Assembly: GCA_018822845.1 (NCBI GenBank)
Contig: JAHJJD010000085.1
Coordinates: 1 to 64,000, forward strand
Source: Gammaproteobacteria bacterium
Lineage (GTDB): Bacteria > Pseudomonadota > Gammaproteobacteria > Thiotrichales > Thiotrichaceae
Direction of reading: 5' to 3'
Length of the DNA: 64,000 nt
The position numbers were made by a program, and so were the translations under genes. The notes beneath the pieces were generated by a model. The model did not search any database. It saw only the letters and a program-made list of their open reading frames with translations, and was not told the origin of the DNA. This document shows, in pieces, positions 1 through 64,000 of the stretch; position 1 is the first letter of the stretch; every line of letters begins with the position of its first letter.

Positions 1-78
1 AACATATACACGGGGATGTGACTGCAAGAAATCATGAACCAAGTGCCATTGCTCATCAGTCAGGTAGTAGCGATTCAT
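1..78 (-). mobile_element. IS5-type transposase, N-terminal end only (cut by window edge)
   Basis: Reading leftwards from the ATG at 78, the first 26 codons begin MNRYYLTDEQWHLVHDFL, the usual opening of IS5-family transposases with the DUF4096-type N-terminal domain. A ribosome binding site (AGAAGG) lies 5-6 bases upstream of the ATG. The rest of the gene lies outside the window, so neither completeness nor the second inverted repeat can be judged. Family assignment rests only on this short N-terminal match. Confidence 0.65.
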
Positions 79-136
79 CTTAACCTTCTGAAATTGATAA
101 GGTTAGCAAATTACCTGTACCAAATGTCAACAGAAC

Positions 137-1276
137 CTAGCTATCCCGTAAAAGATTTTCCCTGGAAGTACTCGTTGCCGCCAGTAATTTAATTTGTCTT
201 GCCAATGAGGCTTTCATATTAAGCGCCCGTTTTTCAACGAACGTCCAGGACAAGACCCCCAACCCTACGCCAATCATGCTGGAGAAAATCAACAGCCATG
301 CTACAGAAATGGATGGAAAAGTCGCAACAATCATTTGCTGCACGGGAAATGAATAAATATAAACCCCATAAGAATAATCGCCAAGCCGGTTATACTTCCT
401 GACAAACCCACCAGGAATATACGCCATATAGAATAAAATATACGGCATGACCAGCACATATACAACAAACAGGACTTTTTCGTCAAAAAAGGAAACCAGC
501 AAAACACCAAGGGCAACGATAAATATTTTAAAAGACAGTACTATTTTTTCACGAAACAGATAAAATAGTGAGCCTGTAAAGAACATGAATGCCAATCTTA
601 TAATCTTAGGCATATGCACATCATGCAGATGACCAACAATCAGGGCAACCCCTGTCACCACAACGATTACCACCACCATTCGTCTGAAAGCAGTCATCCA
701 TCCCTTACGGAAAAAAGTGGCCAGCACAAACCAGCCAATACCAAGAGAAAGGTACATAACAACTTCAAATGGTATTGTCCACAATGACCCATTGACAACA
801 CCCTGATACGGGTTATCAATAAAAACGCCGGGGAGGAAGAAATCGACACCTCCAGCAAGCAGTACCAGCCCTTTAAACAGATAAGTAAATGTTTGTGAAT
901 CTGTTAAATAATCTTTTAGTGCAAGCGAGGTAAACAAAGGGCCAATCACAAAAACTGATACCAGCAACACTATTAATAACGCTGGATAGATCCTGAGAAA
1001 TCTGGCCACAAAGAAGTCAATAATATTTCTTCTGCTCAATAAGCTGGCGCAAATCAGGAAACCGCTTGTAACAAAGAAAACATCGATTGCTGGCCTGCCC
1101 AGAATATCACCCAGATGATCAACCTGCGCTTTCGACCATGAAGCATTCATAACCAGTACAAAACTGTGCTCTATAAGCACGATAAACGCTGCCAACATTC
1201 GGATCAAGTTAAAATTATTATCCCTGCTTCCTGCATAATTCGATAAAATCATAACCACACCTAATCCATAAACCAT
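137..1276 (-). CDS. Acyltransferase family 3 (OafA/YrhL-like) integral membrane protein
   Basis: A 379-residue membrane protein of the acyltransferase-3 family, which moves acetyl or other acyl groups onto surface polysaccharides or lipids. The N-terminus has the family pattern: FNLIRMLAAFIVLIEHSF (the conserved R and H of the first segment), then GRPAIDVFFVTSGFL. About ten hydrophobic segments follow. The second ATG at 1252 has a better-placed AGG-containing ribosome binding site and may be the true start. It stands alone, with an AT-rich upstream region. The substrate cannot be read from the sequence. A second member of the family lies at 8139-9407. Confidence 0.85.
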   Translation of the reverse strand: MVYGLGVVMILSNYAGSRDNNFNLIRMLAAFIVLIEHSFVLVMNASWSKAQVDHLGDILGRPAIDVFFVTSGFLICASLLSRRNIIDFFVARFLRIYPALLIVLLVSVFVIGPLFTSLALKDYLTDSQTFTYLFKGLVLLAGGVDFFLPGVFIDNPYQGVVNGSLWTIPFEVVMYLSLGIGWFVLATFFRKGWMTAFRRMVVVIVVVTGVALIVGHLHDVHMPKIIRLAFMFFTGSLFYLFREKIVLSFKIFIVALGVLLVSFFDEKVLFVVYVLVMPYILFYMAYIPGGFVRKYNRLGDYSYGVYIYSFPVQQMIVATFPSISVAWLLIFSSMIGVGLGVLSWTFVEKRALNMKASLARQIKLLAATSTSRENLLRDS

Positions 1277-1642
1277 CCATGCTATTTCAACATACTTACC
1301 AAAAAAGTAACTATTCTCCGAGGCAGAGACTCATACTTGTTTTGCATAGCTATTACACAGCACTCTTTTAATGTAAAAAATTAATATAATAAAAATGCTA
1401 CTTATTTTTCTACACAAAAGAATAGTACACTTTAAATAAAAACCGGCATTATATAATTGATTTGCGCATTATTTTTTATAATAAATGAATGGATACCCGC
1501 GCTTTCAACAACAGAAAATCGCCAATCTGGTCAAGGCAGCCCTGAACGATGAACTGCCCTTGAGTATCAAAGCCCAACTATTTGGCAGGATATTCCTGTC
1601 TTCCATCTGGTCGCTGAAAAACTTCATGCACGGCAGAAAACA
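1277..1642. other. AT-rich intergenic stretch, no convincing gene
   Basis: This 366-base stretch lies between the acyltransferase and the convergent end of the MFS gene. It is strongly AT-rich around 1370-1470 and probably holds the acyltransferase promoter. A rightward open frame starts at 1485 and runs into the 3' end of the MFS gene on the other strand. Its first ~50 codons could be a small protein but match no family I recognise, so it is not called. Confidence 0.5.
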
Positions 1643-2908
1643 TCAAACCTTCTCCGGCACCTTCCACAGCAACAGCGCCCCCAGCCCGAACAGGATCAAC
1701 ACCGCCAGCAACCCCATGCGTGGCGAGCCTGTCAACACACCTACCCAGCCGACCAGCAGTGGCCCCAATATCGCCGCAAACTTACCCAGCATGTTATAGA
1801 AACCGAAAAACTCCGCCGCCTGATCCTGCGGAATCAGACTTGCATACAGGGAACGGCTCAGCGCCTGCACACCGCCCTGCACCAACCCGACAGACCCCGC
1901 CAGCAGGTAGAAATCCTGCGCCGAATCCATGCGCACCGCCACCAGTGTAATCAGCACATACCCAGCCAAACCGGTCAGAATGCCGCGTTTCGCCCCTATC
2001 CGGTTACCCAGCCAGCCAAACGCCAGCGCTGCCGGAAAGGCAATGAACTGGGTAATCAGCAGTGCGGTGATGAGGCTGTCGTCGGCAAACCCCAGCGCCT
2101 TGCCATAATCCACCGACATCAGGATCACCGTATCCACCCCGTCGATATAAAACCAGTACGCCAGCAAAAACAGCCACACCATCCGCAACTGGCGGATATG
2201 CCGGAAAGTATTGATCAACTGCCCGAATGACTGCCGCAACAAGGCAATAAACCCAGGCCGCACGGCCTGAGCCGGAGCGCGCTCCCGCACCCACAACCAC
2301 AAGGGAATGGAAAATACTGCCCACCAGACGGCAGTCACAGCAAATGACCAGCGCACTGCTGCCGTCCTGTCAGCCAGCCCGAACCATTCCGGCTTCAAGG
2401 TAAGCGCAACACACAGGGCAAACAGCAAACCACCGCCCAGATAACCCAGCCCATAGCCCAGCGCCGACACCCGGTTGAAATCCTTTTCTTGCGCCACATC
2501 CACCAGCAGCGAATCATAGAAGATATTCGCCCCCAGAAATCCGACCACCGCCAGCACGAAACCGAACATCGCCCACTGCCACTGACTTTCCCCCACCAGT
2601 GTCAGCCCCAGCGTGGCGCTCACTCCCAGTGCGACAAATACGGCCATCATCGGCTTTTTGATCCCGCCCTGATCCGCTACCGTGCCGAGAAACGGTGCCA
2701 GCAACATGATGGACAGACTCGCCAGCGCATTGGCCGTCCCCAGGTGCAGGGTAATCTCTTCCGAAGGCAGACCTTCCGCCCAGTATTTGCGGAAAAAAAT
2801 CGGGAAAAACGCCACCATCACCGTGGTGATGAATGCCGAATTGGCCCAGTCGTAAAAAGCCCACGCCCAACGCTGGCGCGGGGTGCTAACAATGGTGGTA
2901 CCGGACAC
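1643..2908 (-). CDS. MFS transporter, UMF1/Atg22-like
   Basis: A 421-residue protein with about twelve membrane segments. The N-terminal motif WAFYDWANSAF, followed by FFPIFFRKYW, is the signature of the UMF1 (Atg22-like) branch of the major facilitator superfamily. Related proteins in fungi export amino acids from vacuoles; bacterial substrates are mostly unknown. It is monocistronic and divergent from the small secreted protein at 3052. Family assignment is firm, substrate is not. Confidence 0.85.
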   Translation of the reverse strand: MSGTTIVSTPRQRWAWAFYDWANSAFITTVMVAFFPIFFRKYWAEGLPSEEITLHLGTANALASLSIMLLAPFLGTVADQGGIKKPMMAVFVALGVSATLGLTLVGESQWQWAMFGFVLAVVGFLGANIFYDSLLVDVAQEKDFNRVSALGYGLGYLGGGLLFALCVALTLKPEWFGLADRTAAVRWSFAVTAVWWAVFSIPLWLWVRERAPAQAVRPGFIALLRQSFGQLINTFRHIRQLRMVWLFLLAYWFYIDGVDTVILMSVDYGKALGFADDSLITALLITQFIAFPAALAFGWLGNRIGAKRGILTGLAGYVLITLVAVRMDSAQDFYLLAGSVGLVQGGVQALSRSLYASLIPQDQAAEFFGFYNMLGKFAAILGPLLVGWVGVLTGSPRMGLLAVLILFGLGALLLWKVPEKV

Positions 2909-3051
2909 GATTATTTCCTTCCTTGATGGGTGGAGTTGGTGACAGCCCCAATCATAACCCGTTTGTACCCAATTGTGAGGATAGCCAGATCTGTTACGTG
3001 TCTACTATAGTCAGGGTATACAAAAAGATTCAAAACGCTAGGAGAGTCACA

Positions 3052-3537
3052 ATGAAATCATGCACATGGAACCAATCCATACGGTGGGTTGCGGCCTGCC
3101 TGCTAACCACGCAACTGATTTCCCCCGCCCATGCTGTCGACAAGGGAGTTTATGAAGGCGAATGGGGAACCAATGCCCCAGCCCTAAGCCTGAAAATCAC
3201 CGGGCAGGACGCCAGCTTCACCGTTGACGGCAAAACCTATAACGACCCTACCCCGGAATATTTTTACGGCCAGCAGGGCGTTTTCCCGTTTCTCTATCTA
3301 CAGGCCGACGAACCATCCAGCGACCCTGCCTATGCACAGGATGAACATCGCCTTTACCTGATCATCGGTGAAACCGGTGAGGACGCGCTCAGCCTGCGCG
3401 GCTACTACGACCATTCCCGCATCCGCAAGGATCACCACGGCACTGTCGAAAGTGAATCGCACCCGATCCAGATGGAGCGGATGGGCAATGCACCCGGCAT
3501 ACAGGTTCCGCCCGCCAAGGGTCAGCCGAAAGGGTAA
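3052..3537 (+). CDS. Small secreted protein of unknown function
   Basis: A 161-residue protein starting at the ATG 3052, preceded by AGGAGAG at a good distance; longer upstream in-frame starts lack a ribosome binding site. Residues 1-29 form a signal peptide (positive MKSCTWNQSIR, hydrophobic core, then SPAHA cleavage). The mature part (YEGEWGTNAPALSLKITG and later ALSLRGYYDHSR) resembles small periplasmic beta-rich proteins that begin with a YxGxW motif. I do not recognise a named family. It ends 8 bases before the convergent universal stress gene. Confidence 0.7.
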   Translation: MKSCTWNQSIRWVAACLLTTQLISPAHAVDKGVYEGEWGTNAPALSLKITGQDASFTVDGKTYNDPTPEYFYGQQGVFPFLYLQADEPSSDPAYAQDEHRLYLIIGETGEDALSLRGYYDHSRIRKDHHGTVESESHPIQMERMGNAPGIQVPPAKGQPKG

Positions 3538-3545
3538 ACCCTGAC

Positions 3546-4373
3546 TCAGGCAGGCACGGTCAGCAGCGGACAAGCAATCCGCTGCAACACCCGTTCGGTT
3601 GTACTGCCACGCAAAGCGTCGAAGAAACCGTTGCGCCCCTCGGTCGGCATGATCAGCAAGTCAGCATTGATTTCGTCCGCCGTTTGCAGGATGGTCTCCA
3701 CCACATTCCCCTGCCGGACAAGCTGCCGCCACTCCCATTGCGTATCCGCTGGCGGCTGAATCGCTGGCGCATTCCCCGCCTCACCCACATGCAGCAAAGT
3801 CACGGTTCCAGCCGTCAGGCCAAGCTGTGTAATCAGCACATGCGCAGCGTCAGCCGCTGCCTGTGGACGCAGGTTATGGGCAACAGGCAACAGGATATTG
3901 CGCAAGGAAACACGGCCATCCTCCGCCGCGACAAAGCCTTGCACACCATGAGGAAGCAACAGGGCTTTCTCCCCTGCGTTCTGAACAATTGGCACACTCA
4001 CGGAATGATGCAACCAGCGCATCACACCAGCGTATTGATGAACAGCAAGCACCACCAGTCCTGCTGCATGAGATTCCAGATAATGCTGGCAAGCCTCGAC
4101 AGGATCCTTGCGATGGGAAACGACCTTGCGTACCGACACACCCAATTCTTCCACGGCATCTATTTCACTACCTGGTGCAATTGCCCCCCACTGTTCCAGC
4201 GTAGCGCGAATACTGGGAAAATCTTCCCGGTGCACATTGCCATGCGGCTCGGTCACATGCATCAGGGTCAGCGAGGAACGCCCGCACACCGCCAGTTTCA
4301 AAGCATGAAAAAAAGCCGTTTCGCTGGCGGCAGATAAGTCGGTTGGGTGAAAAATCCGTTTTAATGTGGCCAT
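3546..4373 (-). CDS. Universal stress protein, tandem UspA domains
   Basis: A 275-residue soluble protein with two Usp domains: residues 1-150 open with RIFHPTDLSAASETAF, and the second half starts at NILLPVAHNLRPQA and ends with LLTVPA. The second domain has a partial nucleotide-binding pattern (MPTEGRNGFFDALRGSTTERVL), comparable to the G-x2-G-x9-G(S/T) loop of ATP-binding Usp proteins. The ATG at 4373 follows GGGAGA by a good spacing and is preferred over the in-frame TTG three bases upstream. Role in stress survival is inferred from the family. A second tandem Usp lies at 53227. Confidence 0.85.
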   Translation of the reverse strand: MATLKRIFHPTDLSAASETAFFHALKLAVCGRSSLTLMHVTEPHGNVHREDFPSIRATLEQWGAIAPGSEIDAVEELGVSVRKVVSHRKDPVEACQHYLESHAAGLVVLAVHQYAGVMRWLHHSVSVPIVQNAGEKALLLPHGVQGFVAAEDGRVSLRNILLPVAHNLRPQAAADAAHVLITQLGLTAGTVTLLHVGEAGNAPAIQPPADTQWEWRQLVRQGNVVETILQTADEINADLLIMPTEGRNGFFDALRGSTTERVLQRIACPLLTVPA

Positions 4374-4743
4374 CAATCATTCTCCCTGTCTATTGGTGGT
4401 AGCCTGCATTATCCGGTAAGCGGGCCACTTTTACCCTGACAGATGTCAGCCTTTTTCGCACAAGGAAAACCCACTCTTGCCAGAAGAGTGGGTTACTGGG
4501 TTCTAAACAGATTATTGTTAAACATTGCTTGATATGCTGCTTGAGTTTTGTCAGTGAAACGCTGTCCCGAACAACAAACCTGAATAACCTCGGTATTCAG
4601 CCGAGCCCGATACAGCAGTGCCAGCTTAGTTCAGCAGAAAAATTGAAAATTGACATTCCGCAATTATCAATTTATTTATGCAACAAGCATTAATAATTTT
4701 ATTAATACTGGTATTTAATTGAAACATGGAAGTATCAGTGGAT
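4374..4743. other. Intergenic region with one terminator hairpin
   Basis: This 370-base stretch lies between the universal stress gene and the end of the FNR-like gene, both on the minus strand. It contains the hairpin at 4468-4494 (listed separately) and an AT-rich part at 4630-4740. A perfect FNR-type TTGAT-N4-ATCAA site was not found. No open frame looks like a gene. Confidence 0.5.
4468..4494 (-). terminator. Stem-loop terminator downstream of the FNR-like gene
   Basis: The 11-base perfect arms AACCCACTCTT / AAGAGTGGGTT flank a 5-base loop. On the minus strand the stem runs into GGGTTTTCC, giving a short T run. It would end leftward transcripts from the FNR-like gene about 250 bases after its stop. 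Function is inferred from structure only. Confidence 0.5.
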
Positions 4744-5532
4744 TTAATCGTCAAATTCCAGCTCTGCAATACCTTGCAAGCCCGCAAGATCATATTGCAT
4801 CCGGTTCGGCCCGACCTTGACCAGCAGGCTGGAACGTTTGAATTCGGCCATAACCCGGCTGATTGATTCCCGAGTTACTCCCGTCATGGCCGACATATCC
4901 CGCACGGTGGGTACCTGAATTCCGCTTTTATGTTCACGTTCGGCCAGGGCAATCAGCTTGAGCATGATTCTGGCGACACGCTCACGCACTGTACCAGTCG
5001 AGAATTCAACAATGATTTGTTCCGCTGAATGCAACTGGCGATGCCAGTGTTCCATCAGGGTTTCAAAAAATTCCGGTTTTTGCCCGGCCAGCCGATGCAG
5101 GATTGAGCTTGGAATCTGGCAGACTTCAGTTTCGCGCAAGGCCACGGCGCTGTGCTCATAGTGATGCTGGTGATCCAGCAGACACTCGGTACCGGCGACA
5201 TGCCCCGGCTCAACCAGACGTACAATCCGCTGGGTTCCGTCGTGCAGGGTTTCCTCCAGTTTGAGCAACCCCTTTCTCACCACAAAAACATCACTAGCCA
5301 TGACACCCTGGGCGTAAATCAGCTTGGTGGCAGGGAAACAATACTGCTGAATTGGCCGTAATAATGGCTCATACGCCACCACATCGAGTTCGGCAAAAAG
5401 CGTATGTTTGCGGATAGCGCACTTTTCACAGTGTGCCCGCCCCTCCCACCTGACATTCAGACATTTAACATCCGAATTAACGCCCACTACCTTTCTATTC
5501 AAAAGCCACTCCCGAAGCGCCAGATTAATCAA
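4744..5532 (-). CDS. Crp/Fnr-family regulator, FNR-like with incomplete cysteine set
   Basis: A 262-residue regulator. The N-terminus carries C24 and a CxxC pair (C35, C38) as in HCxxC of FNR, and C138 sits in ETEVCQIP, the position of FNR C122. The third FNR N-terminal ligand (C29) is a threonine (T44) here. A cyclic-nucleotide-binding-like fold fills residues 55-170. The C-terminal helix-turn-helix has ESISR (E222, S225, R226), matching the E-SR contacts that read TTGAT half sites. The start is a TTG at 5532 without an obvious ribosome binding site, so the N-terminus is uncertain. It lies 25 bases downstream of glgP on the same strand and may be co-transcribed. Confidence 0.8.
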   Translation of the reverse strand: MINLALREWLLNRKVVGVNSDVKCLNVRWEGRAHCEKCAIRKHTLFAELDVVAYEPLLRPIQQYCFPATKLIYAQGVMASDVFVVRKGLLKLEETLHDGTQRIVRLVEPGHVAGTECLLDHQHHYEHSAVALRETEVCQIPSSILHRLAGQKPEFFETLMEHWHRQLHSAEQIIVEFSTGTVRERVARIMLKLIALAEREHKSGIQVPTVRDMSAMTGVTRESISRVMAEFKRSSLLVKVGPNRMQYDLAGLQGIAELEFDD

Positions 5533-5557
5533 GGCATGTCAAGATCATCTAAGATTA

Positions 5558-8047
5558 TCAGAACTCACCAATATCTACCGGATCAATTTTCCAGATATTT
5601 TCCGCATACTCCCGGACAGAACGATCGGAAGAGAACTTGCCCATTCTGGCCACATTGAGAATCGACATGCGCGTCCATTTTGCGCGGTCGCGATAACACT
5701 CACTGATTTTCGCCTGACAATCCACATAGGAACGGTAATCAGCCAAGACCTTATACGGGTCTTTATCCAGCAGATTCATGACCAGCGGGCGGAACAATGT
5801 GGTATCACCATGGGAAAAATAACCGTTGGCCAGAAAATCCAGTGCCTGTTTCAGTTCCTGATCGTGAGCATAGTATTCCTGCGGACGGTAATCACTGGCC
5901 TGCAAAACCGCCACTTCTGATTCTGTCATGCCGAACAGGAAAAAGTTTTCCTCCCCCACTTCCTCGCGGATTTCGATATTGGCCCCATCCAGCGTCCCTA
6001 TCGTCAGCGCACCATTCAGGGCGAATTTCATATTGCCCGTGCCGGAAGCTTCCTTGCCCGCCAGTGAAATCTGCTCGGATACATCCGCCCCCGGATAAAT
6101 GCAATGCGCCGTCTTGACGTTGAAGTTCGGGAAAAACACTACCCGCAGCCTGCCCTGCATATCCGGGTCGCGGTTGACCACCTCCGCCACCGAATTAATC
6201 GCCTTGATGATCAGCTTGGCCATAAAGTAACCGGGCGCTGCCTTGCCACCAAACACGAATGTACGCGGCGGAATATCCAGCCCAGGGTTATCCTTCAGGC
6301 GGTTATACAGCGTAATGATATGCAGCAGGTTCAAATGCTGGCGTTTGTATTCATGGATGCGTTTGACCTGCACATCCAGCAGCGAATCGGGGTCGATTTT
6401 AAGCCCTGTCGCCCCCAGCGCATGACGTGCCAGACGCTCCTTGTTATTGCGCTTGACCCGCTGCCACGCTTGCTGGAACCCGGCATCATCCACCAACCCC
6501 TCCAGCCCACGGAGACGATCCAGATCCGTCACCCAGTCACAGCCGATATGTTCCCGCAGCAAATGCGCCAGCGGCTGGTTGGACAGCAACATGAAGCGCC
6601 GGGGCGTCACCCCGTTGGTCACGTTGATGATCTTGTCCGGCCACAGATAATGAAAGTCGGATAACACATTCTGCTTGAGCAACTCACTGTGCAATCGCGC
6701 CACGCCGTTGACCTTATGGCTACCAACCATGGCCAGATGCGCCATCCGCACCTGCGGGCGCTCGCCATCCTCGATAATGGAAAGCCGCCCTGCCCGGCCA
6801 TCCAGCCCGTGCAGTTTCATGCGTGCTTCGTCGAGAAAACGGCTGTTGATTTCGTAAATGATTTCCAGATGACGCGGCAATACCTTCCTGATCAAATCCA
6901 GCGGCCACTTTTCCAGCGCTTCCGGCAACAGGGTGTGGTTGGTGTAGGAAAAGGTCTGGCGGGTAACACTCCAGGCCATATCCCACTCCATCCTGTTACG
7001 GTCGACCAGCAGGCGCATTAGTTCGGGAATCGCAATCGCCGGGTGGGTATCGTTTAACTGCACGCTGTATTTATGGTGGAAATGCTCCAGCGGTTCGCCA
7101 CTTTGCAGATAAATCCGCACCATGTCCTGCAAGGAACAGGAAACGAAAAAATACTGCTGCTCCAGCCGCAAACGCTTGCCTGCTTCCGGCTCGTCATTCG
7201 GGTACAGGACTTTGGTGATGTTTTCCGAGGTAACTTTCTCGTTGACCGCGCCGTAATAGTCGCCGATATTGAATGCCTGAAAATTGAAGGATTCCGTCGC
7301 CTCTGAACGCCACAAACGCAACAGGTTGGTATTTTTCACCCCGTAACCCATCACTGGCGTATCATATGCCACCCCGATGACGCGCCGCTCGGGAACCCAT
7401 TTGACCCGCAGCTTGCCAGTGCTGTCCGTGTGCTGCTCGGTATGCCCGCCGAAATGCACCTTGAAACGCAGGCGCGGGCGCGGAATTTCCCACGGATTGC
7501 CAAAACTCAGCCATTTGTCAGTCTTCTCGACCTGCCAGCCATCCTCGATTTCCTGGCGGAAAATGCCGAATTCATAGCGGATACCGTAACCAATGGCGGG
7601 AATTTTCAGGGTTGCCATCGAATCCATGTAGCAGGCCGCCAACCGGCCCAGACCGCCATTGCCCAGCCCCGGTTCGACTTCCTCTTCCAGCAGGGTTTCA
7701 AAATCCAGCCCCAGTTGCGCAATAGCCTCCTGTACCTCATGCCAGATACCAAGGGCGAAGATATTGTTGGCCAGATGCGGCCCCGGCAGGAATTCCGCCG
7801 ACAGATAACAGACTGTACGGCTTTTATTGGCCTTGCAGGTTTTCGCCGACACCATCATGCGTTCCAGCAGGCGGTCACGGACGGCGTGCGCCAGCGCGTT
7901 GTACCAGTCGTTGTCCGTAGCTACATCCGGGAAACGGCTTTGGGTATGCACCAGATGTTCAAGAATGGACTGGCGAATGGCGGCGGCATCCATCCCCACC
8001 CGTGTTGACTGGATCTTACTCCCCAAGACATTTGAGGTTATTGTCAT
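5558..8047 (-). CDS. glgP: Glycogen/starch/alpha-glucan phosphorylase
   Basis: An 829-residue enzyme of normal family length that releases glucose 1-phosphate from glycogen using pyridoxal phosphate. Clear landmarks are GLGNGGLGRLAACYMDSMAT near residue 110, the RIHEYKRQHLN motif, and the cofactor lysine in EASGTGNMKFALNG. The ATG at 8047 follows GGGGAGAGGG and is chosen over a TTG 18 bases upstream. No other glycogen genes are nearby. Its neighbour downstream is the FNR-like regulator, which may link glycogen use to oxygen or redox state (inference). Confidence 0.95.
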   Translation of the reverse strand: MTITSNVLGSKIQSTRVGMDAAAIRQSILEHLVHTQSRFPDVATDNDWYNALAHAVRDRLLERMMVSAKTCKANKSRTVCYLSAEFLPGPHLANNIFALGIWHEVQEAIAQLGLDFETLLEEEVEPGLGNGGLGRLAACYMDSMATLKIPAIGYGIRYEFGIFRQEIEDGWQVEKTDKWLSFGNPWEIPRPRLRFKVHFGGHTEQHTDSTGKLRVKWVPERRVIGVAYDTPVMGYGVKNTNLLRLWRSEATESFNFQAFNIGDYYGAVNEKVTSENITKVLYPNDEPEAGKRLRLEQQYFFVSCSLQDMVRIYLQSGEPLEHFHHKYSVQLNDTHPAIAIPELMRLLVDRNRMEWDMAWSVTRQTFSYTNHTLLPEALEKWPLDLIRKVLPRHLEIIYEINSRFLDEARMKLHGLDGRAGRLSIIEDGERPQVRMAHLAMVGSHKVNGVARLHSELLKQNVLSDFHYLWPDKIINVTNGVTPRRFMLLSNQPLAHLLREHIGCDWVTDLDRLRGLEGLVDDAGFQQAWQRVKRNNKERLARHALGATGLKIDPDSLLDVQVKRIHEYKRQHLNLLHIITLYNRLKDNPGLDIPPRTFVFGGKAAPGYFMAKLIIKAINSVAEVVNRDPDMQGRLRVVFFPNFNVKTAHCIYPGADVSEQISLAGKEASGTGNMKFALNGALTIGTLDGANIEIREEVGEENFFLFGMTESEVAVLQASDYRPQEYYAHDQELKQALDFLANGYFSHGDTTLFRPLVMNLLDKDPYKVLADYRSYVDCQAKISECYRDRAKWTRMSILNVARMGKFSSDRSVREYAENIWKIDPVDIGEF

Positions 8048-8138
8048 GATTATCCCTCTCCCCAAAAATAGCGGTTAATACTGGCAAGCAATAGTAAATC
8101 CAATTGCCTTACCAGTAAACGCAACAACCAGCATGTCA

Positions 8139-9407
8139 TTAGCGGGAAACTGCATCCGGGACAAGCGTGCCGCCTCGCCCATAAGCGAGTGAGTCCTGTG
8201 GTTGCTGACGCATTGCCCTCTTCTTCGCCGACAGCAGTCCCATCAGGGGCTTTTCCATCAACGTGTAGCTGGCGCTTGCCAGCAGGACAACAACCGCCGT
8301 CACGCCCAGAACCACCAGCCAATACTCAAACAGGTCAAGATGGGCAAGAATGCCAGCCCTGGCCAACGCACCCAGCACAATCCACAACACCAAACCATGA
8401 AGGAGGTAAATACCGTAGCTTATGTCGCCCAACCAGATAGCGCTTTTAGCCTTGAACAAACCAAACAGGGAAGCTCCCCCGGCAACGGCGGCAAACATGA
8501 TGATATTGCCAACGATGGCAGCCGCACCATACGCATATTGCATAAAGAACAATGAAGCTGTTGCCGCAACCGCAAACCAGCGGATCAGCCTGCCCTCGAT
8601 CACGTTAAGCCTGATGCTCTCCATTTTGTAGGCATACGCCACCATCACGCCCCCCAGAAACTGGACGGTATACAGGGAAATGCCGCCTTCGCCGCCCCGG
8701 TACCAGCGGAACAGCAACACCATGGCAATCAGGCCAAGGCTTATCAGCAATCCGCTACGTACCGATACAAACCTGGCAATCAAATGAATAAAGGGCACTG
8801 CAAATACATAAAAGATGACTTCATATTTCAGGCTCCAGTTGACATTGGCTATCAGTGTCCAGGTCATGGGATAGCCATTTACATCAGGTCGGCCAAAACA
8901 GACAAAGCTGATCCATATCAGGAATTCCTTGATAATTTCCCACGGAGACTCCCGCATAACGCCAGCAGACAAATAAAACACTACCCCGAAAACAATAACA
9001 ACAACAACGGCATAAAGGGGTAACAACCTTAGCAAACGGGAGGCATAAAGCAGCTTCCAGTCAATCTTTGGATTAAGGGCTTTCAAGGTAAAAAGAAAGC
9101 CGGTAATCATGAAAAATAGCGCGACTGTCGATTGCCCCAACTGGTTGAAGACCGCACTTGAACTCCACTCCCACTCGCCCTGGGTAAAATAGGTATTCAT
9201 GACGAAAGTATGATGGATAAAAACCCCTGTCGCCAACAGCCCCCGCAAGCCGTCAAGGGAGCCGTAGCGCCCGGAAGGCACGGTGAGCGCCCTGCCGAAG
9301 ACATTCAGGCGGACAAGCAGCATGGCCAGCACAAGCATGAATCCATAAATGGAAACTGCATAAACCGATGCAAATACCGGAGAAAACTCAAGTTGGGAAA
9401 TGTTCAT
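8139..9407 (-). CDS. Acyltransferase family 3 (OafA/YrhL-like) membrane protein
   Basis: A 422-residue multi-pass membrane protein. Residues 47-68 carry the conserved start of the fold, GSLDGLRGLLATGVFIHH, with the catalytic-type histidine, followed by STVALFFMITGFLF. It is divergent in sequence from the paralogue at 137-1276. It lies upstream of glgP on the same strand with a gap of 91 bases, so could share a transcript, although no functional link is evident. The substrate (a surface glycan is typical of the family) is unknown. Confidence 0.85.
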   Translation of the reverse strand: MNISQLEFSPVFASVYAVSIYGFMLVLAMLLVRLNVFGRALTVPSGRYGSLDGLRGLLATGVFIHHTFVMNTYFTQGEWEWSSSAVFNQLGQSTVALFFMITGFLFTLKALNPKIDWKLLYASRLLRLLPLYAVVVVIVFGVVFYLSAGVMRESPWEIIKEFLIWISFVCFGRPDVNGYPMTWTLIANVNWSLKYEVIFYVFAVPFIHLIARFVSVRSGLLISLGLIAMVLLFRWYRGGEGGISLYTVQFLGGVMVAYAYKMESIRLNVIEGRLIRWFAVAATASLFFMQYAYGAAAIVGNIIMFAAVAGGASLFGLFKAKSAIWLGDISYGIYLLHGLVLWIVLGALARAGILAHLDLFEYWLVVLGVTAVVVLLASASYTLMEKPLMGLLSAKKRAMRQQPQDSLAYGRGGTLVPDAVSR

Positions 9408-9598
9408 TTAAAGACACCACCAATGAAATTACAGGAAATCGTCTATAATTATCTCAGTCAATATAAACGCCGAAAATATTTTATTAATGTTTTGACTGGC
9501 CTGCTATTAAGTATAGAACAAACTTACCAAAAGCGACACCTGAGCACGTCGGAAAATATATCATAAACAGGCAAATAATCTCTTTTTATGAAAACATA

Positions 9599-12307
9599 TC
9601 AAATCGCCTTTAATCTAATAGCGCAGTATTTAACCTCGGCAATTTTGGCATACGGATCAAGTGCTGCATTGGTCAGCAAATTGGCCGCCGCCTCGAAATA
9701 GCAGAATGGCATGAATACCGTGCCTGCCGGTGATGCATCCGTTACCCGCGTGCTAACCGTGATGGTTCCACGCCGGGTTTCCAGCCGTACCGGGTCGCCA
9801 TCATGCAAACCCAGTTTCTGCATGTCACGCAGGTTCACCCCCACCCATGCATCCGGCTCCAGCGCATCCAGCGTGGCGGCACGGCGCGTCATGCTGCCGG
9901 TGTGCCAGTGCTCAAGCTGCCGCCCGGTGATCAGGATGTACGGGTATTCCTCATCCGGCACTTCATCAGGCGGAATGATGTCGGCTGGAACCAGTTTCGC
10001 CCGGCCATCCGCCGTCGGAAAATGATCGTCGAACAGGATCGGCTGCCCCGGATCGCCTTCTTCCAGACACGGGTAGGTCACGCTTTCCTGCTGCAAACGC
10101 TCCCAGCTAATCCCGGCGATGGAGTTCATGCCCAAACGCATTTCGTTGAAAACATCTTGTGGCCCGGCATAATGCCAGTCCAGCCCCAGCCGTTTGCCCA
10201 TTGCCTGGATGATCCACAAATCCTGACGCGCTTCGCCGGGCGGCTCCAGCGCCTGCCGCCCCAGTTGCACCATGCGGTCGGAGTTGATGAAAGTGCCGGT
10301 CTTTTCCTGCGCAGTCGAGGCAGGCAACACCACATCGGCGTAATGCGCGGTTTCGGTGAGGAAAATGTCCTGCACCAGCAGATGTTCCAGCTTCGCCAGC
10401 GCAGCACGGGCGTGGTTGGAATCGGGGTCGGACATGGCCGGGTTTTCGCCTTCGATGTACATGCCTTTCACCTGCCGGTCGTAAGCGGCATTCATCATTT
10501 CCACCGTGGTCAGGCCGGGGGTGGCAGACAGTTGCATGCCCCACAACGCCTCGAAACGCTGCTGCGCCTGTTGATTATCGACCCGCTGGTAGTCGGGGAA
10601 CACCATCGGAATCAGGCCAACATCCGACGCGCCCTGCACATTGTTCTGCCCGCGCAGTGGGTGCAAACCAGTACCGGGGCGGCCAATCTGCCCACTGATC
10701 ATGCACAGCGAAATCAGGCAACGGGCGTTATCCGTGCCATGCACATGCTGGGAAATTCCCATGCCCCACAGGATCATGGCGTTTTTTGCCGTTGCATACA
10801 GGCGGGCGATTGTGCGGATGGTAGCGGCAGGCACGCCACAAACCGGCTCCATCGCTTCCGGGCTGTACGCCTGCAAATGCGTCTTCAGGGCTGCGTAATT
10901 ATTGGTGCGCGCCTGCACGAAGGCTTCATCCGCCAGCCCTTCCGTCACAATCACATGCATCATGGCATTCAGCAGTGCCACGTCCGAGGCCGGTTTGAAC
11001 TGGATGTGATAGGTGGCGAAACGCCCCATGCCGGAACCACGCGGGTCGAGCAGGATCAGTTGCGTGCCGCGCTGGATGGCGTTTTTCATCCAGCTTGCGC
11101 CCACCGGGTGGTTAATGGCAGGGTTCGCCCCGGTGATGATGATCACATCGGCGTGTTCCACATCCGCCATCGGGTTGGACACCGCGCCGGAACCGATGCC
11201 TTCCAGCAAGGCCGCCACCGAGGAGGCGTGGCACAAGCGCGTGCAGTGATCGACGTTATTGGTGCCAAACGCTGTACGTACCAGTTTCTGGAACAAATAG
11301 GCTTCCTCACAACTGCCTTTGGCGGAACCCAGCCCGGCCAGTGCTTCACCCCCATCACGCTGCAAAATCGTCTTCAGGCCACCAGCAGCCAAATCCAGCG
11401 CCTCTTCCCAGCTTGATTCACGGAACAGTTTTTCAGGATGTGTCGGGTCGAATTCCACTTCCGCCGTTTTCGCTGCATCAGCGCGGCGGATCAGCGGCCT
11501 GGTCAGGCGCTCGGGATGATGCACGTAGTCGAAACCGAAGCGCCCTTTCACGCACAAACGCCCGTGGTTGGCGGGGCCATCGCGGCCTTCTGCGTACAGG
11601 ATGCGGTTGTCTTTCACATGATAGGTCAGCAGGCAACCGACCCCGCAATACGGGCATACCGAATCCACCGACTTGTCAGGCTGGATCAGGCCAACGCCTC
11701 CGGCAGGCATCAGCGCGCCGGTCGGGCAAGCTTGCACACATTCGCCGCAAGCCACACAGGTGCTGACGCCCAGCGGGTCGCCGCAATCGAACACGATGCT
11801 GGAATGGCTACCACGAAAAGCATAGCCGATCACGTCATTCACCTGCTCGTCACGGCAGGCGCGCAGGCAGCGGGTGCACTGGATGCAGGCATCCAGGTTG
11901 ACCGCAATGGCCGGGTGCGACAGGTCGGCGGGCGGCTGCTGGCGGGGGGCGAAACGCGGCTTGCCTAGCGCCAGCTTGTCCGCCCAGTCCGCCAGTTCGT
12001 TTTTCAGGGTGTAAGGCTGTTCCGGCATGTCGGACAGCAGCAGTTCCAGCACCATTTTCTGGCTGGCACGGGCGCGTTCGTTGTCGGAATGCACCACCAT
12101 GCCCTGTTTGGGCTGGCGGCAGCAGGAAGGAGCCAGCACCCGTTCACCTTCGATTTCGACCATGCAGGCGCGGCAATTGCCGTCCGGCCTCATGCCCGGT
12201 TGGTAGCACAGGTGCGGAATGTCGATGCCGTGGCGCTGGGCGGCTTGCAGGATGGTTTCGCCATCCTGGGCGGTAAGCGTCTGGTTGTTGAGGGTGAATT
12301 CAGTCAT
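9599..12307 (-). CDS. fdsA: NAD-dependent formate dehydrogenase, molybdenum catalytic subunit
   Basis: A 902-residue subunit that oxidises formate to CO2 at a molybdopterin centre and passes electrons to the NuoF-like subunit. The first ~220 residues are NuoG-like: a [2Fe-2S] cluster motif (C-RAC near residue 48), then ACIQCTRCLRAC and CVACGECVQACPTG ferredoxin motifs. The catalytic part starts with VCPYCGVGC and has C359 in RLCHASSV, so it is a cysteine, not selenocysteine, enzyme. The C-terminal molydopterin-binding domain ends near residue 900. The ATG at 12307 overlaps the end of the upstream gene and follows GGGAGGTG. No fdsC/fdhD or fdsD gene is adjacent. Confidence 0.93.
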   Translation of the reverse strand: MTEFTLNNQTLTAQDGETILQAAQRHGIDIPHLCYQPGMRPDGNCRACMVEIEGERVLAPSCCRQPKQGMVVHSDNERARASQKMVLELLLSDMPEQPYTLKNELADWADKLALGKPRFAPRQQPPADLSHPAIAVNLDACIQCTRCLRACRDEQVNDVIGYAFRGSHSSIVFDCGDPLGVSTCVACGECVQACPTGALMPAGGVGLIQPDKSVDSVCPYCGVGCLLTYHVKDNRILYAEGRDGPANHGRLCVKGRFGFDYVHHPERLTRPLIRRADAAKTAEVEFDPTHPEKLFRESSWEEALDLAAGGLKTILQRDGGEALAGLGSAKGSCEEAYLFQKLVRTAFGTNNVDHCTRLCHASSVAALLEGIGSGAVSNPMADVEHADVIIITGANPAINHPVGASWMKNAIQRGTQLILLDPRGSGMGRFATYHIQFKPASDVALLNAMMHVIVTEGLADEAFVQARTNNYAALKTHLQAYSPEAMEPVCGVPAATIRTIARLYATAKNAMILWGMGISQHVHGTDNARCLISLCMISGQIGRPGTGLHPLRGQNNVQGASDVGLIPMVFPDYQRVDNQQAQQRFEALWGMQLSATPGLTTVEMMNAAYDRQVKGMYIEGENPAMSDPDSNHARAALAKLEHLLVQDIFLTETAHYADVVLPASTAQEKTGTFINSDRMVQLGRQALEPPGEARQDLWIIQAMGKRLGLDWHYAGPQDVFNEMRLGMNSIAGISWERLQQESVTYPCLEEGDPGQPILFDDHFPTADGRAKLVPADIIPPDEVPDEEYPYILITGRQLEHWHTGSMTRRAATLDALEPDAWVGVNLRDMQKLGLHDGDPVRLETRRGTITVSTRVTDASPAGTVFMPFCYFEAAANLLTNAALDPYAKIAEVKYCAIRLKAI

Positions 12308-13961
12308 CACACACCTCCCTGGGAAAATACTTGATGACGCATTCCATCGGGTTGGGCGCTGCCTGGCCGAGGCCACAGATGGAAGCGTCACGCATGACCT
12401 GGCTGAGTTCCTGCATCAGTGCCTGATCCCACACCGGTTGCTGCATCAGGATCGCGGCTTTGGTTGCGCCGACCCGGCAGGGCGTACATTGGCCACAGGA
12501 TTCGTGGGCGAAAAACTGCATGGCGTTGAGCGCAATATCGCGCGCCCGGTCGTGGTCGGAAAATACGATCACGGCAGCAGAGCCGATGAAGCAACCATGC
12601 TCGTTGAGCGTGTCGAAATCAAGCGGAATGTCGCCTTTGGAAGCAGGCAGGATGCCGCCCGATGCGCCACCCGGCAGGTAGCCGTAGAATGCGTGCCCGT
12701 CCAGCATGCCGCCGCAGTATTCGTCGATCAGTTCACGCACCGTGATACCGGCAGGGGCAAGATGCACACCCGGCTGTTTGACCCTTCCGCTGACCGAGAA
12801 GGAACGCAGTCCCTTGCGCCCATGGCGTCCGTGCGCGGTGAAAGCCGCTGCGCCGTTTTCGACGATTTCGCGCACCCAGTAGAGCGATTCCATATTGTGT
12901 TCCAGCGTGGGGCGTCCGAACAGGCCGATTTCCGCCAGATACGGTGGGCGCAGGCGGGGCATGCCGCGTTTGCCTTCAATGGATTCGATCATGGCGGATT
13001 CCTCCCCACACACATACGCCCCGGCTCCCCGGCGCAATTCGATCGGCGGCAGGTCTGGGTAGCGCTGCTGCAATAGCGCCAGTTCGCGCTGCAATAGTTG
13101 GCGGATTCCGGCGTATTCATCGCGCAGGTAGAGGTAGATGGTGTCACAGCCGACCACCTGGGCGGCAATCAACATGCCTTCAAGGAAACGGTGCGGGTCA
13201 CGTTCCAGATAGTAACGATCCTTGAACGTGCCCGGTTCACCTTCGTCGATATTCACTGCCATCAGGCGTGGTGCGGGTTGGTCACGCACGATGCGCCACT
13301 TGCGCCCGACCGGGAAACCAGCGCCACCGAGGCCGCGCAGGCCAGCGTTGTCGAGTTCGGCGAGGATGGTTTCAGCATCCATTACACCCGTGCGGCAACG
13401 TTCATACAGTTGGTAGCCGTCAGCCGCGCAGTAGGCATCCAGCCCTTGTGCGGCAGGCGGGATTGCGGCTTCCAGCTTGCCTGCAACAAGCGCGGCTTGT
13501 ACCTCGGCAGCGCTGGCATGTTCGAGCGGATTCTGCCCTGCCACGGCAACCGGTGCTGCCGCGCAACGCCCAACGCAGGGAACGCGCTGGATACGCACGC
13601 CCGGCCCCAGCGTTTCACCCAGTGCGGCGATCAACTCTTCCGCGCCGAATTGCTGGCAGGTAATGGAATCGCACACCCGCACGGTCAGCACTGGCGGGTG
13701 TTCCTCCCCTTCGCGCACAGGGTCGAAATGGTGGTAGAAACTGGCAACTTCGTAGACTTCCACCAGGCTGATTTTCAGCTTGTGGGCGAGTGCATTGAGG
13801 TAAGTGGCGGGCAGGCAATGCTGGTCATCCTGAATCCGGTGCAGGTATTCGAGCAGCAGGTCGCGGCGTAAGGGCATTCCGGCCAGCAGCGTTGCCACTG
13901 CCTGCAAAGCCGGGGCGTCCAAGGGACGCCCTCGGCGCTGAAATGATTTCTTTTTACCCAT
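12300..13961 (-). CDS. fdsB: Formate dehydrogenase NADH-forming subunit, NuoE-NuoF fusion
   Basis: A 553-residue protein in which two subunits usually separate (FdsG and FdsB) are one chain. Residues 1-155 are NuoE-like with the [2Fe-2S] ligands CDSITC and CVGRC. Residues ~190-540 are NuoF-like: the FMN loop GLRGLGGAGFPVGRKW, the NAD-site GAGAYVCGEESAMIESIEG, and the [4Fe-4S] motif ESCGQCTPCR. Together with FdsA it reduces NAD with formate electrons. Its stop overlaps the fdsA start by 8 bases. A strong GAGGAGGGAG site precedes the ATG. It is the first gene of the operon and is divergent from the barrel gene at 14188. Confidence 0.92.
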   Translation of the reverse strand: MGKKKSFQRRGRPLDAPALQAVATLLAGMPLRRDLLLEYLHRIQDDQHCLPATYLNALAHKLKISLVEVYEVASFYHHFDPVREGEEHPPVLTVRVCDSITCQQFGAEELIAALGETLGPGVRIQRVPCVGRCAAAPVAVAGQNPLEHASAAEVQAALVAGKLEAAIPPAAQGLDAYCAADGYQLYERCRTGVMDAETILAELDNAGLRGLGGAGFPVGRKWRIVRDQPAPRLMAVNIDEGEPGTFKDRYYLERDPHRFLEGMLIAAQVVGCDTIYLYLRDEYAGIRQLLQRELALLQQRYPDLPPIELRRGAGAYVCGEESAMIESIEGKRGMPRLRPPYLAEIGLFGRPTLEHNMESLYWVREIVENGAAAFTAHGRHGRKGLRSFSVSGRVKQPGVHLAPAGITVRELIDEYCGGMLDGHAFYGYLPGGASGGILPASKGDIPLDFDTLNEHGCFIGSAAVIVFSDHDRARDIALNAMQFFAHESCGQCTPCRVGATKAAILMQQPVWDQALMQELSQVMRDASICGLGQAAPNPMECVIKYFPREVCDD

Positions 13962-14187
13962 GACAATTCTCCCTCCTCAGGTGTTTTTTTTATTATTTAA
14001 CTTTAAGCCTACCGCACTCCCCTGCGAATGGGTAGCAAGATGAATAAGTGTGGTTGGATCTATTGGTCGGATACTTGCCCGATTCTCCCGCCTTTTATCG
14101 GAAAGCAGCCAAAGCGCCATTGCTGCAATGAATCGACATCGAATAAAATTAATTATCCACAACAAAAATAAACAAGAGAAAACCCCA

Positions 14188-14709
14188 ATGAAAAAATCCC
14201 TCCTGTTGACAGCACTGGCTGTATTTTCCATGTCGTCCGCCATGGCAAATGACCGCCTCGATTCCAATGATGACTCCGGCGGCGGAGCCCTTTACGGCGG
14301 CCTCAGCTTCGGCAAAACCAAAGCTGACTGTGGCTCTATCGATTGTGACGACCAGAACTGGAAGCTGTATGGTGGTTATGAAATCACTTCCAGTATCGCA
14401 GCCGAAGCAGCCTATCACCGCATCCTCAATACCCAGGATATAAAAGTGACCGGCATGAGCGCCTCCGGGCTTTATAATGTTCCTGTTGCTGACAACCTCA
14501 AAGCATTCGGCAAGGTAGGCGCAATTGCATGGCGCTCCAGCGACCCCAGTGGTTCAGTTGATTACAATGACGGCACCGATTTCCTGCTGGGCGCAGGCGC
14601 AACTTACAAAATTGGCGATAACTGGGGTATCCGTGGCGAATACGAAAATATCGGCGGCGATGTAGATGCCGACATGTATTCCGTCGGCGCGGTGTTTTCT
14701 ACCATGTAA
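14188..14709 (+). CDS. Small outer-membrane beta-barrel protein
   Basis: A 173-residue protein starting at MKKSLLLTALAVFSMSSAMA, a clean signal peptide. The mature part alternates glycine-rich beta strands (GGGALYGGLSFGKTKADC, WKLYGGYEI, AAEAAYHR, GLYNVPVADNLKAFGKVG, ATYKIGDNWGIRGEYENIGG) and ends SVGAVFSTM, as in 8-stranded OmpA-like/opacity-type barrels (outer membrane protein beta-barrel domain). A cysteine pair (C..SIDC) lies in the first loop. The ATG at 14188 is preferred because only there does a signal peptide begin. Physiological role unknown. Confidence 0.85.
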   Translation: MKKSLLLTALAVFSMSSAMANDRLDSNDDSGGGALYGGLSFGKTKADCGSIDCDDQNWKLYGGYEITSSIAAEAAYHRILNTQDIKVTGMSASGLYNVPVADNLKAFGKVGAIAWRSSDPSGSVDYNDGTDFLLGAGATYKIGDNWGIRGEYENIGGDVDADMYSVGAVFSTM

Positions 14710-14715
14710 ACCATC

Positions 14716-14759
14716 AGCACCGGCTGTCATAAAATCTTCATTTATGTACAGCTGGTGCT
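14716..14759 (+). terminator. Long imperfect hairpin after the barrel gene
   Basis: The arms 14716-14733 and 14742-14759 pair (AGCACCGGCTGT with ACAGCTGGTGCT, one G:T wobble, and CATAAA with TTTATG, around a 7-base loop). It starts 6 bases after the barrel stop. No T run follows, so it may be an mRNA-stabilising or factor-dependent end rather than a classical terminator. Confidence 0.4.
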
Positions 14760-14821
14760 TGCTAACGCCAATACCGCTACAATGTACGGCATAGTCAAAA
14801 TGCCCCAAAGACGAGCCTGTC

Positions 14822-16285
14822 ATGCTGATTTTTAACTGTACCCAAGCAGCGCAAGATTTTTTCACAGTCACCCGAAAAGGTGAAAAACAAACGATCGTCA
14901 CTGCACCTCCCGCCTCGGATATGGCCGAAGATGCCAAACACTTAAGCTACGCAGATGGCAGCCCCGCGCGACCCTTCCAATGGGTACTGCACGCTGTTAC
15001 GGTCAAGCGCAAAAACTGTTTGGTGGCAATGGAGGTGAATACCCGGCTCAGCATTACTGTTACCGCAGTAAAAAAAGGTGACATCGAACACTTCCTCGCT
15101 TATTTCAGGGCAAATTTGCTGGCATTGATATCCGGCTATGCACTGGCATACGATGTCTGGCAACCCGCAGAAGCCGAAACCCGAGAGAACGAAGGTCTGG
15201 CTCATCTGGCAGAAACCCGCATGTTTCGTCGTTCCGATCGCAGTGTGCAAGCCCATATCAATGAAGTTGTGCATATTTTGCGTGACGCTGTAGATGAAAC
15301 CCCCGCACTATTTGACAACACCGGAACACTCTTACGCTTCAACGAATTCTGCAATAACTACCTGCGAAAAAGTCGGGCATTCCCTGATCAGGATTACATC
15401 GTCCCGGCGGAGGAAATGCTGATTTACTGGCAACAACAATACCTGAATGCCACCCCGGAACAGGTTGCCGACATACGCCAGCGACTGGCTGACAGGAAAC
15501 GCAGCAAATATCAGGGCATCATTGAGGATATTACTGCAAAGCATCAATCGAGCCCCCAGGACAAACCAGCCGCAGCCGATAAAACTCAGGTTTTCTTCCC
15601 GCAAGCTGGTTCAGTAGGCGATGCTGACCTGGTTTTTCTTGATGAAATGCTGGCAAAGTACGCCACCGAAGACTCACTGGAAAACGCTTCCACACTGCAT
15701 GGCTTCCTGACAGCGATTGTTTCCGCTCCCAGCATGCTGCCCCCCAGCCAATGGCTGGCAGACATCTGGGGCGGTGAAGGCTTGCAGCCTGCCTGGAAAA
15801 ACATTGAGGAAGCACAGCGTTTTATCGGCGCGCTGTTCAGCATGATGAATAGCATCTCACGGGAACTGATGGAATCACCCCAAACATTCGGCGCAATGTT
15901 TACCGGCAGCTATGACTGCCCTGAAGTTGCTGACTGGTGTTTTGGCTATACCTGCGGCGTTTCGCTGGATGAAGAAGCCTGGTATGAGATGCCTGATGCC
16001 CTGCAAGACCAACTGGATTTGCTTGATACTTATGCCTTGTTAGTGGAAGTAGGTTCCCAACACCTGCCGCAACGCGAGTTACAGGAACGCGCCAACCACG
16101 TCATTGATGCCGCCACCCGGTTACATGCCTACTGGTTAAAACAACGCACACCGATGATGATGCCAGCCAACATTGGCAAACCGCCCCCGACGACGCAACC
16201 CGTAGTTTCGCAAAAACTGGTTGGGCGTAATGACCCTTGCCCCTGCGGCAGTGGTAAAAAATATAAGAAATGCTGTTTGCATTGA
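14822..16285 (+). CDS. DUF6933 - UPF0149 (YecA-like) - SEC-C fusion protein
   Basis: A 487-residue soluble protein in three parts. Residues 1-230 are DUF6933-like (opening [20 protein letters not shown]) and align along their length with the 259-residue protein at 62342: both share FQWVLHA-TVKRK, AMEVNTR and [11 protein letters not shown] ([10 protein letters not shown] in the paralogue). Residues ~265-430 are UPF0149/YecA-like ([31 protein letters not shown]). The last 22 residues are a SEC-C zinc motif, [18 protein letters not shown], as at the end of SecA and many adaptor proteins. It stands alone between unrelated genes. Function unknown; SEC-C and UPF0149 suggest protein-protein or ribosome-related binding (inference). 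Confidence 0.8.
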
Positions 16286-16434
16286 GCGCCCAGATGGAAT
16301 CACCCTAAGCGGTTTAACAGCAGGATGGTTCTCAAGCTATCCGCTGAACCACTTACGCCCCTACCATGCGCTGCATACTCTGCGTCCATGAGGTTTTGAA
16401 TGCGGTATCTCCTGCGTATAAGCTGGTGAAATCT

Positions 16435-17634
16435 TCAAGCAGTATGTTCAGTTCCGGCTGGTAAACGCAGTGACAACAACAACGCCGCCAACACAAACCC
16501 CGCTGAAAACCACAAACAGCCTTCCAGCCCATACTGCTGATACGACCAGCCGGACAGCACCGTGCCCGCCAGCCGCCCACCGGCATTCGCCATGTAATAG
16601 AACCCAACCTTCAGCGCCACTTTATCGTGGTCGGCATACGCCAGGATCAGGTAGGAATGCAGCGCGGAATTGATCGCGAACACCACGCCAAACACCAGCA
16701 AGCCTGTCACCAGTACCGTGCCTGCATCCCAACCCTGCCCCAGCAGCAGCGCGATTGCGGCTGGAATCAACAGCAGGATCAGCGCCCAGACCTGCGCCGT
16801 GCGCGCATCCGGCGCATGTTGTTTCATGCCCAGCAGTTTCGGTGCGCTTGCCTGCACAATGCCGTAGCCAATCACCCACGCAGCCATGAACGTACCCACC
16901 TGCATGAAGCTCCAGCCCAGCACACCCGCCATGAACACTGGCACAGCCACCACGAACCACACATCGCGCGCGCCAAACAGGAAGAAACGCGCCGCCGACA
17001 GCCAGTTGATGGCGGCATTATTGGAAAACACCTGGGTAAATTTTGGTTTGGATTTCGCCTTGCCCAAATCTTCCGGCAGCAGCAGTAAAGTCAGCAAGGT
17101 GACCGCAAACAGGCTCAACGCCAACACCAGCAACGCATACTGGAACCCCGCCACTTGCAGCAAGGCCGCACCGAGGAAAAAACCCACCCCTTTCAGCGCA
17201 TTCTTGGAACCCGTCAGCACCGCGACCCACTTGAACAGACGCGCGTTCGCATCCTTGGGAACCAGCGTTTTCACGCTCGACTTCGCCGACATCTTGTTCA
17301 GATCCTTGGCAATGCCGGACAGCGCCTGCGCAAACATCACATACGGCACGGAAAGCCACTGCGTCGGCATCAGCATTCCCAACGCCAGCACCTGCATCGC
17401 CATACCCAGATGCATGGTCACGTTCAGCCCCAGCCGTGCCGCCAGCCAGCCCCCGACCAGATTGGTGACGATGCCAAAGAATTCATAGAACAGGAACAGC
17501 ATCGCCACCTGAAACGGTGAATAGCCAAGCTGGTGGAAATACAGCACCACCAGCATGCGGATAGCACCATCCGTAAGGGTGAAGGCCCAGTAGCCGCCGG
17601 TAACGACGAGGTAATTGCGCAGGTCGAGGTTCAT
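16435..17634 (-). CDS. arsJ: Organoarsenical efflux MFS permease ArsJ
   Basis: A 399-residue, ~12-segment transporter. The N-terminus LRNYLVVTGGYWAFTLTDGA and the blocks FLFYEFFGIVTNLVGGWLAA, LSGIAKDLNKMSAKSSVK and LTGSKNALKGVGFFLGA are those of ArsJ. ArsJ exports 1-arseno-3-phosphoglycerate made by a partner glyceraldehyde-3-phosphate dehydrogenase from arsenate, giving arsenate resistance. That partner is present at 21441, not adjacent as usual but 3.8 kb away on the same strand. The ATG at 17634 is preferred to a TTG 18 bases upstream. No arsR, arsC or acr3 gene is next to it. Confidence 0.88.
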   Translation of the reverse strand: MNLDLRNYLVVTGGYWAFTLTDGAIRMLVVLYFHQLGYSPFQVAMLFLFYEFFGIVTNLVGGWLAARLGLNVTMHLGMAMQVLALGMLMPTQWLSVPYVMFAQALSGIAKDLNKMSAKSSVKTLVPKDANARLFKWVAVLTGSKNALKGVGFFLGAALLQVAGFQYALLVLALSLFAVTLLTLLLLPEDLGKAKSKPKFTQVFSNNAAINWLSAARFFLFGARDVWFVVAVPVFMAGVLGWSFMQVGTFMAAWVIGYGIVQASAPKLLGMKQHAPDARTAQVWALILLLIPAAIALLLGQGWDAGTVLVTGLLVFGVVFAINSALHSYLILAYADHDKVALKVGFYYMANAGGRLAGTVLSGWSYQQYGLEGCLWFSAGFVLAALLLSLRLPAGTEHTA

Positions 17635-17731
17635 GCATGGTTCCGGTATCAAGAATAGGCGGATTATATACGGAAAGACATATATAACCGCTACCCTTAT
17701 GAACCATCACAGAAAATTCATGTACCCGGCA

Positions 17732-19219
17732 TCAAAGAATCACCGGCCCGGAATCCGCACCTGGCTCATCCAGGCAACGCGCCATTTCTGCCACCAGAAA
17801 GCGCCAGACATTTTTGCCATCATCAAGCGTAAAGCCCGGCTCATTGTCGAGGTAGTAACGGAACAGCCCCCAGTCGGCATACGACAGCCCGGCGGACTCT
17901 TCCGGCGTAAACATGATGTTCTGGAAACCATCATGGCCGAAGTGGCACAAGCCCACGTAATGCCCACCCTCATGGGCCAGCACATAGCGGAAAATATTGA
18001 CCGGCCATTCATCGTGGTAAATGACGCCCGACCCCGTGCGGAAATTGACCGATATGCAGCAACTGTCATTCCGCTCAGGTGTATTGTTGCACGGGGTGGC
18101 ATTGCTACCCTCGCGGATGTTGCGCCCCGCCGTTTGCCCCAAGCCCTCGACCAACCCGAACGAGGCCAGCGCGAGCATGTTGCACTGTTCGCTGGATGGG
18201 TCGGTGCGCAAGCCTGAACTCAGCAGGTATTGCCCGAGTTGCCTGCGGTCGAAGTTGAATTCTTCCAGCGTGCTGATGTCATGCACCGTGTTGCGGGCGA
18301 AATATTCAAAGCGCCCACCATCATTCCAGTTGAGCTTGATGCCGAGTTTCTTGAATTTCGCAATCGTGACCTGTACGAAATCCTTCACCGCATCCGGGGT
18401 CAGCGCGTATACGCGGATACGCCCCTCCGCACCGTTGCTGTCGATGTAATGCGCCAGCGACCAGCGGTTGATGGGCAGGCTGCTTTCAATCGTGCCATCG
18501 GCATTGGTGACGCGCACCATGGTGCGTTTGCGGCGGATATTGAAGGAATCAAAACTGATCAGACCCGCCATGGCGTACAGATCCAGCCTTTCATCCTGAT
18601 GCCACTGCCACAATGGCGCAGTAGCCGAATCCAGGCGGAATACCTTGTGCGTGGCAGCCAGAGGCAATCCCCAGGAAACGTCGTTGAGCCCCAGCCGTCC
18701 ACGCACCCGCGCCAGTTGCGGCGGGTTACTGGCGAAGCGTTCGTTGACAAGCTGCTCGACGAAACGGCGCAAGTCTTCAGCCTGCCATGCATCCCGAATG
18801 CCACCGATGAGGGTTCCCAAGGTGACAAAGCGGACGATGTTGATGACCAGTTCCACCGCATTGAGAATGATGTCACCCAGCTTGCCGATGAAACCGGCCA
18901 GATCACCGCGTAACAGGGCACCCAGCAAACCGCCGACATCATTCACGATGTCCAGCGCCTTATCGACAATATCCTGGACGCCCTCCAGCAACCCCGAGAT
19001 GCCACCCAGTACGACATTGCCGATGCGGCAGCCGATATTGCCTGCATTCCGGCACAGCCAGCCGTTTGCCCAGCCCAGACCATCCTGCACGCCATCGACA
19101 ACGGTATCGACAACATCCTCCACCGTGTCGGTTACGGTATCGACCACACCCTCAACCGCATCGCCCACGGCACCTGCCGCCGAAGATACCGCATTGCCAA
19201 TATCACTTAACCAACCCAT
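17732..19219 (-). CDS. Metzincin-type zinc metalloprotease with repetitive N-terminus
   Basis: A 495-residue protein. Near the C-terminus H416-E417-x2-H420-x5-H426 (HEGGHYVGLCH) is a full HExxHxxGxxH zinc motif, and M436 in NIMF fits a Met-turn ten residues on, as in matrixin-like metzincins. Residues 10-50 are a low-complexity amphipathic stretch of V-D-T/V-x repeats (GDAVEGVVDTVTDTVEDVVD), followed by glycine-rich hydrophobic helices to about residue 135. No Sec signal peptide is seen. A strong GGAGGTGAGGT site precedes the ATG. It is the last gene of a three-gene operon with a putative secreted protein and a membrane protein. Substrate and export route unknown. Confidence 0.75.
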   Translation of the reverse strand: MGWLSDIGNAVSSAAGAVGDAVEGVVDTVTDTVEDVVDTVVDGVQDGLGWANGWLCRNAGNIGCRIGNVVLGGISGLLEGVQDIVDKALDIVNDVGGLLGALLRGDLAGFIGKLGDIILNAVELVINIVRFVTLGTLIGGIRDAWQAEDLRRFVEQLVNERFASNPPQLARVRGRLGLNDVSWGLPLAATHKVFRLDSATAPLWQWHQDERLDLYAMAGLISFDSFNIRRKRTMVRVTNADGTIESSLPINRWSLAHYIDSNGAEGRIRVYALTPDAVKDFVQVTIAKFKKLGIKLNWNDGGRFEYFARNTVHDISTLEEFNFDRRQLGQYLLSSGLRTDPSSEQCNMLALASFGLVEGLGQTAGRNIREGSNATPCNNTPERNDSCCISVNFRTGSGVIYHDEWPVNIFRYVLAHEGGHYVGLCHFGHDGFQNIMFTPEESAGLSYADWGLFRYYLDNEPGFTLDDGKNVWRFLVAEMARCLDEPGADSGPVIL

Positions 19220-19260
19220 ACCTCACCTCCTTGCAAGCGCATCATAAAGAGTGTCCAAAC

Positions 19261-19731
19261 CTATGGATTCGGTATATTGCCGGGCGGCGGGCAAGCCGGA
19301 TTGGTCGTGATGGTGGTCTGGCGCGAATCCTTTTCCTGCCCCGCCACACTGGGCACCAGTCTTACCCCAACCGTGATGCTGGAGGGAACATTGCTGCCGA
19401 AAAACTGGGTAGGCCGGAAAGTAAGTTCACCGCTGGTTCCATCATTGAGGCACTGATGATGCACCGTGTTATGGATTTGCTGGCCATTCGCCAGAACATC
19501 GACGCACAAGGTGCTGGGGTTGCTCCAGCCGTCAGGATCAACCGTATAGGAAACCCGGACAAAATCCACCCCGACATTCAAACATACTGCCGCTGGCTCA
19601 ACGCTAAAAGCCGTGAACCTTGGTTCAGGCTCGGATTGTGTACGGGTATTATTGCTCCCGGAAGCAATGATGCCCGCGATCCCGATGATGACGCTCGATA
19701 CCAGACCAATGGTTTTCAATGACTTTTTCAT
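19261..19731 (-). CDS. Secreted or membrane-anchored protein of unknown function
   Basis: A 156-residue protein with an N-terminal signal or anchor (MKKSLKTIGLVSSVIIGIAG) and no lipobox cysteine. The mature part has three cysteines and beta-rich stretches (FVRVSYTVDPDGWSNPSTLCVDV, SSITVGVRLVPSVAG), suggesting an Ig-like fold. Its ATG overlaps the stop of the upstream membrane-protein gene by 4 bases, and the metzincin gene follows 41 bases later. The three genes therefore form an operon. No family recognised. Confidence 0.7.
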   Translation of the reverse strand: MKKSLKTIGLVSSVIIGIAGIIASGSNNTRTQSEPEPRFTAFSVEPAAVCLNVGVDFVRVSYTVDPDGWSNPSTLCVDVLANGQQIHNTVHHQCLNDGTSGELTFRPTQFFGSNVPSSITVGVRLVPSVAGQEKDSRQTTITTNPACPPPGNIPNP

Positions 19732-20177
19732 TTCATAATTCTCCCTGACTGGTTAAGGTTATGAGTGATTGCAAACATTATGAATAATGCGCATAAAGCA
19801 CCGGCAAATGCGGCCAGAATATCGAGGGGATCAAATTCCCCAAGCGTCATGAATTCCGGCCCCACCTCAGATGCCAGCAACAAGGCAAGCATTTCAAACA
19901 ACACATTGATGAAACACCAGAACAGCGAGCAGCCAAGCAGTAAAACCGGACTACGCCCAACAAACGCCCCTGAAATCAGGCTAAACCCCAGCACATGCAC
20001 AAAGGTCGGCAGACTGTTGGCTGCGTATGGAAGGCCACCGCAGCCACCCTGCGGCACCCCGCCCGCCAGCCAGCCAAGCAACGCTGGCGGCTCCTGCCTG
20101 CAACGGGTGTAATAAAGCACCCCCACCAATAACGCCGCCACGCCAACCAGAAGATACCATTTACGATAATGATGCAT
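19728..20177 (-). CDS. Small integral membrane protein of unknown function
   Basis: A 149-residue protein with about four hydrophobic segments (residues 7-23, 60-75, 80-101 and 118-138). The loop after the first segment contains a cysteine/glycine-rich patch (PQGGCGGLPYAANSLPT). CAGGAGC precedes the ATG. It is the first gene of the operon leading to the metzincin protease. I do not recognise a family. A role as membrane partner for the protease or its export is possible but only inferred from linkage. Confidence 0.7.
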   Translation of the reverse strand: MHHYRKWYLLVGVAALLVGVLYYTRCRQEPPALLGWLAGGVPQGGCGGLPYAANSLPTFVHVLGFSLISGAFVGRSPVLLLGCSLFWCFINVLFEMLALLLASEVGPEFMTLGEFDPLDILAAFAGALCALFIMFAITHNLNQSGRIMK

Positions 20178-20465
20178 TGCCTTGCTCCTGTTGCAAGCGA
20201 CTGGATTGGTGGCAACAAAAAGACCAATGACTAATTAAGGAATTGTCCTGAAATAACCTGATACCGCTTAATGTTGTCCAGCTTACTCCGTCAGCAAAGA
20301 CGGCAACATAAGGATAAACCCGTGGAAGCGTGGGGCATTTTATGGGGAAATTATAGGCGACCCACTGCTTCAGGTTTTTACCGCCAAATCCCGCGTAATT
20401 CTTGCGGCAACTACGGCTGTACTATCATGAAGCGAACATAAAAGCGCCCTGCTGGAGGATAAACC

Positions 20466-21425
20466 ATGAAAAGCTATCCACAGATGCTGTTTGTTGTACT
20501 CCTATTCTTCACCGCCACCGCACTGGCGGAACTCACCGTCAAGGAATACCCCCTGCCCGCTGGAACACATCCGCACGATGTAGCTCCCGCAACCGATGGC
20601 GGCGTGTGGTATACCGCGCAACACGCCGCCGCCCTCGGCTGGCTAGACCCGGCAACCGGCAAAACCCGGCATATAGCTCTGGGTGAAAGCTCCCGTCCCC
20701 ACGGCGTAATCGTTGGCCCCGATGGCGCGCCCTGGATCACCGACTCGGGACTCAACGCCATCGTGCGCGTCGACCCGGCAACCTTCCAGGTACGGGTATT
20801 TCCCCCACCCGCAGGCACACCAGCCATGAACCTCAACACGGCGACTTTCGACCGGAACGGCATTCTCTGGTTCACCGGACAGGCAGGCTATTATGGCCGC
20901 GCCGATCCAGCCAGTGGTGAGGTAAAAGTATTCGAAGCGCCACACGGCATTGGGCCTTACGGCATTACCACCGCGCCCGACGGCAGCGTTTATTACGCTT
21001 CGCTGGCCGGATCGCACATTGCGCGCATTGATGTAAAAACAGGCAAAGCCGAAGTCATCACGCCCCCTACCGAAGGCCAGGGCGCACGACGTGTCTGGGC
21101 CGATTCCAAAGGCAATATCTGGGTAAGCGAATGGTTCGTTGGCCAACTTGCGCGTTACACGCCAGCCACACGATCCTGGCGTGAATGGCAGCTTCCGGGC
21201 AATGAACCGCGCGCCTACGCCGTGTATGTCGACGACCGGGACAAGGTATGGGTGTCCGACTTTAGCGCCAATGCTGTTCTGCGCTTCGACCCGGTTACAG
21301 AAGAATTCGAGAGTGTCAAGCTGCCCAGCCCCTCCGCCAGCGTGCGCCAGATTCTGGGCAGGGCTGGCGAGGTGTGGCTGCCTGAATCAGGGGCGGACAA
21401 GCTGACGGTAATTCACACGGACTGA
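20466..21425 (+). CDS. Secreted Vgb-like (streptogramin-lyase-like) beta-propeller protein
   Basis: A 319-residue protein with a signal peptide (residues 1-21, ending ALA-ELTVKEYPLP). The mature part is made of repeated propeller blades with motifs such as PHDVAPATDGGVWYT, SRPHGVIVGPDGAPWITDSG, YGITTAPDGSVYYAS and GNIWVSEWFVGQLARY. This is the pattern of the Vgb family. Many such proteins are not antibiotic lyases, and a periplasmic location makes virginiamycin inactivation doubtful. It is the only plus-strand gene between arsJ and its GAPDH partner, and ends 15 bases before that convergent gene. Confidence 0.8.
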   Translation: MKSYPQMLFVVLLFFTATALAELTVKEYPLPAGTHPHDVAPATDGGVWYTAQHAAALGWLDPATGKTRHIALGESSRPHGVIVGPDGAPWITDSGLNAIVRVDPATFQVRVFPPPAGTPAMNLNTATFDRNGILWFTGQAGYYGRADPASGEVKVFEAPHGIGPYGITTAPDGSVYYASLAGSHIARIDVKTGKAEVITPPTEGQGARRVWADSKGNIWVSEWFVGQLARYTPATRSWREWQLPGNEPRAYAVYVDDRDKVWVSDFSANAVLRFDPVTEEFESVKLPSPSASVRQILGRAGEVWLPESGADKLTVIHTD

Positions 21426-21440
21426 TCCGGGCATGCACCG

Positions 21441-22436
21441 TTACAGATGCTTCACCACTTTTTCCGCCAGTTCCATCATGCGGTTCATGTAGCCCCACTC
21501 GTTGTCATACCACGCATAGATTTTCACCTGCGTACCGTCAATGACCATGGTGGAAGGTGCATCAATGATGGAAGACAGCGGGTTTCCCTTGTAATCCACC
21601 GACACCAGCGGACGTTCTTCGTAACCGAGTATGCCTTTGAGGTAGGTTTCGGAGGCCTCCTTGAAATAGCCATTCAGCTCTTCCGCCGTCACTTCCCGCG
21701 CTGCTTCAAACACGAAATCAGTCAGGGAAGCATTCAGCAGCGGAATGCGTACTGCATGGCCGTTGAGCTTACCTTGCAGTTCCGGGAAGATTTTGCTGAT
21801 GGCCTTGGCGGAACCGGTAGTGGTGGGAATCATGGATTCGCCGCACGCCCGCGCCCGGCGCAAATCCTTGTGCCCCTTGTCGATAATGGTCTGGGTGTTG
21901 GTGATATTGTGCAAGGTGGTCATGCAACCGTGCTTGATGCCGACCTTTTCGTGCATGACCTTGACCACCGGCGCAAGGCAGTTGGTGGTGCAGGAAGCCG
22001 CCGTAATCAAATGATGTTCATCCGGCTTGTACCAGTCGTCGTTGACGCCGTAGACGATGTTCAGCGCACCTTCCACAGGGGCGGCCACGATCACTTTCTT
22101 CACACCCTGGTCGAAATACGCCTGCAACTGCTCGACCTTGCGGAACTTGCCGCTGCATTCCAGCACGATGTCGCAGCCCGACCAGTCGGTGTCTTCGATC
22201 GCCTTGTTGGAGGTGTAGGCAATGGCTTGACCATCCACCATCATGCTGGATTCATCTGCACTGCATTCCGGTTGCCAGATGCCTTGCACGGAATCGAATT
22301 TCAGCAAATGGGCGGAAGTTGCTGCATTGCCCGCGATTTCATTGACCTGCGTGAAGGTGAACGCAGGGTTGCCCCATGCTGCGCGGATGCCCAGACGCCC
22401 CATGCGCCCGAAACCGTTAATGCCGATGTTTGCCAT
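21441..22436 (-). CDS. gapdh: ArsJ-associated glyceraldehyde-3-phosphate dehydrogenase
   Basis: A 331-residue GAPDH with the NAD motif [17 protein letters not shown] and catalytic C149 in [11 protein letters not shown]. Blocks such as [34 protein letters not shown] and [16 protein letters not shown] are of the arsenical-associated subtype rather than the glycolytic one. In that pathway it forms 1-arseno-3-phosphoglycerate from arsenate and glyceraldehyde 3-phosphate for export by ArsJ. It is 3.8 kb from arsJ, same strand. It follows the bat operon by 96 bases and could be read from it. Assignment to the arsenic subtype is from sequence pattern and the presence of arsJ. Confidence 0.85.
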
Positions 22437-22532
22437 TGCCCTGTTCCTGTCGTCTGTAAAATTGGGACAGGATTATATTCGCTAAAACAGATGTAAGGAA
22501 CACGGAAAAGGCTTGTCACAAAAAGTTCATTT

Positions 22533-23561
22533 TCACTCACCCCCTGCACCCCGCCATGCAGCGGCATCCAGAAGGATCAGGGATTGCCGTACCGGCTGCG
22601 ATTTTCCATAAACCTGCTCCCAGCGTTGTAGCCACTGAGCGCTGCTGAAATTGTCCGGCCAGCCGTGTGCCACCGCACATTCACGCATGGCCTGCCGCAC
22701 AGCCTGCGGGTCAGTGTTACCCTGCAATGCCTGCAACACACGCTGTTTTGCCAGCCATTGCCGCCAGTGTTTGCTGGCAATTTTGCCCAACACCCATCCC
22801 CCTGCCAGCAGGATTACGCCAATCACCAGCCCCAGCGCGCTGCGCCACAACCAGCCCAATACCCACGGATGTGGCGGCGGATGCTGCACTTGTTCCAGCC
22901 GCCCGCTGGCCGGGTCAAACCAGTGCCAATGCAATGTCGGCAATGCCAGCCTGCCATTTCCTTGTGGTTTGAACGGAATGCGGTATTCCAGTTGGAATGC
23001 GCCCCCACCCTGCGTGGGCTGTGCCACCTTGGCAGGGAAAACTTCCACCCCTTGCGCCACCTGCACCTGTTTGAGGATGGGCGGAAACTGCGCAGTCGTT
23101 ACCGCATCACTGCTCAAGCTGACATGCCAATAGGCCAGATGATCCGATTGTAACCAGCCGCTGGGTTCGATGCTGGATTCGATGTCTACCTTGCCAACCG
23201 GAAGGGTTGGCGGCAGGTACGGAGGTAACGCCCTGACCTCCAGCGTTTGCAGCGGCGGTTGCCATTGCGCCGCCTCCCGCCCGTTGAGCTGGTAGCGGAT
23301 AGTGGGTAGCTGGATGGCCTGCCTGCCGGGGGTATGCGGGAACAACGCCCAGCCGATCCGCAGGATGCGTTTGCCGTCGGCGCTGGCTTCATTGCTGGCG
23401 GGGATGGCTTGCGCATCCACCCCGTCAATGCGTGGCAAACTGGCTTCGAGGGTGGCGAAACGGTCAGTCGATTGCACTTCCACCATCAACAGGGTGCGTT
23501 CGCGCTGCCAGACTTCGGCGTCTTGCAGATGGATGCTCCACGGCAGATCAGCGGCTACCAT
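22533..23561 (-). CDS. batD: BatD-like (Bacteroides aerotolerance) protein without signal peptide
   Basis: A 342-residue protein. Residues 1-225 are Ig-like BatD repeats (WQRERTLLMVEVQSTDRFATLEASLPRIDG, and GWALFPHTPGRQAIQLPTIRYQLNG), then a membrane segment at about residues 236-258 (LWRSALGLVIGVILLAGGW) and a cytoplasmic tail. BatD proteins normally have an N-terminal signal peptide; this frame opens directly with MVAADLPWSIHLQD and has no room upstream for one. Its ATG overlaps the batBC stop by 7 bases. It is the last gene of the moxR-bat operon. Either export is unusual, or the start region is damaged. Confidence 0.8.
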   Translation of the reverse strand: MVAADLPWSIHLQDAEVWQRERTLLMVEVQSTDRFATLEASLPRIDGVDAQAIPASNEASADGKRILRIGWALFPHTPGRQAIQLPTIRYQLNGREAAQWQPPLQTLEVRALPPYLPPTLPVGKVDIESSIEPSGWLQSDHLAYWHVSLSSDAVTTAQFPPILKQVQVAQGVEVFPAKVAQPTQGGGAFQLEYRIPFKPQGNGRLALPTLHWHWFDPASGRLEQVQHPPPHPWVLGWLWRSALGLVIGVILLAGGWVLGKIASKHWRQWLAKQRVLQALQGNTDPQAVRQAMRECAVAHGWPDNFSSAQWLQRWEQVYGKSQPVRQSLILLDAAAWRGAGGE

Positions 23562-25339
23562 GGCAATACCCCCGGTACGGTTTTGGGTTCAGACAAGGAC
23601 GCAGGGAAACCTTCCTCCAGTTCAAACAGGCGTTTCCACAAGGCAGCCGGGTTGTCGTCAAGCTGTTGCAGGGCGATGCGGGCGTCGTCCAGCGACTGTT
23701 GGCGTTTGCGCCAGGTTTGCGGCTGGTCTGCGCCGGTTTGCGCCAGCCGCGCCATGCCTTTTTCCAGCAGTTCTTCGCGGGCGGTGCCGGGGAGATCGGG
23801 CAAGGTGGCGTTGACAGGTGCATCCTCGCCTTCGCCCAGCGTCAGGGTGCTGGTCTGATCCCAGTCGAGGGCGTTGCTGCTGCGTTCGCGGCGTGCGCCA
23901 CTGCTGTTGTTATCGGCGGTGGCTCGGTTGGCTGCGGCCAGACGGCGTTCGAGTTCGGCTTGCAATTCGGCGGCAAATTCAAGGTTTTGCCGGGTGGGAA
24001 CGTGATCTGGGCGGTAGGTCAGCGCATCCTGAAACACTTGCGCAGCAGCGGCGTAATCGCCTTGCTGGAAGTAGCTGTTGCCGAGGTTGTGCAGGGCGCG
24101 GGCGCGTTCGGCGGCGTCGCTGGCGGCGAACACGGCGGCGGTGAAATGTTGGGTGGCGGCGGCGTAGTTTTCAGCGCGGTAGGCGGTGATTCCGGCAGTG
24201 AGGGCGGAATCGTCAGCGTGGGCGAGATCGGCGAACATTGTTGCTGCACACAGAAAGAAAATCCCCCTCAATCCCCCTTTTGCAAAGGGGGAAGCCAGAT
24301 CGTGCCGAGCCTCTTGTTCCCCCCTTTGCAAAAGGGGGGTTAGGGGGGATTTTCCCCCCGCCGCCAACCACACACACACCATCCCCAACAACAACGACCA
24401 CACATACCACTCACGCCACTGCTGCCCTTCCTCTGTTGGCTGCGCCGGGAACGCCTGCCCAATGCCGTCAACATACAGCCGTTGCCAATCGCTGGCATCG
24501 TCTTTCACTGCACTGTATTGGCCACCTGTTTGCGCCGCCAGGGTTTGCAGCAAGCCACTATCCAAGCGGGAACGCACTGCCTGTCCGCCGTGTTCCAGCC
24601 ACTTGCCGCCGGGTAGCGGGATGGCTTCGCCGTCTTCCGTCCCCAGCCCCAGCGTGTAGAGACGGATACCCGCCTGTTGCAGAGCTTGTACGCTAGCCTG
24701 CAAAGCCGCCTGCTGATCAGCGGGAATGTCGCCGTCAGTCAGCCATAGCACCGCAGCAGGCAAGGCTTGCTGGCGGCTGGTAAGTTGCTTGCGGGCAAAA
24801 TCAAGCGCAGCGGCAGCATCACTGCCCTGGGTCGGCAGCAGCAGCGTTTCCAGATATTGCAGGTAGAAACGCACGACGCTGGTGTCGTGGGTCAGCGGCA
24901 CGAACAGGTGCGGGCGAGCGGCATACACCACTACGCCAATGCGGTTGCCGGGGGCAAGGTTGAGTAATTCATGCAGTTCCAGCGCGGCGCGTTGCAGGCG
25001 GTTGGGGGCAAGGTCAGTGGCTTGCATGGAACGCGACACATCCAGCACTACCAGCAAATCACGTTGCGGGGCAGCGAGTTCATCGGGGTTGGTTTGCAGG
25101 GTGCGCGGGCCTGCCAGACTGACAGCGAACAACAGCCACGCCAGCCCCCACAAGGTTTGCCGGGAAAGCAGCCGCTGCCAGCCGGAACGGGCTGCACCCG
25201 CCTGTACCCACGGCAGCAAATGCGGGTCGGCATAGCGTTGCGCCTGCTGTCGTTGGCGGAAATGCCCCCACAATGCCAGCAGCAACGGGAACAAGGCCAA
25301 CAGCAACCACAGCGGTTCACGCCAGTACAGGGCATTCAT
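23555..25339 (-). CDS. batB: BatB-BatC fusion: VWA domain protein plus TPR protein
   Basis: A 594-residue protein. Residues 1-80 hold two membrane segments, 85-270 a von Willebrand A domain with the metal-binding DVSRSMQ and LTDGD motifs, and about 305-325 a third membrane segment. Then follows a 32-codon stretch (KSPLTPLLQRG...ASPFAKGGLRG) encoded by a palindromic repeat element, a BatC-type signal-like segment (FFLCAATMFADLAHA), TPR repeats (HNLGNSYFQQGDYAAAAQVFQDAL) and a charged tail. BatB and BatC are often separate, and the repeat lies just at the join. The ATG at 25339 overlaps the batA stop by 4 bases. Confidence 0.88.
   Translation of the reverse strand: MNALYWREPLWLLLALFPLLLALWGHFRQRQQAQRYADPHLLPWVQAGAARSGWQRLLSRQTLWGLAWLLFAVSLAGPRTLQTNPDELAAPQRDLLVVLDVSRSMQATDLAPNRLQRAALELHELLNLAPGNRIGVVVYAARPHLFVPLTHDTSVVRFYLQYLETLLLPTQGSDAAAALDFARKQLTSRQQALPAAVLWLTDGDIPADQQAALQASVQALQQAGIRLYTLGLGTEDGEAIPLPGGKWLEHGGQAVRSRLDSGLLQTLAAQTGGQYSAVKDDASDWQRLYVDGIGQAFPAQPTEEGQQWREWYVWSLLLGMVCVWLAAGGKSPLTPLLQRGEQEARHDLASPFAKGGLRGIFFLCAATMFADLAHADDSALTAGITAYRAENYAAATQHFTAAVFAASDAAERARALHNLGNSYFQQGDYAAAAQVFQDALTYRPDHVPTRQNLEFAAELQAELERRLAAANRATADNNSSGARRERSSNALDWDQTSTLTLGEGEDAPVNATLPDLPGTAREELLEKGMARLAQTGADQPQTWRKRQQSLDDARIALQQLDDNPAALWKRLFELEEGFPASLSEPKTVPGVLPW
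24258..24353. repeat. 96-bp palindromic repeat element, in frame inside batBC
   Basis: The outer ends AAAATCCCCC and GGGGGATTTT are inverted, and inside each is a smaller palindrome (CCCCCTTTTGCAAAGGGGG and its counterpart). The length is 96 bases, a multiple of three, so the reading frame stays open. The inner CTTGTTCC core is shared with the elements at 34199 and 59293, indicating one family. Confidence 0.8.
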
Positions 25340-26361
25340 ACGCCTTCCCTCCGCTGCCAGACCTGCCACAGCATCAGGGGCAGCAAACCTGCCAGCAGCA
25401 GCCACGGATAGAGCGGTTGTTGTTCATAACGTGGCGCTTGTTCGGCGGTGTTCTGCTGCTGGCGGGTGATGGCCTCCAGTGCCTGCCTGACCGCCTGCGC
25501 ATCACCCGCCTGGAAGGTTTGCCCGCCGGTACGTTGCGACAGGGTTTGCAACAGGGCGAGGTTGACCGGCTGGTAGACCAGCCCGCCAGTGTCACCCTCC
25601 ATGCTGGCGGCGGTGGAACCGATGGCGATGGTGTAAAGTGGGATGCCTGCTTCGGCGGTGAGTTCGGCGGCAGCTTCCGGCTCTACCCGCCCGATGGATT
25701 CATCTGCATCGGTGAACAGCACGAAAACCTGTTTGCGCTGCGGGCGTTTGCCTGCTTCCTTGAGCGCCAGGGTGAGCGCGTCACCAACCGCGCTGACACG
25801 CCCCGCCAACGTGGGACTGAGGCGGGCAAGCTGGGCTTGCACCAAGGCAGGGTCGCGGGTCAGTGGAACCAGCAGGTGCGGGGTTTCGGCGAATACGATT
25901 ACGCCAAGGCGTTCGCCCTGCAAGTGTCCGGCAAAATCGTGCAGCAGGGTTTTGAGCACTTCCATACGGCTGCGGCGTTGGCCTGCCACTTCGTAGTCAG
26001 TGAGGGTCATGCTGATGGAAACGTCCACCAGCAGTACGATGTCGCGCTCGGGCGGCAGGTCGGGGAGGCGTTCGCCGAGGCGTACTGGTTGGGCGATGGC
26101 GAGGGTTAGGCAGAGCCAGAACCATGCGAAGATGGCGCGTTGCAGGTGGCATTGCCATTGGGGGATTTTGGTTGTGGGTAGTAGGTGTGCCAAGGGGTGG
26201 AGGAAGATTCCTCCAGCTGAGTTCCCTTCGACTCCGCTCAGGGAACGGGCACGACTTCGTTGGCTGAGCGCTTGCACTGAGCGAAGTCGAAGTGGAGTCG
26301 AAGCCAGCAGTAGCACCACAGGAATTAGCGCCAGATACGGGGTAAGCCAGTCGATGTTCAT
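25336..26361 (-). CDS. batA: BatA-like von Willebrand A domain membrane protein
   Basis: A 341-residue protein with a membrane segment near residues 8-22, a second at about 68-85, a VWA domain (IVLLVDVSISMTLTDYE with the DxSxS metal site, and FVLFTDADES), and a C-terminal membrane segment (PWLLLAGLLPLMLWQVW). Between the first two segments lies a stretch (SVQALSQRSRARSLSGVEG) encoded by a palindromic repeat. The ATG at 26361 overlaps the stop of the DUF4381 gene. BatA and BatB are thought to work with MoxR ATPases in envelope maintenance or maturation; the exact function is not established. Confidence 0.88.
   Translation of the reverse strand: MNIDWLTPYLALIPVVLLLASTPLRLRSVQALSQRSRARSLSGVEGNSAGGIFLHPLAHLLPTTKIPQWQCHLQRAIFAWFWLCLTLAIAQPVRLGERLPDLPPERDIVLLVDVSISMTLTDYEVAGQRRSRMEVLKTLLHDFAGHLQGERLGVIVFAETPHLLVPLTRDPALVQAQLARLSPTLAGRVSAVGDALTLALKEAGKRPQRKQVFVLFTDADESIGRVEPEAAAELTAEAGIPLYTIAIGSTAASMEGDTGGLVYQPVNLALLQTLSQRTGGQTFQAGDAQAVRQALEAITRQQQNTAEQAPRYEQQPLYPWLLLAGLLPLMLWQVWQRREGV
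26221..26303. repeat. Palindromic repeat of the GTTCCC/TTCGAC type, in frame inside batA
   Basis: CTTCGACTCCGCTCAG (26227-26242) and CTGAGCGAAGTCGAAG (26277-26292) are inverted with one mismatch, and GTTCCC/GGGAAC closes a smaller palindrome at 26221-26246. This sequence type is dispersed in many bacterial genomes. It belongs to a different family from the element in batBC. Confidence 0.75.
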
Positions 26362-26696
26362 CGGGCTTGTTCCAGCAGGGTGCGGGCTGCGTGCTTGAGG
26401 GTGGCGAAGGCTTCCGGGGTGCAGGGGGTTGGGGCAAAGCGGGCGTGGTCGAGGCGGGAAAGGAATCCCCCACTCCCCTCCACCCCCCGCACTATCGCTG
26501 CCAGTTGCGGCAGGTTGGCGGGGTCATCCGGCAACTTTGCCAGCTTGCGCAAAGCCTTCGCAGCAGGTTGTTGCCGTTTGCGCCACAGCCATAACCCGCT
26601 GCCCAATAACAGCAACGCAGCCAGGGCCAGCAGCCACCACAGGTAATCCGGCAGGGGTGCGGGTGGCAGCTCAAGATCATGCAAGGTCTGGTTCAT
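26358..26696 (-). CDS. DUF4381 membrane protein of the bat operon
   Basis: A 112-residue protein with one membrane segment (residues 17-38, YLWWLLALAALLLLGSGLWLW) followed by a cytoplasmic domain (AAKALRKLAKLPDDP, and LSRLDHARFAPT). The layout and its place between DUF58 and batA are those of DUF4381. The ATG at 26696 overlaps the DUF58 stop by 4 bases, and its own stop overlaps batA by 4, so it is translationally coupled on both sides. Confidence 0.85.
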   Translation of the reverse strand: MNQTLHDLELPPAPLPDYLWWLLALAALLLLGSGLWLWRKRQQPAAKALRKLAKLPDDPANLPQLAAIVRGVEGSGGFLSRLDHARFAPTPCTPEAFATLKHAARTLLEQAR

Positions 26697-27607
26697 GTCC
26701 CCATCCCATGCGGCAGGGGTACGCTGTGTTCCGGTGCATCCACCTCGGCCAGCAGCCGGGTATAGCTGCACCCCCAGCCACGCAGGCGTTGTTCCTGCCC
26801 GTCATGCAGGGCGGCAGCCTGTTGGCGGAAAGTGTCGCGGAGGTGGGCGTCGGCAAGGTTGATGCGGTGTGGCTGGCCACCATCCAGCCCTTGCAGGGCG
26901 AGCATTCCGGCATCTGGCAAGGCACATTCCACCGCATCCAGTACTTGCACGGCAAACAGTGGGTGGTGCTGGAGCAGTTGCAGCAGATGGGGTTCGCAGG
27001 CGTTATCCAGATCGGCGAAATCACTCAGCAGGTAAACATGTACGCCGCGTACCAGTTGCGGGGCGAGCAACGGCAGGATGCTGGCCAGTGAGGGTTCTGC
27101 GTATGCGGAAACCGGCGGACAGGCGGCTGCGGCATGGCGCACGAATTCCCAAATCGCGTGGCTATCGGTACTCGCAGGCATCCAGTGCGGCTGCGTTTCC
27201 AGCACCATGCCGGACACAGCCCAGCCCTGCTGGAGCGCGGCGAAAGCGACCAGTGCCGCAACGCGGGCAGCTTGCGCGGCTTTCAGGCGCACCCGCGTAC
27301 CGAAGCGCATCCGGCTGCGCCGATCCAGCAGGATGAACACGGCGGGGCGGCGTTCTTCGCGGAATTGTTTGGTGTAAGGTTTACCGGTGCGTGCCGTTAC
27401 CCGCCAGTCGAAATAGCGCGGTTCATCGCCGGGTTGGTAGGGGCGGCTTTCGGCGTAATCCAGCCCTGCGCCCCGGTAGCGGGAAGGCACCTCCCCTGCC
27501 TGCCGCTGTTCCAGCAAGTGCGGTGGCGGATTGGCGGCAGCGTTGTGGGCGCGTTGCTCAAGGGCTTGCAGTTCGGCGTCGGTGAGCAGCGGCAAGGAAC
27601 TGCCCAT
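26693..27607 (-). CDS. DUF58 domain protein, MoxR partner
   Basis: A 304-residue soluble protein. Residues 45-75 carry the DUF58 core (YRGAGLDYAESRPYQPGDEPRYFDWRVTARTGKPYTKQF), and FILLDRRSRMRFG begins a VWA-like fold. DUF58 proteins nearly always sit next to a MoxR ATPase. Here moxR is separated from it by a toxin-antitoxin pair, and the DUF58 ATG overlaps the toxin stop by one base. The ATG at 27607 gives the normal family N-terminus; the frame extends upstream through the toxin region. Confidence 0.88.
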   Translation of the reverse strand: MGSSLPLLTDAELQALEQRAHNAAANPPPHLLEQRQAGEVPSRYRGAGLDYAESRPYQPGDEPRYFDWRVTARTGKPYTKQFREERRPAVFILLDRRSRMRFGTRVRLKAAQAARVAALVAFAALQQGWAVSGMVLETQPHWMPASTDSHAIWEFVRHAAAACPPVSAYAEPSLASILPLLAPQLVRGVHVYLLSDFADLDNACEPHLLQLLQHHPLFAVQVLDAVECALPDAGMLALQGLDGGQPHRINLADAHLRDTFRQQAAALHDGQEQRLRGWGCSYTRLLAEVDAPEHSVPLPHGMGT

Positions 27608-27936
27608 CAGAACCCGGCCAAACCGTTCAGGCTCAAGGCAAAACTGGCTGCCTGATCCACTTCCGCCAGCTTGTGTGCGGGCAACGTGGTAATCAACGCG
27701 CCCAGCTTGCCCTTTTGCACCGTCTGGATGTGGTCGAAATTGATCGCGCAATCACGCGGCATCCCATCCTCTGCGCTCAGTACCACTTCGCTGGGAATGT
27801 CGCGGATGGTGGTGGTAATCGGCGCAATGGTCACTTCCCCCAGATAGGGAATAATGTCGGAGCGGATCAGGATCATCACCGGGCGGCGCTTGTCCGGTTC
27901 CTTGAAGGTATACCAGCGGATTTCGCCACGCTTCAT
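27607..27936 (-). CDS. MazF/PemK-family toxin (putative endoribonuclease)
   Basis: A 109-residue protein opening MKRGEIRWYTFKEPDKRRPVMIL, the MazF/PemK fold start with RGEIRW and the KRRPVMIL strand, then TIAPITTTIRDIPSEV and NFDHIQTV, all typical. Family members cleave mRNA. The ATG at 27936 overlaps the antitoxin stop by 4 bases, and its stop overlaps the DUF58 start. The pair therefore sits inside the moxR-bat operon, with coupling on both sides. Activity has not been shown; family assignment is strong. Confidence 0.88.
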   Translation of the reverse strand: MKRGEIRWYTFKEPDKRRPVMILIRSDIIPYLGEVTIAPITTTIRDIPSEVVLSAEDGMPRDCAINFDHIQTVQKGKLGALITTLPAHKLAEVDQAASFALSLNGLAGF

Positions 27937-28178
27937 GCATCCCCCCAAGCCTGTTCGTCTTCCCACACTGAAAATTCGTCAGGGGTGACAGGGTGGCGCA
28001 AATAGCCCGCACGGTGCTTTTCCGCCAGTTTACGTTGGCGGTAGAGGGCGATTGCCATGCGCAAGGCTTCGCGGGTGAAGGCGGAGCGGTTGGTGTGGCT
28101 TTCCTGGACGACCTGATCCAGTTCCGTTACCAACTCGTCATCAAAGGTCATTTGCAAGGTTCGCATAGTGCTTTCCAT
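27933..28178 (-). CDS. Ribbon-helix-helix antitoxin (MazE-type partner of MazF)
   Basis: An 81-residue protein. Residues 5-45 form a ribbon-helix-helix DNA-binding domain (RTLQMTFDDELVTELDQVVQ, then NRSAFTREALRMAIA), and the acidic tail (TPDEFSVWEDEQAW) is the likely toxin-binding part. The stop overlaps the toxin ATG. A second ATG at 28166 (MRTLQ) may be the start. It lies 31 bases downstream of the moxR stop and would be expected to repress its own promoter, if it keeps one. Confidence 0.85.
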   Translation of the reverse strand: MESTMRTLQMTFDDELVTELDQVVQESHTNRSAFTREALRMAIALYRQRKLAEKHRAGYLRHPVTPDEFSVWEDEQAWGDA

Positions 28179-28208
28179 GTGGATAGTTATAGCTATAGTA
28201 GCATGGAC

Positions 28209-29171
28209 TCACGGAATCGCCACCCCGGCCAGTACCTTGCGTACCACGGCATCCGCATCCACCCCGGCGGCACGGGCGGCGTAGCCCAACACCAGTCGGT
28301 GACGCAGCACATCCGGGGCAATGTCGATAATGTCATCCGGCACCACGTATTCGCGCCCACGCAGATAGGCCAGCGCACTGCTGGCGCGCAGCAGCGCAAT
28401 CGAGGCACGCGGCGATGCGCCTGCCAGCAGGTAGTCTTTCCAGCCTGCGTCGAACTGTTCCAGCGTTCGGGTCGCGCCTACCAGCGCCACGATGTAGCGT
28501 TCCAGTTCCGGGGCAACGTGCACTTCCGCCACTTCGCGCCGCGCCTGCAATACCTGTTGCGGATGCAAGGGCGAATGCAGCGCGGGCTGGTCTTGCCCGT
28601 AATGGCGCTGGCGGTCGCGTTGCAGGATCAGCAGTTCCTCATCAGGTGTGGGGTATTGCAGCACCACATGCAGCAGGAAACGGTCAAGCTGGGCTTCGGG
28701 CAGCGGGTAGGTGCCACTTTGTTCCAGCGGGTTTTGCGTCGCCATCACAATGAACAGTTCCGGCAACTGGCGGGTTACGCCGCCGACCGTGACCTGATGT
28801 TCCTGCATCGCTTCGAGCAGGGCGGACTGCACTTTGGGCGGGGCACGGTTGATTTCATCCGCCAGTACAATTTCATGGAAAATCGGCCCGGCCACGAAGC
28901 GGAACGCACCATTCTGCGGTTCATAGATGTCTGTGCCCGTCAGGTCGCCGGGCATCAGGTCGGGGGTGAACTGGATGCGCTGGAAACTGGCGTGGACGCC
29001 GCTGGCCAAGGTGGTGACAGCGGTAGTTTTCGCCAGACCGGGCAGGCTTTCCAGCAGGATATGCCCACCGGTCAGCAGCGCCACCAGCAGGCGATCCAGC
29101 AAGGCGGTTTGCCCGACAATCACCTGTTCGAGGTGGGAGCGCAGAGTGAGGAACTCGGTTTGGGTTTGCAT
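28209..29171 (-). CDS. moxR: MoxR-family AAA+ ATPase
   Basis: A 320-residue AAA+ ATPase. Walker A is LESLPGLAKTT, Walker B is VLADEINRAPP, sensor 1 is ATQNP, and the lid contains ASPRASIALLRASSALA with the sensor 2 arginine. MoxR ATPases act as chaperones with VWA-domain partners, which here are encoded downstream (DUF58, BatA, BatB). The ATG at 29171 opens MQTQTEFLTLRSHLEQVIVGQ, the usual N-terminus; longer frames lack homology. It is the first gene of the operon reaching to 22533. Confidence 0.92.
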   Translation of the reverse strand: MQTQTEFLTLRSHLEQVIVGQTALLDRLLVALLTGGHILLESLPGLAKTTAVTTLASGVHASFQRIQFTPDLMPGDLTGTDIYEPQNGAFRFVAGPIFHEIVLADEINRAPPKVQSALLEAMQEHQVTVGGVTRQLPELFIVMATQNPLEQSGTYPLPEAQLDRFLLHVVLQYPTPDEELLILQRDRQRHYGQDQPALHSPLHPQQVLQARREVAEVHVAPELERYIVALVGATRTLEQFDAGWKDYLLAGASPRASIALLRASSALAYLRGREYVVPDDIIDIAPDVLRHRLVLGYAARAAGVDADAVVRKVLAGVAIP

Positions 29172-29236
29172 AGGGTACAGTGAACTGGTTGACAGACTCT
29201 TATTGATGCAGTGAGGTATGTTTTTATTCCAATTGA

Positions 29237-29774
29237 ATGCACACGGGCGGAATGACGTTTGGGGCAACAGCAAATACCATGGTGTTCGGGTTGCCCGGCA
29301 ATCCGGTTTCCAGCATAGTATGTGTGAAAGAGAACGCAACGGGATGGAGGCCGGTGAAACGGCTACCGTACAGTTGCTGGACGGGATGTTTTTTCAGAAC
29401 GAAAACAGGTTTACAGCAACCGAAGGTTGCAGCCTGATTGTGACTACCGGTGGTATCGGCCCTGCCCCGCGAGATGTAACGCCGGAGGCTACCGAAGCTG
29501 TGTGTGGAAAAATGATGCCGGGTTTTGGCGAACTGATGCGCACAGAATCGCTGAAGTTCGTACCGACAGCTATCCTGTCGCGCCAGACCGCAGGTATCAG
29601 GGGTAACTCCCTGATTGTCAATTTACCGGGCAAGCCATCAGCGATCGGGGACTGTTTACAGGCTGTATCCCTGCTATCCCTTATTGCCTTGACCTGATTG
29701 GTGGCGCGTGGCTGGAGGCTGATCCGGAACAATGCAGGGTATTCCGCCCGGCAAATGCTGCCCGACAGCCATAA
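29237..29774 (+). pseudogene. Decayed moeA-mogA molybdenum cofactor genes
   Basis: Three reading frames hold pieces in order. A first frame (29237-29325) encodes the MoeA loop TMVFGLPGNPVSSIV. A second frame (about 29420-29670) encodes a MogA/MoaB C-terminal half: TTGGIGPAPRDVTPEAT, MPGFGELMR and PTAILSRQTAGIRG. A third frame picks up at about 29672 with AIPYCLDLIGGAWLEADPEQ and stops at 29772-29774. The last shift is explained by loss of one base at GTATCCCTG. The 5' part of moeA is gone. MoeA and MogA insert molybdenum into molybdopterin, the cofactor needed by the formate dehydrogenase in this window, so intact copies must exist elsewhere. Confidence 0.8.
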
Positions 29775-29843
29775 ATTGGATTAGCCTCATGATTCACATC
29801 AGATTATAATTTGGTTAACACAATATCTGAGTTTTTCCCGCTT

Positions 29844-30029
29844 ATGGAATCCAAAACTGCCCGCCTTACCATCCTGATCGACCCGGACAAGAAAAAAGCG
29901 TTTGAGGCATTGTGCGCCTCCCAAGACCTGAATACCTCCCAGGTAGTACGTCAACTCATCCGTGATTACCTGCTGAAACACGGTGTCGATTATCGCAAGG
30001 CCATAGCCAACCCCAACGTGAAAGCCTGA
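29844..30029 (+). CDS. Small ribbon-helix-helix protein
   Basis: A 61-residue protein, MESKTARLTILIDPDKKKAF, with the beta strand (RLTILID), helix (KKAFEALCASQDL) and second helix (TSQVVRQLIRDYLLKHG) of CopG/ribbon-helix-helix regulators. Such proteins are small DNA-binding repressors or antitoxins. No toxin gene follows; the next gene is a methyltransferase-like protein 250 bases on. Frame and composition look real. Confidence 0.65.
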   Translation: MESKTARLTILIDPDKKKAFEALCASQDLNTSQVVRQLIRDYLLKHGVDYRKAIANPNVKA

Positions 30030-30229
30030 CGCTTACCCCCCACAAACCGTTTCCTGGAACAATGCCTGCCAAACGGGGGATCGGGCTTTATCGTGTCTAA
30101 TGACATGTTAATATCATTAACATATAATGCTAACCTGTTTCTCATGATTACCTAAGTTTGAGTTCACACTGTTGTCCAACTGTTAGGGGGATATTCAAGA
30201 TCAACCGATCTCCAACCAACCCCCGACTT

Positions 30230-30265
30230 GGCGTACCTGTCCCTCCGGCGGGTACGCCGTTTTTT
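30230..30265 (+). terminator. Rho-independent terminator-like hairpin
   Basis: GGCGTACC (30230-30237) pairs with GGTACGCC (30251-30258) around a 13-base loop, followed by six T at 30260-30265. It lies 15 bases before the ATG of the spermidine-synthase-like gene. It could end the transcript of the small ribbon-helix-helix gene or act as an attenuator in the leader of the next gene. Only structure supports this. Confidence 0.6.
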
Positions 30266-30280
30266 CTGTCAACACCATTA

Positions 30281-31027
30281 ATGTTTGAGGATGAAATCCT
30301 GCTCCACCAGCAGCAAGACCGCTGGGGCAATATCCTGGTGCTTGACCAGCAAGGCCATCGGGTACTGTCATTCGACTCGATATACGAGCAAAGTCGCATG
30401 AACCTAGACCGCCCCAGCGATCTGGTACACCAATACACCCGCGCCATGCTGTTGGGGCTGGCATTCGGCAATCCAGCACACATTACCCTGTTTGGTTTGG
30501 GTGGTGGTTGCCTGTTGCGGGCAGCCCACCAAATCAACCCCAACCTGCACCTGCAAGCCGTCGAGCTACGGGCAGCGGTGGTGGCGGTTGCGCGGGACTA
30601 CTTTGGCTTGCCCGAATCCCCCCACCTCAGCATCGAAGTGGCAGACGGGCGCGACTACATCACCCGCCAGCCGGATGCCTGCACCGACCTGATCTGGGCG
30701 GATATGTACCATGCACTGCGGGCTGACCCGTTCCAGATGCAGAAACGCTTTTGCCGCGAAAGCCAGCGCATCTTGAGTGATGATGGTTGGCTGGTCATCA
30801 ACTGCCACGAGTTCCCCCCTGCCAACGGGATGTTTTTCCGTTTCCTCAGGGAATACTTCAAGGAAATCCTGATTTGTGTTGTACCGGGGGGAAACTTCGT
30901 GGTGTATGCCGGGAAATCCGGCAAAGGCAAACCCAAATCACTTGTATCGCTGGAAGTGGAAGTGATGGAACTGAAAACCCGCACCAAGCTGGGTTTTCTG
31001 CTCCCCCACGTCCAGTCGCTGGATTAA
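30281..31027 (+). CDS. Spermidine synthase-like SAM-dependent protein
   Basis: A 248-residue protein. The N-terminal FEDEILLHQQQDRWGNILVLDQQGHRVLSFDS is a spermidine-synthase-type beta domain. A Rossmann fold follows with FGLGGGCLLRAAH (SAM loop), LQAVELRAAVVAVARDYFG and VADGRDYI, then LIWADMYHA in place of the usual DLIIVDxxD. True spermidine synthases have paired acidic residues at the putrescine site that I cannot confirm, so a different methyl- or aminopropyltransferase is possible. The start at 30281 follows the terminator hairpin. The DUF29 gene follows 23 bases later. Confidence 0.75.
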   Translation: MFEDEILLHQQQDRWGNILVLDQQGHRVLSFDSIYEQSRMNLDRPSDLVHQYTRAMLLGLAFGNPAHITLFGLGGGCLLRAAHQINPNLHLQAVELRAAVVAVARDYFGLPESPHLSIEVADGRDYITRQPDACTDLIWADMYHALRADPFQMQKRFCRESQRILSDDGWLVINCHEFPPANGMFFRFLREYFKEILICVVPGGNFVVYAGKSGKGKPKSLVSLEVEVMELKTRTKLGFLLPHVQSLD

Positions 31028-31050
31028 GCAGCAACCCAAGGAGGCAGCAA

Positions 31051-31494
31051 TTGGACACAAGGCAAGATTACCGGGCTTGGGCAACCACCCAAGCCCGGCT
31101 ATTACGGCAACGCCAGTTTGCACAGTTGGATCTTGAACACCTGGCAGAGGAGGTAGAGGCGATGGGTACAAACGGCAGGCGGGTATTGGAAATGCTGCTG
31201 ACTGACTTGCTGGCAAACCTGCTGAAATGGCAATACCAGCCGGTCTACGTGATGCGCCGCAAATTTGCCATCAGCAGCCAGCGCAAGCGGCTGAACTGGT
31301 TGCTCAAGGATAACCCCGATATGGCGGAACAACTTCCGCAAAACCTCACCCGTGCGTATCAACTGGCAGTGCTGGCGGTGGCGGAAACTACGGGTATCCA
31401 GCCCAATCGCCTGCCCGCACAATGCCCGTGGACATTCGCACAAATCAGCAGCACCGATTTCCTGCCCGTAGCGGAGGGTATAACCGTTCAATAA
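31051..31494 (+). CDS. DUF29 domain protein
   Basis: A 147-residue protein read from a TTG at 31051, which follows AAGGAGG by 6 bases. The sequence DTRQDYRAWATTQARLL, then FAQLDLEHLAEEVEAMG and LLTDLLANLLKWQYQP, is the DUF29 pattern (a helical family common in cyanobacteria and gammaproteobacteria). The C-terminal CPWTFAQI and DFLP blocks also fit. Function unknown. It ends over a decayed sigma factor on the other strand. Confidence 0.8.
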   Translation: MDTRQDYRAWATTQARLLRQRQFAQLDLEHLAEEVEAMGTNGRRVLEMLLTDLLANLLKWQYQPVYVMRRKFAISSQRKRLNWLLKDNPDMAEQLPQNLTRAYQLAVLAVAETTGIQPNRLPAQCPWTFAQISSTDFLPVAEGITVQ

Positions 31495-31735
31495 GGGACT
31501 CGCCCACGGCTGGCGCGGCTTTTGACGGCGGACAGGGAATACCCCACGCATCAGCCAGTGCTTGCAGGTTACGCCCTTCAAAATCGGTTGCCAGCAAAGT
31601 GTCCCGGTAAATGTCAGGCAACTGTTGCACTCACGGCATTGCGGGCAATGGTATACAGCCATGCGCTGGGGTTCTGTTTGTGAATGATCGTCAAGAGTAT
31701 TGACGTAGCCGTTCCCAAAAGGTCGCAGGTATTTC
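31445..31735 (-). pseudogene. Remnant of an ECF RNA polymerase sigma factor
   Basis: On the minus strand one frame (about 31624-31735) encodes KQNPSAWLYTIARNAV, the region 2 signature of ECF sigma factors. After a stop, another frame (31445-31630) encodes LPDIYRDTLLATDFEG followed by LQALADAWGIP, a region 4 like that of SigZ-type factors, ending in RAGNRCC. The linker and N-terminal parts are missing and the frame is broken, so this is a decayed gene. Its 3' end overlaps the convergent DUF29 gene. Confidence 0.7.
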
Positions 31736-31741
31736 GTCAAA

Positions 31742-32119
31742 TCACAACAGGGCAAACCCTTGCCAGACCCACCAAGCCCCTGCCAACACCAGAATCACCG
31801 CGAAGGTACGCCGCCCCGGCAACCAGCGGTCATAATGGACAATGTGGCGGATCAGGGTATTCGCTGTCGCAGGCATGGCCCCCGCCACCAGCAGCAGGAT
31901 GCTATGCTATGCCCAATGCCGTAAACCAGCACAGGTATCCGAGCCGAACTCGGCAATGGTCGGCTTGCCTTGCTGCAATGCCTGCTGCACGACATCATCT
32001 TCAATCGCCTGAACTTCGGTGGACAGTTGCATTGCCCCAAAACCCACGACTGCCATGAAAAATGCCACCAACACCCACGTCATCAGTGGCCAGTGGAACA
32101 AACCGCCTTGCCTGTGCAT
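31742..32119 (-). pseudogene. Deletion fusion of a thioredoxin gene and a ccdA-like gene
   Basis: From the ATG at 32119 a membrane-anchored thioredoxin-like protein begins (anchor WVLVAFFMAVVGFGAMQLS, then GKPTIAEFGSDTC). It breaks off just at the active-site cysteine. The DNA continues, one frame over, as the C-terminal part of a CcdA-like protein (IPVLVYGIGHS). A 5-base tandem duplication (ATAGC at about 31904-31913) then shifts frame again to LLLVAGAMPATANTLIRH and the end WVWQGFALL with a stop at 31742. The junction GATACCTGTG could be read by either parent gene, suggesting deletion across a short shared sequence. Confidence 0.75.
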
Positions 32120-32130
32120 GGTCATTTCCC

Positions 32131-32418
32131 TTAGCAGCATTTACCACCACTGCAACAACCGCCCGCAGCCGGTGCTGCGGCTGTTGCGCCGCTTAACCAG
32201 CCTTCAATCGCGGCTTTGGAAGGGATGCCGCCCGCATGAACCACCTTGCCATCCACCACCACGCCGGGGGTGGACATCACACCGTAGCCCATGATGGAAG
32301 GCAGGTCTTCGACCTTCTCCATTTCCACCGCCACGCCTTTTTCTTTAGCTGCGTCTTCGATCAGCTTGAAGGTGGTTTTACAGTTGGCACAGCCGGTGCC
32401 GAGGACTTTGATTTGCAT
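32131..32418 (-). CDS. Small thioredoxin-fold redox protein with metal-binding tail
   Basis: A 95-residue protein starting MQIKVLGTGCANCKT, the C-x2-C active site of the small redox-active disulfide family (TM0996/MTH895 type). YGVMSTPGVVVDGKVVHAGGIPS completes the fold. The C-terminal tail CCSGGKCC adds four cysteines, likely a metal or thiol site. It lies between the DUF318 permease and the broken trx-ccdA genes, the usual set for this permease family. Probably passes electrons or metal to the permease (inference). Confidence 0.88.
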   Translation of the reverse strand: MQIKVLGTGCANCKTTFKLIEDAAKEKGVAVEMEKVEDLPSIMGYGVMSTPGVVVDGKVVHAGGIPSKAAIEGWLSGATAAAPAAGGCCSGGKCC

Positions 32419-32441
32419 GAAAGGCTCCTTGATTCAGTGAA

Positions 32442-33503
32442 TTACAAAACGAGATTAAATAAATACCCGACCAGCAAGATGCCGGTCGCAACCACGCCGA
32501 TAAAGGTGGCGATCAGGCGCGGCTTCAGCACCTTGCGCAGGATGATCATTTCCGGTGCAGACAGCGCAATGACGCTCATCATGAATGCCAGCACCGTGCC
32601 CAATGCCGCGCCTTTCGCCAGCAATGCCTGCACGATGGGGATAACGCCAGCAGCGTTGGTATACATCGGCACACCCAGCAGCACTGCCGCAGGCACCGCC
32701 CACCACACGTCAGCCCCCATGAAAGAGGCCATGAAATCTTCCGGCACATAACCGTGGATCAGCGCACCCAAGCCCACACCAATGACGATGTAAGGCCACA
32801 CCTTGCCGACGATTTCGCGCACATGCTGGAAGCCGTGCTGGATGCGTTCCGCCCACGGCATCGCACTTGCGCCAACATTGCCTGCGGATTGGGTGTTTTG
32901 TATCTGCCGCACCCAGTCTTCGAGGTATTGTTCCATGCCCAGTTTGCCGATCAGCATCCCGGCGAAAACCGCAATCAGCAAACCCATCAGCAGATACAGC
33001 GCGGCAACCTGCCAGCCAAACAAGCCGAACAGCAGGATCAGGGCAACCTCATTCACCATCGGCGCGGCGATCAGGAAGGAAAACGTCACGCCCAGTGGCA
33101 CACCCGCTTGCAGGAAGCCAATGAACAGCGGCACGGCAGAACAGGAACAAAACGGGGTGACGATTCCCAGGGTTGCCGCCAGCGCATTGCCTACCCCCAA
33201 CCGCTTGCCGGAGAGCATGGCACGGGTGCGTTCCGGCGAGACGAAGGTGTGGATGATGCCCATCACAAACACAATGCCGGTGAGCAGTAACAACACTTTC
33301 GGCGTGTCGTAGAAAAAGAACTGCAATGCCCCGCCAAGATGGCTGTCACGCACCACTGGCAGTGCTGCCACCAACGCCTCGGAAGCGGGAGCCAGCGAGC
33401 GGTACAACAAAAACCACAGCATCGCTACCAGCAGCAAAAACAACACTGGTTGCTGTACGGGAAAACGACGTAATTGCTGGATAGCTTGCATGAGTTTACC
33501 CAT
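32442..33503 (-). CDS. DUF318/ArsP-like permease
   Basis: A 353-residue protein with about eight to ten membrane segments and the conserved cysteine site TPFCSCSAVPLFIGFLQAGVPLG. The SFLIAAPMVNEVALILLFG block is typical of COG0701 permeases. Members include ArsP, which exports trivalent organoarsenicals, and others whose substrates are unknown. Downstream are the small redox protein and the decayed trx-ccdA pair. Arsenic export fits the arsJ/GAPDH pair 11 kb away, but substrate is not proven. The upstream region carries CGAATATAT repeats (33565-33589). Confidence 0.85.
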   Translation of the reverse strand: MGKLMQAIQQLRRFPVQQPVLFLLLVAMLWFLLYRSLAPASEALVAALPVVRDSHLGGALQFFFYDTPKVLLLLTGIVFVMGIIHTFVSPERTRAMLSGKRLGVGNALAATLGIVTPFCSCSAVPLFIGFLQAGVPLGVTFSFLIAAPMVNEVALILLFGLFGWQVAALYLLMGLLIAVFAGMLIGKLGMEQYLEDWVRQIQNTQSAGNVGASAMPWAERIQHGFQHVREIVGKVWPYIVIGVGLGALIHGYVPEDFMASFMGADVWWAVPAAVLLGVPMYTNAAGVIPIVQALLAKGAALGTVLAFMMSVIALSAPEMIILRKVLKPRLIATFIGVVATGILLVGYLFNLVL

Positions 33504-33564
33504 AACATATGAGCGGTAGAAACAGACTTCGTAATCTTGCCAAGGATTAGTATATACGCCACAT

Positions 33565-33589
33565 CGAATATATGAAATGACGAATATAT
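33565..33589. promoter_or_regulatory. Direct repeat CGAATATAT upstream of the permease gene
   Basis: CGAATATAT occurs at 33565-33573 and 33581-33589, 16 bases apart, and an imperfect inverted partner TATATACG lies at 33551-33558. The site is 62 bases upstream of the permease ATG on the other strand. It could be an ArsR-family operator, by position only. Confidence 0.4.
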
Positions 33590-33612
33590 CCCTGAACCTC
33601 TATTTGCACCAC

Positions 33613-34953
33613 TTACCCCCGGTTAAACGCCAGCGCGACCCACCCGCCGGAAAGCAGCATTGCCCCCCCGACCAGCCAGAAGGTTACATCCAGGGCTTGC
33701 GCCCATTGTGCCAGCAAGCCCATCGCCAGCGCCCCCACCGCATAGCCGAAATCACGCCAGAAACGGTACACGCCCAGCAAAGTGCCACGTTGCGCGGGTG
33801 GGCTGACATCCGCCACCGCCGCCCCCAGCGTCGGGTACAGCATCGCCATGCCGAAACCGATCAGCCCTGCTTCCAGCGTCCACAGCCATACCGAGTGGCT
33901 CAATACCAGCAGCAACACTCCGATACCGCACAGCCACATGCCGCCGACGATCAGCGGTTTGCGCCCGAAACGGTCAGAGGCAGGGCCGGTGATGAGCTGG
34001 CTTGCGCCCCACACCAGCGCATACACACCGATGATGGAGCTGCCCTGCACCAGCGTCAGGTGTTGGGAAACGAACCACACCGGCAGGATGATCCACACCA
34101 GCGCGTCGGTAAACTTTTCCACCAATCCGGCCTGATTCAGGGCCAGCAAGCTGCGGTTTTGCCAACTGGCGTACAGGAAGGCTTGGCCTAATGAGGGGGA
34201 AGAAACCCCTCCCGGCCTCCCCTTGTCAGGGGAGGGGCGTTCTTGCACGGCAGTGGCAGATGCGTCTTGTTCCTCCCCTGACAAGGGGAGGTTAGGAGGG
34301 GTTTCTTCTAAACCGGGAGGGGTTTCTTTCACATGAGCCAACGCCCACGGACGGGTTTCCTTGACCATCAGGATCGCCAGCACCAACCCGGCGAGGATCA
34401 CCACCGAGCCAAACAGGAACAAACCCTGCCGTGCGCCATGTATGTCCACCAGCCATGCCGTCACCACCCCTGCCAGTGCTACCGCCGCATAACCGGAAAA
34501 CTCGTTCATGCCATTCACCAACCCTTTCTGGCTCAGGTGCGTCATGTCCAACTTGCTGTTCAGCGTCATCGACCAGCACAAACCCTGGTTGACGCCAAGC
34601 AAGGCGGTGGCTGCAACCACCCAGCCCCAGTTGGGCGCATACAGCAACAGCAACGGAATCGGCAACGCCGCCACCCACCCCGCCACCAGCACCCGCTTGC
34701 GCCCGAAACGGTCAGAAAACCGCCCCGCGAACAGGTTCATTACCGACTTGACCGCGCCGAAAACCACCACGAAGGTGGTGAGCAAAAAGAACTGCTGCCC
34801 ACCCAGCCCAAACTCTGTTTCCGCCAGACCGGGGACAACCGTGCGGGTCATGCCGATGGTCAAGCCAACCAGAAATACCTGTAGTAGCTGGTGGAGGATT
34901 TGCGCGAGATTGGCCTGGATGCCGTGCTGGACAGGGAGTGAGGTATTGTGCAT
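33613..34953 (-). CDS. MFS transporter with in-frame repeat insertion
   Basis: A 446-residue transporter of about twelve segments, with the MFS motifs GRFSDRFGRKRVLVAGW after segment 2 and SDRFGRKPLIVGG after segment 8. The central cytoplasmic loop between segments 6 and 7 is lengthened by about 43 residues (KETPPGLEETPPNLPLSGEE... RPSPDKGRPGGVSS) encoded by a palindromic repeat, yet the frame remains open. The ATG at 34953 is preferred. It is divergent from the DsrE gene across a perfect inverted repeat. Substrate unknown; its position suggests a sulfur or metal-related compound (inference). Confidence 0.85.
   Translation of the reverse strand: MHNTSLPVQHGIQANLAQILHQLLQVFLVGLTIGMTRTVVPGLAETEFGLGGQQFFLLTTFVVVFGAVKSVMNLFAGRFSDRFGRKRVLVAGWVAALPIPLLLLYAPNWGWVVAATALLGVNQGLCWSMTLNSKLDMTHLSQKGLVNGMNEFSGYAAVALAGVVTAWLVDIHGARQGLFLFGSVVILAGLVLAILMVKETRPWALAHVKETPPGLEETPPNLPLSGEEQDASATAVQERPSPDKGRPGGVSSPSLGQAFLYASWQNRSLLALNQAGLVEKFTDALVWIILPVWFVSQHLTLVQGSSIIGVYALVWGASQLITGPASDRFGRKPLIVGGMWLCGIGVLLLVLSHSVWLWTLEAGLIGFGMAMLYPTLGAAVADVSPPAQRGTLLGVYRFWRDFGYAVGALAMGLLAQWAQALDVTFWLVGGAMLLSGGWVALAFNRG
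34199..34327. repeat. Palindromic repeat element, in frame inside the MFS gene
   Basis: Outer ends GAAGAAACCCCTCC and GGAGGGGTTTCTTC are inverted, and inner palindromes CCTCCCCTTGTCAGGGGAGG and its counterpart sit at each end. A second copy of the right end follows at 34314-34327. The inner TCTTGTTCCTCCCC core is shared with the elements at 24258 and 59293. Confidence 0.8.
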
Positions 34954-34981
34954 GGGTATAATACTGACTTTAATCAAAAAC

Positions 34982-35001
34982 ATTCAATTGAGGAATTGAA
35001 T
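34982..35001. promoter_or_regulatory. Perfect inverted repeat, likely ArsR-type operator, between MFS and DsrE genes
   Basis: ATTCAATT (34982-34989) and AATTGAAT (34994-35001) are perfect inverted arms with a 4-base spacer. Written as ATTCAAT-N6-ATTGAAT it is the same site as at 39010-39029 upstream of the second ArsR-rhodanese gene. It lies 29 bases from the MFS ATG and 58 from the DsrE ATG, so it could control both. Confidence 0.65.
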
Positions 35002-35058
35002 ATACGATTTATCCCGCCTAGACTGCAAGCATTACAGTGCCAAACAGGAGTTCCAGCC

Positions 35059-35412
35059 ATGAAAATACTGTTCATCCTCAACGATGCCCCCTACGGTACG
35101 GAAAAAGCCTACAACGCCCTGCGTCTGGCCATGGCCCTGCAAAAGGAACAGCCGGAAACGGCAGTGCTGGTTTTCCTGATGGCGGATGCTGTCACCTGCG
35201 CCATCCCCCACCAGAACACCCCGCAAGGCTATTACAACCTCGAACGGATGCTGAAAGCGGTCATCCATAAAGGCGGGCAAGTCAAAGCGTGCGGCACTTG
35301 CCTGGATGCGCGTGGGCTGAAGGAAATGCCCCTGATTGAAGGGGTGGAAGCCAGCACCATGCCGCAACTGGCGCAATGGACGCTGGCAGCCGACAAGGTG
35401 CTGACGTTTTAG
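35059..35412 (+). CDS. DsrE-family sulfur-handling protein
   Basis: A 117-residue cytoplasmic protein opening MKILFILNDAPYGTEKAYNALRLA, the DsrE/YchN fold. The conserved sulfur-carrying cysteine region is QVKACGTCLDARG, giving a CxxC pair. Family members bind persulfide sulfur and pass it on in sulfur trafficking. CAGGAG precedes the ATG. It is divergent from the MFS gene and followed 5 bases later by the convergent TauE gene. Confidence 0.85.
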   Translation: MKILFILNDAPYGTEKAYNALRLAMALQKEQPETAVLVFLMADAVTCAIPHQNTPQGYYNLERMLKAVIHKGGQVKACGTCLDARGLKEMPLIEGVEASTMPQLAQWTLAADKVLTF

Positions 35413-35417
35413 GCATC

Positions 35418-36227
35418 TCACACCCCTAATACGCTTTTGAACAGGATATACGTCGCCACCGCTACCAGGAACCACGCAAACGCCGTCTTCAACAGTGCCT
35501 GCGAGAAGCGGGTGGAAAAATGGATGCCAATAAAACTGCCCGCCACCGTCACCGCCGTGAACCCGCCCATCACCGCCCAGTCAACCGGCACACTGCCCAT
35601 GTACCCGGCAAACCCGGCATACGACTTGGCGGCGACAATCGCCAGCGAAGTCCCCACCGCCAGCTTCATCGGCGCGCGGGACAGCAGCACCAGTGCCGGG
35701 ACGATCAGGAAACCGCCGCCCACCCCCACCAGCCCGGTGAGTATCCCCACCCCGATGCCATGCAGGGCAATATGCCTCATGCAAGGGTCGAAAAAGTGCT
35801 GGCAAGCCACCGCTGCCGCCCCATCAGCGCCCAGCATCACCCCGCCACCCAGCGCCGGGGCAGCGGCTGCCACGGGTGCAGGTTTCAACATCCGCCACGC
35901 CGCCGCATACATGACCAGCGCGAACAGCCCCAACTGCACCACCACGGGCGTAATAATCCCCAGCCGCGCCCCGGCAAACGTCCCCATCACGCCGAACAGC
36001 CCAAACACCAGCGACACCCGCAAGTCCACATTGCCACGCCGCCAGTGTTCCAGCGCCGAAATGCTTGCTGTCACCGCCACCACCCCAAGGCTCATGGCAA
36101 TCGCTGATTTCGGGTCTACGTGCAACAGGTAAATGAGCGCGGGCAAGGCAATGATTGAGCCGCCGCTGCCAAACAGCCCCAGCACCATGCCGGTAGCCAG
36201 CCCCGCAAGAATGGTAGAAAATGACAT
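35418..36227 (-). CDS. TauE/SafE-family exporter (sulfite or sulfoacetate type)
   Basis: A 269-residue membrane protein with two TauE/SafE halves. The first opens LAGLATGMVLGLFGSGGSIIALPALIYLL, the second GIGVGILTGLVGVGGGFLIVPALVLLS, each with the glycine-rich G-x-GGG loop. About eight membrane segments. The ATG at 36227 follows AGGAGGGCGG. It is divergent from the first ArsR-rhodanese gene, with the AACGATCGTT palindrome between them. Export of sulfite or thiosulfate is inferred from family and neighbours. Confidence 0.85.
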   Translation of the reverse strand: MSFSTILAGLATGMVLGLFGSGGSIIALPALIYLLHVDPKSAIAMSLGVVAVTASISALEHWRRGNVDLRVSLVFGLFGVMGTFAGARLGIITPVVVQLGLFALVMYAAAWRMLKPAPVAAAAPALGGGVMLGADGAAAVACQHFFDPCMRHIALHGIGVGILTGLVGVGGGFLIVPALVLLSRAPMKLAVGTSLAIVAAKSYAGFAGYMGSVPVDWAVMGGFTAVTVAGSFIGIHFSTRFSQALLKTAFAWFLVAVATYILFKSVLGV

Positions 36228-36281
36228 GATACCGCCCTCCTGAAACAGGTAACATCGGTAAATGAAAGGTTGCAATGATCT

Positions 36282-36291
36282 AACGATCGTT
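36282..36291. promoter_or_regulatory. Palindrome AACGATCGTT between tauE and arsR-rhodanese genes
   Basis: A perfect 10-base palindrome, extended to TCTAACGATCGTTGGA with partial symmetry. It sits 38 bases before the GTG start of the ArsR-rhodanese gene and 55 from the tauE start, a natural operator position. It differs from the ATTCAAT-N6-ATTGAAT site, so the two regulators probably read different DNA. Confidence 0.5.
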
Positions 36292-36328
36292 GGATTATAA
36301 GACTAATCCCCGCAAGGACAGAACGCAA

Positions 36329-36985
36329 GTGAAAGAAACCCTCTATGGGCAAGTCGCCCGCATCGGTCAGGCATTTTCCAGCCCCAAACGCCTCGAACTG
36401 GTCGAGTTGCTGTGCCAGGGCGAAAAGCCGGTCGAACGCCTCGCCGCCGAAGCGGGCATTTCGCTCAAGCTCGCCAGCGCCCACCTCAAGGAATTGCGCC
36501 AAGCGCATTTGGTCGAAGCCCGCAAGGAAGGCAAAAACACCATCTACCGCCTCGCCAGTGAGGAGGTGGCGGATTTCTGGGTGGCGATCCGCACCCTGGC
36601 GGAAGACCGGCTGGTGGATTTGCGCGTTGCCCTTGCCAAACTTTCCGCCCATGCCCACGAACTCACCCCGCTGTCACGTTCGGAACTGCTGGCACAAGCC
36701 CAAGGCGGCGAGGTGACAGTGTTGGACGTGCGCCCCAGCAGCGAATTCATGACCGGGCATCTCCCCTACGCCCAGTCCATCCCGCTGGCCGACCTGAAAA
36801 AGCGGCTGGAAGAGTTGCCGGGTGACAAGCCCATCGTCGCCTATTGCCGGGGGCCGTTTTGCCTGATGGCGGTGGAGGCGGTGGAAATGCTGCGGGCGGA
36901 AGGCTTCAACGCCATCCGGCTGGAAGATGGCGTGGCAGAATGGCGCACCCAAGGGCTGCCACTGGAAGTAGGAGCGGGAGCATGA
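36329..36985 (+). CDS. ArsR-family regulator fused to a rhodanese domain (first copy)
   Basis: A 218-residue protein. Residues 1-95 form an ArsR winged helix (RIGQAFSSPKRLELVELLCQ, then LAAEAGISLKLASAHLKELRQAHLV). Residues 115-213 are a rhodanese domain (VTVLDVRPSSEF) with the active site VAYCRGPFC. Such fusions can sense persulfide or sulfane sulfur through the catalytic cysteine. The GTG at 36329 is preferred; the frame is open back to 36290. The cysteine desulfurase gene overlaps its end by 4 bases. Confidence 0.85.
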   Translation: MKETLYGQVARIGQAFSSPKRLELVELLCQGEKPVERLAAEAGISLKLASAHLKELRQAHLVEARKEGKNTIYRLASEEVADFWVAIRTLAEDRLVDLRVALAKLSAHAHELTPLSRSELLAQAQGGEVTVLDVRPSSEFMTGHLPYAQSIPLADLKKRLEELPGDKPIVAYCRGPFCLMAVEAVEMLRAEGFNAIRLEDGVAEWRTQGLPLEVGAGA

Positions 36986-38148
36986 ACATGGACACAAAGA
37001 CCGGCAACCCCATTTATCTGGATTACAACGCCACCACCCCGCTTGACCCACGGGTGGTGGAAGCCATGCTGCCGTGGCTGCGGGGCGGCTACGGCAACCC
37101 CTCCTCCGACCACCCTTACGGGCATCGCGCCAGGGCAGCGGTGGCAGAAGCGCGGGCGCACATCGCCGCACTCATCGGCGCAAAGGCAGGGGAAATCATC
37201 TTCACCGGCAGTGCCACTGAAGCCAACAACCTTGCCATCCTTGGCACGGCGCGGGTGCGCGGCAAAGGTGGCAAGCTGGTGTGTTCCGCCATTGAACACC
37301 CCTCGGTTGCCCAACCCATGCAGCATCTGGCGGGGGAAGGCTGGCAACTTGCAGTGCTGCCCGTGGATGCTGGCGGGCAAGTGCTGCTGCCCGCCGCCGC
37401 GCAAGCCATTAGCACAGGCACAACACTGGTGTCGGTGATGCTCGCCAACAATGAAGTCGGCACGATCCAGCCCATCGCCGCCTTGGCGGGCCTTGCCCAT
37501 GCGGCGGGTGCTGCCATGCACGTGGATGCCGCGCAAGCGGTAGGTAAAATCCCGGTGGACGTGGACGCGCTGGGGGCTGACCTGCTGACATTGGCAGGGC
37601 ACAAGTTTTATGCCCCCAAAGGGGTGGGCGCAGTGTTCGTGCGCAGCGGCACACCGCTTGCCGCCATCCAGTTTGGGGCGGGGCATGAAGGCGGCTTGCG
37701 CCCCGGCACTGAAAATGTCCCGCATATCGTCGCACTGGGTGAGGCGGCACGGCTGGCAAAGCTGGAACTGGAGGCAGAAATGGCACGCCTGCGCCAGTTG
37801 CGGGATACCTTGCAGCGTCACTTGGCGGCTGCCATCCCCGGCCTGCTGGTCAATGGGCAGGCCGATGCCTGCTTGCCCGGCACGCTGAATGTCTCCTTCC
37901 CCGGCATCGAAGGCTGGCGGCTGCTGGCTGCTGTCCCGGAACTGGCGGCTTCCACCGGTTCTGCCTGCCATGCAGGGCAACACGCGGCTTCCGGGGTGTT
38001 GGGGGCCATGGGGCTGTCCGCCGGACGTGCCGCCGCTGCGCTGCGCCTGTCGCTGGGGCGTTTCACCACACTGGATGAGGTCGGGACGGCTGCCCGTGCG
38101 CTGTCTGCCGCATGGGGAGCAGCCAGAACTGTATCCAACCCTGCGTAG
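36982..38148 (+). CDS. Cysteine desulfurase-like PLP enzyme
   Basis: A 388-residue class V aminotransferase-fold enzyme of NifS/IscS type that takes sulfur from cysteine. The start is IYLDYNATTPLDPRVVEAMLPW; the PLP lysine is in LAGHKFYAPKGVG; HVDAAQAVGK holds the aspartate; and the persulfide cysteine is in ASTGSACHAGQ. The ATG at 36982 overlaps the regulator's stop (ATGA). Coupling to an ArsR-rhodanese regulator and exporters suggests sulfur transfer in stress or oxidation rather than housekeeping Fe-S assembly (inference). Confidence 0.9.
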   Translation: MNMDTKTGNPIYLDYNATTPLDPRVVEAMLPWLRGGYGNPSSDHPYGHRARAAVAEARAHIAALIGAKAGEIIFTGSATEANNLAILGTARVRGKGGKLVCSAIEHPSVAQPMQHLAGEGWQLAVLPVDAGGQVLLPAAAQAISTGTTLVSVMLANNEVGTIQPIAALAGLAHAAGAAMHVDAAQAVGKIPVDVDALGADLLTLAGHKFYAPKGVGAVFVRSGTPLAAIQFGAGHEGGLRPGTENVPHIVALGEAARLAKLELEAEMARLRQLRDTLQRHLAAAIPGLLVNGQADACLPGTLNVSFPGIEGWRLLAAVPELAASTGSACHAGQHAASGVLGAMGLSAGRAAAALRLSLGRFTTLDEVGTAARALSAAWGAARTVSNPA

Positions 38149-38196
38149 CGACAGACAGTTTCCCAAGTTAAATGGCGTTAGTTACACAGGAATTCC

Positions 38197-38973
38197 ATGG
38201 ACACACTGATCATCCCGCTGGCGGCCTTACTGGCCTCACTGCTTACACTGTTCTCCGGCTTTGGGCTGGGTACGCTGCTGATGCCAGTGGTGGCAATCTT
38301 TTTCCCGCTGGAAGTCGCCATCGGCATCACGGCGATGGTGCATTTCGCCAACAACCTGTTCAAGCTGGCACTGCTGGGGCGGAAGGCAAACCTTGGGGTG
38401 GTCGCCCGTTTTGGCATTCCGGCGGTGGCAGCAGCCTTGCTGGGTGCGGTGCTGCTGGGATGGCTGGCTGGCCTCAGCCCGCTGCATGAATACCCGATCA
38501 TGGGCAGTATGGCGCAGGTCACACCGGTCAAACTGATCATCGGCTGCCTGATCCTGGTGTTTGTGGTGCTGGAATTCCTGCCCGGCTTCAAACAACTGCG
38601 TTTCGGGCAGGAACTGTTGCCGCTTGGTGGGCTGGTCAGCGGTTTTTTCGGCGGGCTTTCCGGGCATCAGGGGGCATTCCGCAGTATGTTCCTGCTCAAG
38701 TCCGGGCTGGACAAGGAGGCATTTATTGCTACCGGCGTGGTGTTGGCAGTGCTGGTTGACATGACCCGGCTGCTGGTTTATGGCTGGGAATCATCCAGTC
38801 TGACTGCCAACAACATTGACTGGATGCTGGTCGGGATAACAACCCTGGCCGCCTTCACCGGGGCATTCGTCGGCAAACGCCTGATGAAAAAAATGACCAT
38901 CCATTCTATCCAGATGGCGGTGTCAGCCTTGCTGGTGGTGGTAGCGTTGGGGCTGATGGCAGGGGTGCTTTAG
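38197..38973 (+). CDS. TauE/SafE-family exporter, second copy
   Basis: A 258-residue membrane protein with about seven or eight segments, opening LAALLASLLTLFSGFGLGTLLMPVVAIF. The second half repeats the pattern (LGGLVSGFFGGLSGHQGAFRSMFLLK). It is only distantly like the TauE at 35418. It lies 48 bases after the cysteine desulfurase gene and upstream of the second ArsR-rhodanese gene. Probably exports a sulfur oxyanion. Confidence 0.83.
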   Translation: MDTLIIPLAALLASLLTLFSGFGLGTLLMPVVAIFFPLEVAIGITAMVHFANNLFKLALLGRKANLGVVARFGIPAVAAALLGAVLLGWLAGLSPLHEYPIMGSMAQVTPVKLIIGCLILVFVVLEFLPGFKQLRFGQELLPLGGLVSGFFGGLSGHQGAFRSMFLLKSGLDKEAFIATGVVLAVLVDMTRLLVYGWESSSLTANNIDWMLVGITTLAAFTGAFVGKRLMKKMTIHSIQMAVSALLVVVALGLMAGVL

Positions 38974-39008
38974 TCAAACCGCTTGCAGTCCACCCCATTC
39001 CGTGCAAT

Positions 39009-39030
39009 CATTCAATCCATCAATTGAATG
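39009..39030. promoter_or_regulatory. Inverted repeat overlapping the start of the second arsR-rhodanese gene
   Basis: CATTCAAT (39009-39016) and ATTGAATG (39023-39030) are perfect inverted arms around 6 bases. The ATTCAAT-N6-ATTGAAT core matches the site at 34983-34999 area between the MFS and DsrE genes. It covers the upstream ATG candidate (39028) and lies just before the ribosome binding site of the GTG at 39043, as expected for autoregulation. Confidence 0.65.
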
Positions 39031-39042
39031 AGGATAGCAGGC

Positions 39043-39711
39043 GTGACCACCCCTTCCCCGAAACAACAACTGAACACCCAGTTCGCCCTGATTGCGCAGG
39101 CGCTGGCCTCTCCGCAGCGGCTGGAAATCCTTGACTACCTCGCCCAGGCCGAGCGCAGTGTGGAGGAACTCAGCCAGCTTGCCAGCCTGAGTGTTGCCAA
39201 CACCTCGCGCCACCTGCAAACCCTCAAGCAGTCCGCCTTGGTTAACGTGCGTACCGACGGCAAGCGCCGCCTCTACCGCCTTGCAGGGGATGACGTGGTG
39301 CAACTGATTGCATCCTTGCGCCGCACCGCCGAGTTGCATCTGGCCGAAGTCGAACGCCTCGCCCATACCTACCTGACCCACAAAGAAGAGATGGAAGCCA
39401 TCAGCGCGGAAGAGTTGCTGGAGCGGCTGGCACGCGATGAGGTCACCCTGCTGGACGTGCGCCCCGCCGCCGAATACGCCGCCGGGCATATTCCCGGTGC
39501 TGTCCACCTGCTGCCGGAAGAAGTCGCCGCCCGCCTGCACGAACTCGACGACAGCAAGACCATTGTTGCTTACTGCCGGGGGCCTTACTGCGTGTATTCC
39601 TACCAGATGGTGCAAACCTTGCGCGGGCATGGCATTAACGCAGCGCGCCTTGTCGATGGCTTGCCCGAATGGAAAGCTGCTGGATTACCTGTTCACACAA
39701 CACCGACATAA
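39043..39711 (+). CDS. ArsR-family regulator fused to a rhodanese domain (second copy)
   Basis: A protein of 222 residues from the GTG at 39043, or 227 from an ATG at 39028. The GTG follows GAGGA by 8 bases; the ATG lies within the inverted repeat and has no ribosome binding site. Residues ~10-95 are an ArsR winged helix (IAQALASPQRLEILDYLAQ, LASLSVANTSRHLQTLKQSALV), the rest a rhodanese domain (VTLLDVRPAAEYAAGHIPGA) with active site VAYCRGPYC. It is followed by a palindromic repeat and an MBL hydrolase gene. Likely sulfane-sulfur-responsive repressor. Confidence 0.87.
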   Translation: MTTPSPKQQLNTQFALIAQALASPQRLEILDYLAQAERSVEELSQLASLSVANTSRHLQTLKQSALVNVRTDGKRRLYRLAGDDVVQLIASLRRTAELHLAEVERLAHTYLTHKEEMEAISAEELLERLARDEVTLLDVRPAAEYAAGHIPGAVHLLPEEVAARLHELDDSKTIVAYCRGPYCVYSYQMVQTLRGHGINAARLVDGLPEWKAAGLPVHTTPT

Positions 39712-39720
39712 CCTTCAGAA

Positions 39721-39784
39721 GAGGGCGTATGCAATACGCCCCTACAGGGGATGATCTGCGTAGGGGCGTATTGCATACGCCCTC
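39721..39784. repeat. Perfect 25-bp inverted repeat (REP-like element)
   Basis: Arms 39721-39745 and 39760-39784 are perfect inverted copies around a 14-base loop. Each arm includes GGGGCGTATTGCATACGCCC or its complement, a sequence type dispersed in many bacterial genomes. It sits between the ArsR-rhodanese gene and the MBL gene and would form a strong hairpin in the mRNA. Confidence 0.85.
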
Positions 39785-39812
39785 TTCACTCTCACAACAG
39801 AGGAGTTTTCTC

Positions 39813-40547
39813 ATGTTTTTCTTGCAACGCGCCGCACCCTCGAACCCTTCCTCACTTGCCTACCTGTTCGGCTGCGGCGGCAAAGGCCACGCCATTGCGC
39901 TGGATGTCCATGCCGAAGACGTGGACTGGTTCATGGAACAGGCCAGCAAACAGGCGGTGAAAATTGATTACGTGATCGACACCCACATCCATGCCGACCA
40001 CGTGTCCGGCGGGCGCGAACTGGCGCAACGCTGTGGCGGGGAGTATTGCCTGCATGAAAGCTCTACCCCGCAGTTTGAATTTACTCCACTCAAAGATGGG
40101 CAGGTGCTGACTATTGGCAATGTCACCGCGACCGTGCTGCATACGCCGGGGCATACGGCAGACAGTATTTGCCTGCTGGTGGCTGATGTTCGCCGTAGTG
40201 AGGAACCGTGGTTTTTGCTGAGCGGGCATACGCTGTTTGTGGGCAGTGCAGGCCGCCCCGACTTGCGTGGCGAAGAGGAACGCATGGGTGGTTTGCTGCA
40301 CGATTCGATTTTCAACAAGCTGCTGACCCTGCCGGGGCATGTGGAAATATTCCCCGGTGCGCAGGCGGGCAGCGTGTGCGGCGCGGGCATTTCCGGCAAG
40401 CCGTCGTCCACCATCGCCTTTGAAAAGCGCTTCAATACTGCCTTGCTGGCGGACAAGGGGGAATTTGTGGCGGCGATTCTGGGTAACCTGCCGCCACAGC
40501 CGCTGGGCATGGCAGAGATCATTCGCCGCAATGTGATGGGGGAATAA
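39813..40547 (+). CDS. MBL-fold hydrolase, persulfide dioxygenase-like
   Basis: A 244-residue metallo-beta-lactamase-fold enzyme. DTHIHADHVSGGRELA is the HxHxDH motif, then VLHTPGHTADSICLLV and FLLSGHTLFVGSAGRPDL carry the further metal residues. The GRPDL block is shared with ETHE1-type persulfide dioxygenases, which oxidise glutathione persulfide to sulfite. Sulfite export by the neighbouring TauE proteins would follow. GAGGAG precedes the ATG at 39813. The enzyme activity is inferred. Confidence 0.85.
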   Translation: MFFLQRAAPSNPSSLAYLFGCGGKGHAIALDVHAEDVDWFMEQASKQAVKIDYVIDTHIHADHVSGGRELAQRCGGEYCLHESSTPQFEFTPLKDGQVLTIGNVTATVLHTPGHTADSICLLVADVRRSEEPWFLLSGHTLFVGSAGRPDLRGEEERMGGLLHDSIFNKLLTLPGHVEIFPGAQAGSVCGAGISGKPSSTIAFEKRFNTALLADKGEFVAAILGNLPPQPLGMAEIIRRNVMGE

Positions 40548-40602
40548 CAACCACTGCCTGGGCGTAGTATGCGTTTATCCCGCCCGGAAACAAACCGGAC
40601 TA

Positions 40603-40620
40603 CATTAGCCTCCGCTAATG
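40603..40620. promoter_or_regulatory. Palindrome CATTAGC-N4-GCTAATG upstream of sulP
   Basis: Perfect 7-base inverted arms with a 4-base spacer, 46 bases before the SulP ATG. It may be an operator or a short hairpin in the leader. No further copy was noticed in the window. Confidence 0.4.
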
Positions 40621-40666
40621 CTGTAGAATCCCCTGGCTTGATTAGGGTTTCTGCAAGGCTGCAACT

Positions 40667-42421
40667 ATGACGCAATTTTTCCTCCCCTTTCTGGCATGGC
40701 TCAAGCTGGTCAATGCCCAGACTCTTAAGGCCGATCTTTTCGCCGGGCTGACAGGGGCGGTCATCGTCCTTCCACAAGGGGTGGCGTTTGCCGCGATTGC
40801 GGGTTTGCCGCCGGAATACGGTTTGTATACCGCCATGATCACGCCGATCATTGCCGGGCTGTTCGGCTCATCTTTGCATCTGGTTTCCGGCCCCACTACG
40901 GCGATTTCACTGGTGGTGTTTTCGACCATCAGCCGTTATGCGGAACCCGGTTCGGCGGAATTCATCCAGATGGTGCTGACCCTGACTTTCCTGGCGGGGG
41001 TGTACCAGTTGGCATTCGGGCTGATGAAACTGGGCATGCTGGTCAACTTCGTGTCGCACACGGTAGTGGTTGGGTTTACGGCGGGGGCGGCAATCCTGAT
41101 TGCTACCAGCCAGATCAAATACGTGACCGGGATCAACATCCCCAAGGGCGAATCTTTCCTGCATACCTGGTGGGATGTCGCGCTCGGTTTCACGCAAACC
41201 AACCTCTACATTGTGCTGATTGCCGCTTTTACCATGCTGTCGGCACTGATGCTGAAACGCTATTTACCCAAGCTGCCACACCTGTTGTTCGGCATGGTCA
41301 TGGGCAGCCTTGCCAGCCTGCTGATCGGTGGTGAGGGCAAGGGGCTTACCTATGTGGGGGAAATTAATGGCAGCCTGCCACCGTTTTCGCTACCTGACTT
41401 TTCACTGGTCTCGTTGAAACAACTGGCATCCGGTGCTTTCGCCGTGGCCTTGCTGGGCTTGATTGAAGCGGTCTCGATTGCGCGTTCCATCGCCACCAAA
41501 TCGCACCAGCGGCTGGATGGTAACCAGGAATTCGTTGGGCAAGGCTTATCCAATATCGTCGGCAGTTTCTTTTCCAGCTATGCGGGGTCTGGCTCATTCA
41601 CCCGCTCTGGCATCAACTATGCCGCCGGGGCAAAAACACCGTTGTCGGCGGTGTTTGCGGCGCTGTTCCTTGGCCTTATCGTGTTGCTGGTTGCGCCGCT
41701 GGCGGCCTACCTGCCGGTGGCGGCGATGGGTGGGATCATCATGCTGGTGGCCTATAACCTGATTGATTTCCATCACGTCAGGCACATCCTGCACAGCAGC
41801 AAGACGGAAACCTCGGTGCTGGCAGTCACCTTCTTTGCCACCCTGTTCATGGAACTGGAATTCGCCATCTATATGGGCGTGTTGTTGTCGCTGATGCTGT
41901 TTTTGATGCGCACGTCCATGCCCAATATTGCCGATATGGCACCCAACCCGAATGAACCGCGCCACAAACTGGCAGAGGTCAACGAATACAGCCTTGCAGA
42001 ATGCCAGCAACTGAAAATGGTGCGCATCGACATGTCGATTTATTTCGGCTCGCTGGACAAGGTGCAACGTGAGTTGAATTGCATCACCGAAAAGCAGGGC
42101 AAGAAACACATCCTGCTGTTGGCAGAAGGGGTCAATTTCATCGACCTTGCCGGGGCGGAAATGCTGGTGCAGGAAGCCAAACGCCTCAAGGCCATTGGCG
42201 GCGGCCTCTATATCCAGGGCACAAAAAACAAGGTGTACGATTTCATGGACAGGATCGATTTCGTAGCCGATTTTGGCGAAGGCCGGATATTCAGCAGCAA
42301 GGAAGCCGCGTTGCATTCCATCACGCTCAAGCGGCTTGACCATGGCATTTGTGCCAGTTGCGACCAACGGATTTTCCGCGAATGTGCGGGTTTGCCGGGG
42401 GCTGTGCCATTGGTAACGTAA
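40667..42421 (+). CDS. SulP-family sulfate/anion permease with STAS domain
   Basis: A 584-residue transporter. The N-terminal half has the SulP signature (AGLTGAVIVLPQGVAFAAIAGLPPEYGLYTA), then about ten to twelve segments. Residues 435-555 form a STAS domain (IDMSIYFGSLDKVQRELN, LLLAEGVNFIDLAGAEML). The last 25 residues are an unusual cysteine-containing tail (ICASCDQRIFRECAGLPG). SulP proteins move sulfate, bicarbonate or related anions. Its place after the persulfide dioxygenase-like gene suggests sulfate or sulfite traffic. Confidence 0.9.
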   Translation: MTQFFLPFLAWLKLVNAQTLKADLFAGLTGAVIVLPQGVAFAAIAGLPPEYGLYTAMITPIIAGLFGSSLHLVSGPTTAISLVVFSTISRYAEPGSAEFIQMVLTLTFLAGVYQLAFGLMKLGMLVNFVSHTVVVGFTAGAAILIATSQIKYVTGINIPKGESFLHTWWDVALGFTQTNLYIVLIAAFTMLSALMLKRYLPKLPHLLFGMVMGSLASLLIGGEGKGLTYVGEINGSLPPFSLPDFSLVSLKQLASGAFAVALLGLIEAVSIARSIATKSHQRLDGNQEFVGQGLSNIVGSFFSSYAGSGSFTRSGINYAAGAKTPLSAVFAALFLGLIVLLVAPLAAYLPVAAMGGIIMLVAYNLIDFHHVRHILHSSKTETSVLAVTFFATLFMELEFAIYMGVLLSLMLFLMRTSMPNIADMAPNPNEPRHKLAEVNEYSLAECQQLKMVRIDMSIYFGSLDKVQRELNCITEKQGKKHILLLAEGVNFIDLAGAEMLVQEAKRLKAIGGGLYIQGTKNKVYDFMDRIDFVADFGEGRIFSSKEAALHSITLKRLDHGICASCDQRIFRECAGLPGAVPLVT

Positions 42422-42528
42422 AAAATTAAAGTGTTTCAAAAAAATATGGGGGTTGAACCTTTTGGCCTCTCAATACAACCTTAGGAGGGTATATCCTATT
42501 TGGGGATCAGGAAATTCTGGACTGGCGG

Positions 42529-43158
42529 ATGACAGAAAACGAAACATCAGGCAGAAAAAAAACAGGCACTTACCACCATGGTAGCTTGCGTAATGCACTG
42601 ATTCTTGAAACCGAGCGGATGATAAGTGCCAATGAACTGGATCACGTTACCTTGCACGAGTTGGGTAAGCGGCTTGGTGTTGCCCGGTCTGCCCCCTACC
42701 GGCATTTTGCCAGCAAAAATGATCTGTTATGTGAAGTCGCCACCCGTGCCTTCGCCCGCCTGACTGAACAGGATCGCGCCATCCGTCTGGAAAGCACGTT
42801 GAATCCAGTAGAGCGGGTACGTAAATTGGCACATCACTATTTCCACTTTGCCATCAACAACCCCGATTATTACCGTCTCATGTACCGTGAAAACCTGGTA
42901 GGTGAGAACGAAAGTCCCGCGCTGGCCGCCGTGCGTGAGGAAAATTTTGCTGAAGTCGTGTGGTTACTGGAAGAATGCCAGCAGGCTGGATTGATCAGTA
43001 CTGCCGATCTGGAAGCCCAGGCGTTATTTTGCTGGGCCCCCTTTCACGGGATTTGCAGCCTTATCATCGATCAGCACCTACCGAGAGAAATGTTCACAGG
43101 AACATTAGACTGGCATATTGATGCTGTCTTACGGGGTTTGGGTTTTAACCCTCAATAG
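42529..43158 (+). CDS. TetR-family transcriptional regulator
   Basis: A 209-residue repressor. The N-terminal helix-turn-helix reads TYHHGSLRNALILETERMI, then LHELGKRLGVARSAPYRHFASKNDLL, which is the TetR pattern. The C-terminal ligand domain contains HYFHFAINNPDYYRLMYRENL and FHGICSLIID, of the TetR/AcrR WHG-type. It lies upstream of the GH5 cellulase gene on the same strand and may control it or its own operator; this is inference. Confidence 0.87.
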   Translation: MTENETSGRKKTGTYHHGSLRNALILETERMISANELDHVTLHELGKRLGVARSAPYRHFASKNDLLCEVATRAFARLTEQDRAIRLESTLNPVERVRKLAHHYFHFAINNPDYYRLMYRENLVGENESPALAAVREENFAEVVWLLEECQQAGLISTADLEAQALFCWAPFHGICSLIIDQHLPREMFTGTLDWHIDAVLRGLGFNPQ

Positions 43159-43203
43159 GACTCCCCCGTCATTTTATTACGAAAAGTGATATTCCCCATA
43201 AAG

Positions 43204-43253
43204 GTTGACAATGATCAAGAATATCCCTTAGTCTTCATGTGATCATTGTTAAC
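43204..43253. promoter_or_regulatory. Long inverted repeat with TGATCA half sites before the GH5 gene
   Basis: GTTGACAATGATCA (43204-43217) and TGATCATTGTTAAC (43240-43253) are inverted with one mismatch and 22 bases between. The two TGATCA cores are 28 bases apart. The repeat lies 83-132 bases upstream of the GH5 ATG, in promoter position, and downstream of the TetR stop. It is a candidate operator for the cellulase gene. Confidence 0.55.
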
Positions 43254-43335
43254 ATTGTTTTGCGCAAGGTATTTGCGAGACCGTAGCAGAGCAATCTTGA
43301 TCATAATGTTGAAAGAAAATCGAGGAAGTATTCTT

Positions 43336-45591
43336 ATGAAAGCTAAACAATTGCGTTGGTTAGCCCTGCCTTTGGCCGTGGCTGTCCAAACGGCCATGGC
43401 AGACAATCTGGTAACAGACGGTGGTTTTGAATCAGGCAGTTTACTGTGGTTAGGCTCCAGTCAGTCGACCGTGACGTTGAATTCTGCTGCCGCCTTCAGC
43501 GGACAAGGTGGGTTGCACTTGTTGTCGGCCAACAACTATTGCGTCAATGGGGCACTCTACACACTGGATGCCTCCCAATTCCAGCAAGGAACATTGTATG
43601 AGTTCGGGGCGCGTACCCGCCTTGGTAGTGGCACGGCATCGGCTGACTTGCGCTTGGGGCTGATCAAAAACGGGGCATCACCCGTATATCTGGATGGGTA
43701 TGCATCTACCAGCAAAGCTTACCCTGACCGTTGGACACGTTTATTTGGGGCTTATATTGCTGACTTCGCCCCGACTGACAGCCTGAAACTGTGTGTCAGC
43801 AGCGGAAAAAATATCCCTACCTATCTGGACGATGTGTTCGTCCGACCTTTGACTACCAGTGAAATTGGCTATCAACCCCCCGCAACGCTGGACTATGAAA
43901 ACCTGGTGCAGGCTGACGGCAACCGTTTGGTGGTTGGCAGTGCCAAAACGCCCATCCTCCTCAAAGGCATCAATATCGAAGCTTACAATTACGGTAACGA
44001 TACGCCCGGTGGAGAAGTCGCACTGGATAACTTCGGCTGGAAGAACTACGACGAAAGCTCTTTCCAGGAAATTTCCAGTTTGGGTTTCAATACCGTGCGC
44101 CTGATGATGTCCTTCGTGGTATTCGAGGACAATGCCAATCCCGGTGTTTACAAGGAAGAAGGTTGGGCGTGGCTTGACCGTAACATCCAATGGGCAAAAA
44201 AGCATAACTTGCGCCTGTTGCTCGACATGCACGAACCGCCCGGTGGCACGCAACTCCCCAATAAACTCAGCCTCACCCCAGCCAGCCAGAAGCGTCTGGA
44301 AGATTTGTGGGTGGCAATTGCCCAGCGTTACCGCAATGAACCCACCGTGCTGGGCTTTGACTTGATCAATGAGCCTTACATTCCCGACTGGTTTGCTTAT
44401 GCTCCTCAATTGATCAGTAAAATCCGTGCTGTTGACCCCAATCACCTTGTTTTCATTGAGCAGTCCTACCATCCGGCTGATCTTGGCAACAACAGCAAGC
44501 TTTACGTGTTGCCATTCCCCAATATTGTGTATGACATCCACTACTATGACACCTTTGCCAGTTCGGATAATGGCACAACCCCTTACAAGGGTAGTGTCGC
44601 CAAGTTCAAGAGTGAATTGGTCAATGAGTTTGCCCCTTTTTACGATGCAAGTACCGACAGTTTCACCGTTCCCTTGAATAGCGGCGAATACGGTGTTGTC
44701 CACCAGAAATATGCAGTGGAAAAAAATCTGGGGGCAGAACAGTGGATGAAGGATTTGTCCGCTGCGATGGATTATTACGGCATCAACCGCATGATGTTTG
44801 CCTACAGCGAAGGGCGCTTCGGGCTGTACCGTGGCTGGCATACGTATCCTGGGGAAAGCACCACCCTCAATACTTCGCTGCAAGCCCTGATACCCACTCT
44901 CAACAAGACAGTGCAGCCACCACCTCCGCCTCCACCGCCAACATCATTGCCTAATATCACCACGACCAGCTTGCCGCAAAGCACCGTTGGAACTGCTTTC
45001 TCAGCACAAGCAACGGTTACTGAAGGCACAGCCCCTTATACCTGGTCGATTGCCAGTGGCAGCTTGCCGAATGGTTTGAGCCTCAGTAGCGGTGGTCTTG
45101 TGAGTGGCACGCCCTCCACAGCGGGAACATTTACGTTCACTTTGAAAGTATCAGATAGCAAAGGCTTGAGCGACACACAGTCACTCAGTATGACCGTTAC
45201 CGCAGCCCCCCCACCACCGCCAGCCACAGGCAATGCAGATATGGCATTGACCAAATTTAAGGCAACATCCACAAAGCCGAAGGCAGGTGCTGCACTTGGC
45301 TTCAATTTTGTGCTGAAGAACAATGGCAAAGACGTGGCGAAAAATGCACGGTTTGTCTTGCCCATGCCTGCCAATACCATTTGGGTATCCGGTGCTGCGG
45401 AATGCGTCCCTTCCACCGAGGAAGTCGTGTGCAGTTTTGGCGATCTGAAAAAAGGGCAATCCCGTAACCGTTACATCTACCTGCGTCCTGCTGTGGCTGG
45501 AAGTCTGAGCCTGACAGCCGCAGTTACCTCAGACACGGGTGACGGCAAAACGGGTAACAATGCCAAAACTGTCACATTAAATGTGAAATAA
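43336..45591 (+). CDS. Secreted GH5 cellulase with carbohydrate-binding and Ig-like modules
   Basis: A 751-residue protein with a signal peptide ending TAMA. Residues ~24-175 are a CBM4/9-like module (NLVTDGGFESGSLLW, LYEFGARTRLG). Residues ~190-520 are a GH5 catalytic domain with acid/base E346 in LINEPYIPD and likely nucleophile E451 in NSGEYGVV. A PPPPPPPP linker leads to a putative Ig domain (GTAPYTWSIASGSLPNGLSL), then a second proline linker and a DUF11-like domain (FVLKNNGKDVAKNARFVLPMP). It should cut beta-1,4-glucans outside the cell. CGAGGAAG precedes the ATG at 43336. Confidence 0.9.
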   Translation: MKAKQLRWLALPLAVAVQTAMADNLVTDGGFESGSLLWLGSSQSTVTLNSAAAFSGQGGLHLLSANNYCVNGALYTLDASQFQQGTLYEFGARTRLGSGTASADLRLGLIKNGASPVYLDGYASTSKAYPDRWTRLFGAYIADFAPTDSLKLCVSSGKNIPTYLDDVFVRPLTTSEIGYQPPATLDYENLVQADGNRLVVGSAKTPILLKGINIEAYNYGNDTPGGEVALDNFGWKNYDESSFQEISSLGFNTVRLMMSFVVFEDNANPGVYKEEGWAWLDRNIQWAKKHNLRLLLDMHEPPGGTQLPNKLSLTPASQKRLEDLWVAIAQRYRNEPTVLGFDLINEPYIPDWFAYAPQLISKIRAVDPNHLVFIEQSYHPADLGNNSKLYVLPFPNIVYDIHYYDTFASSDNGTTPYKGSVAKFKSELVNEFAPFYDASTDSFTVPLNSGEYGVVHQKYAVEKNLGAEQWMKDLSAAMDYYGINRMMFAYSEGRFGLYRGWHTYPGESTTLNTSLQALIPTLNKTVQPPPPPPPPTSLPNITTTSLPQSTVGTAFSAQATVTEGTAPYTWSIASGSLPNGLSLSSGGLVSGTPSTAGTFTFTLKVSDSKGLSDTQSLSMTVTAAPPPPPATGNADMALTKFKATSTKPKAGAALGFNFVLKNNGKDVAKNARFVLPMPANTIWVSGAAECVPSTEEVVCSFGDLKKGQSRNRYIYLRPAVAGSLSLTAAVTSDTGDGKTGNNAKTVTLNVK

Positions 45592-45619
45592 GCGAGCTGG
45601 CTACTTTTACAAGAAGTTG

Positions 45620-45647
45620 GGGGAAACCGGATGGTTTCCCCTTTTTT
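45620..45647 (+). terminator. Rho-independent terminator of the GH5 gene
   Basis: GGGGAAACC (45620-45628) pairs with GGTTTCCCC (45633-45641) around 4 bases, followed by six T. It starts 28 bases after the GH5 stop. The stem is perfect and the T run clear. Confidence 0.85.
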
Positions 45648-45813
45648 GTTTGCACGGCAATCAAGATGCCACGTGCCATGATGGCGTTTTCCGGCATACA
45701 CGGTTGTGGTAGCCGAAAGGCCCAATGGTGCATGTCAACTAACCACCTGGCAAGGAGAAGGATTAGCCGGATGGCACAGGTATCCCTGCTGAATAGCCTA
45801 CGAGACTCTAACC

Positions 45814-48222
45814 TCATTTCACAAATTTACTGAGCAACCTCACGTAAGCAGCCTGATAGGTAATGGAGTTCTCACTGATCTGATAACTCTTATGGTCACG
45901 CACCGAACTATCACCCAAAGTGTTCCATGAACGGTATTTTTTTGCGGCGGGCTGACTTTTGATGTCCTCACTGGAGGTCTCATTGATCTTCACTCCTGTA
46001 ACACCATAATACTCATTCGCACCTCCAACCAGAAAACCCGGTGGCGGGCCGTAAGATGTCTTGGTCGAATCCCATAAGCTACCGTCCCGGAACCAGAGGT
46101 GGTAAAACTGGTCTACCGGGTTTTCAGCCCCATATGCCCCCATATTGGACAGATAGACCTGGCTCATAGGATTGGCACCGTGGAGGTAATGCAGGAATTG
46201 ACCAGCACCTTGTTCCAGCTCCCCCCCTTGGGACGCAAAAGCATAAACCACGGGTGCCAACAAAGTATTGCCTGCCTGGCTTTTTGCCCGGTTGGATCCC
46301 CAGGAATAAGCATCCAGATACGCCATATAAGCGTCAGTCTGCTGTTCTGCTTGTAACTTCGGGGCAAAATCGACATACGGGTTACTCAAATGTTTGAAAA
46401 AATCCTGCTGAATTTTGCTGGCGAGCACTGTGTCAGTATTTTCCAAGCTTGCATAGTACAACAGGGCATTTTGTGACTCGTAATCAATCCCATCGTATTG
46501 CAAGTAAGCATCATTGCTTAACAGACGGCTATCTGCTTGATGCTCCCGGATATAAGCATGGAATGCCCCATCCCCCGTCAGGGCATACAGGTAAATGGCG
46601 GCATTCAGGCGATTTGCCGATTGCGCATAAGCACTGTCCTCTGCTGCTGCATTAACAAAACCGGTATTATTGAAACTGGATGGAACCAAATTTTCATGGT
46701 TTGCCAACCACTGCCAGGCAAGCAAGGCCGCCGCCCTTAACTGGGTGGCATACGCCGGGTCTGATTGCCCAAAGACCTTGGCGGCATGTGCAAAAGCACC
46801 CGCAGCGGAAATGGTGGCTGATGCAGTAACAGGTGCATAACGGCGTGGCACCTGATCCTGGGCTGGGGTTGCTTGTGACCCGGACTCCGAAAAGTCCCAG
46901 GAAATTGAGGCAACCTTGTGCAAGACACCGCCATCAACTTGCTGCATTTTTAACAGCCAATCCAGTTCATAGCGCACTTCGTCCAGCAAGTCGGGGATAC
47001 CATTGCCCGATTCCGGGAAATTCCAATCATCCCCCCAGACTTGTGGTGCCTCCTCATATGCAAACAACAGCTCATGCAGGACACCATCGGCATAATTGAC
47101 GTATTTGTTGAAGTCTCCAGCATCATACCAACCGCCCGACAAGTCCAGGCTCGTCGATGGGTCAGACTGGCGGGGGTCAGATGGATTCAGCGCACGGCAA
47201 TCATTATCCATTTCAACGCCGAGGTGGGAGGCCGAATCTGCCCATGCAGTATCGGCATAAGGTGGCAGTTTGGCCATGCCAGCACGTTGGTAGAAGTAGG
47301 TTTTTACGGCTGACTTCAGGATAGGTAAATACAAACCTTCCTTAATCTCGAATGGAGCAGAAGCCAACTGATTTTGTGGGTCATAAATGTAGTAACTCCC
47401 GGCGGTATTCAGTGCCGAAAAGTCAAAATGCCAAACCTGATCACCCGATTGGGGGTCAGTTGCCCCTTGTTTCCAGGCGGTAATAGCCCCCGAATAGACA
47501 AGGCCATCATCAGCCACCCTGCGCACTTCCAGGTTCAGGGCCGGGGTATAGGGTGCGGCAGGCACATTGAAGCCAATTTTAGGATTGGAGAGTATTGCCA
47601 CCTTGCGCATGTCGGGGAGATAACCAAACTGGTCGACTTTGATCAGGTCGGTTGGCATTTTGCTAATATCGCCTGGTGGCAGCGGTGGAGGTGGAGGTGG
47701 CGGTGGCGGTGGCGGCTGGACAACCAGCTCACCAATTTTGACGAAACGGACAGCATCTGCACTGGTCGTCTCGTTATCACCCGGTTCACGCAACAGCTTT
47801 ACTGAAGCAGCACCCGCAGTAAAATCATAAGCACCCAATGTGACCCATTTACCACCCTTTTTTACGTTCTTTTGGTTGACCCGGACTGTTGTCTCACCAT
47901 TCATGTGGCTGATGGTGTAAGGTGCTTTCTTAGCCCGGTTAGGCCAATATGTCCACCAAACCTGTACCCGGTAGTGCCCACTTTCAGGCAATTCTGTACG
48001 CCAGGTAGCACTTCCGTTGCTTCTGGCATAAACAGAACTTGTGCGGAATTCTTTTTCCGCTGATGACTCATACCATGATCCGGTCGTGCTGAAGCCTGCA
48101 TCTTGATTGTCCACAACAATCCGTAATTTGGCGGCATTGGCATCTGTCACGGCGGTTAAGCCCAGCAGGCAAACACTGCCCAATATCACCCCAGACTTGG
48201 GTAAATTGTCTTTTATTTTCAT
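45814..48222 (-). CDS. Secreted GH9 endoglucanase with golvesin-like binding domain
   Basis: An 802-residue protein with a signal peptide (SVCLLGLTAVTDANA-A). Residues ~32-165 are a golvesin C-terminal-like module (IVVDNQDAGFSTTGSWYES, WWTYWPNRAKKAPYTI). A ten-proline linker follows, then a CelD-type N-terminal Ig domain (IKVDQFGYLPDMRKVAIL) and a GH9 catalytic domain. The catalytic aspartates are D367 and D370 (GGWYDAGDFNKY), and the acid E784 lies in SENSITYQAAYV. It should hydrolyse cellulose. GGGAGA precedes the ATG at 48222. The gene is convergent with GH5 and divergent from a LysR regulator. Confidence 0.92.
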   Translation of the reverse strand: MKIKDNLPKSGVILGSVCLLGLTAVTDANAAKLRIVVDNQDAGFSTTGSWYESSAEKEFRTSSVYARSNGSATWRTELPESGHYRVQVWWTYWPNRAKKAPYTISHMNGETTVRVNQKNVKKGGKWVTLGAYDFTAGAASVKLLREPGDNETTSADAVRFVKIGELVVQPPPPPPPPPPPLPPGDISKMPTDLIKVDQFGYLPDMRKVAILSNPKIGFNVPAAPYTPALNLEVRRVADDGLVYSGAITAWKQGATDPQSGDQVWHFDFSALNTAGSYYIYDPQNQLASAPFEIKEGLYLPILKSAVKTYFYQRAGMAKLPPYADTAWADSASHLGVEMDNDCRALNPSDPRQSDPSTSLDLSGGWYDAGDFNKYVNYADGVLHELLFAYEEAPQVWGDDWNFPESGNGIPDLLDEVRYELDWLLKMQQVDGGVLHKVASISWDFSESGSQATPAQDQVPRRYAPVTASATISAAGAFAHAAKVFGQSDPAYATQLRAAALLAWQWLANHENLVPSSFNNTGFVNAAAEDSAYAQSANRLNAAIYLYALTGDGAFHAYIREHQADSRLLSNDAYLQYDGIDYESQNALLYYASLENTDTVLASKIQQDFFKHLSNPYVDFAPKLQAEQQTDAYMAYLDAYSWGSNRAKSQAGNTLLAPVVYAFASQGGELEQGAGQFLHYLHGANPMSQVYLSNMGAYGAENPVDQFYHLWFRDGSLWDSTKTSYGPPPGFLVGGANEYYGVTGVKINETSSEDIKSQPAAKKYRSWNTLGDSSVRDHKSYQISENSITYQAAYVRLLSKFVK

Positions 48223-48418
48223 CAGTATAATCTCCCTTTCCAACATCTTGTCGGTTAACTCACTTCGCAAATTTTTGTTGTACTTATTATGTTACTCTTG
48301 GGGCTGTCCGTACTAGGTGGATAAACAGGAATGATATGTTCGGCTATCAGGAACAGTGATGATAACAATTTAATCTTATACTATGATGCCCAGCCCCATG
48401 CATTGGTAGAACAGGACG

Positions 48419-49324
48419 ATGATAAATGAACTTGATCTGGCTCAGCTTAAACGCTTGGCCATTTTTGCTTGCGTGGTGGAGCAGAACAGTTTTGCAAAGG
48501 CTGCTGAATACCTCGGTATAAGCCGTTCGAGTGTAAGTGAACAGGTGGCCATACTGGAAAAAGAGCTGGGAGTGCGCCTATTACAACGCACCACGCGGCA
48601 ATTAACCCTGACCCGTGAAGGTGAGGAAATTTATCCAGAAGCCAAATGCCTGCCCACACTATTGCGTAATGTGACTGAAATGGTCGGTCAGGAGCTACCC
48701 AAAGGTCTGGTCCGGATCACGTCAGCACAAGACTTCGCCATAAAATGGCTAAACCCTCGGCTACGGGCATTTCGCCGACAATACCCCGATATTTATTTTG
48801 ACCTTATCCTGAATGATAACATATTGGATTTAGTGGCAAATCAGGTTGATCTGGGGGTACGTATTGGCCCTGTGGATGATGATTCATTAATTGCCCGCCC
48901 CTTGTTTCAAGACAGACCCAAAATCGTCGCTAGTACTGCCTACCTACAACAACTCGGAACACCTAACGATATAGAAACCCTGCAACAACATGACTGGATA
49001 TTGTTATCGCAAATGAACCGGGGCAATCGCGTCACCTTGCAAAATAATGGTCAGATTCTGGATTTTATCCCTCAGCGGTTTCATGTGTGCGACGCCCCGA
49101 TGATTATGTGCGACATGATAGAGTCAGGTATGGGATTAGGCTTACATTTGGGTGTCATGTTAGAAAAAGAATTCGCTAGCGGTTCCATGCAACAGGTAAT
49201 GCCTGAATGGCACGGCGATCTGTTTACCTGCTCACTGGTATATTCGTCACGCCGCCAAATGCCGTTACGCACCCGCTGTGTGGTCAACTTTCTGGTAGAA
49301 GATGCAGACGCAGCATCACTGTAA
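48419..49324 (+). CDS. LysR-family transcriptional regulator
   Basis: A 301-residue regulator. Residues 10-65 are the winged helix (LKRLAIFACVVEQNSFAKAAEYLGISRSSVSEQVAILEKELGVRLLQRTTRQL), and residues 90-300 a periplasmic-binding-like effector domain of the CrgA/DhcR branch (VRITSAQDFAIKWLNPRLRAFRRQYPDI). It is divergent from the GH9 gene with 196 bases between, the classical place for a LysR regulator of that gene; this control is inferred. Confidence 0.88.
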   Translation: MINELDLAQLKRLAIFACVVEQNSFAKAAEYLGISRSSVSEQVAILEKELGVRLLQRTTRQLTLTREGEEIYPEAKCLPTLLRNVTEMVGQELPKGLVRITSAQDFAIKWLNPRLRAFRRQYPDIYFDLILNDNILDLVANQVDLGVRIGPVDDDSLIARPLFQDRPKIVASTAYLQQLGTPNDIETLQQHDWILLSQMNRGNRVTLQNNGQILDFIPQRFHVCDAPMIMCDMIESGMGLGLHLGVMLEKEFASGSMQQVMPEWHGDLFTCSLVYSSRRQMPLRTRCVVNFLVEDADAASL

Positions 49325-49332
49325 GATGAAGT

Positions 49333-49650
49333 AAGGAACGTGCACGAAACAACTTCCTCTGGGATGATGCCGTTGAGCGTCAGGGTAAACAACGAAGGGA
49401 GGGATTCCTCTGCTCCATGCTGATGGCTCGGCGGGTATTCCCGAATGCACCCAACCACAAGCTTGGCACCTTGGTGAACTACCTACGCCTACCCATAACC
49501 GGGCAATTCCACCGGGCGCTGGCGGATGCAGAGGCCACTGCCCACCTGTTCATCAGGATGCATGAGCGGATTCAGGAACGGCTCAACTGCCCTGCGCCAA
49601 GCTGTACGCAGCTACTGACCATACAACGACAAAAAATTGGTACTTTTTAG
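49333..49650 (+). pseudogene. C-terminal fragment of a DnaQ-like 3'-5' exonuclease
   Basis: An open frame without a proper start encodes DDAVERQGK, then LMARRVFPNAPNHKLGTLVNYLRLP and HRALADAEATAHLFI, the last part of the DEDD exonuclease fold of DNA polymerase III epsilon-like proteins (final motif H-x4-D is present). The first half with the DxE motif is missing. An ATG at 49417 could allow a 77-residue product, which would lack catalysis. Probably a remnant after a rearrangement. Confidence 0.65.
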
Positions 49651-49711
49651 GCTCAACCAAGCACACATCCATCATCAACTCCCATAGAGCTGCCAACACC
49701 GGATTTTTACA

Positions 49712-49918
49712 CTAAGCCCGCCGGGTAAACTGCATTCCGCATTGGCTACAGCTAAAACGGCCAACTACCTTCCCAAACATACGTTGCCACCATACCAACC
49801 GTGAACGCCTCACAAAACTGCCACACTCCGGGCAGGCAGCGACATTGACTACCTGAAAAGGCTTATTGGGAACAGTACGTTGAAACGGTAGCGTCAGTGC
49901 TTTTACCCGTTGACTCAT
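49712..49918 (-). CDS. Small zinc-ribbon protein
   Basis: A 68-residue protein with two CxxC pairs, CPECG at residues 29-33 and CSQCG at 57-61, separated by a basic stretch (RRSRLVWWQRMF). This is a typical zinc ribbon. The frame has no overlap with another gene. Function unknown; it may be DNA- or RNA-binding. Confidence 0.5.
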   Translation of the reverse strand: MSQRVKALTLPFQRTVPNKPFQVVNVAACPECGSFVRRSRLVWWQRMFGKVVGRFSCSQCGMQFTRRA

Positions 49919-51070
49919 GGGCGCAAATCCTTTGCTTGTCGAAAAATAGAACGGATAGATTAAATGTTAATCAGTATAGCAAATAAGCATGGCATTATTT
50001 GCTGTTAAGGCTACATTCAGTTTGCAGTAACGAAATGATTAAAACAAGGCCAGCCAACCAGACCCCATCTGTGCCGTTGACCGAACGATCTGCTAGGGAA
50101 AGTGGCGGGATTGTCCTCTTACAACCCCTGATCCCGCCAATGAGAATGCCGGGGATTTGCCCATCCCCGGCTGCTTCTCAGCAAGACCAGAAGACGGGAA
50201 CCCTCCAGCGTAAAGTATGATACGGTAACGGTGGTTTTCGTTATGTACGGATGCAGGATGCAGATTGCTCCAGGGACGGAGCTTCTTTGTCTGGAAAAAA
50301 ATAGCACCACACGGAATTCGTATGCATGGCGGCCTGAACCTGTCAGTTATCCCCAACCAGCGGGCATAAGCCTGTGGGTAACATGGGGAAACCGGATACT
50401 GCGCTTTGTGTAACAACACCTTAATCAAAATGATTAATTATTAATCATTTTGGTGTTATAGTTCCCACGTACCAAGCCTAAGCTTTCCAGAGTCAGCGAT
50501 CACCGACAACAAGCGACTCCACCATATTGCCCGATTGGTGGTCTGGAAAGCGGGTAGACCCCGGAACCACCCTGACCGGAATCTATCTGACCTGTTGGCG
50601 TAGCGGGGAATGGATCCTCTGCTGCGCTCTTGTTTGCAGGCTCTCACCAGCCCCAACACCAGAGCAACCCCCATTGCTCTTATGACACCAGCACATTCCC
50701 GAACGGTGGGCTGGCCAGACCTTCCCGCCGCAATTGCACCGCCATGGCCTGTTTGGGGCGGATGTATTTCAGGGTATCCCTGTTGATGCCCAGCTTGCTG
50801 GCTGCCATCTGCCGGTGGCTTTCATGTATGTGATAGTTTGCGAAAACGACTCATTGGTTTTTCCTCAGATTGAGGCTGTGGGGACAGCACTCTGAGGAAT
50901 ACCATTGGGTCGCGCTCACGGCAAAGCCTTGGCACTCTGACCACATTCACAGAACGTGGGTTTCTACGTTACGACTAAAAAAATGTGGCAGCTTGCATCC
51001 ATACCGACGCAAGCCCCGTATAAGCCCATACCAACCCAACATGGCAAAAAACATAACGAAGGAGTTCCCG
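49919..51070. other. Gene-poor region with fragments and palindromes
   Basis: About 1.15 kb without a convincing complete gene. It holds an AT-rich palindrome at 50426-50452 (listed separately). A minus-strand frame at about 50690-50850 encodes HRQMAASKLGINRDTLKYI followed by RPKQAMAVQLRREGL, which looks like a broken helix-turn-helix protein without a start. Other open frames have no recognisable sequence. The DnaQ-like fragment just to the left supports a history of insertion and loss here. Confidence 0.5.
50426..50452. promoter_or_regulatory. Perfect 27-base AT-rich palindrome
   Basis: Arms of 13 bases (50426-50438 and 50440-50452) are perfectly inverted around one base. The core ATGATTAATTATTAATCAT resembles a Fur-box-like or other dyad operator. 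The outer AACAC/GTGTT can pair further with a bulge. No intact gene starts within 250 bases on either side, so a target is not clear. Confidence 0.45.
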
Positions 51071-51538
51071 ATGAAGCACCCAATCACCCTGCCCGGTTTC
51101 CTGATGGGCGAATGCTGGCCTTTGGATTCATTCCTGAAACCCCTGACCTTGCTGGGTTTCCGCCTGTATGTGGCGTGGGGATTTTTCGCCTCTGGCCTGA
51201 CCAAAATCCAAAGCTGGTCAAGCACGATTTATCTGTTCGAAGATGAATACAACGTCCCGTTATTGTCGCCAGAACTGGCTGCATACCTGGGCACAGCCGC
51301 CGAACTGGTGCTGCCTGTGTTGCTCGCGCTAGGTTTACTAAGCCGCCCTGCTGCCCTTGCCTTGTTCGTCTTCAACATTGTGGCGGTCATTTCCTACCCT
51401 TACCTGTTTACGGTGGAAGGGGCAGGCGGTTTCTGGCAGCACGTGGTCTGGGGTACGATGATCTGGGTAGTGTTCGTGTTCGGCCCCGGCAAGCTGGCGC
51501 TGGATTATCCGTTGAGTAAACACCTCAGCAAGGCATGA
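51071..51538 (+). CDS. DoxX-family membrane protein
   Basis: A 155-residue protein with four membrane segments. The pattern LLGFRLYVAWGFFASGLTKIQSW, then PELAAYLGTAAELVLPVLLALGLLSRPAALAL, is that of DoxX. Related DoxD/DoxA proteins form thiosulfate:quinone oxidoreductase; other DoxX proteins act in redox stress. AAGGAG precedes the ATG at 51071. It lies upstream of a SulP gene. Confidence 0.85.
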   Translation: MKHPITLPGFLMGECWPLDSFLKPLTLLGFRLYVAWGFFASGLTKIQSWSSTIYLFEDEYNVPLLSPELAAYLGTAAELVLPVLLALGLLSRPAALALFVFNIVAVISYPYLFTVEGAGGFWQHVVWGTMIWVVFVFGPGKLALDYPLSKHLSKA

Positions 51539-51739
51539 TTGCATTTTACCGAACCGTTTCCAGCAAGCATCCAAGCGGCCTCAAATGTTTCCGTGAAGAT
51601 TACCCTGGCGCAATATTTAGCCCCACCTCGGTGGCAATAGCATCAGGGTGATGTCGCTTCCCTTGTCAGGCATCCTCCCCTAGAATCGCGGCCTTCTGCA
51701 TTTTGCCCCGCGCATTCATTCAACAATACGGACTGCACC

Positions 51740-53215
51740 ATGAAATCCTTCCAACAGGACTGGTTCGGCAATGTCAAAAATGACTTGCTGGCCGGACTCG
51801 TCGTCGCTTTGGCACTGATTCCCGAAGCCATTGCCTTTTCCATTATCGCGGGCGTTGACCCGAAAGTGGGTTTGTACGCCTCGTTCAGCATGGCAGTGGT
51901 GATTGCCATTGCGGGTGGGCGGCCCGGCATGATTTCCGCCGCTACCGGGGCGATGGCGCTGGTCATGGTCACGCTGGTGAAAGACCACGGCTTGCAATAT
52001 TTGCTGGCGGCGACCCTGTTGACCGGGGTGCTGCAAATCATGGCCGGAATGCTGCGGCTGGATTTGCTGATGCGCTTCGTGTCGCGGGCGGTGATCGTCG
52101 GCTTTGTGAATGCGCTTGCCATCCTGATTTTCATGGCGCAATTGCCGGAACTGGTGGGGCGCGGCTGGCTGGTGTATGCGATGGTGGCAGCGGGGCTGGG
52201 CATCATCTATCTGTTCCCGTATGTGACCAGGGCTGTGCCGTCACCACTGGTGGCAATCATTACCCTGAGCATTGTTTCCATTACGCTGGGGCTGGACATC
52301 CGCACGGTGGGCGACATGGGTGCACTGCCGGATAGCCTGCCGGTGTTCCTGCTGCCGGATGTGCCGCTGAACTGGGAAACGCTGGCGATCATTTTCCCGG
52401 TGTCGGTAACGCTGGCGGTGGTTGGCTTGCTGGAATCACTGATGACGGCGACGATTGTGGATGATTTGACCGATTCCACCAGCAACAAAAAGCGTGAGTG
52501 CATGGGGCAAGGTGTCGCCAATATCGCCACCGGCTTCCTCGGTGGCATGGCGGGTTGTGCCATGATTGGGCAGTCAGTGATCAACGTGAAATCCGGCGGG
52601 CGCGGGCGATTGTCTACTTTTGTGGCAGGTGTGTTCCTGCTGCTGATGATCGTGTTCATCGGCGACTGGGTGGCGCAAATCCCGATGGCGGCGCTGGTGG
52701 CGGTGATGATCATGGTATCGATCGGCACCTTCAACTGGGATTCGGTGCGCAAGCTGCGTGAACACCCGAAAAGTTTCAATGCCACCATGATTGCCACAGT
52801 GGCCGTGGTGGTGGCAACGCATGATTTGGCGCAGGGCGTGTTGGTTGGGGTGCTGCTGTCCGGTTTCTTCTTTGCCAACAAGATCGGGCGTTTCCTGTTC
52901 GTCAAATCACGTTCGGAAGACGAAGGGCGGATGCGCGTCTACGCAGTGGTCGGGCAGGTGTTCTTCGCCTCGGCGGATACGTTCATCGCCGCGTTTGATT
53001 TCAAGGACGTGCTGGACAAGGTGCAAATTGATGTCAGCCGCGCCCATTTCTGGGATTTGACGGCGGTAGGCGCACTCGACAAGGTGGTATTGAAATTCCG
53101 CCGTGAAGGGACGGAAGTGGAAGTGGTTGGCTTGAACGAAGCCAGCGCCACCATCATTGACCGTTTCGGCACCCACGACAAGGCAGGCGGCGACGACCTG
53201 CTGGCAGGCCACTAA
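51740..53215 (+). CDS. SulP-family anion permease, second copy
   Basis: A 491-residue transporter starting [45 protein letters not shown], the SulP N-terminal signature. About ten segments follow, then a shorter STAS domain (residues ~390-480, [35 protein letters not shown]). It is close to the YchM/bicarbonate-type branch in length. The universal stress gene follows after 11 bases, a pairing seen often with SulP transporters, so they are probably co-transcribed. Confidence 0.9.
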
Positions 53216-53226
53216 GGAGCAACCCC

Positions 53227-54093
53227 ATGAAACCGGAAAACAAGATTCTCGCCTGTGTTGACCAGTCCCACTATGCTGAGCATGTGGCCGATTACGCCGC
53301 ATGGGTGGCAAGCCGCATGGCACTGCCGCTGGAATTCCTGCACATCCTCGACCGCCACCCGGAGCGTTCCCGCCATAACCAGGATCACAGTGGCGCGATT
53401 GGTTTCGATGCGCAAAAAGTGCTACTGGATGAGCTTTCCAAAGAAGATGAGGATTTCAGCAAGCACGCCAAGGAACAGGGGCGGCTGTTCCTCAACCGCT
53501 TGCGTGAACGCGCCATTGCCGCCGGGGTGGAAGCCCCCGATGTGCGCCAGCGTCACGGTGCCTTGACCGACACCCTGATGGAGCAGGAAGCCGGGGTGCG
53601 CATGTTCATCCTTGGGCGGCGCGGCAAATCAGCGGAAACCACCCAGCGCTCCCTGGGGCGCAATGTGGAAAACGTGGTGCGTTCCCTGCACAGTCCGATC
53701 CTCACTGTGACCGACGGTTTCAAACTGCCGCGCCAGGTGATGATTGCCTTTGACGGTGGCAGCGTGTCCCGCAAAGGGGTGGAACTGATTGCCGCCTGTC
53801 CGCTGTTTGTGGGCTTGCCAATCCATGTGATTACCTCCGGCGAAGCGGGCAAGGGCTTACGCAAGCAATTGGAATGGGCGAAAACCACGCTGGAAACAGC
53901 AGGCTTCGAGACGCATACCGCCCTGCTTTCCGGTGACCCGCAAAGCGTGATTGCCACGCAGGTGCAAGAGCGTAACATTGACATGTTGATCATGGGTTCG
54001 TACACGCATTCGCCACTACGGAGCTGGCTGTTTGGCAGCACAACCAACGAGTTGTTGCGGGCAGCGACGATTCCGACACTGTTGCTGCGTTAG
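53227..54093 (+). CDS. Universal stress protein, tandem UspA domains
   Basis: A 288-residue soluble protein with two Usp domains, the first opening KILACVDQSHYAEHVADYAAW, the second at QVMIAFDGGSVSRKGVEL. The second domain has an ATP-loop-like MGSYTHSPLRSWLFGSTTNELL (G-x2-G type, with partial spacing). It lies 11 bases after the SulP gene and may modulate that transporter. Similar two-domain organisation to the protein at 3546 but different sequence. Confidence 0.87.
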   Translation: MKPENKILACVDQSHYAEHVADYAAWVASRMALPLEFLHILDRHPERSRHNQDHSGAIGFDAQKVLLDELSKEDEDFSKHAKEQGRLFLNRLRERAIAAGVEAPDVRQRHGALTDTLMEQEAGVRMFILGRRGKSAETTQRSLGRNVENVVRSLHSPILTVTDGFKLPRQVMIAFDGGSVSRKGVELIAACPLFVGLPIHVITSGEAGKGLRKQLEWAKTTLETAGFETHTALLSGDPQSVIATQVQERNIDMLIMGSYTHSPLRSWLFGSTTNELLRAATIPTLLLR

Positions 54094-54157
54094 GAAAAAG
54101 CTTCCCGGCAGAATTCATTTTGGCTCAGCATCGGAGCAGTTACAAAATGCAGACCGG

Positions 54158-54712
54158 TCATGGTGTCCATTTGCGCCGTGCCATTTCCCGGTACAAGGCT
54201 TCGGGGCTAACCGCCAACTGCTCCGCCAGCGTTTTCCACTCGCCCTTGGGAGGCAACCCACCGCCCTGCCAATTCAGCCACGCATCCAGCCGCGCCGCTA
54301 CCGTTTTGAGGGAGAGCAGTTCACTACGGAAACGTGCCTGCTGCACTTCCCGCGCCAGATAGGCCATCCAGTTCCGGGCAAAAGTGCTGTCAGCCTGCAA
54401 ACGGGCAAAGACGGCCTGTCTGGGCAAGACATACACATGGGCGGCTTTCTGGGCAAACGCATGGCAGTGGTAGCAGCGCGAGTACAACGAAGCCTCCGCC
54501 AGTATTCCCCCTGCCGTTGCCCGCTGGAGGGTGATGCTGCCACCGTCGGGCTGGTGGCGCACCAGACGGATTTCACCCGCCAGCACCAGGAACAGGGATT
54601 CCACCTCGTCCCCTTGATGGAACAGGAATGCGCCTGCGGCAAGACTACGTTCCTTGCCACCGGGAATGGCGTGTAATTGGTTAATGAGTGTTTCCAACAT
54701 GATTGCAATCAT
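54158..54712 (-). CDS. Crp/Fnr-family regulator, divergent type
   Basis: A 184-residue protein with a cyclic-nucleotide-binding-like fold (SLAAGAFLFHQGDEVESLFLVLAGEIRLVRHQPDG) and a short C-terminal helix-turn-helix (WKTLAEQLAVSPEALYREMARRKW). It lacks the N-terminal cysteine cluster of FNR; C and H residues occur in LYSRCYHCHAFAQKAAHV. Two possible ATG starts (54712 and 54700) both lie within an 18-base palindrome, which suggests direct autoregulation. It is divergent from the DUF4395 gene and probably controls that operon. Confidence 0.82.
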   Translation of the reverse strand: MIAIMLETLINQLHAIPGGKERSLAAGAFLFHQGDEVESLFLVLAGEIRLVRHQPDGGSITLQRATAGGILAEASLYSRCYHCHAFAQKAAHVYVLPRQAVFARLQADSTFARNWMAYLAREVQQARFRSELLSLKTVAARLDAWLNWQGGGLPPKGEWKTLAEQLAVSPEALYREMARRKWTP

Positions 54713-54714
54713 GT
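54697..54714. promoter_or_regulatory. Perfect palindrome over the start codon of the Crp-like gene
   Basis: ACATGATTGCAATCATGT is a perfect 18-base palindrome. It contains both ATG candidates of the Crp-like gene at 54158 and lies 73 bases upstream of the DUF4395 ATG on the other strand. It is a good candidate operator for the divergent pair. Confidence 0.6.
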
Positions 54715-54786
54715 CAGGTTGACGACAAGCATGGCAAGATTGCTGTTTATCAATTATCACAGTGCAGAACGCAGAGGGAACGCAAG

Positions 54787-55518
54787 ATGGGCAAACTGTT
54801 CAGTTTTGGTGAAACGCTGGCGGATTACAGCGTCCCTGTCCTCAACGAACGCGAAGTGCGGGCAGCAGCGGGCATCCTGTTCCTGTTTGCGCTGGTGGCA
54901 TTCATGAATGCGTGGTTGCTGGGCAATTTCCACTGGACGCGCCTGTTCGTGGTCGCTTTCCTGACCGATTTCAGCATCCGCCTGTTGGTCAACCCGGCAT
55001 TCGCACCCAGCATGGTGCTGGGGCGTTTCATGGTGCGCAACCAGACGCCTGAATATGTCGGTGCGCCGCAAAAGCGCTTTGCGTGGCTGATCGGTTTCGC
55101 CCTTGCCTTGCCGATGCTGTACCTGATCGTCATCAATCATGTGATCGGCCCGTTGAATCTGGCCATTTGTCTGGCCTGCCTGACGTTGATGTTTTTTGAA
55201 AGCGCGTTCGGCATTTGCCTTGGCTGCAAGGTGTACAACCTGTTTTTCCGGGAAAAGGCCAAACTGTGCCCCGGTGATGCCTGCGAAGCCAATACCCGCC
55301 ATGACATCCAGCGGATTGGTGTGGCGCAAATGGGCGTGCTGGCAACGTTCATCGCCCTGATCATACTGGTTTCCCCGCGCCTGTCGCCTTCCGCCCCTGC
55401 CGCTGCTGCCGTGGAACCCCCACCGCACGCGGCGACCAGTGACGAATGCACCCCGCCTGACTGGGCAGTGCAAATGGGCCATGCCGACATGTGGAAACTA
55501 CACCACAACTGTCCGTAA
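54787..55518 (+). CDS. DUF4395 membrane protein
   Basis: A 243-residue protein with about four to five membrane segments. The first half (PVLNEREVRAAAGILFLFALVAF, then VVAFLTDFSIRLLVNPAFAPSMVLG) and the block FFESAFGICLGCKVYN with a CxxC pair are the DUF4395 pattern. Several DUF4395 proteins occur with sulfur-carrier or thioredoxin genes. The tail (SDECTPPDWAVQMGHADMWKLHH) adds a cysteine and histidines. First gene of a run with a cytochrome and an MBL hydrolase. Confidence 0.83.
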   Translation: MGKLFSFGETLADYSVPVLNEREVRAAAGILFLFALVAFMNAWLLGNFHWTRLFVVAFLTDFSIRLLVNPAFAPSMVLGRFMVRNQTPEYVGAPQKRFAWLIGFALALPMLYLIVINHVIGPLNLAICLACLTLMFFESAFGICLGCKVYNLFFREKAKLCPGDACEANTRHDIQRIGVAQMGVLATFIALIILVSPRLSPSAPAAAAVEPPPHAATSDECTPPDWAVQMGHADMWKLHHNCP

Positions 55519-55557
55519 CATTGGCATAACGAACTATCAATCCAACACGGTTGCACC

Positions 55558-55992
55558 ATGACACGACTATTTGCTTACCTGCTGGCAGGACTCCTCAGCG
55601 TTTCCCTGCCTGCCGCCTCGGCGGAAAATGGCCAACCCGCCGACCCGCGTACCAGCCTTGGGCTAAACCCCGCAGAACGGGCGCAATTCCTCAGTGAAAT
55701 GCGCCAGATGCTCGGTAGTATCCAGGGCATCCTGCAAGGCATTTCCAGCGAAGACCGGGAAATGATTGCCAAATACGCCAGCCTGTCGGGCAACCGCATG
55801 GCGCGGGCAACGCCGGACAGTGTGCGTAACCGCTTGCCACAAGCTTTCAAGGACATTGGCGGCCCAACCCACATGCTGTTTGAGGAACTGGTCATCCGCG
55901 CCGAAACCGATGACATGGACATGCTGCTGGGGCAGACTGCCACCCTGATGAACCAGTGCATGAATTGCCATACGCAATTCCGCGCCGATTAA
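55558..55992 (+). CDS. Small periplasmic c-type cytochrome
   Basis: A 144-residue protein with signal peptide (LLAGLLSVSLPAASA) and a single C-terminal haem motif CMNCH (residues ~136-140). The helical middle (LNPAERAQFLSEMRQMLGSIQGIL, MIAKYASLSGNRM) and motif position near the C-terminus are like cytochrome c' and related four-helix types. It lies between DUF4395 and MBL genes, 39 and 16 bases from them. Confidence 0.8.
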   Translation: MTRLFAYLLAGLLSVSLPAASAENGQPADPRTSLGLNPAERAQFLSEMRQMLGSIQGILQGISSEDREMIAKYASLSGNRMARATPDSVRNRLPQAFKDIGGPTHMLFEELVIRAETDDMDMLLGQTATLMNQCMNCHTQFRAD

Positions 55993-56008
55993 CCCACAAG
56001 GACACACC

Positions 56009-56938
56009 ATGAAACCAACCCTGAACCTGTTACCCGCCCTGCTGCTGGCTTGCACTTCCCTCGCCCATGCGTTTGAACCAGCCACCGAAAAAGTCACCGA
56101 CAACGTGTACGCCATCGTTGGCGAACTCGACCAGCGTACAGCGGAAAACCAGGGGCTGAACAACACTACCGGTTTCATCATCACCGACGATGGCGTGGTG
56201 CTGATCGGCTCTGGCGCAACCGAAGGCAGCGCCAAAATGCTGGAAGCCGCCGTCAAAAAAGTCACCGACAAGCCCATCAAACAGGTACTCAACATCGGCG
56301 TGCAAGACCATCACTGGATGGGTAACAGCCATTTCCTCGCACAAAAAATCCCGGTCAGCGCCCTGGCTAAAACCGTCGAAAGCCAGCAAGCGCAGGAGCC
56401 CATGAACCGGATGCGCCTCTCCAGCGGCATCGGCGGCAAACCGGAAGATTTGAAAGTGGAATACCCCAGCGAAACCTTCGACGGTGACGAAAAGACCTTG
56501 ACTATCGGCGGGGTGGAAATGTCACTGCGCTACCTCGGTGATGCCCATTTCCCCGGTGATGCCGTGCTGTGGTTGCCCAAGGAAAAAATCGTGTTCACTG
56601 GCGACATAGTGTTCAACGAGCGGATGCTGGGCGTGCTGCCGGAGATTTCCAGAATCAGGGACTGGCAAGCCACCTTCAAGAAAGTCGCTGAGTTGCAACC
56701 GGCACATGTTGTACCGGGGCATGGCACACCCAGCGACTTGGCAAGCGCACAGAAAAATACTGGCGATTACCTCGACTGGCTGGTGACGGAAGTTGGCAAG
56801 TCGCTGGAAGAGATGGAAGATCTGGGCGATGCTGTCAAGCGCTTGTCAGCGGATGAGACATTCAGTTTTCTGAAGCTTTCCAAAGATTTGCATGGGCGCA
56901 ATGTACACCAGACCTACTTGCAGCTTGAGGCTGAATAA
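56009..56938 (+). CDS. Secreted MBL-fold protein with altered metal motif (SoxH-like)
   Basis: A 309-residue protein with signal peptide (LLPALLLACTSLAHA). The fold is MBL (VTDNVYAIVGEL, GFIITDDGVVLIGSGAT, then VFTGDIVFNERM, VVPGHGTP). The usual HxHxDH is NIGVQDHHWMGN here, so both histidines of HxH are replaced by G and Q while D and H stay. SoxH-like and quinoprotein-relay MBL proteins have similar context. It may bind one metal only or have lost hydrolysis. Follows the cytochrome gene by 16 bases. Confidence 0.8.
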   Translation: MKPTLNLLPALLLACTSLAHAFEPATEKVTDNVYAIVGELDQRTAENQGLNNTTGFIITDDGVVLIGSGATEGSAKMLEAAVKKVTDKPIKQVLNIGVQDHHWMGNSHFLAQKIPVSALAKTVESQQAQEPMNRMRLSSGIGGKPEDLKVEYPSETFDGDEKTLTIGGVEMSLRYLGDAHFPGDAVLWLPKEKIVFTGDIVFNERMLGVLPEISRIRDWQATFKKVAELQPAHVVPGHGTPSDLASAQKNTGDYLDWLVTEVGKSLEEMEDLGDAVKRLSADETFSFLKLSKDLHGRNVHQTYLQLEAE

Positions 56939-57177
56939 TCAATAACAGGCGCAGCCGTCAATTCCTTCCGCGTATGGCAGGTCACTTGCCATGCCGCTGT
57001 CAGCACCAACACCATACCCACAAGCTGATGGATGTATGCAGCACAACTAGTGGAAATACAGCACCACTTTGAAATAATCCAACTGCATCAACATCAATGA
57101 TGCATATTTAATGCTTGACCCCCATGCCGCACTGGCGCAGAATTTCCTACATCATTGCCATTAACGCACATTTCAAT

Positions 57178-57771
57178 ATGCAACTAAAACAGATCGCAAC
57201 ACTGAATGCAGGCTATCCATTCCGGGGAAAAATCCCGGAAGTGGCAGGCTCCAATATAGTCGCCGTTCAAATGAAAGATGTTTCACCAACAGAAGGAATT
57301 CATTGGAACAGTTGCGTTACCACCCAACTCTCTGGCAAACGCAACCCCGGCTGGCTGCAACCCGGAGACATTTTAGTGGCAGCACGAGGCAACCATAACT
57401 ACACGGTAGAAGTTGATGAAAGCCTTCTTCAGACTGGCTTTCAAGCCGTTGCTGCACCACACTTTTTTGTCGTCAATCTGAAATATCAGGATGTTCTGCC
57501 CGATTACCTGACATGGTTTCTAAATCAGGCTCCCTGTCAACGCTACTTCGAACAAAATGCAGAGGGCAGTCTGGCCAAGAGCATCCGCCGCAGCGTGCTG
57601 GAAAATGTCCCTATCGTTGTACCACCGCTAAGCAAACAACGCGCCATTATTCAGCTAGCCCGCACCCTCACACGGGAACAGCAACTGCTTGAACAACTAC
57701 AACGTAATGGCGATCGACTGATGAACGCCATTGCCAATGACCTACTCAACGACAAGGAAGTAGCAGCATGA
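57178..57771 (+). CDS. hsdS: Half-size type I restriction specificity subunit
   Basis: A 197-residue protein from the ATG at 57178 (the frame is open further up, to 57115). It has one target-recognition domain (LNAGYPFRGKIPEVAGSNIVAVQMKDVS, GDILVAARGN) and a conserved helix (PPLSKQRAIIQLARTLTREQQLLEQLQ). Full HsdS has two recognition domains, so this half-subunit would either dimerise or act with the full HsdS at 59535. Its stop overlaps the hsdM ATG (ATGA), giving tight coupling. Confidence 0.83.
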   Translation: MQLKQIATLNAGYPFRGKIPEVAGSNIVAVQMKDVSPTEGIHWNSCVTTQLSGKRNPGWLQPGDILVAARGNHNYTVEVDESLLQTGFQAVAAPHFFVVNLKYQDVLPDYLTWFLNQAPCQRYFEQNAEGSLAKSIRRSVLENVPIVVPPLSKQRAIIQLARTLTREQQLLEQLQRNGDRLMNAIANDLLNDKEVAA

Positions 57772-59288
57772 ACGACACCATCAGCCAAGACAGCATCAAC
57801 AAAGCCCTGTGGGCAGCCTGCGACACCTTTCGTGGCACGATCAGTGCCGATACTTACAAGGATTTCATCCTCACCATGCTGTTCCTCAAATACATCTCGG
57901 ATGTGTGGCAGGATCATTACGAACGCTATCAGGTGGAGTATGGCGATGAGCCGGAACTGATTACCGAAATGATGAAAAGCGAACGCTTTGTGTTGCCACC
58001 GATCGCCAGTTTCTATGCCCTGTACGAACGTCGCCACGAACCGGGTAACGGTGAGCGCATTGACCAAGCCTTGCACGCGATTGAGGAAGCCAACGGCACG
58101 AAACTCAAGGATGCGGGCAAAAGCGTGTTCCAGGACATTTCGTTTAACACTGACAAGCTAGGCGAGGAAAAGCAGAAAAACACCATCTTGCGCCACTTGC
58201 TGGAAGATTTTGCCAAGCCGGAACTCAACCTGAAACCCAGCCGTGTGGGGACGCTGGATGTGATTGGCAACGCCTACGAGTACATGATTAAGAACTTTGC
58301 TGCCAGCGGTGGGCAAAAGGCGGGCGAGTTTTATACCCCGCCGGAAGTGTCCGATTTGATGGCGGAGTTATTAGAACCGCAACCGGGCGACAGCATTTGT
58401 GACCCGGCGTGCGGTTCGGGGTCGTTGCTGATGAAGTGTGGGCGCAAGATCGTCGCCAACTTCGGCAGCAGGCAATACGCGCTGTACGGGCAGGAGGCGA
58501 TTGGCTCTACCTGGTCGTTGGCGAAGATGAATATGTTCCTGCATGGCGAAGACAACCACAAGATCGAATGGGGCGACACCATCCGCAACCCCAAATTGCT
58601 GGATAAAAACGGCAACCTGATGCTGTTTGACATCGTGACCGCCAACCCACCGTTTTCACTGGACAAGTGGGGGCATGACGATGCGGAAAATGACAAGTTT
58701 AGCCGTTTCCGGCGCGGCATTCCGCCCAAAACCAAGGGCGACTATGCGTTTATCCTGCACATGATCGAAACGCTGAAGCCGGATACCGGGCGCATGGGCG
58801 TGGTTGTGCCGCATGGGGTGTTGTTCCGGGGTTCATCCGAGGGGCAAATTCGTCAGAAGCTGATTGAGGAAAACTTGCTGGATGCGGTGATTGGTTTGCC
58901 GGAAAAGCTGTTTTACGGCACGGGCATTCCGGCGGCGATTCTGCTGTTCCGCAAGGATAAGCACGATACCAATGTGTTGTTCATTGATGCCAGCCGCGAG
59001 TGCAAGGCGGGCAAGAACCAGAACTTGCTGACAGCGGAGAATATCCGCAAGGTGCTGGAAACGTACCAGACTGGCAAAAGCGTGGAGAAATACGCCTTCC
59101 TCGCCAGCCTTGCCGAAATCCGTGAGAACGATTACAACCTCAATATTCCGCGCTACGTCGATACCTTTGAGGAAGAGGAAACCATTGATTTGATGGCGGT
59201 ACGGCGCGAGCGGTTGAAACTGCAACAGCAGTTGGCGGCGTTGGAAGCGGAGATGGCGGGGTATTTGGAGGAGTTGGGGTATGAATAG
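57768..59288 (+). CDS. hsdM: Type I restriction-modification methylase subunit
   Basis: A 506-residue N6-adenine methyltransferase. Motif I is DPACGSGSLL starting at D212, and the catalytic NPPF is at N293 (TANPPFSLDKWG). The N-terminal helical domain (INKALWAACDTFRG, FILTMLFLKYISDVW) is the HsdM_N pattern. It methylates the recognition site set by HsdS, protecting host DNA. It is overlapped by the half hsdS gene upstream; a palindromic repeat cluster separates it from the second hsdS. Confidence 0.95.
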   Translation: MNDTISQDSINKALWAACDTFRGTISADTYKDFILTMLFLKYISDVWQDHYERYQVEYGDEPELITEMMKSERFVLPPIASFYALYERRHEPGNGERIDQALHAIEEANGTKLKDAGKSVFQDISFNTDKLGEEKQKNTILRHLLEDFAKPELNLKPSRVGTLDVIGNAYEYMIKNFAASGGQKAGEFYTPPEVSDLMAELLEPQPGDSICDPACGSGSLLMKCGRKIVANFGSRQYALYGQEAIGSTWSLAKMNMFLHGEDNHKIEWGDTIRNPKLLDKNGNLMLFDIVTANPPFSLDKWGHDDAENDKFSRFRRGIPPKTKGDYAFILHMIETLKPDTGRMGVVVPHGVLFRGSSEGQIRQKLIEENLLDAVIGLPEKLFYGTGIPAAILLFRKDKHDTNVLFIDASRECKAGKNQNLLTAENIRKVLETYQTGKSVEKYAFLASLAEIRENDYNLNIPRYVDTFEEEETIDLMAVRRERLKLQQQLAALEAEMAGYLEELGYE

Positions 59289-59292
59289 AAGA

Positions 59293-59459
59293 GACCCCAC
59301 CCCAACCCTCCCCTTGCCAGGGGAGGGAGTAAGAGGGCTGCATTTTCTAGGTTGTGCTGGAAGAGACCCCTCCCCGACCCTCCCCTTGCCAGAGGAGGGA
59401 GTAAGAGAGTGGTGCGTTCTTGTTCCTCCCCCTGGCAAGGGGGAGGTTAGGTGGGGGTC
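59293..59459. repeat. Palindromic repeat element between hsdM and hsdS
   Basis: A left end opening GACCCCACCCCAACCCTCCC (59293-59327) pairs with an inverted right end closing GAGGTTAGGTGGGGGTC (59425-59459). A second left end lies inside at 59365-59400. Inner palindromes of the CCTTGCCAGG and CCTGGCAAGG type and the TCTTGTTCCTCCCC core identify it as the same family as at 24258 and 34199. Confidence 0.8.
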
Positions 59460-59534
59460 AATTCTGCGAAGCAGAATCTGGGCTATGCTTGAAATACGAA
59501 AAAGTGCTTACGGGCAAGCGTTGGGGGTGAAAGC

Positions 59535-60734
59535 ATGATTCCACAAGGTTGGCAATCTACAGAAATTGGCAAATTGGTAGACTTTAAGTCAGGTGGAACA
59601 CCGTCAAAAACAAAACCTGAATTTTGGGGGGGAAGTAATCCTTGGATTTCAGGCAAGGATCTTAAGCAACATTATATTTCTTCAAGTATTGATATGTTGT
59701 CTGAAGAAGGCTTTGCTGTAGTGAGTAAAGCACCAAAAGGCTCATCATTAATACTTGTTAGGGGAATGACACTTCTAAAAGATTTTCCAGTTGGGTTTGT
59801 TGAAGAGGTCGTATCATTTAATCAGGATATTAAGGCATTAATTCCGAAAAAAAGCATTGATGGTTTGTTTTTATCATTTCTTCTCGTCGGTAAAAAAGAA
59901 GAAATACGACAATTGGTTAGTACGGCTGGACATGGAACCGGACGGTTAGATACGGAAAGTATTAAATCTTTTCCTGTGGATATTCCCCCTCTTTCCGAAC
60001 AAAAGAAGATCGCCAAAATCTTCTCTACTTGGGACAAAGCCATCACCACCACCGAACAACTGCTTGCCAACAGCCAGCAGCAGAAAAAAGCCCTGATGCA
60101 GCAATTGTTGACGGGGAAGAAGCGGTTGATGGGGTTTGGGGGTGAGTGGAAATACAGTTCTATTAATGAAATAGCAACTCGGATTCAGCGTAAATCTGAT
60201 GGTAATAAGCACCCTATCTTAACAATATCTTCTCTGGGTGGTTTTGTTCGGCAAGATGAACGCTACAGTCGATATATGGCTGGAGAAAGCGTTAAAAACT
60301 ATATCCTTTTAAAAAATGGCGAGTTTGCTTATAATAAAGGAAATTCAAAAACTTATGAGTTTGGTTGTATCTTTGATCTTGAAAAATTTGAGTCAGGTCT
60401 AGTCCCTCATGTCTATGTTTGTTTCAAGTTAAAAAAAGGATTGAGCCATAGATATTTTAAGTATTTGTTTGAAGCGGATTATTTAAAACTTCAACTAGGT
60501 GCATTAGTTAATACAGGAGTGAGAAATAATGGACTCCTTAATATCAAGCCCAGTGAATTTCTAGCTACTCGTGTTCCTGTTCCTAATGTTGAGGAGCAAG
60601 AGAGAATCGCAGATATTTTGTATGCATCATCACTGGTCATAAAAAGCTTGCAGCAAAAGCTTGAGGGTTTGAAGCAGGAGAAGAAAGCACTGATGCAGCA
60701 GTTGTTGACGGGGAAACGGCGGGTGAAAGCATGA
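59535..60734 (+). CDS. hsdS: Type I restriction specificity subunit, full length
   Basis: A 399-residue HsdS with two target-recognition domains, residues 5-155 (GWQSTEIGKLVDFKSGGTPSKTKPEF) and about 205-345 (KYSSINEIATRIQRKSDGNK). Each is followed by a conserved helix region: SEQKKIAKIFSTWDKAITTTEQ and EEQERIADILYASSLVIKSLQ, both ending KKALMQQLLTGK. The two copies of this helix are encoded by a near-identical direct repeat (60084-60125 and 60680-60722), which could support recombination. AT-rich recognition domains differ from the GC-richer flanks, as usual for hsdS. Confidence 0.92.
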   Translation: MIPQGWQSTEIGKLVDFKSGGTPSKTKPEFWGGSNPWISGKDLKQHYISSSIDMLSEEGFAVVSKAPKGSSLILVRGMTLLKDFPVGFVEEVVSFNQDIKALIPKKSIDGLFLSFLLVGKKEEIRQLVSTAGHGTGRLDTESIKSFPVDIPPLSEQKKIAKIFSTWDKAITTTEQLLANSQQQKKALMQQLLTGKKRLMGFGGEWKYSSINEIATRIQRKSDGNKHPILTISSLGGFVRQDERYSRYMAGESVKNYILLKNGEFAYNKGNSKTYEFGCIFDLEKFESGLVPHVYVCFKLKKGLSHRYFKYLFEADYLKLQLGALVNTGVRNNGLLNIKPSEFLATRVPVPNVEEQERIADILYASSLVIKSLQQKLEGLKQEKKALMQQLLTGKRRVKA

Positions 60735-61330
60735 AGAAAGACCCCACCCCAACCCTCCCCTTGCCAGGGGAGGGCGCAAGAACCCCAGACTCCTCTCTTC
60801 ACTCCTCCCCCTGGCAAGGGGGAGGCCGGGAGGGGGTCTCTTCACAAGCGGTAGGCCGGGAGGGGGTCAACTCTTCACAAGAGTGGGTCAACTCCTACAC
60901 CCAACCCTCCAGCCTCAACAACCACCCCCAATACAAAGAACGTCGTCGAGAACTGCGCAGCCAACCCACGTCTGCCGAACACCGCCTATGGCAATACCTC
61001 CGCAAAAACCAGCTAGGCGTAAAATTCCGCCGCCAACACGGCATACACCACTACATCGTTGATTTCTATTGCCCAGAACTCGCCCTAGTCATTGAAGTCG
61101 ATGGCGAAATCCACACCAGCGAAGATACCCGCGAATACGACCAAGAACGAGATAACCTACTAAAAAGCTGCGGTCTACAAGTCCTGCGTTTCACCAACCA
61201 CCAAGTCCTAAACGACACCCATACAACCCTAACCCAAATCCAACAAGCATTCTCTCTTCCTCCTCCCCCTGGCAAGGGGGAGGCCGGGAGGGGGTCATCT
61301 TCCCGCAAGGATTCACCCAATGCCCAATAA
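60731..61330 (+). CDS. DUF559 endonuclease-like protein bracketed by repeats
   Basis: A 199-codon frame whose ends are repeat sequence. Residues ~65-175 are the DUF559 domain (KERRRELRSQPTSAEHRLWQ, YLRKNQLGVKFRRQHGIHHY, IVDFYCPELALVIEVDGEIH), a PD-(D/E)xK fold related to very-short-patch-repair nucleases, with D..E-x-D acidic residues visible. Upstream residues come from the element at 60740, and the tail from the half element at 61262. True translation may start later, as no ribosome binding site marks residue 60. Its ATG overlaps the hsdS stop by 4 bases and its end overlaps rhuM by 11. Confidence 0.75.
   Translation: MKKDPTPTLPLPGEGARTPDSSLHSSPWQGGGREGVSSQAVGREGVNSSQEWVNSYTQPSSLNNHPQYKERRRELRSQPTSAEHRLWQYLRKNQLGVKFRRQHGIHHYIVDFYCPELALVIEVDGEIHTSEDTREYDQERDNLLKSCGLQVLRFTNHQVLNDTHTTLTQIQQAFSLPPPPGKGEAGRGSSSRKDSPNAQ
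60740..60838. repeat. Palindromic repeat element at the start of the DUF559 frame
   Basis: Left end opening GACCCCACCCCAACCCTCCC and right end closing GCCGGGAGGGGGTC are inverted, with inner palindromes. It is the same family as at 59293. A partial right end recurs at 60853-60869. The element is read in frame as the first ~40 residues of the DUF559 frame. Confidence 0.8.
61262..61296. repeat. Half repeat element at the end of the DUF559 frame
   Basis: A right-end copy (CCTCCCCCTGGCAAGGGGG then CCGGGAGGGGGTC) without a nearby left end. Together with the left end at 60740 it encloses the DUF559 gene in about 557 bases. Confidence 0.75.
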
Positions 61331-62330
61331 CGACCTGATTCTCTATTCAACCGACGATGGCAAAGCCCAACTGGTATTGCGAGTGTTAGGCGGGCAGGTA
61401 TGGTTGACCCAATTAGAAATGGCTGAACTCTACCAAACCAGCAAACAAAACATCGGTAAGCACGTGAAAGCTGTGCTGTCAGAAGGTGAGTTGGTTGAAG
61501 AGGCAGTTGTAAACCAGCAGTTTACCACTGCCACCGATGGCAAAAAGTATCTGACCTTGCTTTATGCCCTGCCTATGGTTATCGCTGTTGGCTATCGGGT
61601 ACGCTCCAGCCGGGGTACTCAATTCCGCCAGTGGGCAACACGCACCCTCAGTGAATACCTCACCAAGGGCTTTGCGATGGATGACGAACGCCTGAAGCAA
61701 CCAAGGTGGGATTATTTCGACGAGTTGCTTGCGCGTATCCGTGACATACGCTCATCCGAGAAGCGTTTTTACCAAAAAGTCCGTGACCTGTTCACATTAG
61801 CGGAAGACTACCGTGCTGCGGAAAAAGATACCCAACTCTTGTTCGCCGAAGTGCAGAACAAATTGTTTTTTGCCGTGACCGGGCATACAGCGGCTGAATT
61901 GATTGTCACCCGTGCCGACCCCAGCCAGCCAAACATGAACCTGATGAGCTTCAAAGGCAACCGTGTACGCAAGGCTGATGTAGTCATTGCCAAAAACTAC
62001 CTGAATGCAGAAGAGCTGGATCACCTTAACCGTCTGGTCAATATGTTCTTCGAGTTCGCCGAGCTTCGTGCCAAGCAAAGACAGCATATGCAGTTGGCAG
62101 ACTGGCGGCGTTATGTGGATAATTTCATGGCATTCAACGAACAACCGCTATTGACCAACGCGGGCAAGGTTAGCCGTGACGACATGATTGAAGTAGCCCA
62201 CCAGCGTTATGAAACCTTTGACCAAAACCGCAAGCAAGCGGAAGCTTTGGCAGAAGATAAAGCCGAACTGGAAGCATTGGAAAAATTACAGGCAAAACTG
62301 CTGAAAGACCGGCAGGTAAAACCCGAATAG
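61320..62330 (+). CDS. rhuM: RhuM-family protein
   Basis: A 336-residue soluble protein. Residues 20-60 are a DNA-binding-like domain (GQVWLTQLEMAELYQTSKQNIGKHV), and GYRVRSSRGTQFRQWATRTLSEYLTKGFAMDDERLK is the hallmark of the RhuM family. RhuM genes are common in type I restriction operons; their function there is unproven. It overlaps the DUF559 frame by 11 bases and is followed after 11 bases by DUF6933. Confidence 0.87.
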   Translation: MPNNDLILYSTDDGKAQLVLRVLGGQVWLTQLEMAELYQTSKQNIGKHVKAVLSEGELVEEAVVNQQFTTATDGKKYLTLLYALPMVIAVGYRVRSSRGTQFRQWATRTLSEYLTKGFAMDDERLKQPRWDYFDELLARIRDIRSSEKRFYQKVRDLFTLAEDYRAAEKDTQLLFAEVQNKLFFAVTGHTAAELIVTRADPSQPNMNLMSFKGNRVRKADVVIAKNYLNAEELDHLNRLVNMFFEFAELRAKQRQHMQLADWRRYVDNFMAFNEQPLLTNAGKVSRDDMIEVAHQRYETFDQNRKQAEALAEDKAELEALEKLQAKLLKDRQVKPE

Positions 62331-62341
62331 GAACGACTACC

Positions 62342-63121
62342 ATGCTAATTTTTAACTGCACCAAAGCCGCCACCGAGTTTTTCACCGTCACCCGTAAAGG
62401 CGAGAAGCAATCGTTTGTGTATCCACCTGATAAGAACATCACCATTGATAGCCAACGTCTGCAAGATGCAGACGGCAACCCAGTGATGCTGTTCCAGTGG
62501 GTACTGCACGCCATCACAGTCAAACGCAAACATTGCCTGATAGCGATGGAAGTCAACACCCGTTTCAGCGTCATCCTCACCGCTATGCCCAAAGGCAATC
62601 CCGATGCGTTCATTGACCGCTTCAAACCCCGCCTGCTGGATCAATTATTCGGGTTTGCGTTGCAATCTGGCATCTTGAAGGAAGAACAGTTTGCCATGTT
62701 CATTAACGAATTCATGGCACAAACTGCCGATATTTTCTTATGCCAACGTTCCGACCGCAGCGTACAAGCTCATATCAACGATGTGGTTTCACAGTTCACC
62801 GAAACCGTGGATGCCAGCGGATACGTGCCGGATAACGAAGGCGAAATGCTGAATTTCAGTGCTTACATCAACAACCAACTGCGTAAAGTTAAACCAAGCA
62901 GGGACTACACCCACCCAGATGAGCAAATGCTGTTGTTCTGGCTACAGCAATTTTGCGGTTTCACACCAGAACAGGCGGCGAGCATCAAGCAACATTTTGC
63001 TGACCTACACCGTCGCAGTTTTAGCGCATGGAATGACATACCCGATGATGTGAAGCCGCCGCCATACACGGATAAAATTGTGATATTGGAAGACTTCAAG
63101 GCACAAAAAGGGAATAAATAA
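62342..63121 (+). CDS. DUF6933 protein embedded in the restriction operon
   Basis: A 259-residue soluble protein beginning [23 protein letters not shown]. It aligns over its length with residues 1-230 of the fusion protein at 14822, sharing [31 protein letters not shown] and a late YW/FWLQQF block. Its TAA stop overlaps the hsdR ATG by one base, so the genes are coupled. Function unknown; its place suggests a role with the restriction complex. Confidence 0.8.
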   Translation: MLIFNCTKAATEFFTVTRKGEKQSFVYPPDKNITIDSQRLQDADGNPVMLFQWVLHAITVKRKHCLIAMEVNTRFSVILTAMPKGNPDAFIDRFKPRLLDQLFGFALQSGILKEEQFAMFINEFMAQTADIFLCQRSDRSVQAHINDVVSQFTETVDASGYVPDNEGEMLNFSAYINNQLRKVKPSRDYTHPDEQMLLFWLQQFCGFTPEQAASIKQHFADLHRRSFSAWNDIPDDVKPPPYTDKIVILEDFKAQKGNK

Positions 63122-64000
63122 TGCCAGCCTTGCCACGCTTCCAAGAAGAATACAGCGCCAAACTCCCCGCATTGGCACTGTTGAGCCAATTGGGGTGGTC
63201 ATTCCTCTCCCCGCAACAGGCCGTGATTGCCCGCCACGGCCATTACGATCAGGTGGTGTTGCGCGACATCTTGCGCAGCGAATTGCAAAAACGCCGTTTT
63301 ACCTTTGCCGGTCGTGAATATGCCCTGTCGAGCCATGCGCTGGATAACCTGATTGCCGAAGTGTGCAGCCCCGCCCTCAACGAAGGCTTGCTGTCTGCCA
63401 ACGAAAAGCTCTACAACCACTTGCTGTACGGCATTTCCATCACCGAATTTGTTGATGGCAAAAAAGCCAACCCGACCATTGCCCTGATCGACTGGCACAA
63501 CCCCGCCAACAACCATTTCAGCTTTACCGAAGAATTCAGCATTACCCGCGCTAGTGGTGTCGATACGCGCCGCCCGGACATCGTGTGTTTCGTCAACGGC
63601 ATTCCGTTGGTAGTCATCGAAGCCAAACGCCCCAACGGTCATGCGAACAAAGCTCCCACCATCGACGAAGGTATTTCACAAAGCCTGCGCAACCAACGCC
63701 CCGACGAAATCCCGCACCTGTTCGCCTACAGCCAATTATTGCTCTCCATCAATGGCGCAGAAGGCCGTTACGCAACCTGCGCCACCCCCACCAAATTCTG
63801 GTCAGCATGGCGCGAGGAGGACATCAGCCCCGCTGAAATGCACGCCATCAAAAACCGCCCACTGACTGCGCTGCAAACCGAACTTCTGTTTGCCCACCAC
63901 ACTGCCCAAGATTGGGCATGGTATCAGGCATGGAGTGCTGCTGAGTTGGCAGTGACGGGGCAAGATCATTTACTGATCAGCCTGTTACAGCCACAACGCT
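63121..64000 (+). CDS. hsdR: Type I restriction endonuclease subunit, N-terminal part (cut by window edge)
   Basis: The first 293 residues of HsdR, the subunit that cuts and translocates unmethylated DNA. The N-terminal nuclease domain is complete, with the PD-(D/E)xK residues D153 in RPDIVCFVNG and E167, K169 in VVIEAKRP, and the QxxxY-like block follows. The helicase domains lie outside the window. The ATG is coupled to the DUF6933 stop (TAATG). Confidence 0.93.
   Translation, partial: MPALPRFQEEYSAKLPALALLSQLGWSFLSPQQAVIARHGHYDQVVLRDILRSELQKRRFTFAGREYALSSHALDNLIAEVCSPALNEGLLSANEKLYNHLLYGISITEFVDGKKANPTIALIDWHNPANNHFSFTEEFSITRASGVDTRRPDIVCFVNGIPLVVIEAKRPNGHANKAPTIDEGISQSLRNQRPDEIPHLFAYSQLLLSINGAEGRYATCATPTKFWSAWREEDISPAEMHAIKNRPLTALQTELLFAHHTAQDWAWYQAWSAAELAVTGQDHLLISLLQPQR

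Follow-up and report, generated by a model that had tools for sequence, protein, structure and literature searches.

Metzincins such as the matrixins (M10), adamalysins (M12B) and archaemetzincins (M54) have an HExxHxxGxxH zinc-binding motif and a Met-turn. Both are common to a 495-residue protein encoded in the window, which is the whole stretch of 64,000 nucleotides analyzed here, and solved structures of M10, M12B and M54 enzymes were the first that a profile of this protease reached. Unlike the known metzincins, however, the window family matches no family at its cut-off, adds a histidine after the third zinc ligand as well as a helical N-terminus, and has ~270 residues ahead of the zinc motif within the catalytic region that belong to no named domain. 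The N-terminus resembles the perilipins, which contain Val/Thr/Asp-rich, amphipathic 11-residue repeats like those of the window protease, and the likeness includes one sub-threshold Pfam match. Plin4 is one member of this group (PMC5889406). In contrast to perilipins, the window protein has only four repeats, and these are acidic and fused to a protease.

Two further genes lie beside the protease gene (here, gene 1 and gene 2). They recall the rhombosortase/GlyGly-CTERM and myxosortase/MYXO-CTERM systems, in which a small intramembrane protein has as its partner a client with a short motif bordering a membrane segment (PMC3237569; PMC11980579). Genes 1 and 2 likewise encode a membrane protein and a motif-bearing putative client; unlike in those systems, the motif is N-terminal, and the membrane protein is VanZ-like and has one client of its own. 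Gene 1 and its relatives keep the PxFxH...N.xFE...F.xxD pattern of the VanZ family (PF04892), from which gene 1 differs in being paired with a downstream client gene. To our knowledge, the function of VanZ-like proteins is poorly known. The parts of the literature that were searched held no description of the metzincin family or of the gene 1-2 pair, which is a limited negative.

An insert carrying the three genes between arsJ and its partner gene

All three ORFs of a trio that the earlier note had described as overlapping or closely spaced are present on the minus strand (Table 1). Genes 1 and 2 overlap by 4 bases, and the protease gene follows 41 bases further downstream. AGGAG- and GGGAG-type ribosome-binding-type sites precede genes 1 and 2, and another site of this kind, AAGGAGGTGAGGT, lies upstream of the protease start. 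Scans for promoters (0 found versus 2.4 expected) and terminators (3 found versus 3.8 expected) were uninformative. Elsewhere in the window, the ORFs at 14822-16285 and 62342-63121 are alike at their starts and likely paralogous; the first has a cysteine-rich tail.

Table 1. Features of the protease locus and its flanks (positions in the window)
Feature	Positions	Strand	Basis or remark
arsJ	16435..17652 (likely start 17634)	-	NF033734; insertion flank
Metzincin gene	17732..19219	-	ORF call, 495 aa; relatives found
Catalytic region, residues 146-495	17735..18784	-	Seven-row alignment, profile searches
Met of Met-turn, residue 436	17912..17914	-	Alignments
Zinc-binding motif HEGGHYVGLCH, residues 416-426	17942..17974	-	Sequence and alignments
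Glycine-rich amphipathic helical region, residues 49-145	18785..19075	-	Marginal membrane-like stretch at ~117-135
Four 11-residue repeats, residues 4-47, consensus VDTVxDxVEDV	19079..19210	-	Predicted amphipathic helix
Gene 2 (156-aa protein)	19261..19731	-	N-terminal membrane segment, no lipobox cysteine
Gene 2 motif GIAGIIASG, residues 17-25	19657..19683	-	Sequence, motif census
Gene 1 (149-aa membrane protein)	19728..20177	-	VanZ-like by conserved pattern
Vgb_lyase-family gene	20466..21425	+	Pfam; lies between arsJ and the GAPDH gene; membership of the system doubtful
ArsJ-associated GAPDH gene	21441..22436	-	NF033735; insertion flank

The flanking genes are identified by NCBIfam, as arsJ (610.6 bits against a cut-off of 400) and as the gene for the ArsJ-associated GAPDH (557.3 bits against 450). 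The gap between them also holds a plus-strand gene of the Vgb_lyase family (113.1 bits against 50) that the earlier note had not mentioned. Among 15 same-genus relatives, 12 have arsJ, and at 10 of these 12 loci arsJ and the GAPDH gene adjoin within a few bases; a tblastn search (E 1e-3) found none of the protease gene, genes 1 and 2 and the Vgb_lyase gene in the 12 arsJ stretches. These counts bear out the proposed insertion between arsJ and its partner gene, and in the stretches searched the trio was not common near arsJ. The two remaining loci hold other inserts: 1.8 kb in G015 (L060:5469-7232), whose first ORF has Transglut_core and Bact_transglu_N domains, and 0.66 kb in G010 (L071:6252-6909), with another small ORF. 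The junction thus accepts inserts. By reading, the small ORF in G010 is a candidate hemerythrin-like protein. The insert that carries the trio is ~3.8 kb long and is not compositionally foreign, with a G+C content of 0.579 for the protease gene, 0.541 for gene 2 and 0.527 for gene 1 against 0.551 for the window; this makes recent acquisition from a different phylum less likely.

The proposal that the trio forms one functional unit did not survive comparison of neighborhoods. Six relatives of the protease lack adjoining genes 1 and 2, and three gene 1 relatives from the same bacterial family precede different cargo genes, with no protease of this kind; we therefore rejected the trio as a single conserved unit. 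Most probably, genes 1 and 2 form a membrane pair of their own that is transcribed together with the protease gene, and are not obligate partners of the protease. As read, the window ORFs of at least 250 aa include no link to secretion genes, and no described secretion effector family, which the earlier note had named as a possible refutation, was found in the searches made. No delivery domain scored above a Pfam, NCBIfam or PADLOC cut-off, nor was a delivery marker recognized in the neighborhoods, which were read by eye. PADLOC matched no family to the seven proteins of the systems, and a defense system was rejected on this basis.

A metzincin below every family cut-off

The full HExxHxxGxxH motif and Met-turn that the earlier note had read in the 495-aa protein are present. 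The three histidines, the glutamate, the glycine and the methionine of the Met-turn (Ile-Met, residues 435-436) are invariant in a six-row full-length alignment and in all seven rows of an alignment of the catalytic region; in the latter, a further histidine, three residues past the third zinc ligand, is likewise invariant (7/7). The window protease matched no protease family in Pfam at E values up to 1, with no match to PF00413, Reprolysin_4 or M54 in that range, and a single protease family in NCBIfam at E 0.11, where no cut-off was reached. A PF00413 search of its own genome was also negative (0/1). Among the relatives, the best PF00413 score was 19 bits, below the cut-off of 24; sub-threshold Pfam matches at E up to 1 were to M10 in six of the seven members and to Reprolysin_4 in six of seven. 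Assignment to a described protease family was dropped, as no cut-off was reached.

A seven-sequence profile had 64 matches among solved structures; of the 60 listed, 58 bore metallopeptidase names, including 'FII', which we take to be one. The best E value was 0.0028, only this first row lay below E 0.01 among the matches listed, and the matches mostly covered the motif stretch. Two structure predictions had mean pLDDT values of 33.5 and 42.3, too low for a usable fold, and with these models Foldseek returned one match, at E 3.5, and VIA-align none. Judged by motif and profile, the 495-aa protein is a metzincin, one that lies below every Pfam and NCBIfam cut-off.

Six relatives of the protease were found, all through Bacteroidota-side searches, two at 45-46% identity and four at 22-25%. 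The two nearest, from Muricauda myxillae (45% over the whole length) and Flagellimonas beolgyonensis (46%), came from a scan of a species collection that requires exact short peptides and so misses distant relatives. A search of the Muricauda family matched 8 of 397 genomes, with three true full-length proteins (in G815 and G453, counting G451 as the third); the Muricauda phylum gave 11 matches among 395 genomes, three of them true and two of these three already known, which added G1000; and the family of G1000 gave 13 among 170, two of them true counting G1000, which added G1593. The weak matches excluded from these searches (5 of 8, 8 of 11 and 11 of 13) scored 18.6 to 26 bits and covered N-terminal or zinc-motif stretches only. 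Among 57 relatives and among 398 Pseudomonadota genomes, with its own genome included in each set, the protease was found in its own genome only. dN/dS values in the family were mostly saturated and are left out of the argument.

In the four distant relatives the N-terminal region is likewise long and amphipathic or hydrophobic, and its sequence is a different one, with a charged start, a conserved WCxCCNKWFCW motif and hydrophobic segments. Directly downstream of each lies a gene whose conserved 120-126-aa product has a CGC motif and two hydrophobic stretches; this partner was undetected in the window and at the loci (21 kb) of the two nearest relatives. At the Flagellimonas-type protease loci L002 and L003, the immediate neighbors have no DNA similarity by blastn, and four further matches, found on either side and in conserved order, make the wider region collinear. 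An ORF pair of 148 and 155 aa (L002:6269-6715 and L003:11562-12029; 47% identity, no Pfam match) lies near the protease gene at unequal distances.

For the window protease, we found no viral relatives and no plasmid or phage matches, and a phage or plasmid origin was rejected on that ground. Two longer relatives had no match to phage or plasmid sequences, and viral scans with catalytic, partner and N-terminal alignments yielded no confirmed relative. A single plasmid, from a Listeria record, was weakly matched by the N-terminal part of one relative (25% identity, E 1e-3). Two viral matches to the window N-terminus span only 30 residues of a longer reading frame and seem to reflect shared composition.

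The N-terminal helices as a possible lipid tether

The two nearest relatives preserve the register of the four repeats (LSDIGNAVSSA, AGAVGDAVEGV, VDTVTDTVEDV and VDTVVDGVQDG). Identity to these Flagellimonas/Muricauda proteins is 71-73% over residues 1-48, compared to 42-43% over residues 146-495, and on this sequence comparison the repeat segment is the most constrained part of the protease. Over residues 4-46, a 43-residue stretch that fixes the angle to a few degrees, the window protein and its two nearest relatives share a peak of hydrophobic periodicity at 98.5 degrees whose strength none of 500 shuffles reached; the shuffles probe amphipathicity, not lipid binding. The other four relatives peak at 96.0 degrees (1, 1, 2 and 3 of 500 shuffles as strong). 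Residues 60-134 peak at 98.0-98.5 degrees (0/500). The 11-residue register itself comes from the visible repeats, not from the angle. The valine/aspartate repeats and amphipathic helices noticed earlier are thus a real, conserved array, given periodicity beyond chance and 71-73% identity, and the reported lack of a Sec signal also held, with a net charge of -10 over 48 residues and nothing Sec-like. Membrane insertion, which the earlier note considered possible for these helices, gained no support from the two low-pLDDT models.

We tentatively prefer to read the protein as a zinc protease that looks active, represents a metzincin family not described before and may be kept on a lipid surface by its N-terminus; lipid binding, the surface, activity and substrate are what we infer. 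The first 47 residues would form a single long helix of 11-residue repeats, with a valine/alanine face opposite an aspartate/glutamate face, that would rest flat on a membrane or lipid particle. Glycine-rich amphipathic helices would come next, and together the N-terminal helices would position the C-terminal metzincin domain at the lipid surface. Because both fold predictions failed, we infer this mechanism. Perilipin (PF03036) was the sole Pfam match of the window protease (E 1.3e-4, 21.6 bits against a cut-off of 33); the same match had E values of 0.0032 and 0.18 in relatives and was absent in two others. The N-terminus also matched phage tail tape-measure families in PHROG (E 9.5e-5 for the window protein, 2.5e-9 for one relative), and shared composition may explain these and the Perilipin match alike. 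The acidity of the repeat helix (-10) is unfavorable on anionic membranes and is a point against a lipid tether, a reading that is also weakened by the low-pLDDT folds, the fading Perilipin similarity and the tape-measure similarity. If it is true, a perilipin-like repeat helix would be a new means of bringing a zinc protease to a lipid surface, with four bacterial anchor variants available from the family.

Weak matches to the protease N-terminus also turned up in other proteins. One is a Bacteroidota protein of more than 800 residues with repeated amphipathic helices of the approximate form EIGKTIxxI (L010:877-3396), and two are small lipoprotein-like ORFs with 11-residue-type repeats of the form DAVDxAxDAAGDAVDx (L012:1221-1625 and L013:1312-1680).

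The helices could instead serve to cross or perforate a target membrane, which would make the protein a delivered antibacterial toxin with the metzincin as payload and small membrane proteins as immunity factors. The patchy occurrence of the protease, N-terminal regions that vary among subgroups around a retained catalytic part, the tape-measure-like matches and the conserved downstream protein with two hydrophobic stretches in the four long-N-terminus relatives all fit this idea. We nevertheless consider it rather unlikely, as that partner was detected neither in the window nor beside the two nearest relatives, no delivery marker was recognized in the neighborhoods read (PADLOC, 0 of seven proteins), and the window protein has no viral relative and no plasmid or phage match.

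Right-handed coiled coils also contain 11-residue repeats, and hydrophobic residues at positions 1, 4, 8 and 11 of each repeat, as found here, fit a hendecad core. The repeats could therefore make the protease oligomeric with no lipid anchor, and a designed helical repeat and tape-measure chains are indeed among its weak matches. However, the hydrophobic face runs on into the glycine-rich helices, which include one membrane-like stretch, and the corresponding region of four relatives has strongly hydrophobic stretches; we regard this alternative as improbable. More doubtful still is a coat function in which the protease would sit, perilipin-like, on a polyester or neutral-lipid granule and trim granule proteins. 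Perilipin-like repeats and the absence of an export signal are what this would predict, but no granule gene lies nearby, as read, the Perilipin match is below its cut-off, and the protease has conserved cysteines, which suggest an oxidizing place. That the protein is cargo of a phage-tail-like particle and its N-terminus a tape-measure remnant is very improbable despite the PHROG matches (up to E 2.5e-9 in a relative), as no tail genes were recognized around any of the seven protease genes, as read, and there are no viral relatives beyond two N-terminal matches of 30 residues.

A VanZ-like protein and its putative client

The window gene 1 protein does not match VanZ (PF04892), and the best match of a relative was below the cut-off (E 0.028, 15.5 bits against 30.1). 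Three of 56 related genomes contain weak relatives of gene 1, and a client-like gene follows each of these; one relative, in G021, was found in this search and missed by tblastn. A four-row alignment of gene 1 matched 9 of 303 genomes of the class, its own included, of which seven were fetched and the weakest, G1369 (E 6.2e-4, internal stop), was left out. For gene 2, the only relative outside its own genome was a 59-residue frame interrupted by stops, in one of 144 genomes.

Altogether, 11 VanZ-like loci comprise six paired with a client (19261-20177 of the window, L073, L074, L075, L086 and L087) and five single ones. Five of the six pairs overlap if an internal ATG is used in L086, and the genes of the sixth are 7 bases apart. 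The gene 2 product reads GIAGIIASGSNN in this part, without the lipobox cysteine of a bacterial lipoprotein at the end of the membrane segment. The membrane segments of the six clients end in GIAGIIASG (window), GVFFILGSG, GIFLILASG, GIFLIIGSG, GLTSIIASN and GIISILGTR; beyond them the proteins are varied, two having Lcl_C and fn3 domains. Among 1249 distinct ORFs of at least 80 aa in all sequences collected (218 with a hydrophobic start), the motif GxxI(I/L)(A/G)S(G/N) had only six matches, for a motif composed after seeing the six clients, one of which misses its strict form. All six motif-bearing ORFs lie directly downstream of a VanZ-like gene.

It is possible, though doubtful, that genes 1 and 2 represent an undescribed sorting or processing system in which the VanZ-like protein would act via a lipobox-like, cysteine-less client signal, and that their operon acquired a lipid-surface metzincin, so that all three products would meet on one membrane. 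A sorting system of this kind would give VanZ-like proteins a testable role. In a tree of the VanZ-like proteins, which carries long-branch warnings, one branch splits the paired from the single ones with support of 83/88, below the 95/80 mark. Clustering as tight as that of the labels on this tree arose in 0 of 500 shuffles for the paired proteins and in 2 of 500 for the single ones.

Follow-up and report, generated by a model that had tools for sequence, protein, structure and literature searches.

Does a small nuclease gene that lies between palindromic repeats belong with those repeats to a single mobile element, or do the two merely share a site? The question is raised by a locus toward the end of the window, by which we mean the whole 64,000-nucleotide stretch of DNA that was analyzed. 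A DUF559 nuclease domain with the Vsr / EDxHD-type PD-(D/E)XK fold (PF04480, E 1e-33) is encoded at 60935-61249 on the plus strand. Its setting is a type I restriction-modification island on the same strand (57768-60734), in which hsdM (57768-59288) and hsdS (59535-60734) were identified by Pfam; on the 3' side of the unit, Pfam identified a RhuM-family gene, a DUF6933 gene, and the start of hsdR (61320-63999, plus strand). The RhuM-family and DUF6933 genes of the island (61320-63121) match the PADLOC candidate defense families PDC-S05 and PDC-S63.

A sequence-only reading had proposed that repeat ends at 60740 and 61296 enclose the nuclease gene, and both positions were confirmed. Left ends (GACCCC...GAGGG) lie at 59293, 59365, and 60740, and inverted right ends lie at 59426-59459, 60805-60838, and 61263-61296. 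The enclosure stands insofar as there are repeats on both sides; however, the gene actually lies between a complete short palindromic element (60735-60845; left end 60740-60774, right end 60805-60838), which had been suspected within 60740-60838, and a lone right end on the minus strand (61263-61296). The cargo-free element described at 59293-59459 is likewise present, in the hsdM/hsdS interval (59288-59465), but has three arms, two left and one right, rather than two, and is therefore a compound element. It is missing from the 3' end of hsdM in a relative, G013. The claim that the repeats are read as part of the protein was borne out, since an open frame of 199 aa (60731-61330, plus strand) starts on an ATGA overlap with hsdS, as it does in G013, and translates through both repeats and the DUF559 domain.

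The core palindrome matched the window 10 times and was found 0 times in 100 shuffles. Genome-wide there were 127 strand-matches, the majority of the TTGTC variant; exact matches to the TTGCC form that the window's unit carries numbered 3, all within C71:59307-64198. When single strands were folded back, z was -3.8 for the element at 60735-60845 and -3.9 for part of 59288-59465, and the strongest value among the palindromes folded was -9.9. Our reading, to which we give a probability of roughly 0.7, is that the unit is a small mobile element made of palindromic ends and a DUF559 endonuclease, and that the gene-free repeats of about 100 bp are its non-autonomous (MITE/REP-like) relatives. That the short elements are such relatives had been suggested from the letters of the window, and the ends common to short elements and DUF559 units agree with it.

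All five DUF559 genes of the source genome (G000) adjoin palindromic repeats that have the same general build and different sequences. The variant at the window's unit is GACCCCACCCCAACCCTCCCCTTGCCAGGGG, that of L003 is AAATCCCCCCTAGCCCCCCTTTTGCAAAGGGGGG, and that of L004 is ACCCCTCACCCCTAGCCCCTCTCCCTCAAGGGG. L001 carries CCCCCCATCCCCAACCCCTTCCCCCGCAAGGGG, and the same type lies to the right of L005, where one flank only is readable because the locus is at a contig edge; the genes of L001 and L005 fall in one DUF559 clade in the tree. Element ends were GACCCC/GGGGTC, GAAACCCC/GGGGTTTC, CACTCCGAAC/GTTCGGAGTG, and GAAGACCCTC/GAGGGTCTTC, with no GTAG tag.

Flanking repeats around DUF559 genes were then sought in 80 relatives in named genomes that span many phyla, in the genomes of 57 relatives, and in 299 genomes of the phylum, of which 108 have DUF559 (COG2852). 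For each gene, the 300-nt flanks on the two sides were compared with each other in direct and inverted orientation, a score of at least 25 being counted as a match. Left and right flanks matched at 40 of 71 loci (56%), in a sample of 80 biased toward close relatives of the query, compared to 27 of 2,114 random gapped positions on the same contigs (1.3%; MWU p 1e-25), the controls being random positions rather than matched genes. Scores at 39 of 70 loci exceeded every control position of their own contig, when 3.5 were expected, and the highest scores were above 200. In the phylum set, whose loci are biased toward high-scoring matches, 14 of 29 passed the threshold compared to 9% of cross-genome pairs. 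Some of the 31 of 71 loci under the two-sided threshold, and several phylum loci, have a repeat on one side only. A locus's own repeat was found again elsewhere in the approximately 12 kb examined in 11 of 42 contigs, compared to 3 of 504 tries in other contigs. The self-palindrome score was a poor detector in the multi-phylum set, where it gave poor separation.

These data confirm the enrichment that the sequence-only reading had suggested looking for, and with the shuffles the same-contig controls rule out chance. The same reading had named the repeat's presence beside unrelated genes as evidence against a link; such placements do occur, but as cargo-free copies, as would be expected of non-autonomous relatives. 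A broader form of coincidence would be that repeats gather near accessory genes generally and that DUF559 genes are simply accessory genes. The window's copies do lie in a transferred type I restriction-modification island, and cargo-free repeats adjoin many other genes. Nevertheless, we regard this explanation as very improbable, given the 56% against 1.3% on the same contigs, the number of loci above all controls of their contig, and the covariation of clade and repeat at unrelated positions that is described next.

Within the genus, the DUF559 tree splits into clades with one repeat type each. Repeat variant and clade also varied together at non-homologous positions: for same-clade pairs from different genomes with unrelated outer flanks, the near-flank median was 104, compared to 20 for different-clade pairs (62 and 450 pairs, respectively; permutation p 2e-4), the pairs not being independent and the permutation shuffling whole loci. 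When clade members were aligned, similarity stopped at the outer ends of the repeats (alpha, CACTCCGAAC...GTTCGGAGTG; beta, GAAGACCCTCACCCC...GGGGTGAGGGTCTTC); the unit therefore has defined ends.

Repeat copy number, taken as a test of cognacy, gave a mixed outcome across variants, and its support is weak. Exact beta and gamma repeats were commoner in genomes with the cognate DUF559, the unit's own ends being left out (p 0.01 and 0.005), and the link between copy number and cognate DUF559 was significant for gamma, beta, and epsilon and marginal for alpha (p 0.09). Copies of zeta, the most abundant variant, showed no link to the zeta DUF559 (p 0.55); the source genome has zeta repeats in dozens of copies and no zeta DUF559, and G004 has epsilon repeats with no DUF559 match. 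Repeat copies may outlast their nuclease.

The independence of zeta copy number would also fit a passenger role for the nuclease, in which REP/MITE-like repeats owe their movement to an IS transposase or to host repair and a restriction- or Vsr-like DUF559 was simply captured between them; a Vsr-like nuclease action is possible for DUF559 proteins (PMC12907096). We consider this quite unlikely because gene and ends are paired by clade within one genus and in several different pairs within one genome, and because DUF559 is the only gene of the units across phyla. Moreover, among the 16 genomes searched, the Y1_Tnp domain of IS200/RAYT transposases (PF01797) was not found in G000 or G013, which have the most repeat copies, and a RAYT/IS200 transposase was accordingly rejected as the mobilizer.

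Sites that lack an element in relatives were found both for DUF559 units and for cargo-free elements, as had been proposed for a check. G002 lacks the beta unit that G015 carries (L050) and has about 25-28 nt in its place. Both G002 and G012 lack the alpha unit found in G004 (L064), at a site where a gene has lost about 215 nt. The relatives without these units also lack a cargo-free repeat there, which favors insertion of the whole unit rather than homing into a repeat that was already there. G004 was considered as an empty site for the unit of the window and set aside as not clean, the sequence after hsdS being altogether different.

Cargo-free elements differ among the three relatives that carry the island (G000, G004, and G013). 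An element in hsdM is found in G013 only, where about 21 nt are replaced by 105, and one in hsdR is found in G004 and G013 and not in G000. A joined-flank search yielded further empty sites for zeta elements. One cargo-free zeta element (window 34198-34301) lies in frame in the middle of an MFS-transporter-like ORF (named by eye; 33613-34983, minus strand), and its site is empty in relatives. This element and another of the source genome (G000:C45:40192-40297, L020) are identical at 102 of 104 positions, including the unique middle, with unrelated flanks, which marks a recent copying event. The host of the L020 element is a LutC/LldG-like ORF (named by eye), which holds it in frame close to the start, and G014 has a shortened element at that site. 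A recurrent intergenic insertion site (L012 / L198 / L179), immediately downstream of a stop codon, is occupied by a zeta element in G000 and by a beta element in G013 and is empty in G005.

At the sites for which an empty relative was available, no target-site duplication was visible; very short ones could escape notice there because the relatives have diverged. Instead, target sequence was replaced, usually about 5-45 nt and up to approximately 215 nt. G007 has kept the L064 unit with its nuclease internally deleted; this alpha unit (L196, G007:C6:226700-228850), which also has a further IS-like insertion, is an intermediate between a unit and a gene-free repeat. In an epsilon unit of G013 (L175, 7178-11328), approximately 4.1 kb separate the DUF559 gene from the right end, and this stretch is probably a later insertion.

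Taken together, these comparisons showed that repeats and gene move together and that whole units and gene-free elements insert at sites that are empty in relatives. Each check that the sequence-only reading had proposed thus gave a favorable outcome, and its suggestion is largely supported and reaches further than it had supposed. The comparisons also bear on another alternative, homing into repeats. On that view the palindromic repeats form a family of their own whose movement has some other cause, and the DUF559 gene encodes a homing endonuclease: the enzyme would cut cargo-free copies, and its gene would be copied into them by gene conversion, the repeats serving as homology arms. DUF559 is indeed closest to a homing endonuclease, I-Bth0305I, and many units resemble a short element that contains a gene or has one of its ends in an additional copy. 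However, the two DUF559 sites for which a relative could be read have no short element in that relative, so unit and ends arrived together, and homing would leave the movement of the repeats unexplained in a source genome that has no Y1 transposase. We therefore consider homing into repeats unlikely, though less so than a passenger role. Phage-borne homing genes were considered and rejected (only 3 of 50,697 phage records match).

Insertions into coding sequence kept the reading frame. Compared to intact relatives, cargo-free elements added a net 84 nt (hsdM), 111 nt (hsdR), 93 nt, and, for the element at 34198-34301, 93, 99, or 102 nt depending on the relative, all of them multiples of 3. Two more coding sites, compared to a relative with residual or altered sequence, gained 57 and 54 nt, also in frame. 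Two intergenic insertions gained a net 107 and 80 nt.

Whole DUF559 units were also found in frame, nested in some ten host protein families: LeuRS, IleRS, MetH, UvrD, HsdM (2), HsdR, type ISP, Acs, and a DUF1156 protein. Six cases in LeuRS were identified by Pfam and 5 more by the same junction, and all share one insertion place, the start of the editing domain. The Bacteroidota LeuRS genes with a nested DUF559 are L097, L110, L114, L115, L118, L119, L123, L125, L126, L127, and L143. In a quick tree, the DUF559 of a Flavobacteriaceae HsdR (L083) grouped among those of LeuRS, which would mean transfer between host genes. Insertions in HsdM from Desulfuromonadales (L090), Elusimicrobia (L121), and G013 (cargo-free) all lie just before an LFIDA-like motif.

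The nuclease itself is under purifying selection, with a median dN/dS of 0.09-0.20 within clades, and E24, D52, E63, D65, H69, and R94 were kept among 91 DUF559 sequences. The conserved protein of approximately 105-115 aa is the catalytic domain only, and N-terminal extensions are translated repeat. An AF2 model (pLDDT 88) was nearest to a Neisseria DUF559 (3hrl), followed by the I-Bth0305I domain and Vsr; the match to I-Bth0305I (3r3p) had an E of 2.5e-5 by sequence profile, a Foldseek E of 1.6e-4, and a Z of 11.0. An anti-phage defense role was also considered and rejected, the PADLOC matches for DUF559 being weak and at domain level.

Because the unit has no other gene and the source genome has no Y1 transposase, DUF559 is the parsimonious mobility enzyme, and we infer that it moves both its own unit and the cargo-free relatives. 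The protein may recognize its cognate palindrome, which would form a long hairpin when single-stranded, and may cut the element, the target DNA, or both. Repair of the break would then copy the element in with loss of some target sequence, and the insertions that survive would be those in tolerant loops that preserve the frame of the host protein. A Caulobacter DUF559 protein, VsrA, has been assigned a Vsr-like mismatch-repair role, a point against this reading. It is required for the DNA-damage response in a methylase mutant, and the triggering of that response makes nuclease action in vivo credible for the family (PMC12907096).

One system that these units recall in layout is REP/RAYT (the REPtron), in which dispersed palindromes, often paired, accompany one dedicated flanked nuclease gene and gene-free copies far outnumber the gene. 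Both systems have several independent variants per genome, and gene variant and repeat variant were found to vary together here, as in REPtrons. In contrast to RAYT, a Y1 HUH transposase, the enzyme here is a DUF559 nuclease of the Vsr/EDxHD fold; the ends are without the GTAG tag, and the gene is often nested in frame inside host proteins. MITEs and their parent insertion sequences similarly combine an autonomous unit with short non-autonomous copies that have common inverted ends. However, no DDE transposase is present here, sites examined have no target-site duplication, and a stretch of target is lost.

Among relatives of the enzyme, I-Bth0305I, an EDxHD homing endonuclease, has a homologous catalytic domain with conserved acidic and His residues. 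It is intron-borne and has extra DNA-binding regions, whereas DUF559 here is a catalytic domain of approximately 115 aa that lies between palindromic ends at many different sites. In E. coli, Vsr serves in repair and has the cytosine methylase Dcm as its partner. Vsr and the Caulobacter VsrA share the fold of the window's DUF559; however, the latter has no adjoining cytosine methylase, its neighbors being hsdM (an N6 methylase), hsdS, RhuM, DUF6933, and hsdR.

The in-frame elements are comparable to the palindromic elements of Rickettsia and Wolbachia (RPE), which are about 100-150 bp long and lie in frame in conserved protein genes (PMC2229807, PMC10969869). The likeness is one of build and insertion, palindromic elements of approximately 100 bp being found here in frame in protein genes. 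The element described here also occurs with a nuclease gene inside, whereas no mobility gene was reported for RPE (PMC2229807, PMC10969869). A 2007 review left the mechanism by which such small elements move to future work (PMC2229807). No report of a link between DUF559 and repeats was found in the open literature searched, the subscription literature being outside its scope.

What is new here is a different class of enzyme in the familiar scheme of an autonomous unit with non-autonomous palindromic repeats. A broader proposal, to which we give about even odds, is that these units represent a class of mobile element, present in many phyla, in which a homing-endonuclease-like DUF559 replaces any known transposase. 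Such an element would build palindromic repeat families in trans. Inserted in frame, it would remain in LeuRS and other essential proteins as a nested domain that is not spliced out, and its nuclease would be the mobility enzyme that RPE-type orphan coding palindromes lack.

For the proteins concerned, the finding means that nuclease-bearing elements have settled inside essential enzymes with the frame open throughout, and that peptides resembling PLPLPGEGVRG in annotated proteins are explained as translated mobile DNA. For the family, which ranks among the more frequent domains of unknown function, a link to cognate palindromic repeats provides a role that can be tested. DUF559 is probably the driver of a widespread kind of selfish DNA, and it is a candidate enzyme for palindromic repeats that have no transposase and, by analogy, may be one for the coding palindromes of Rickettsia.
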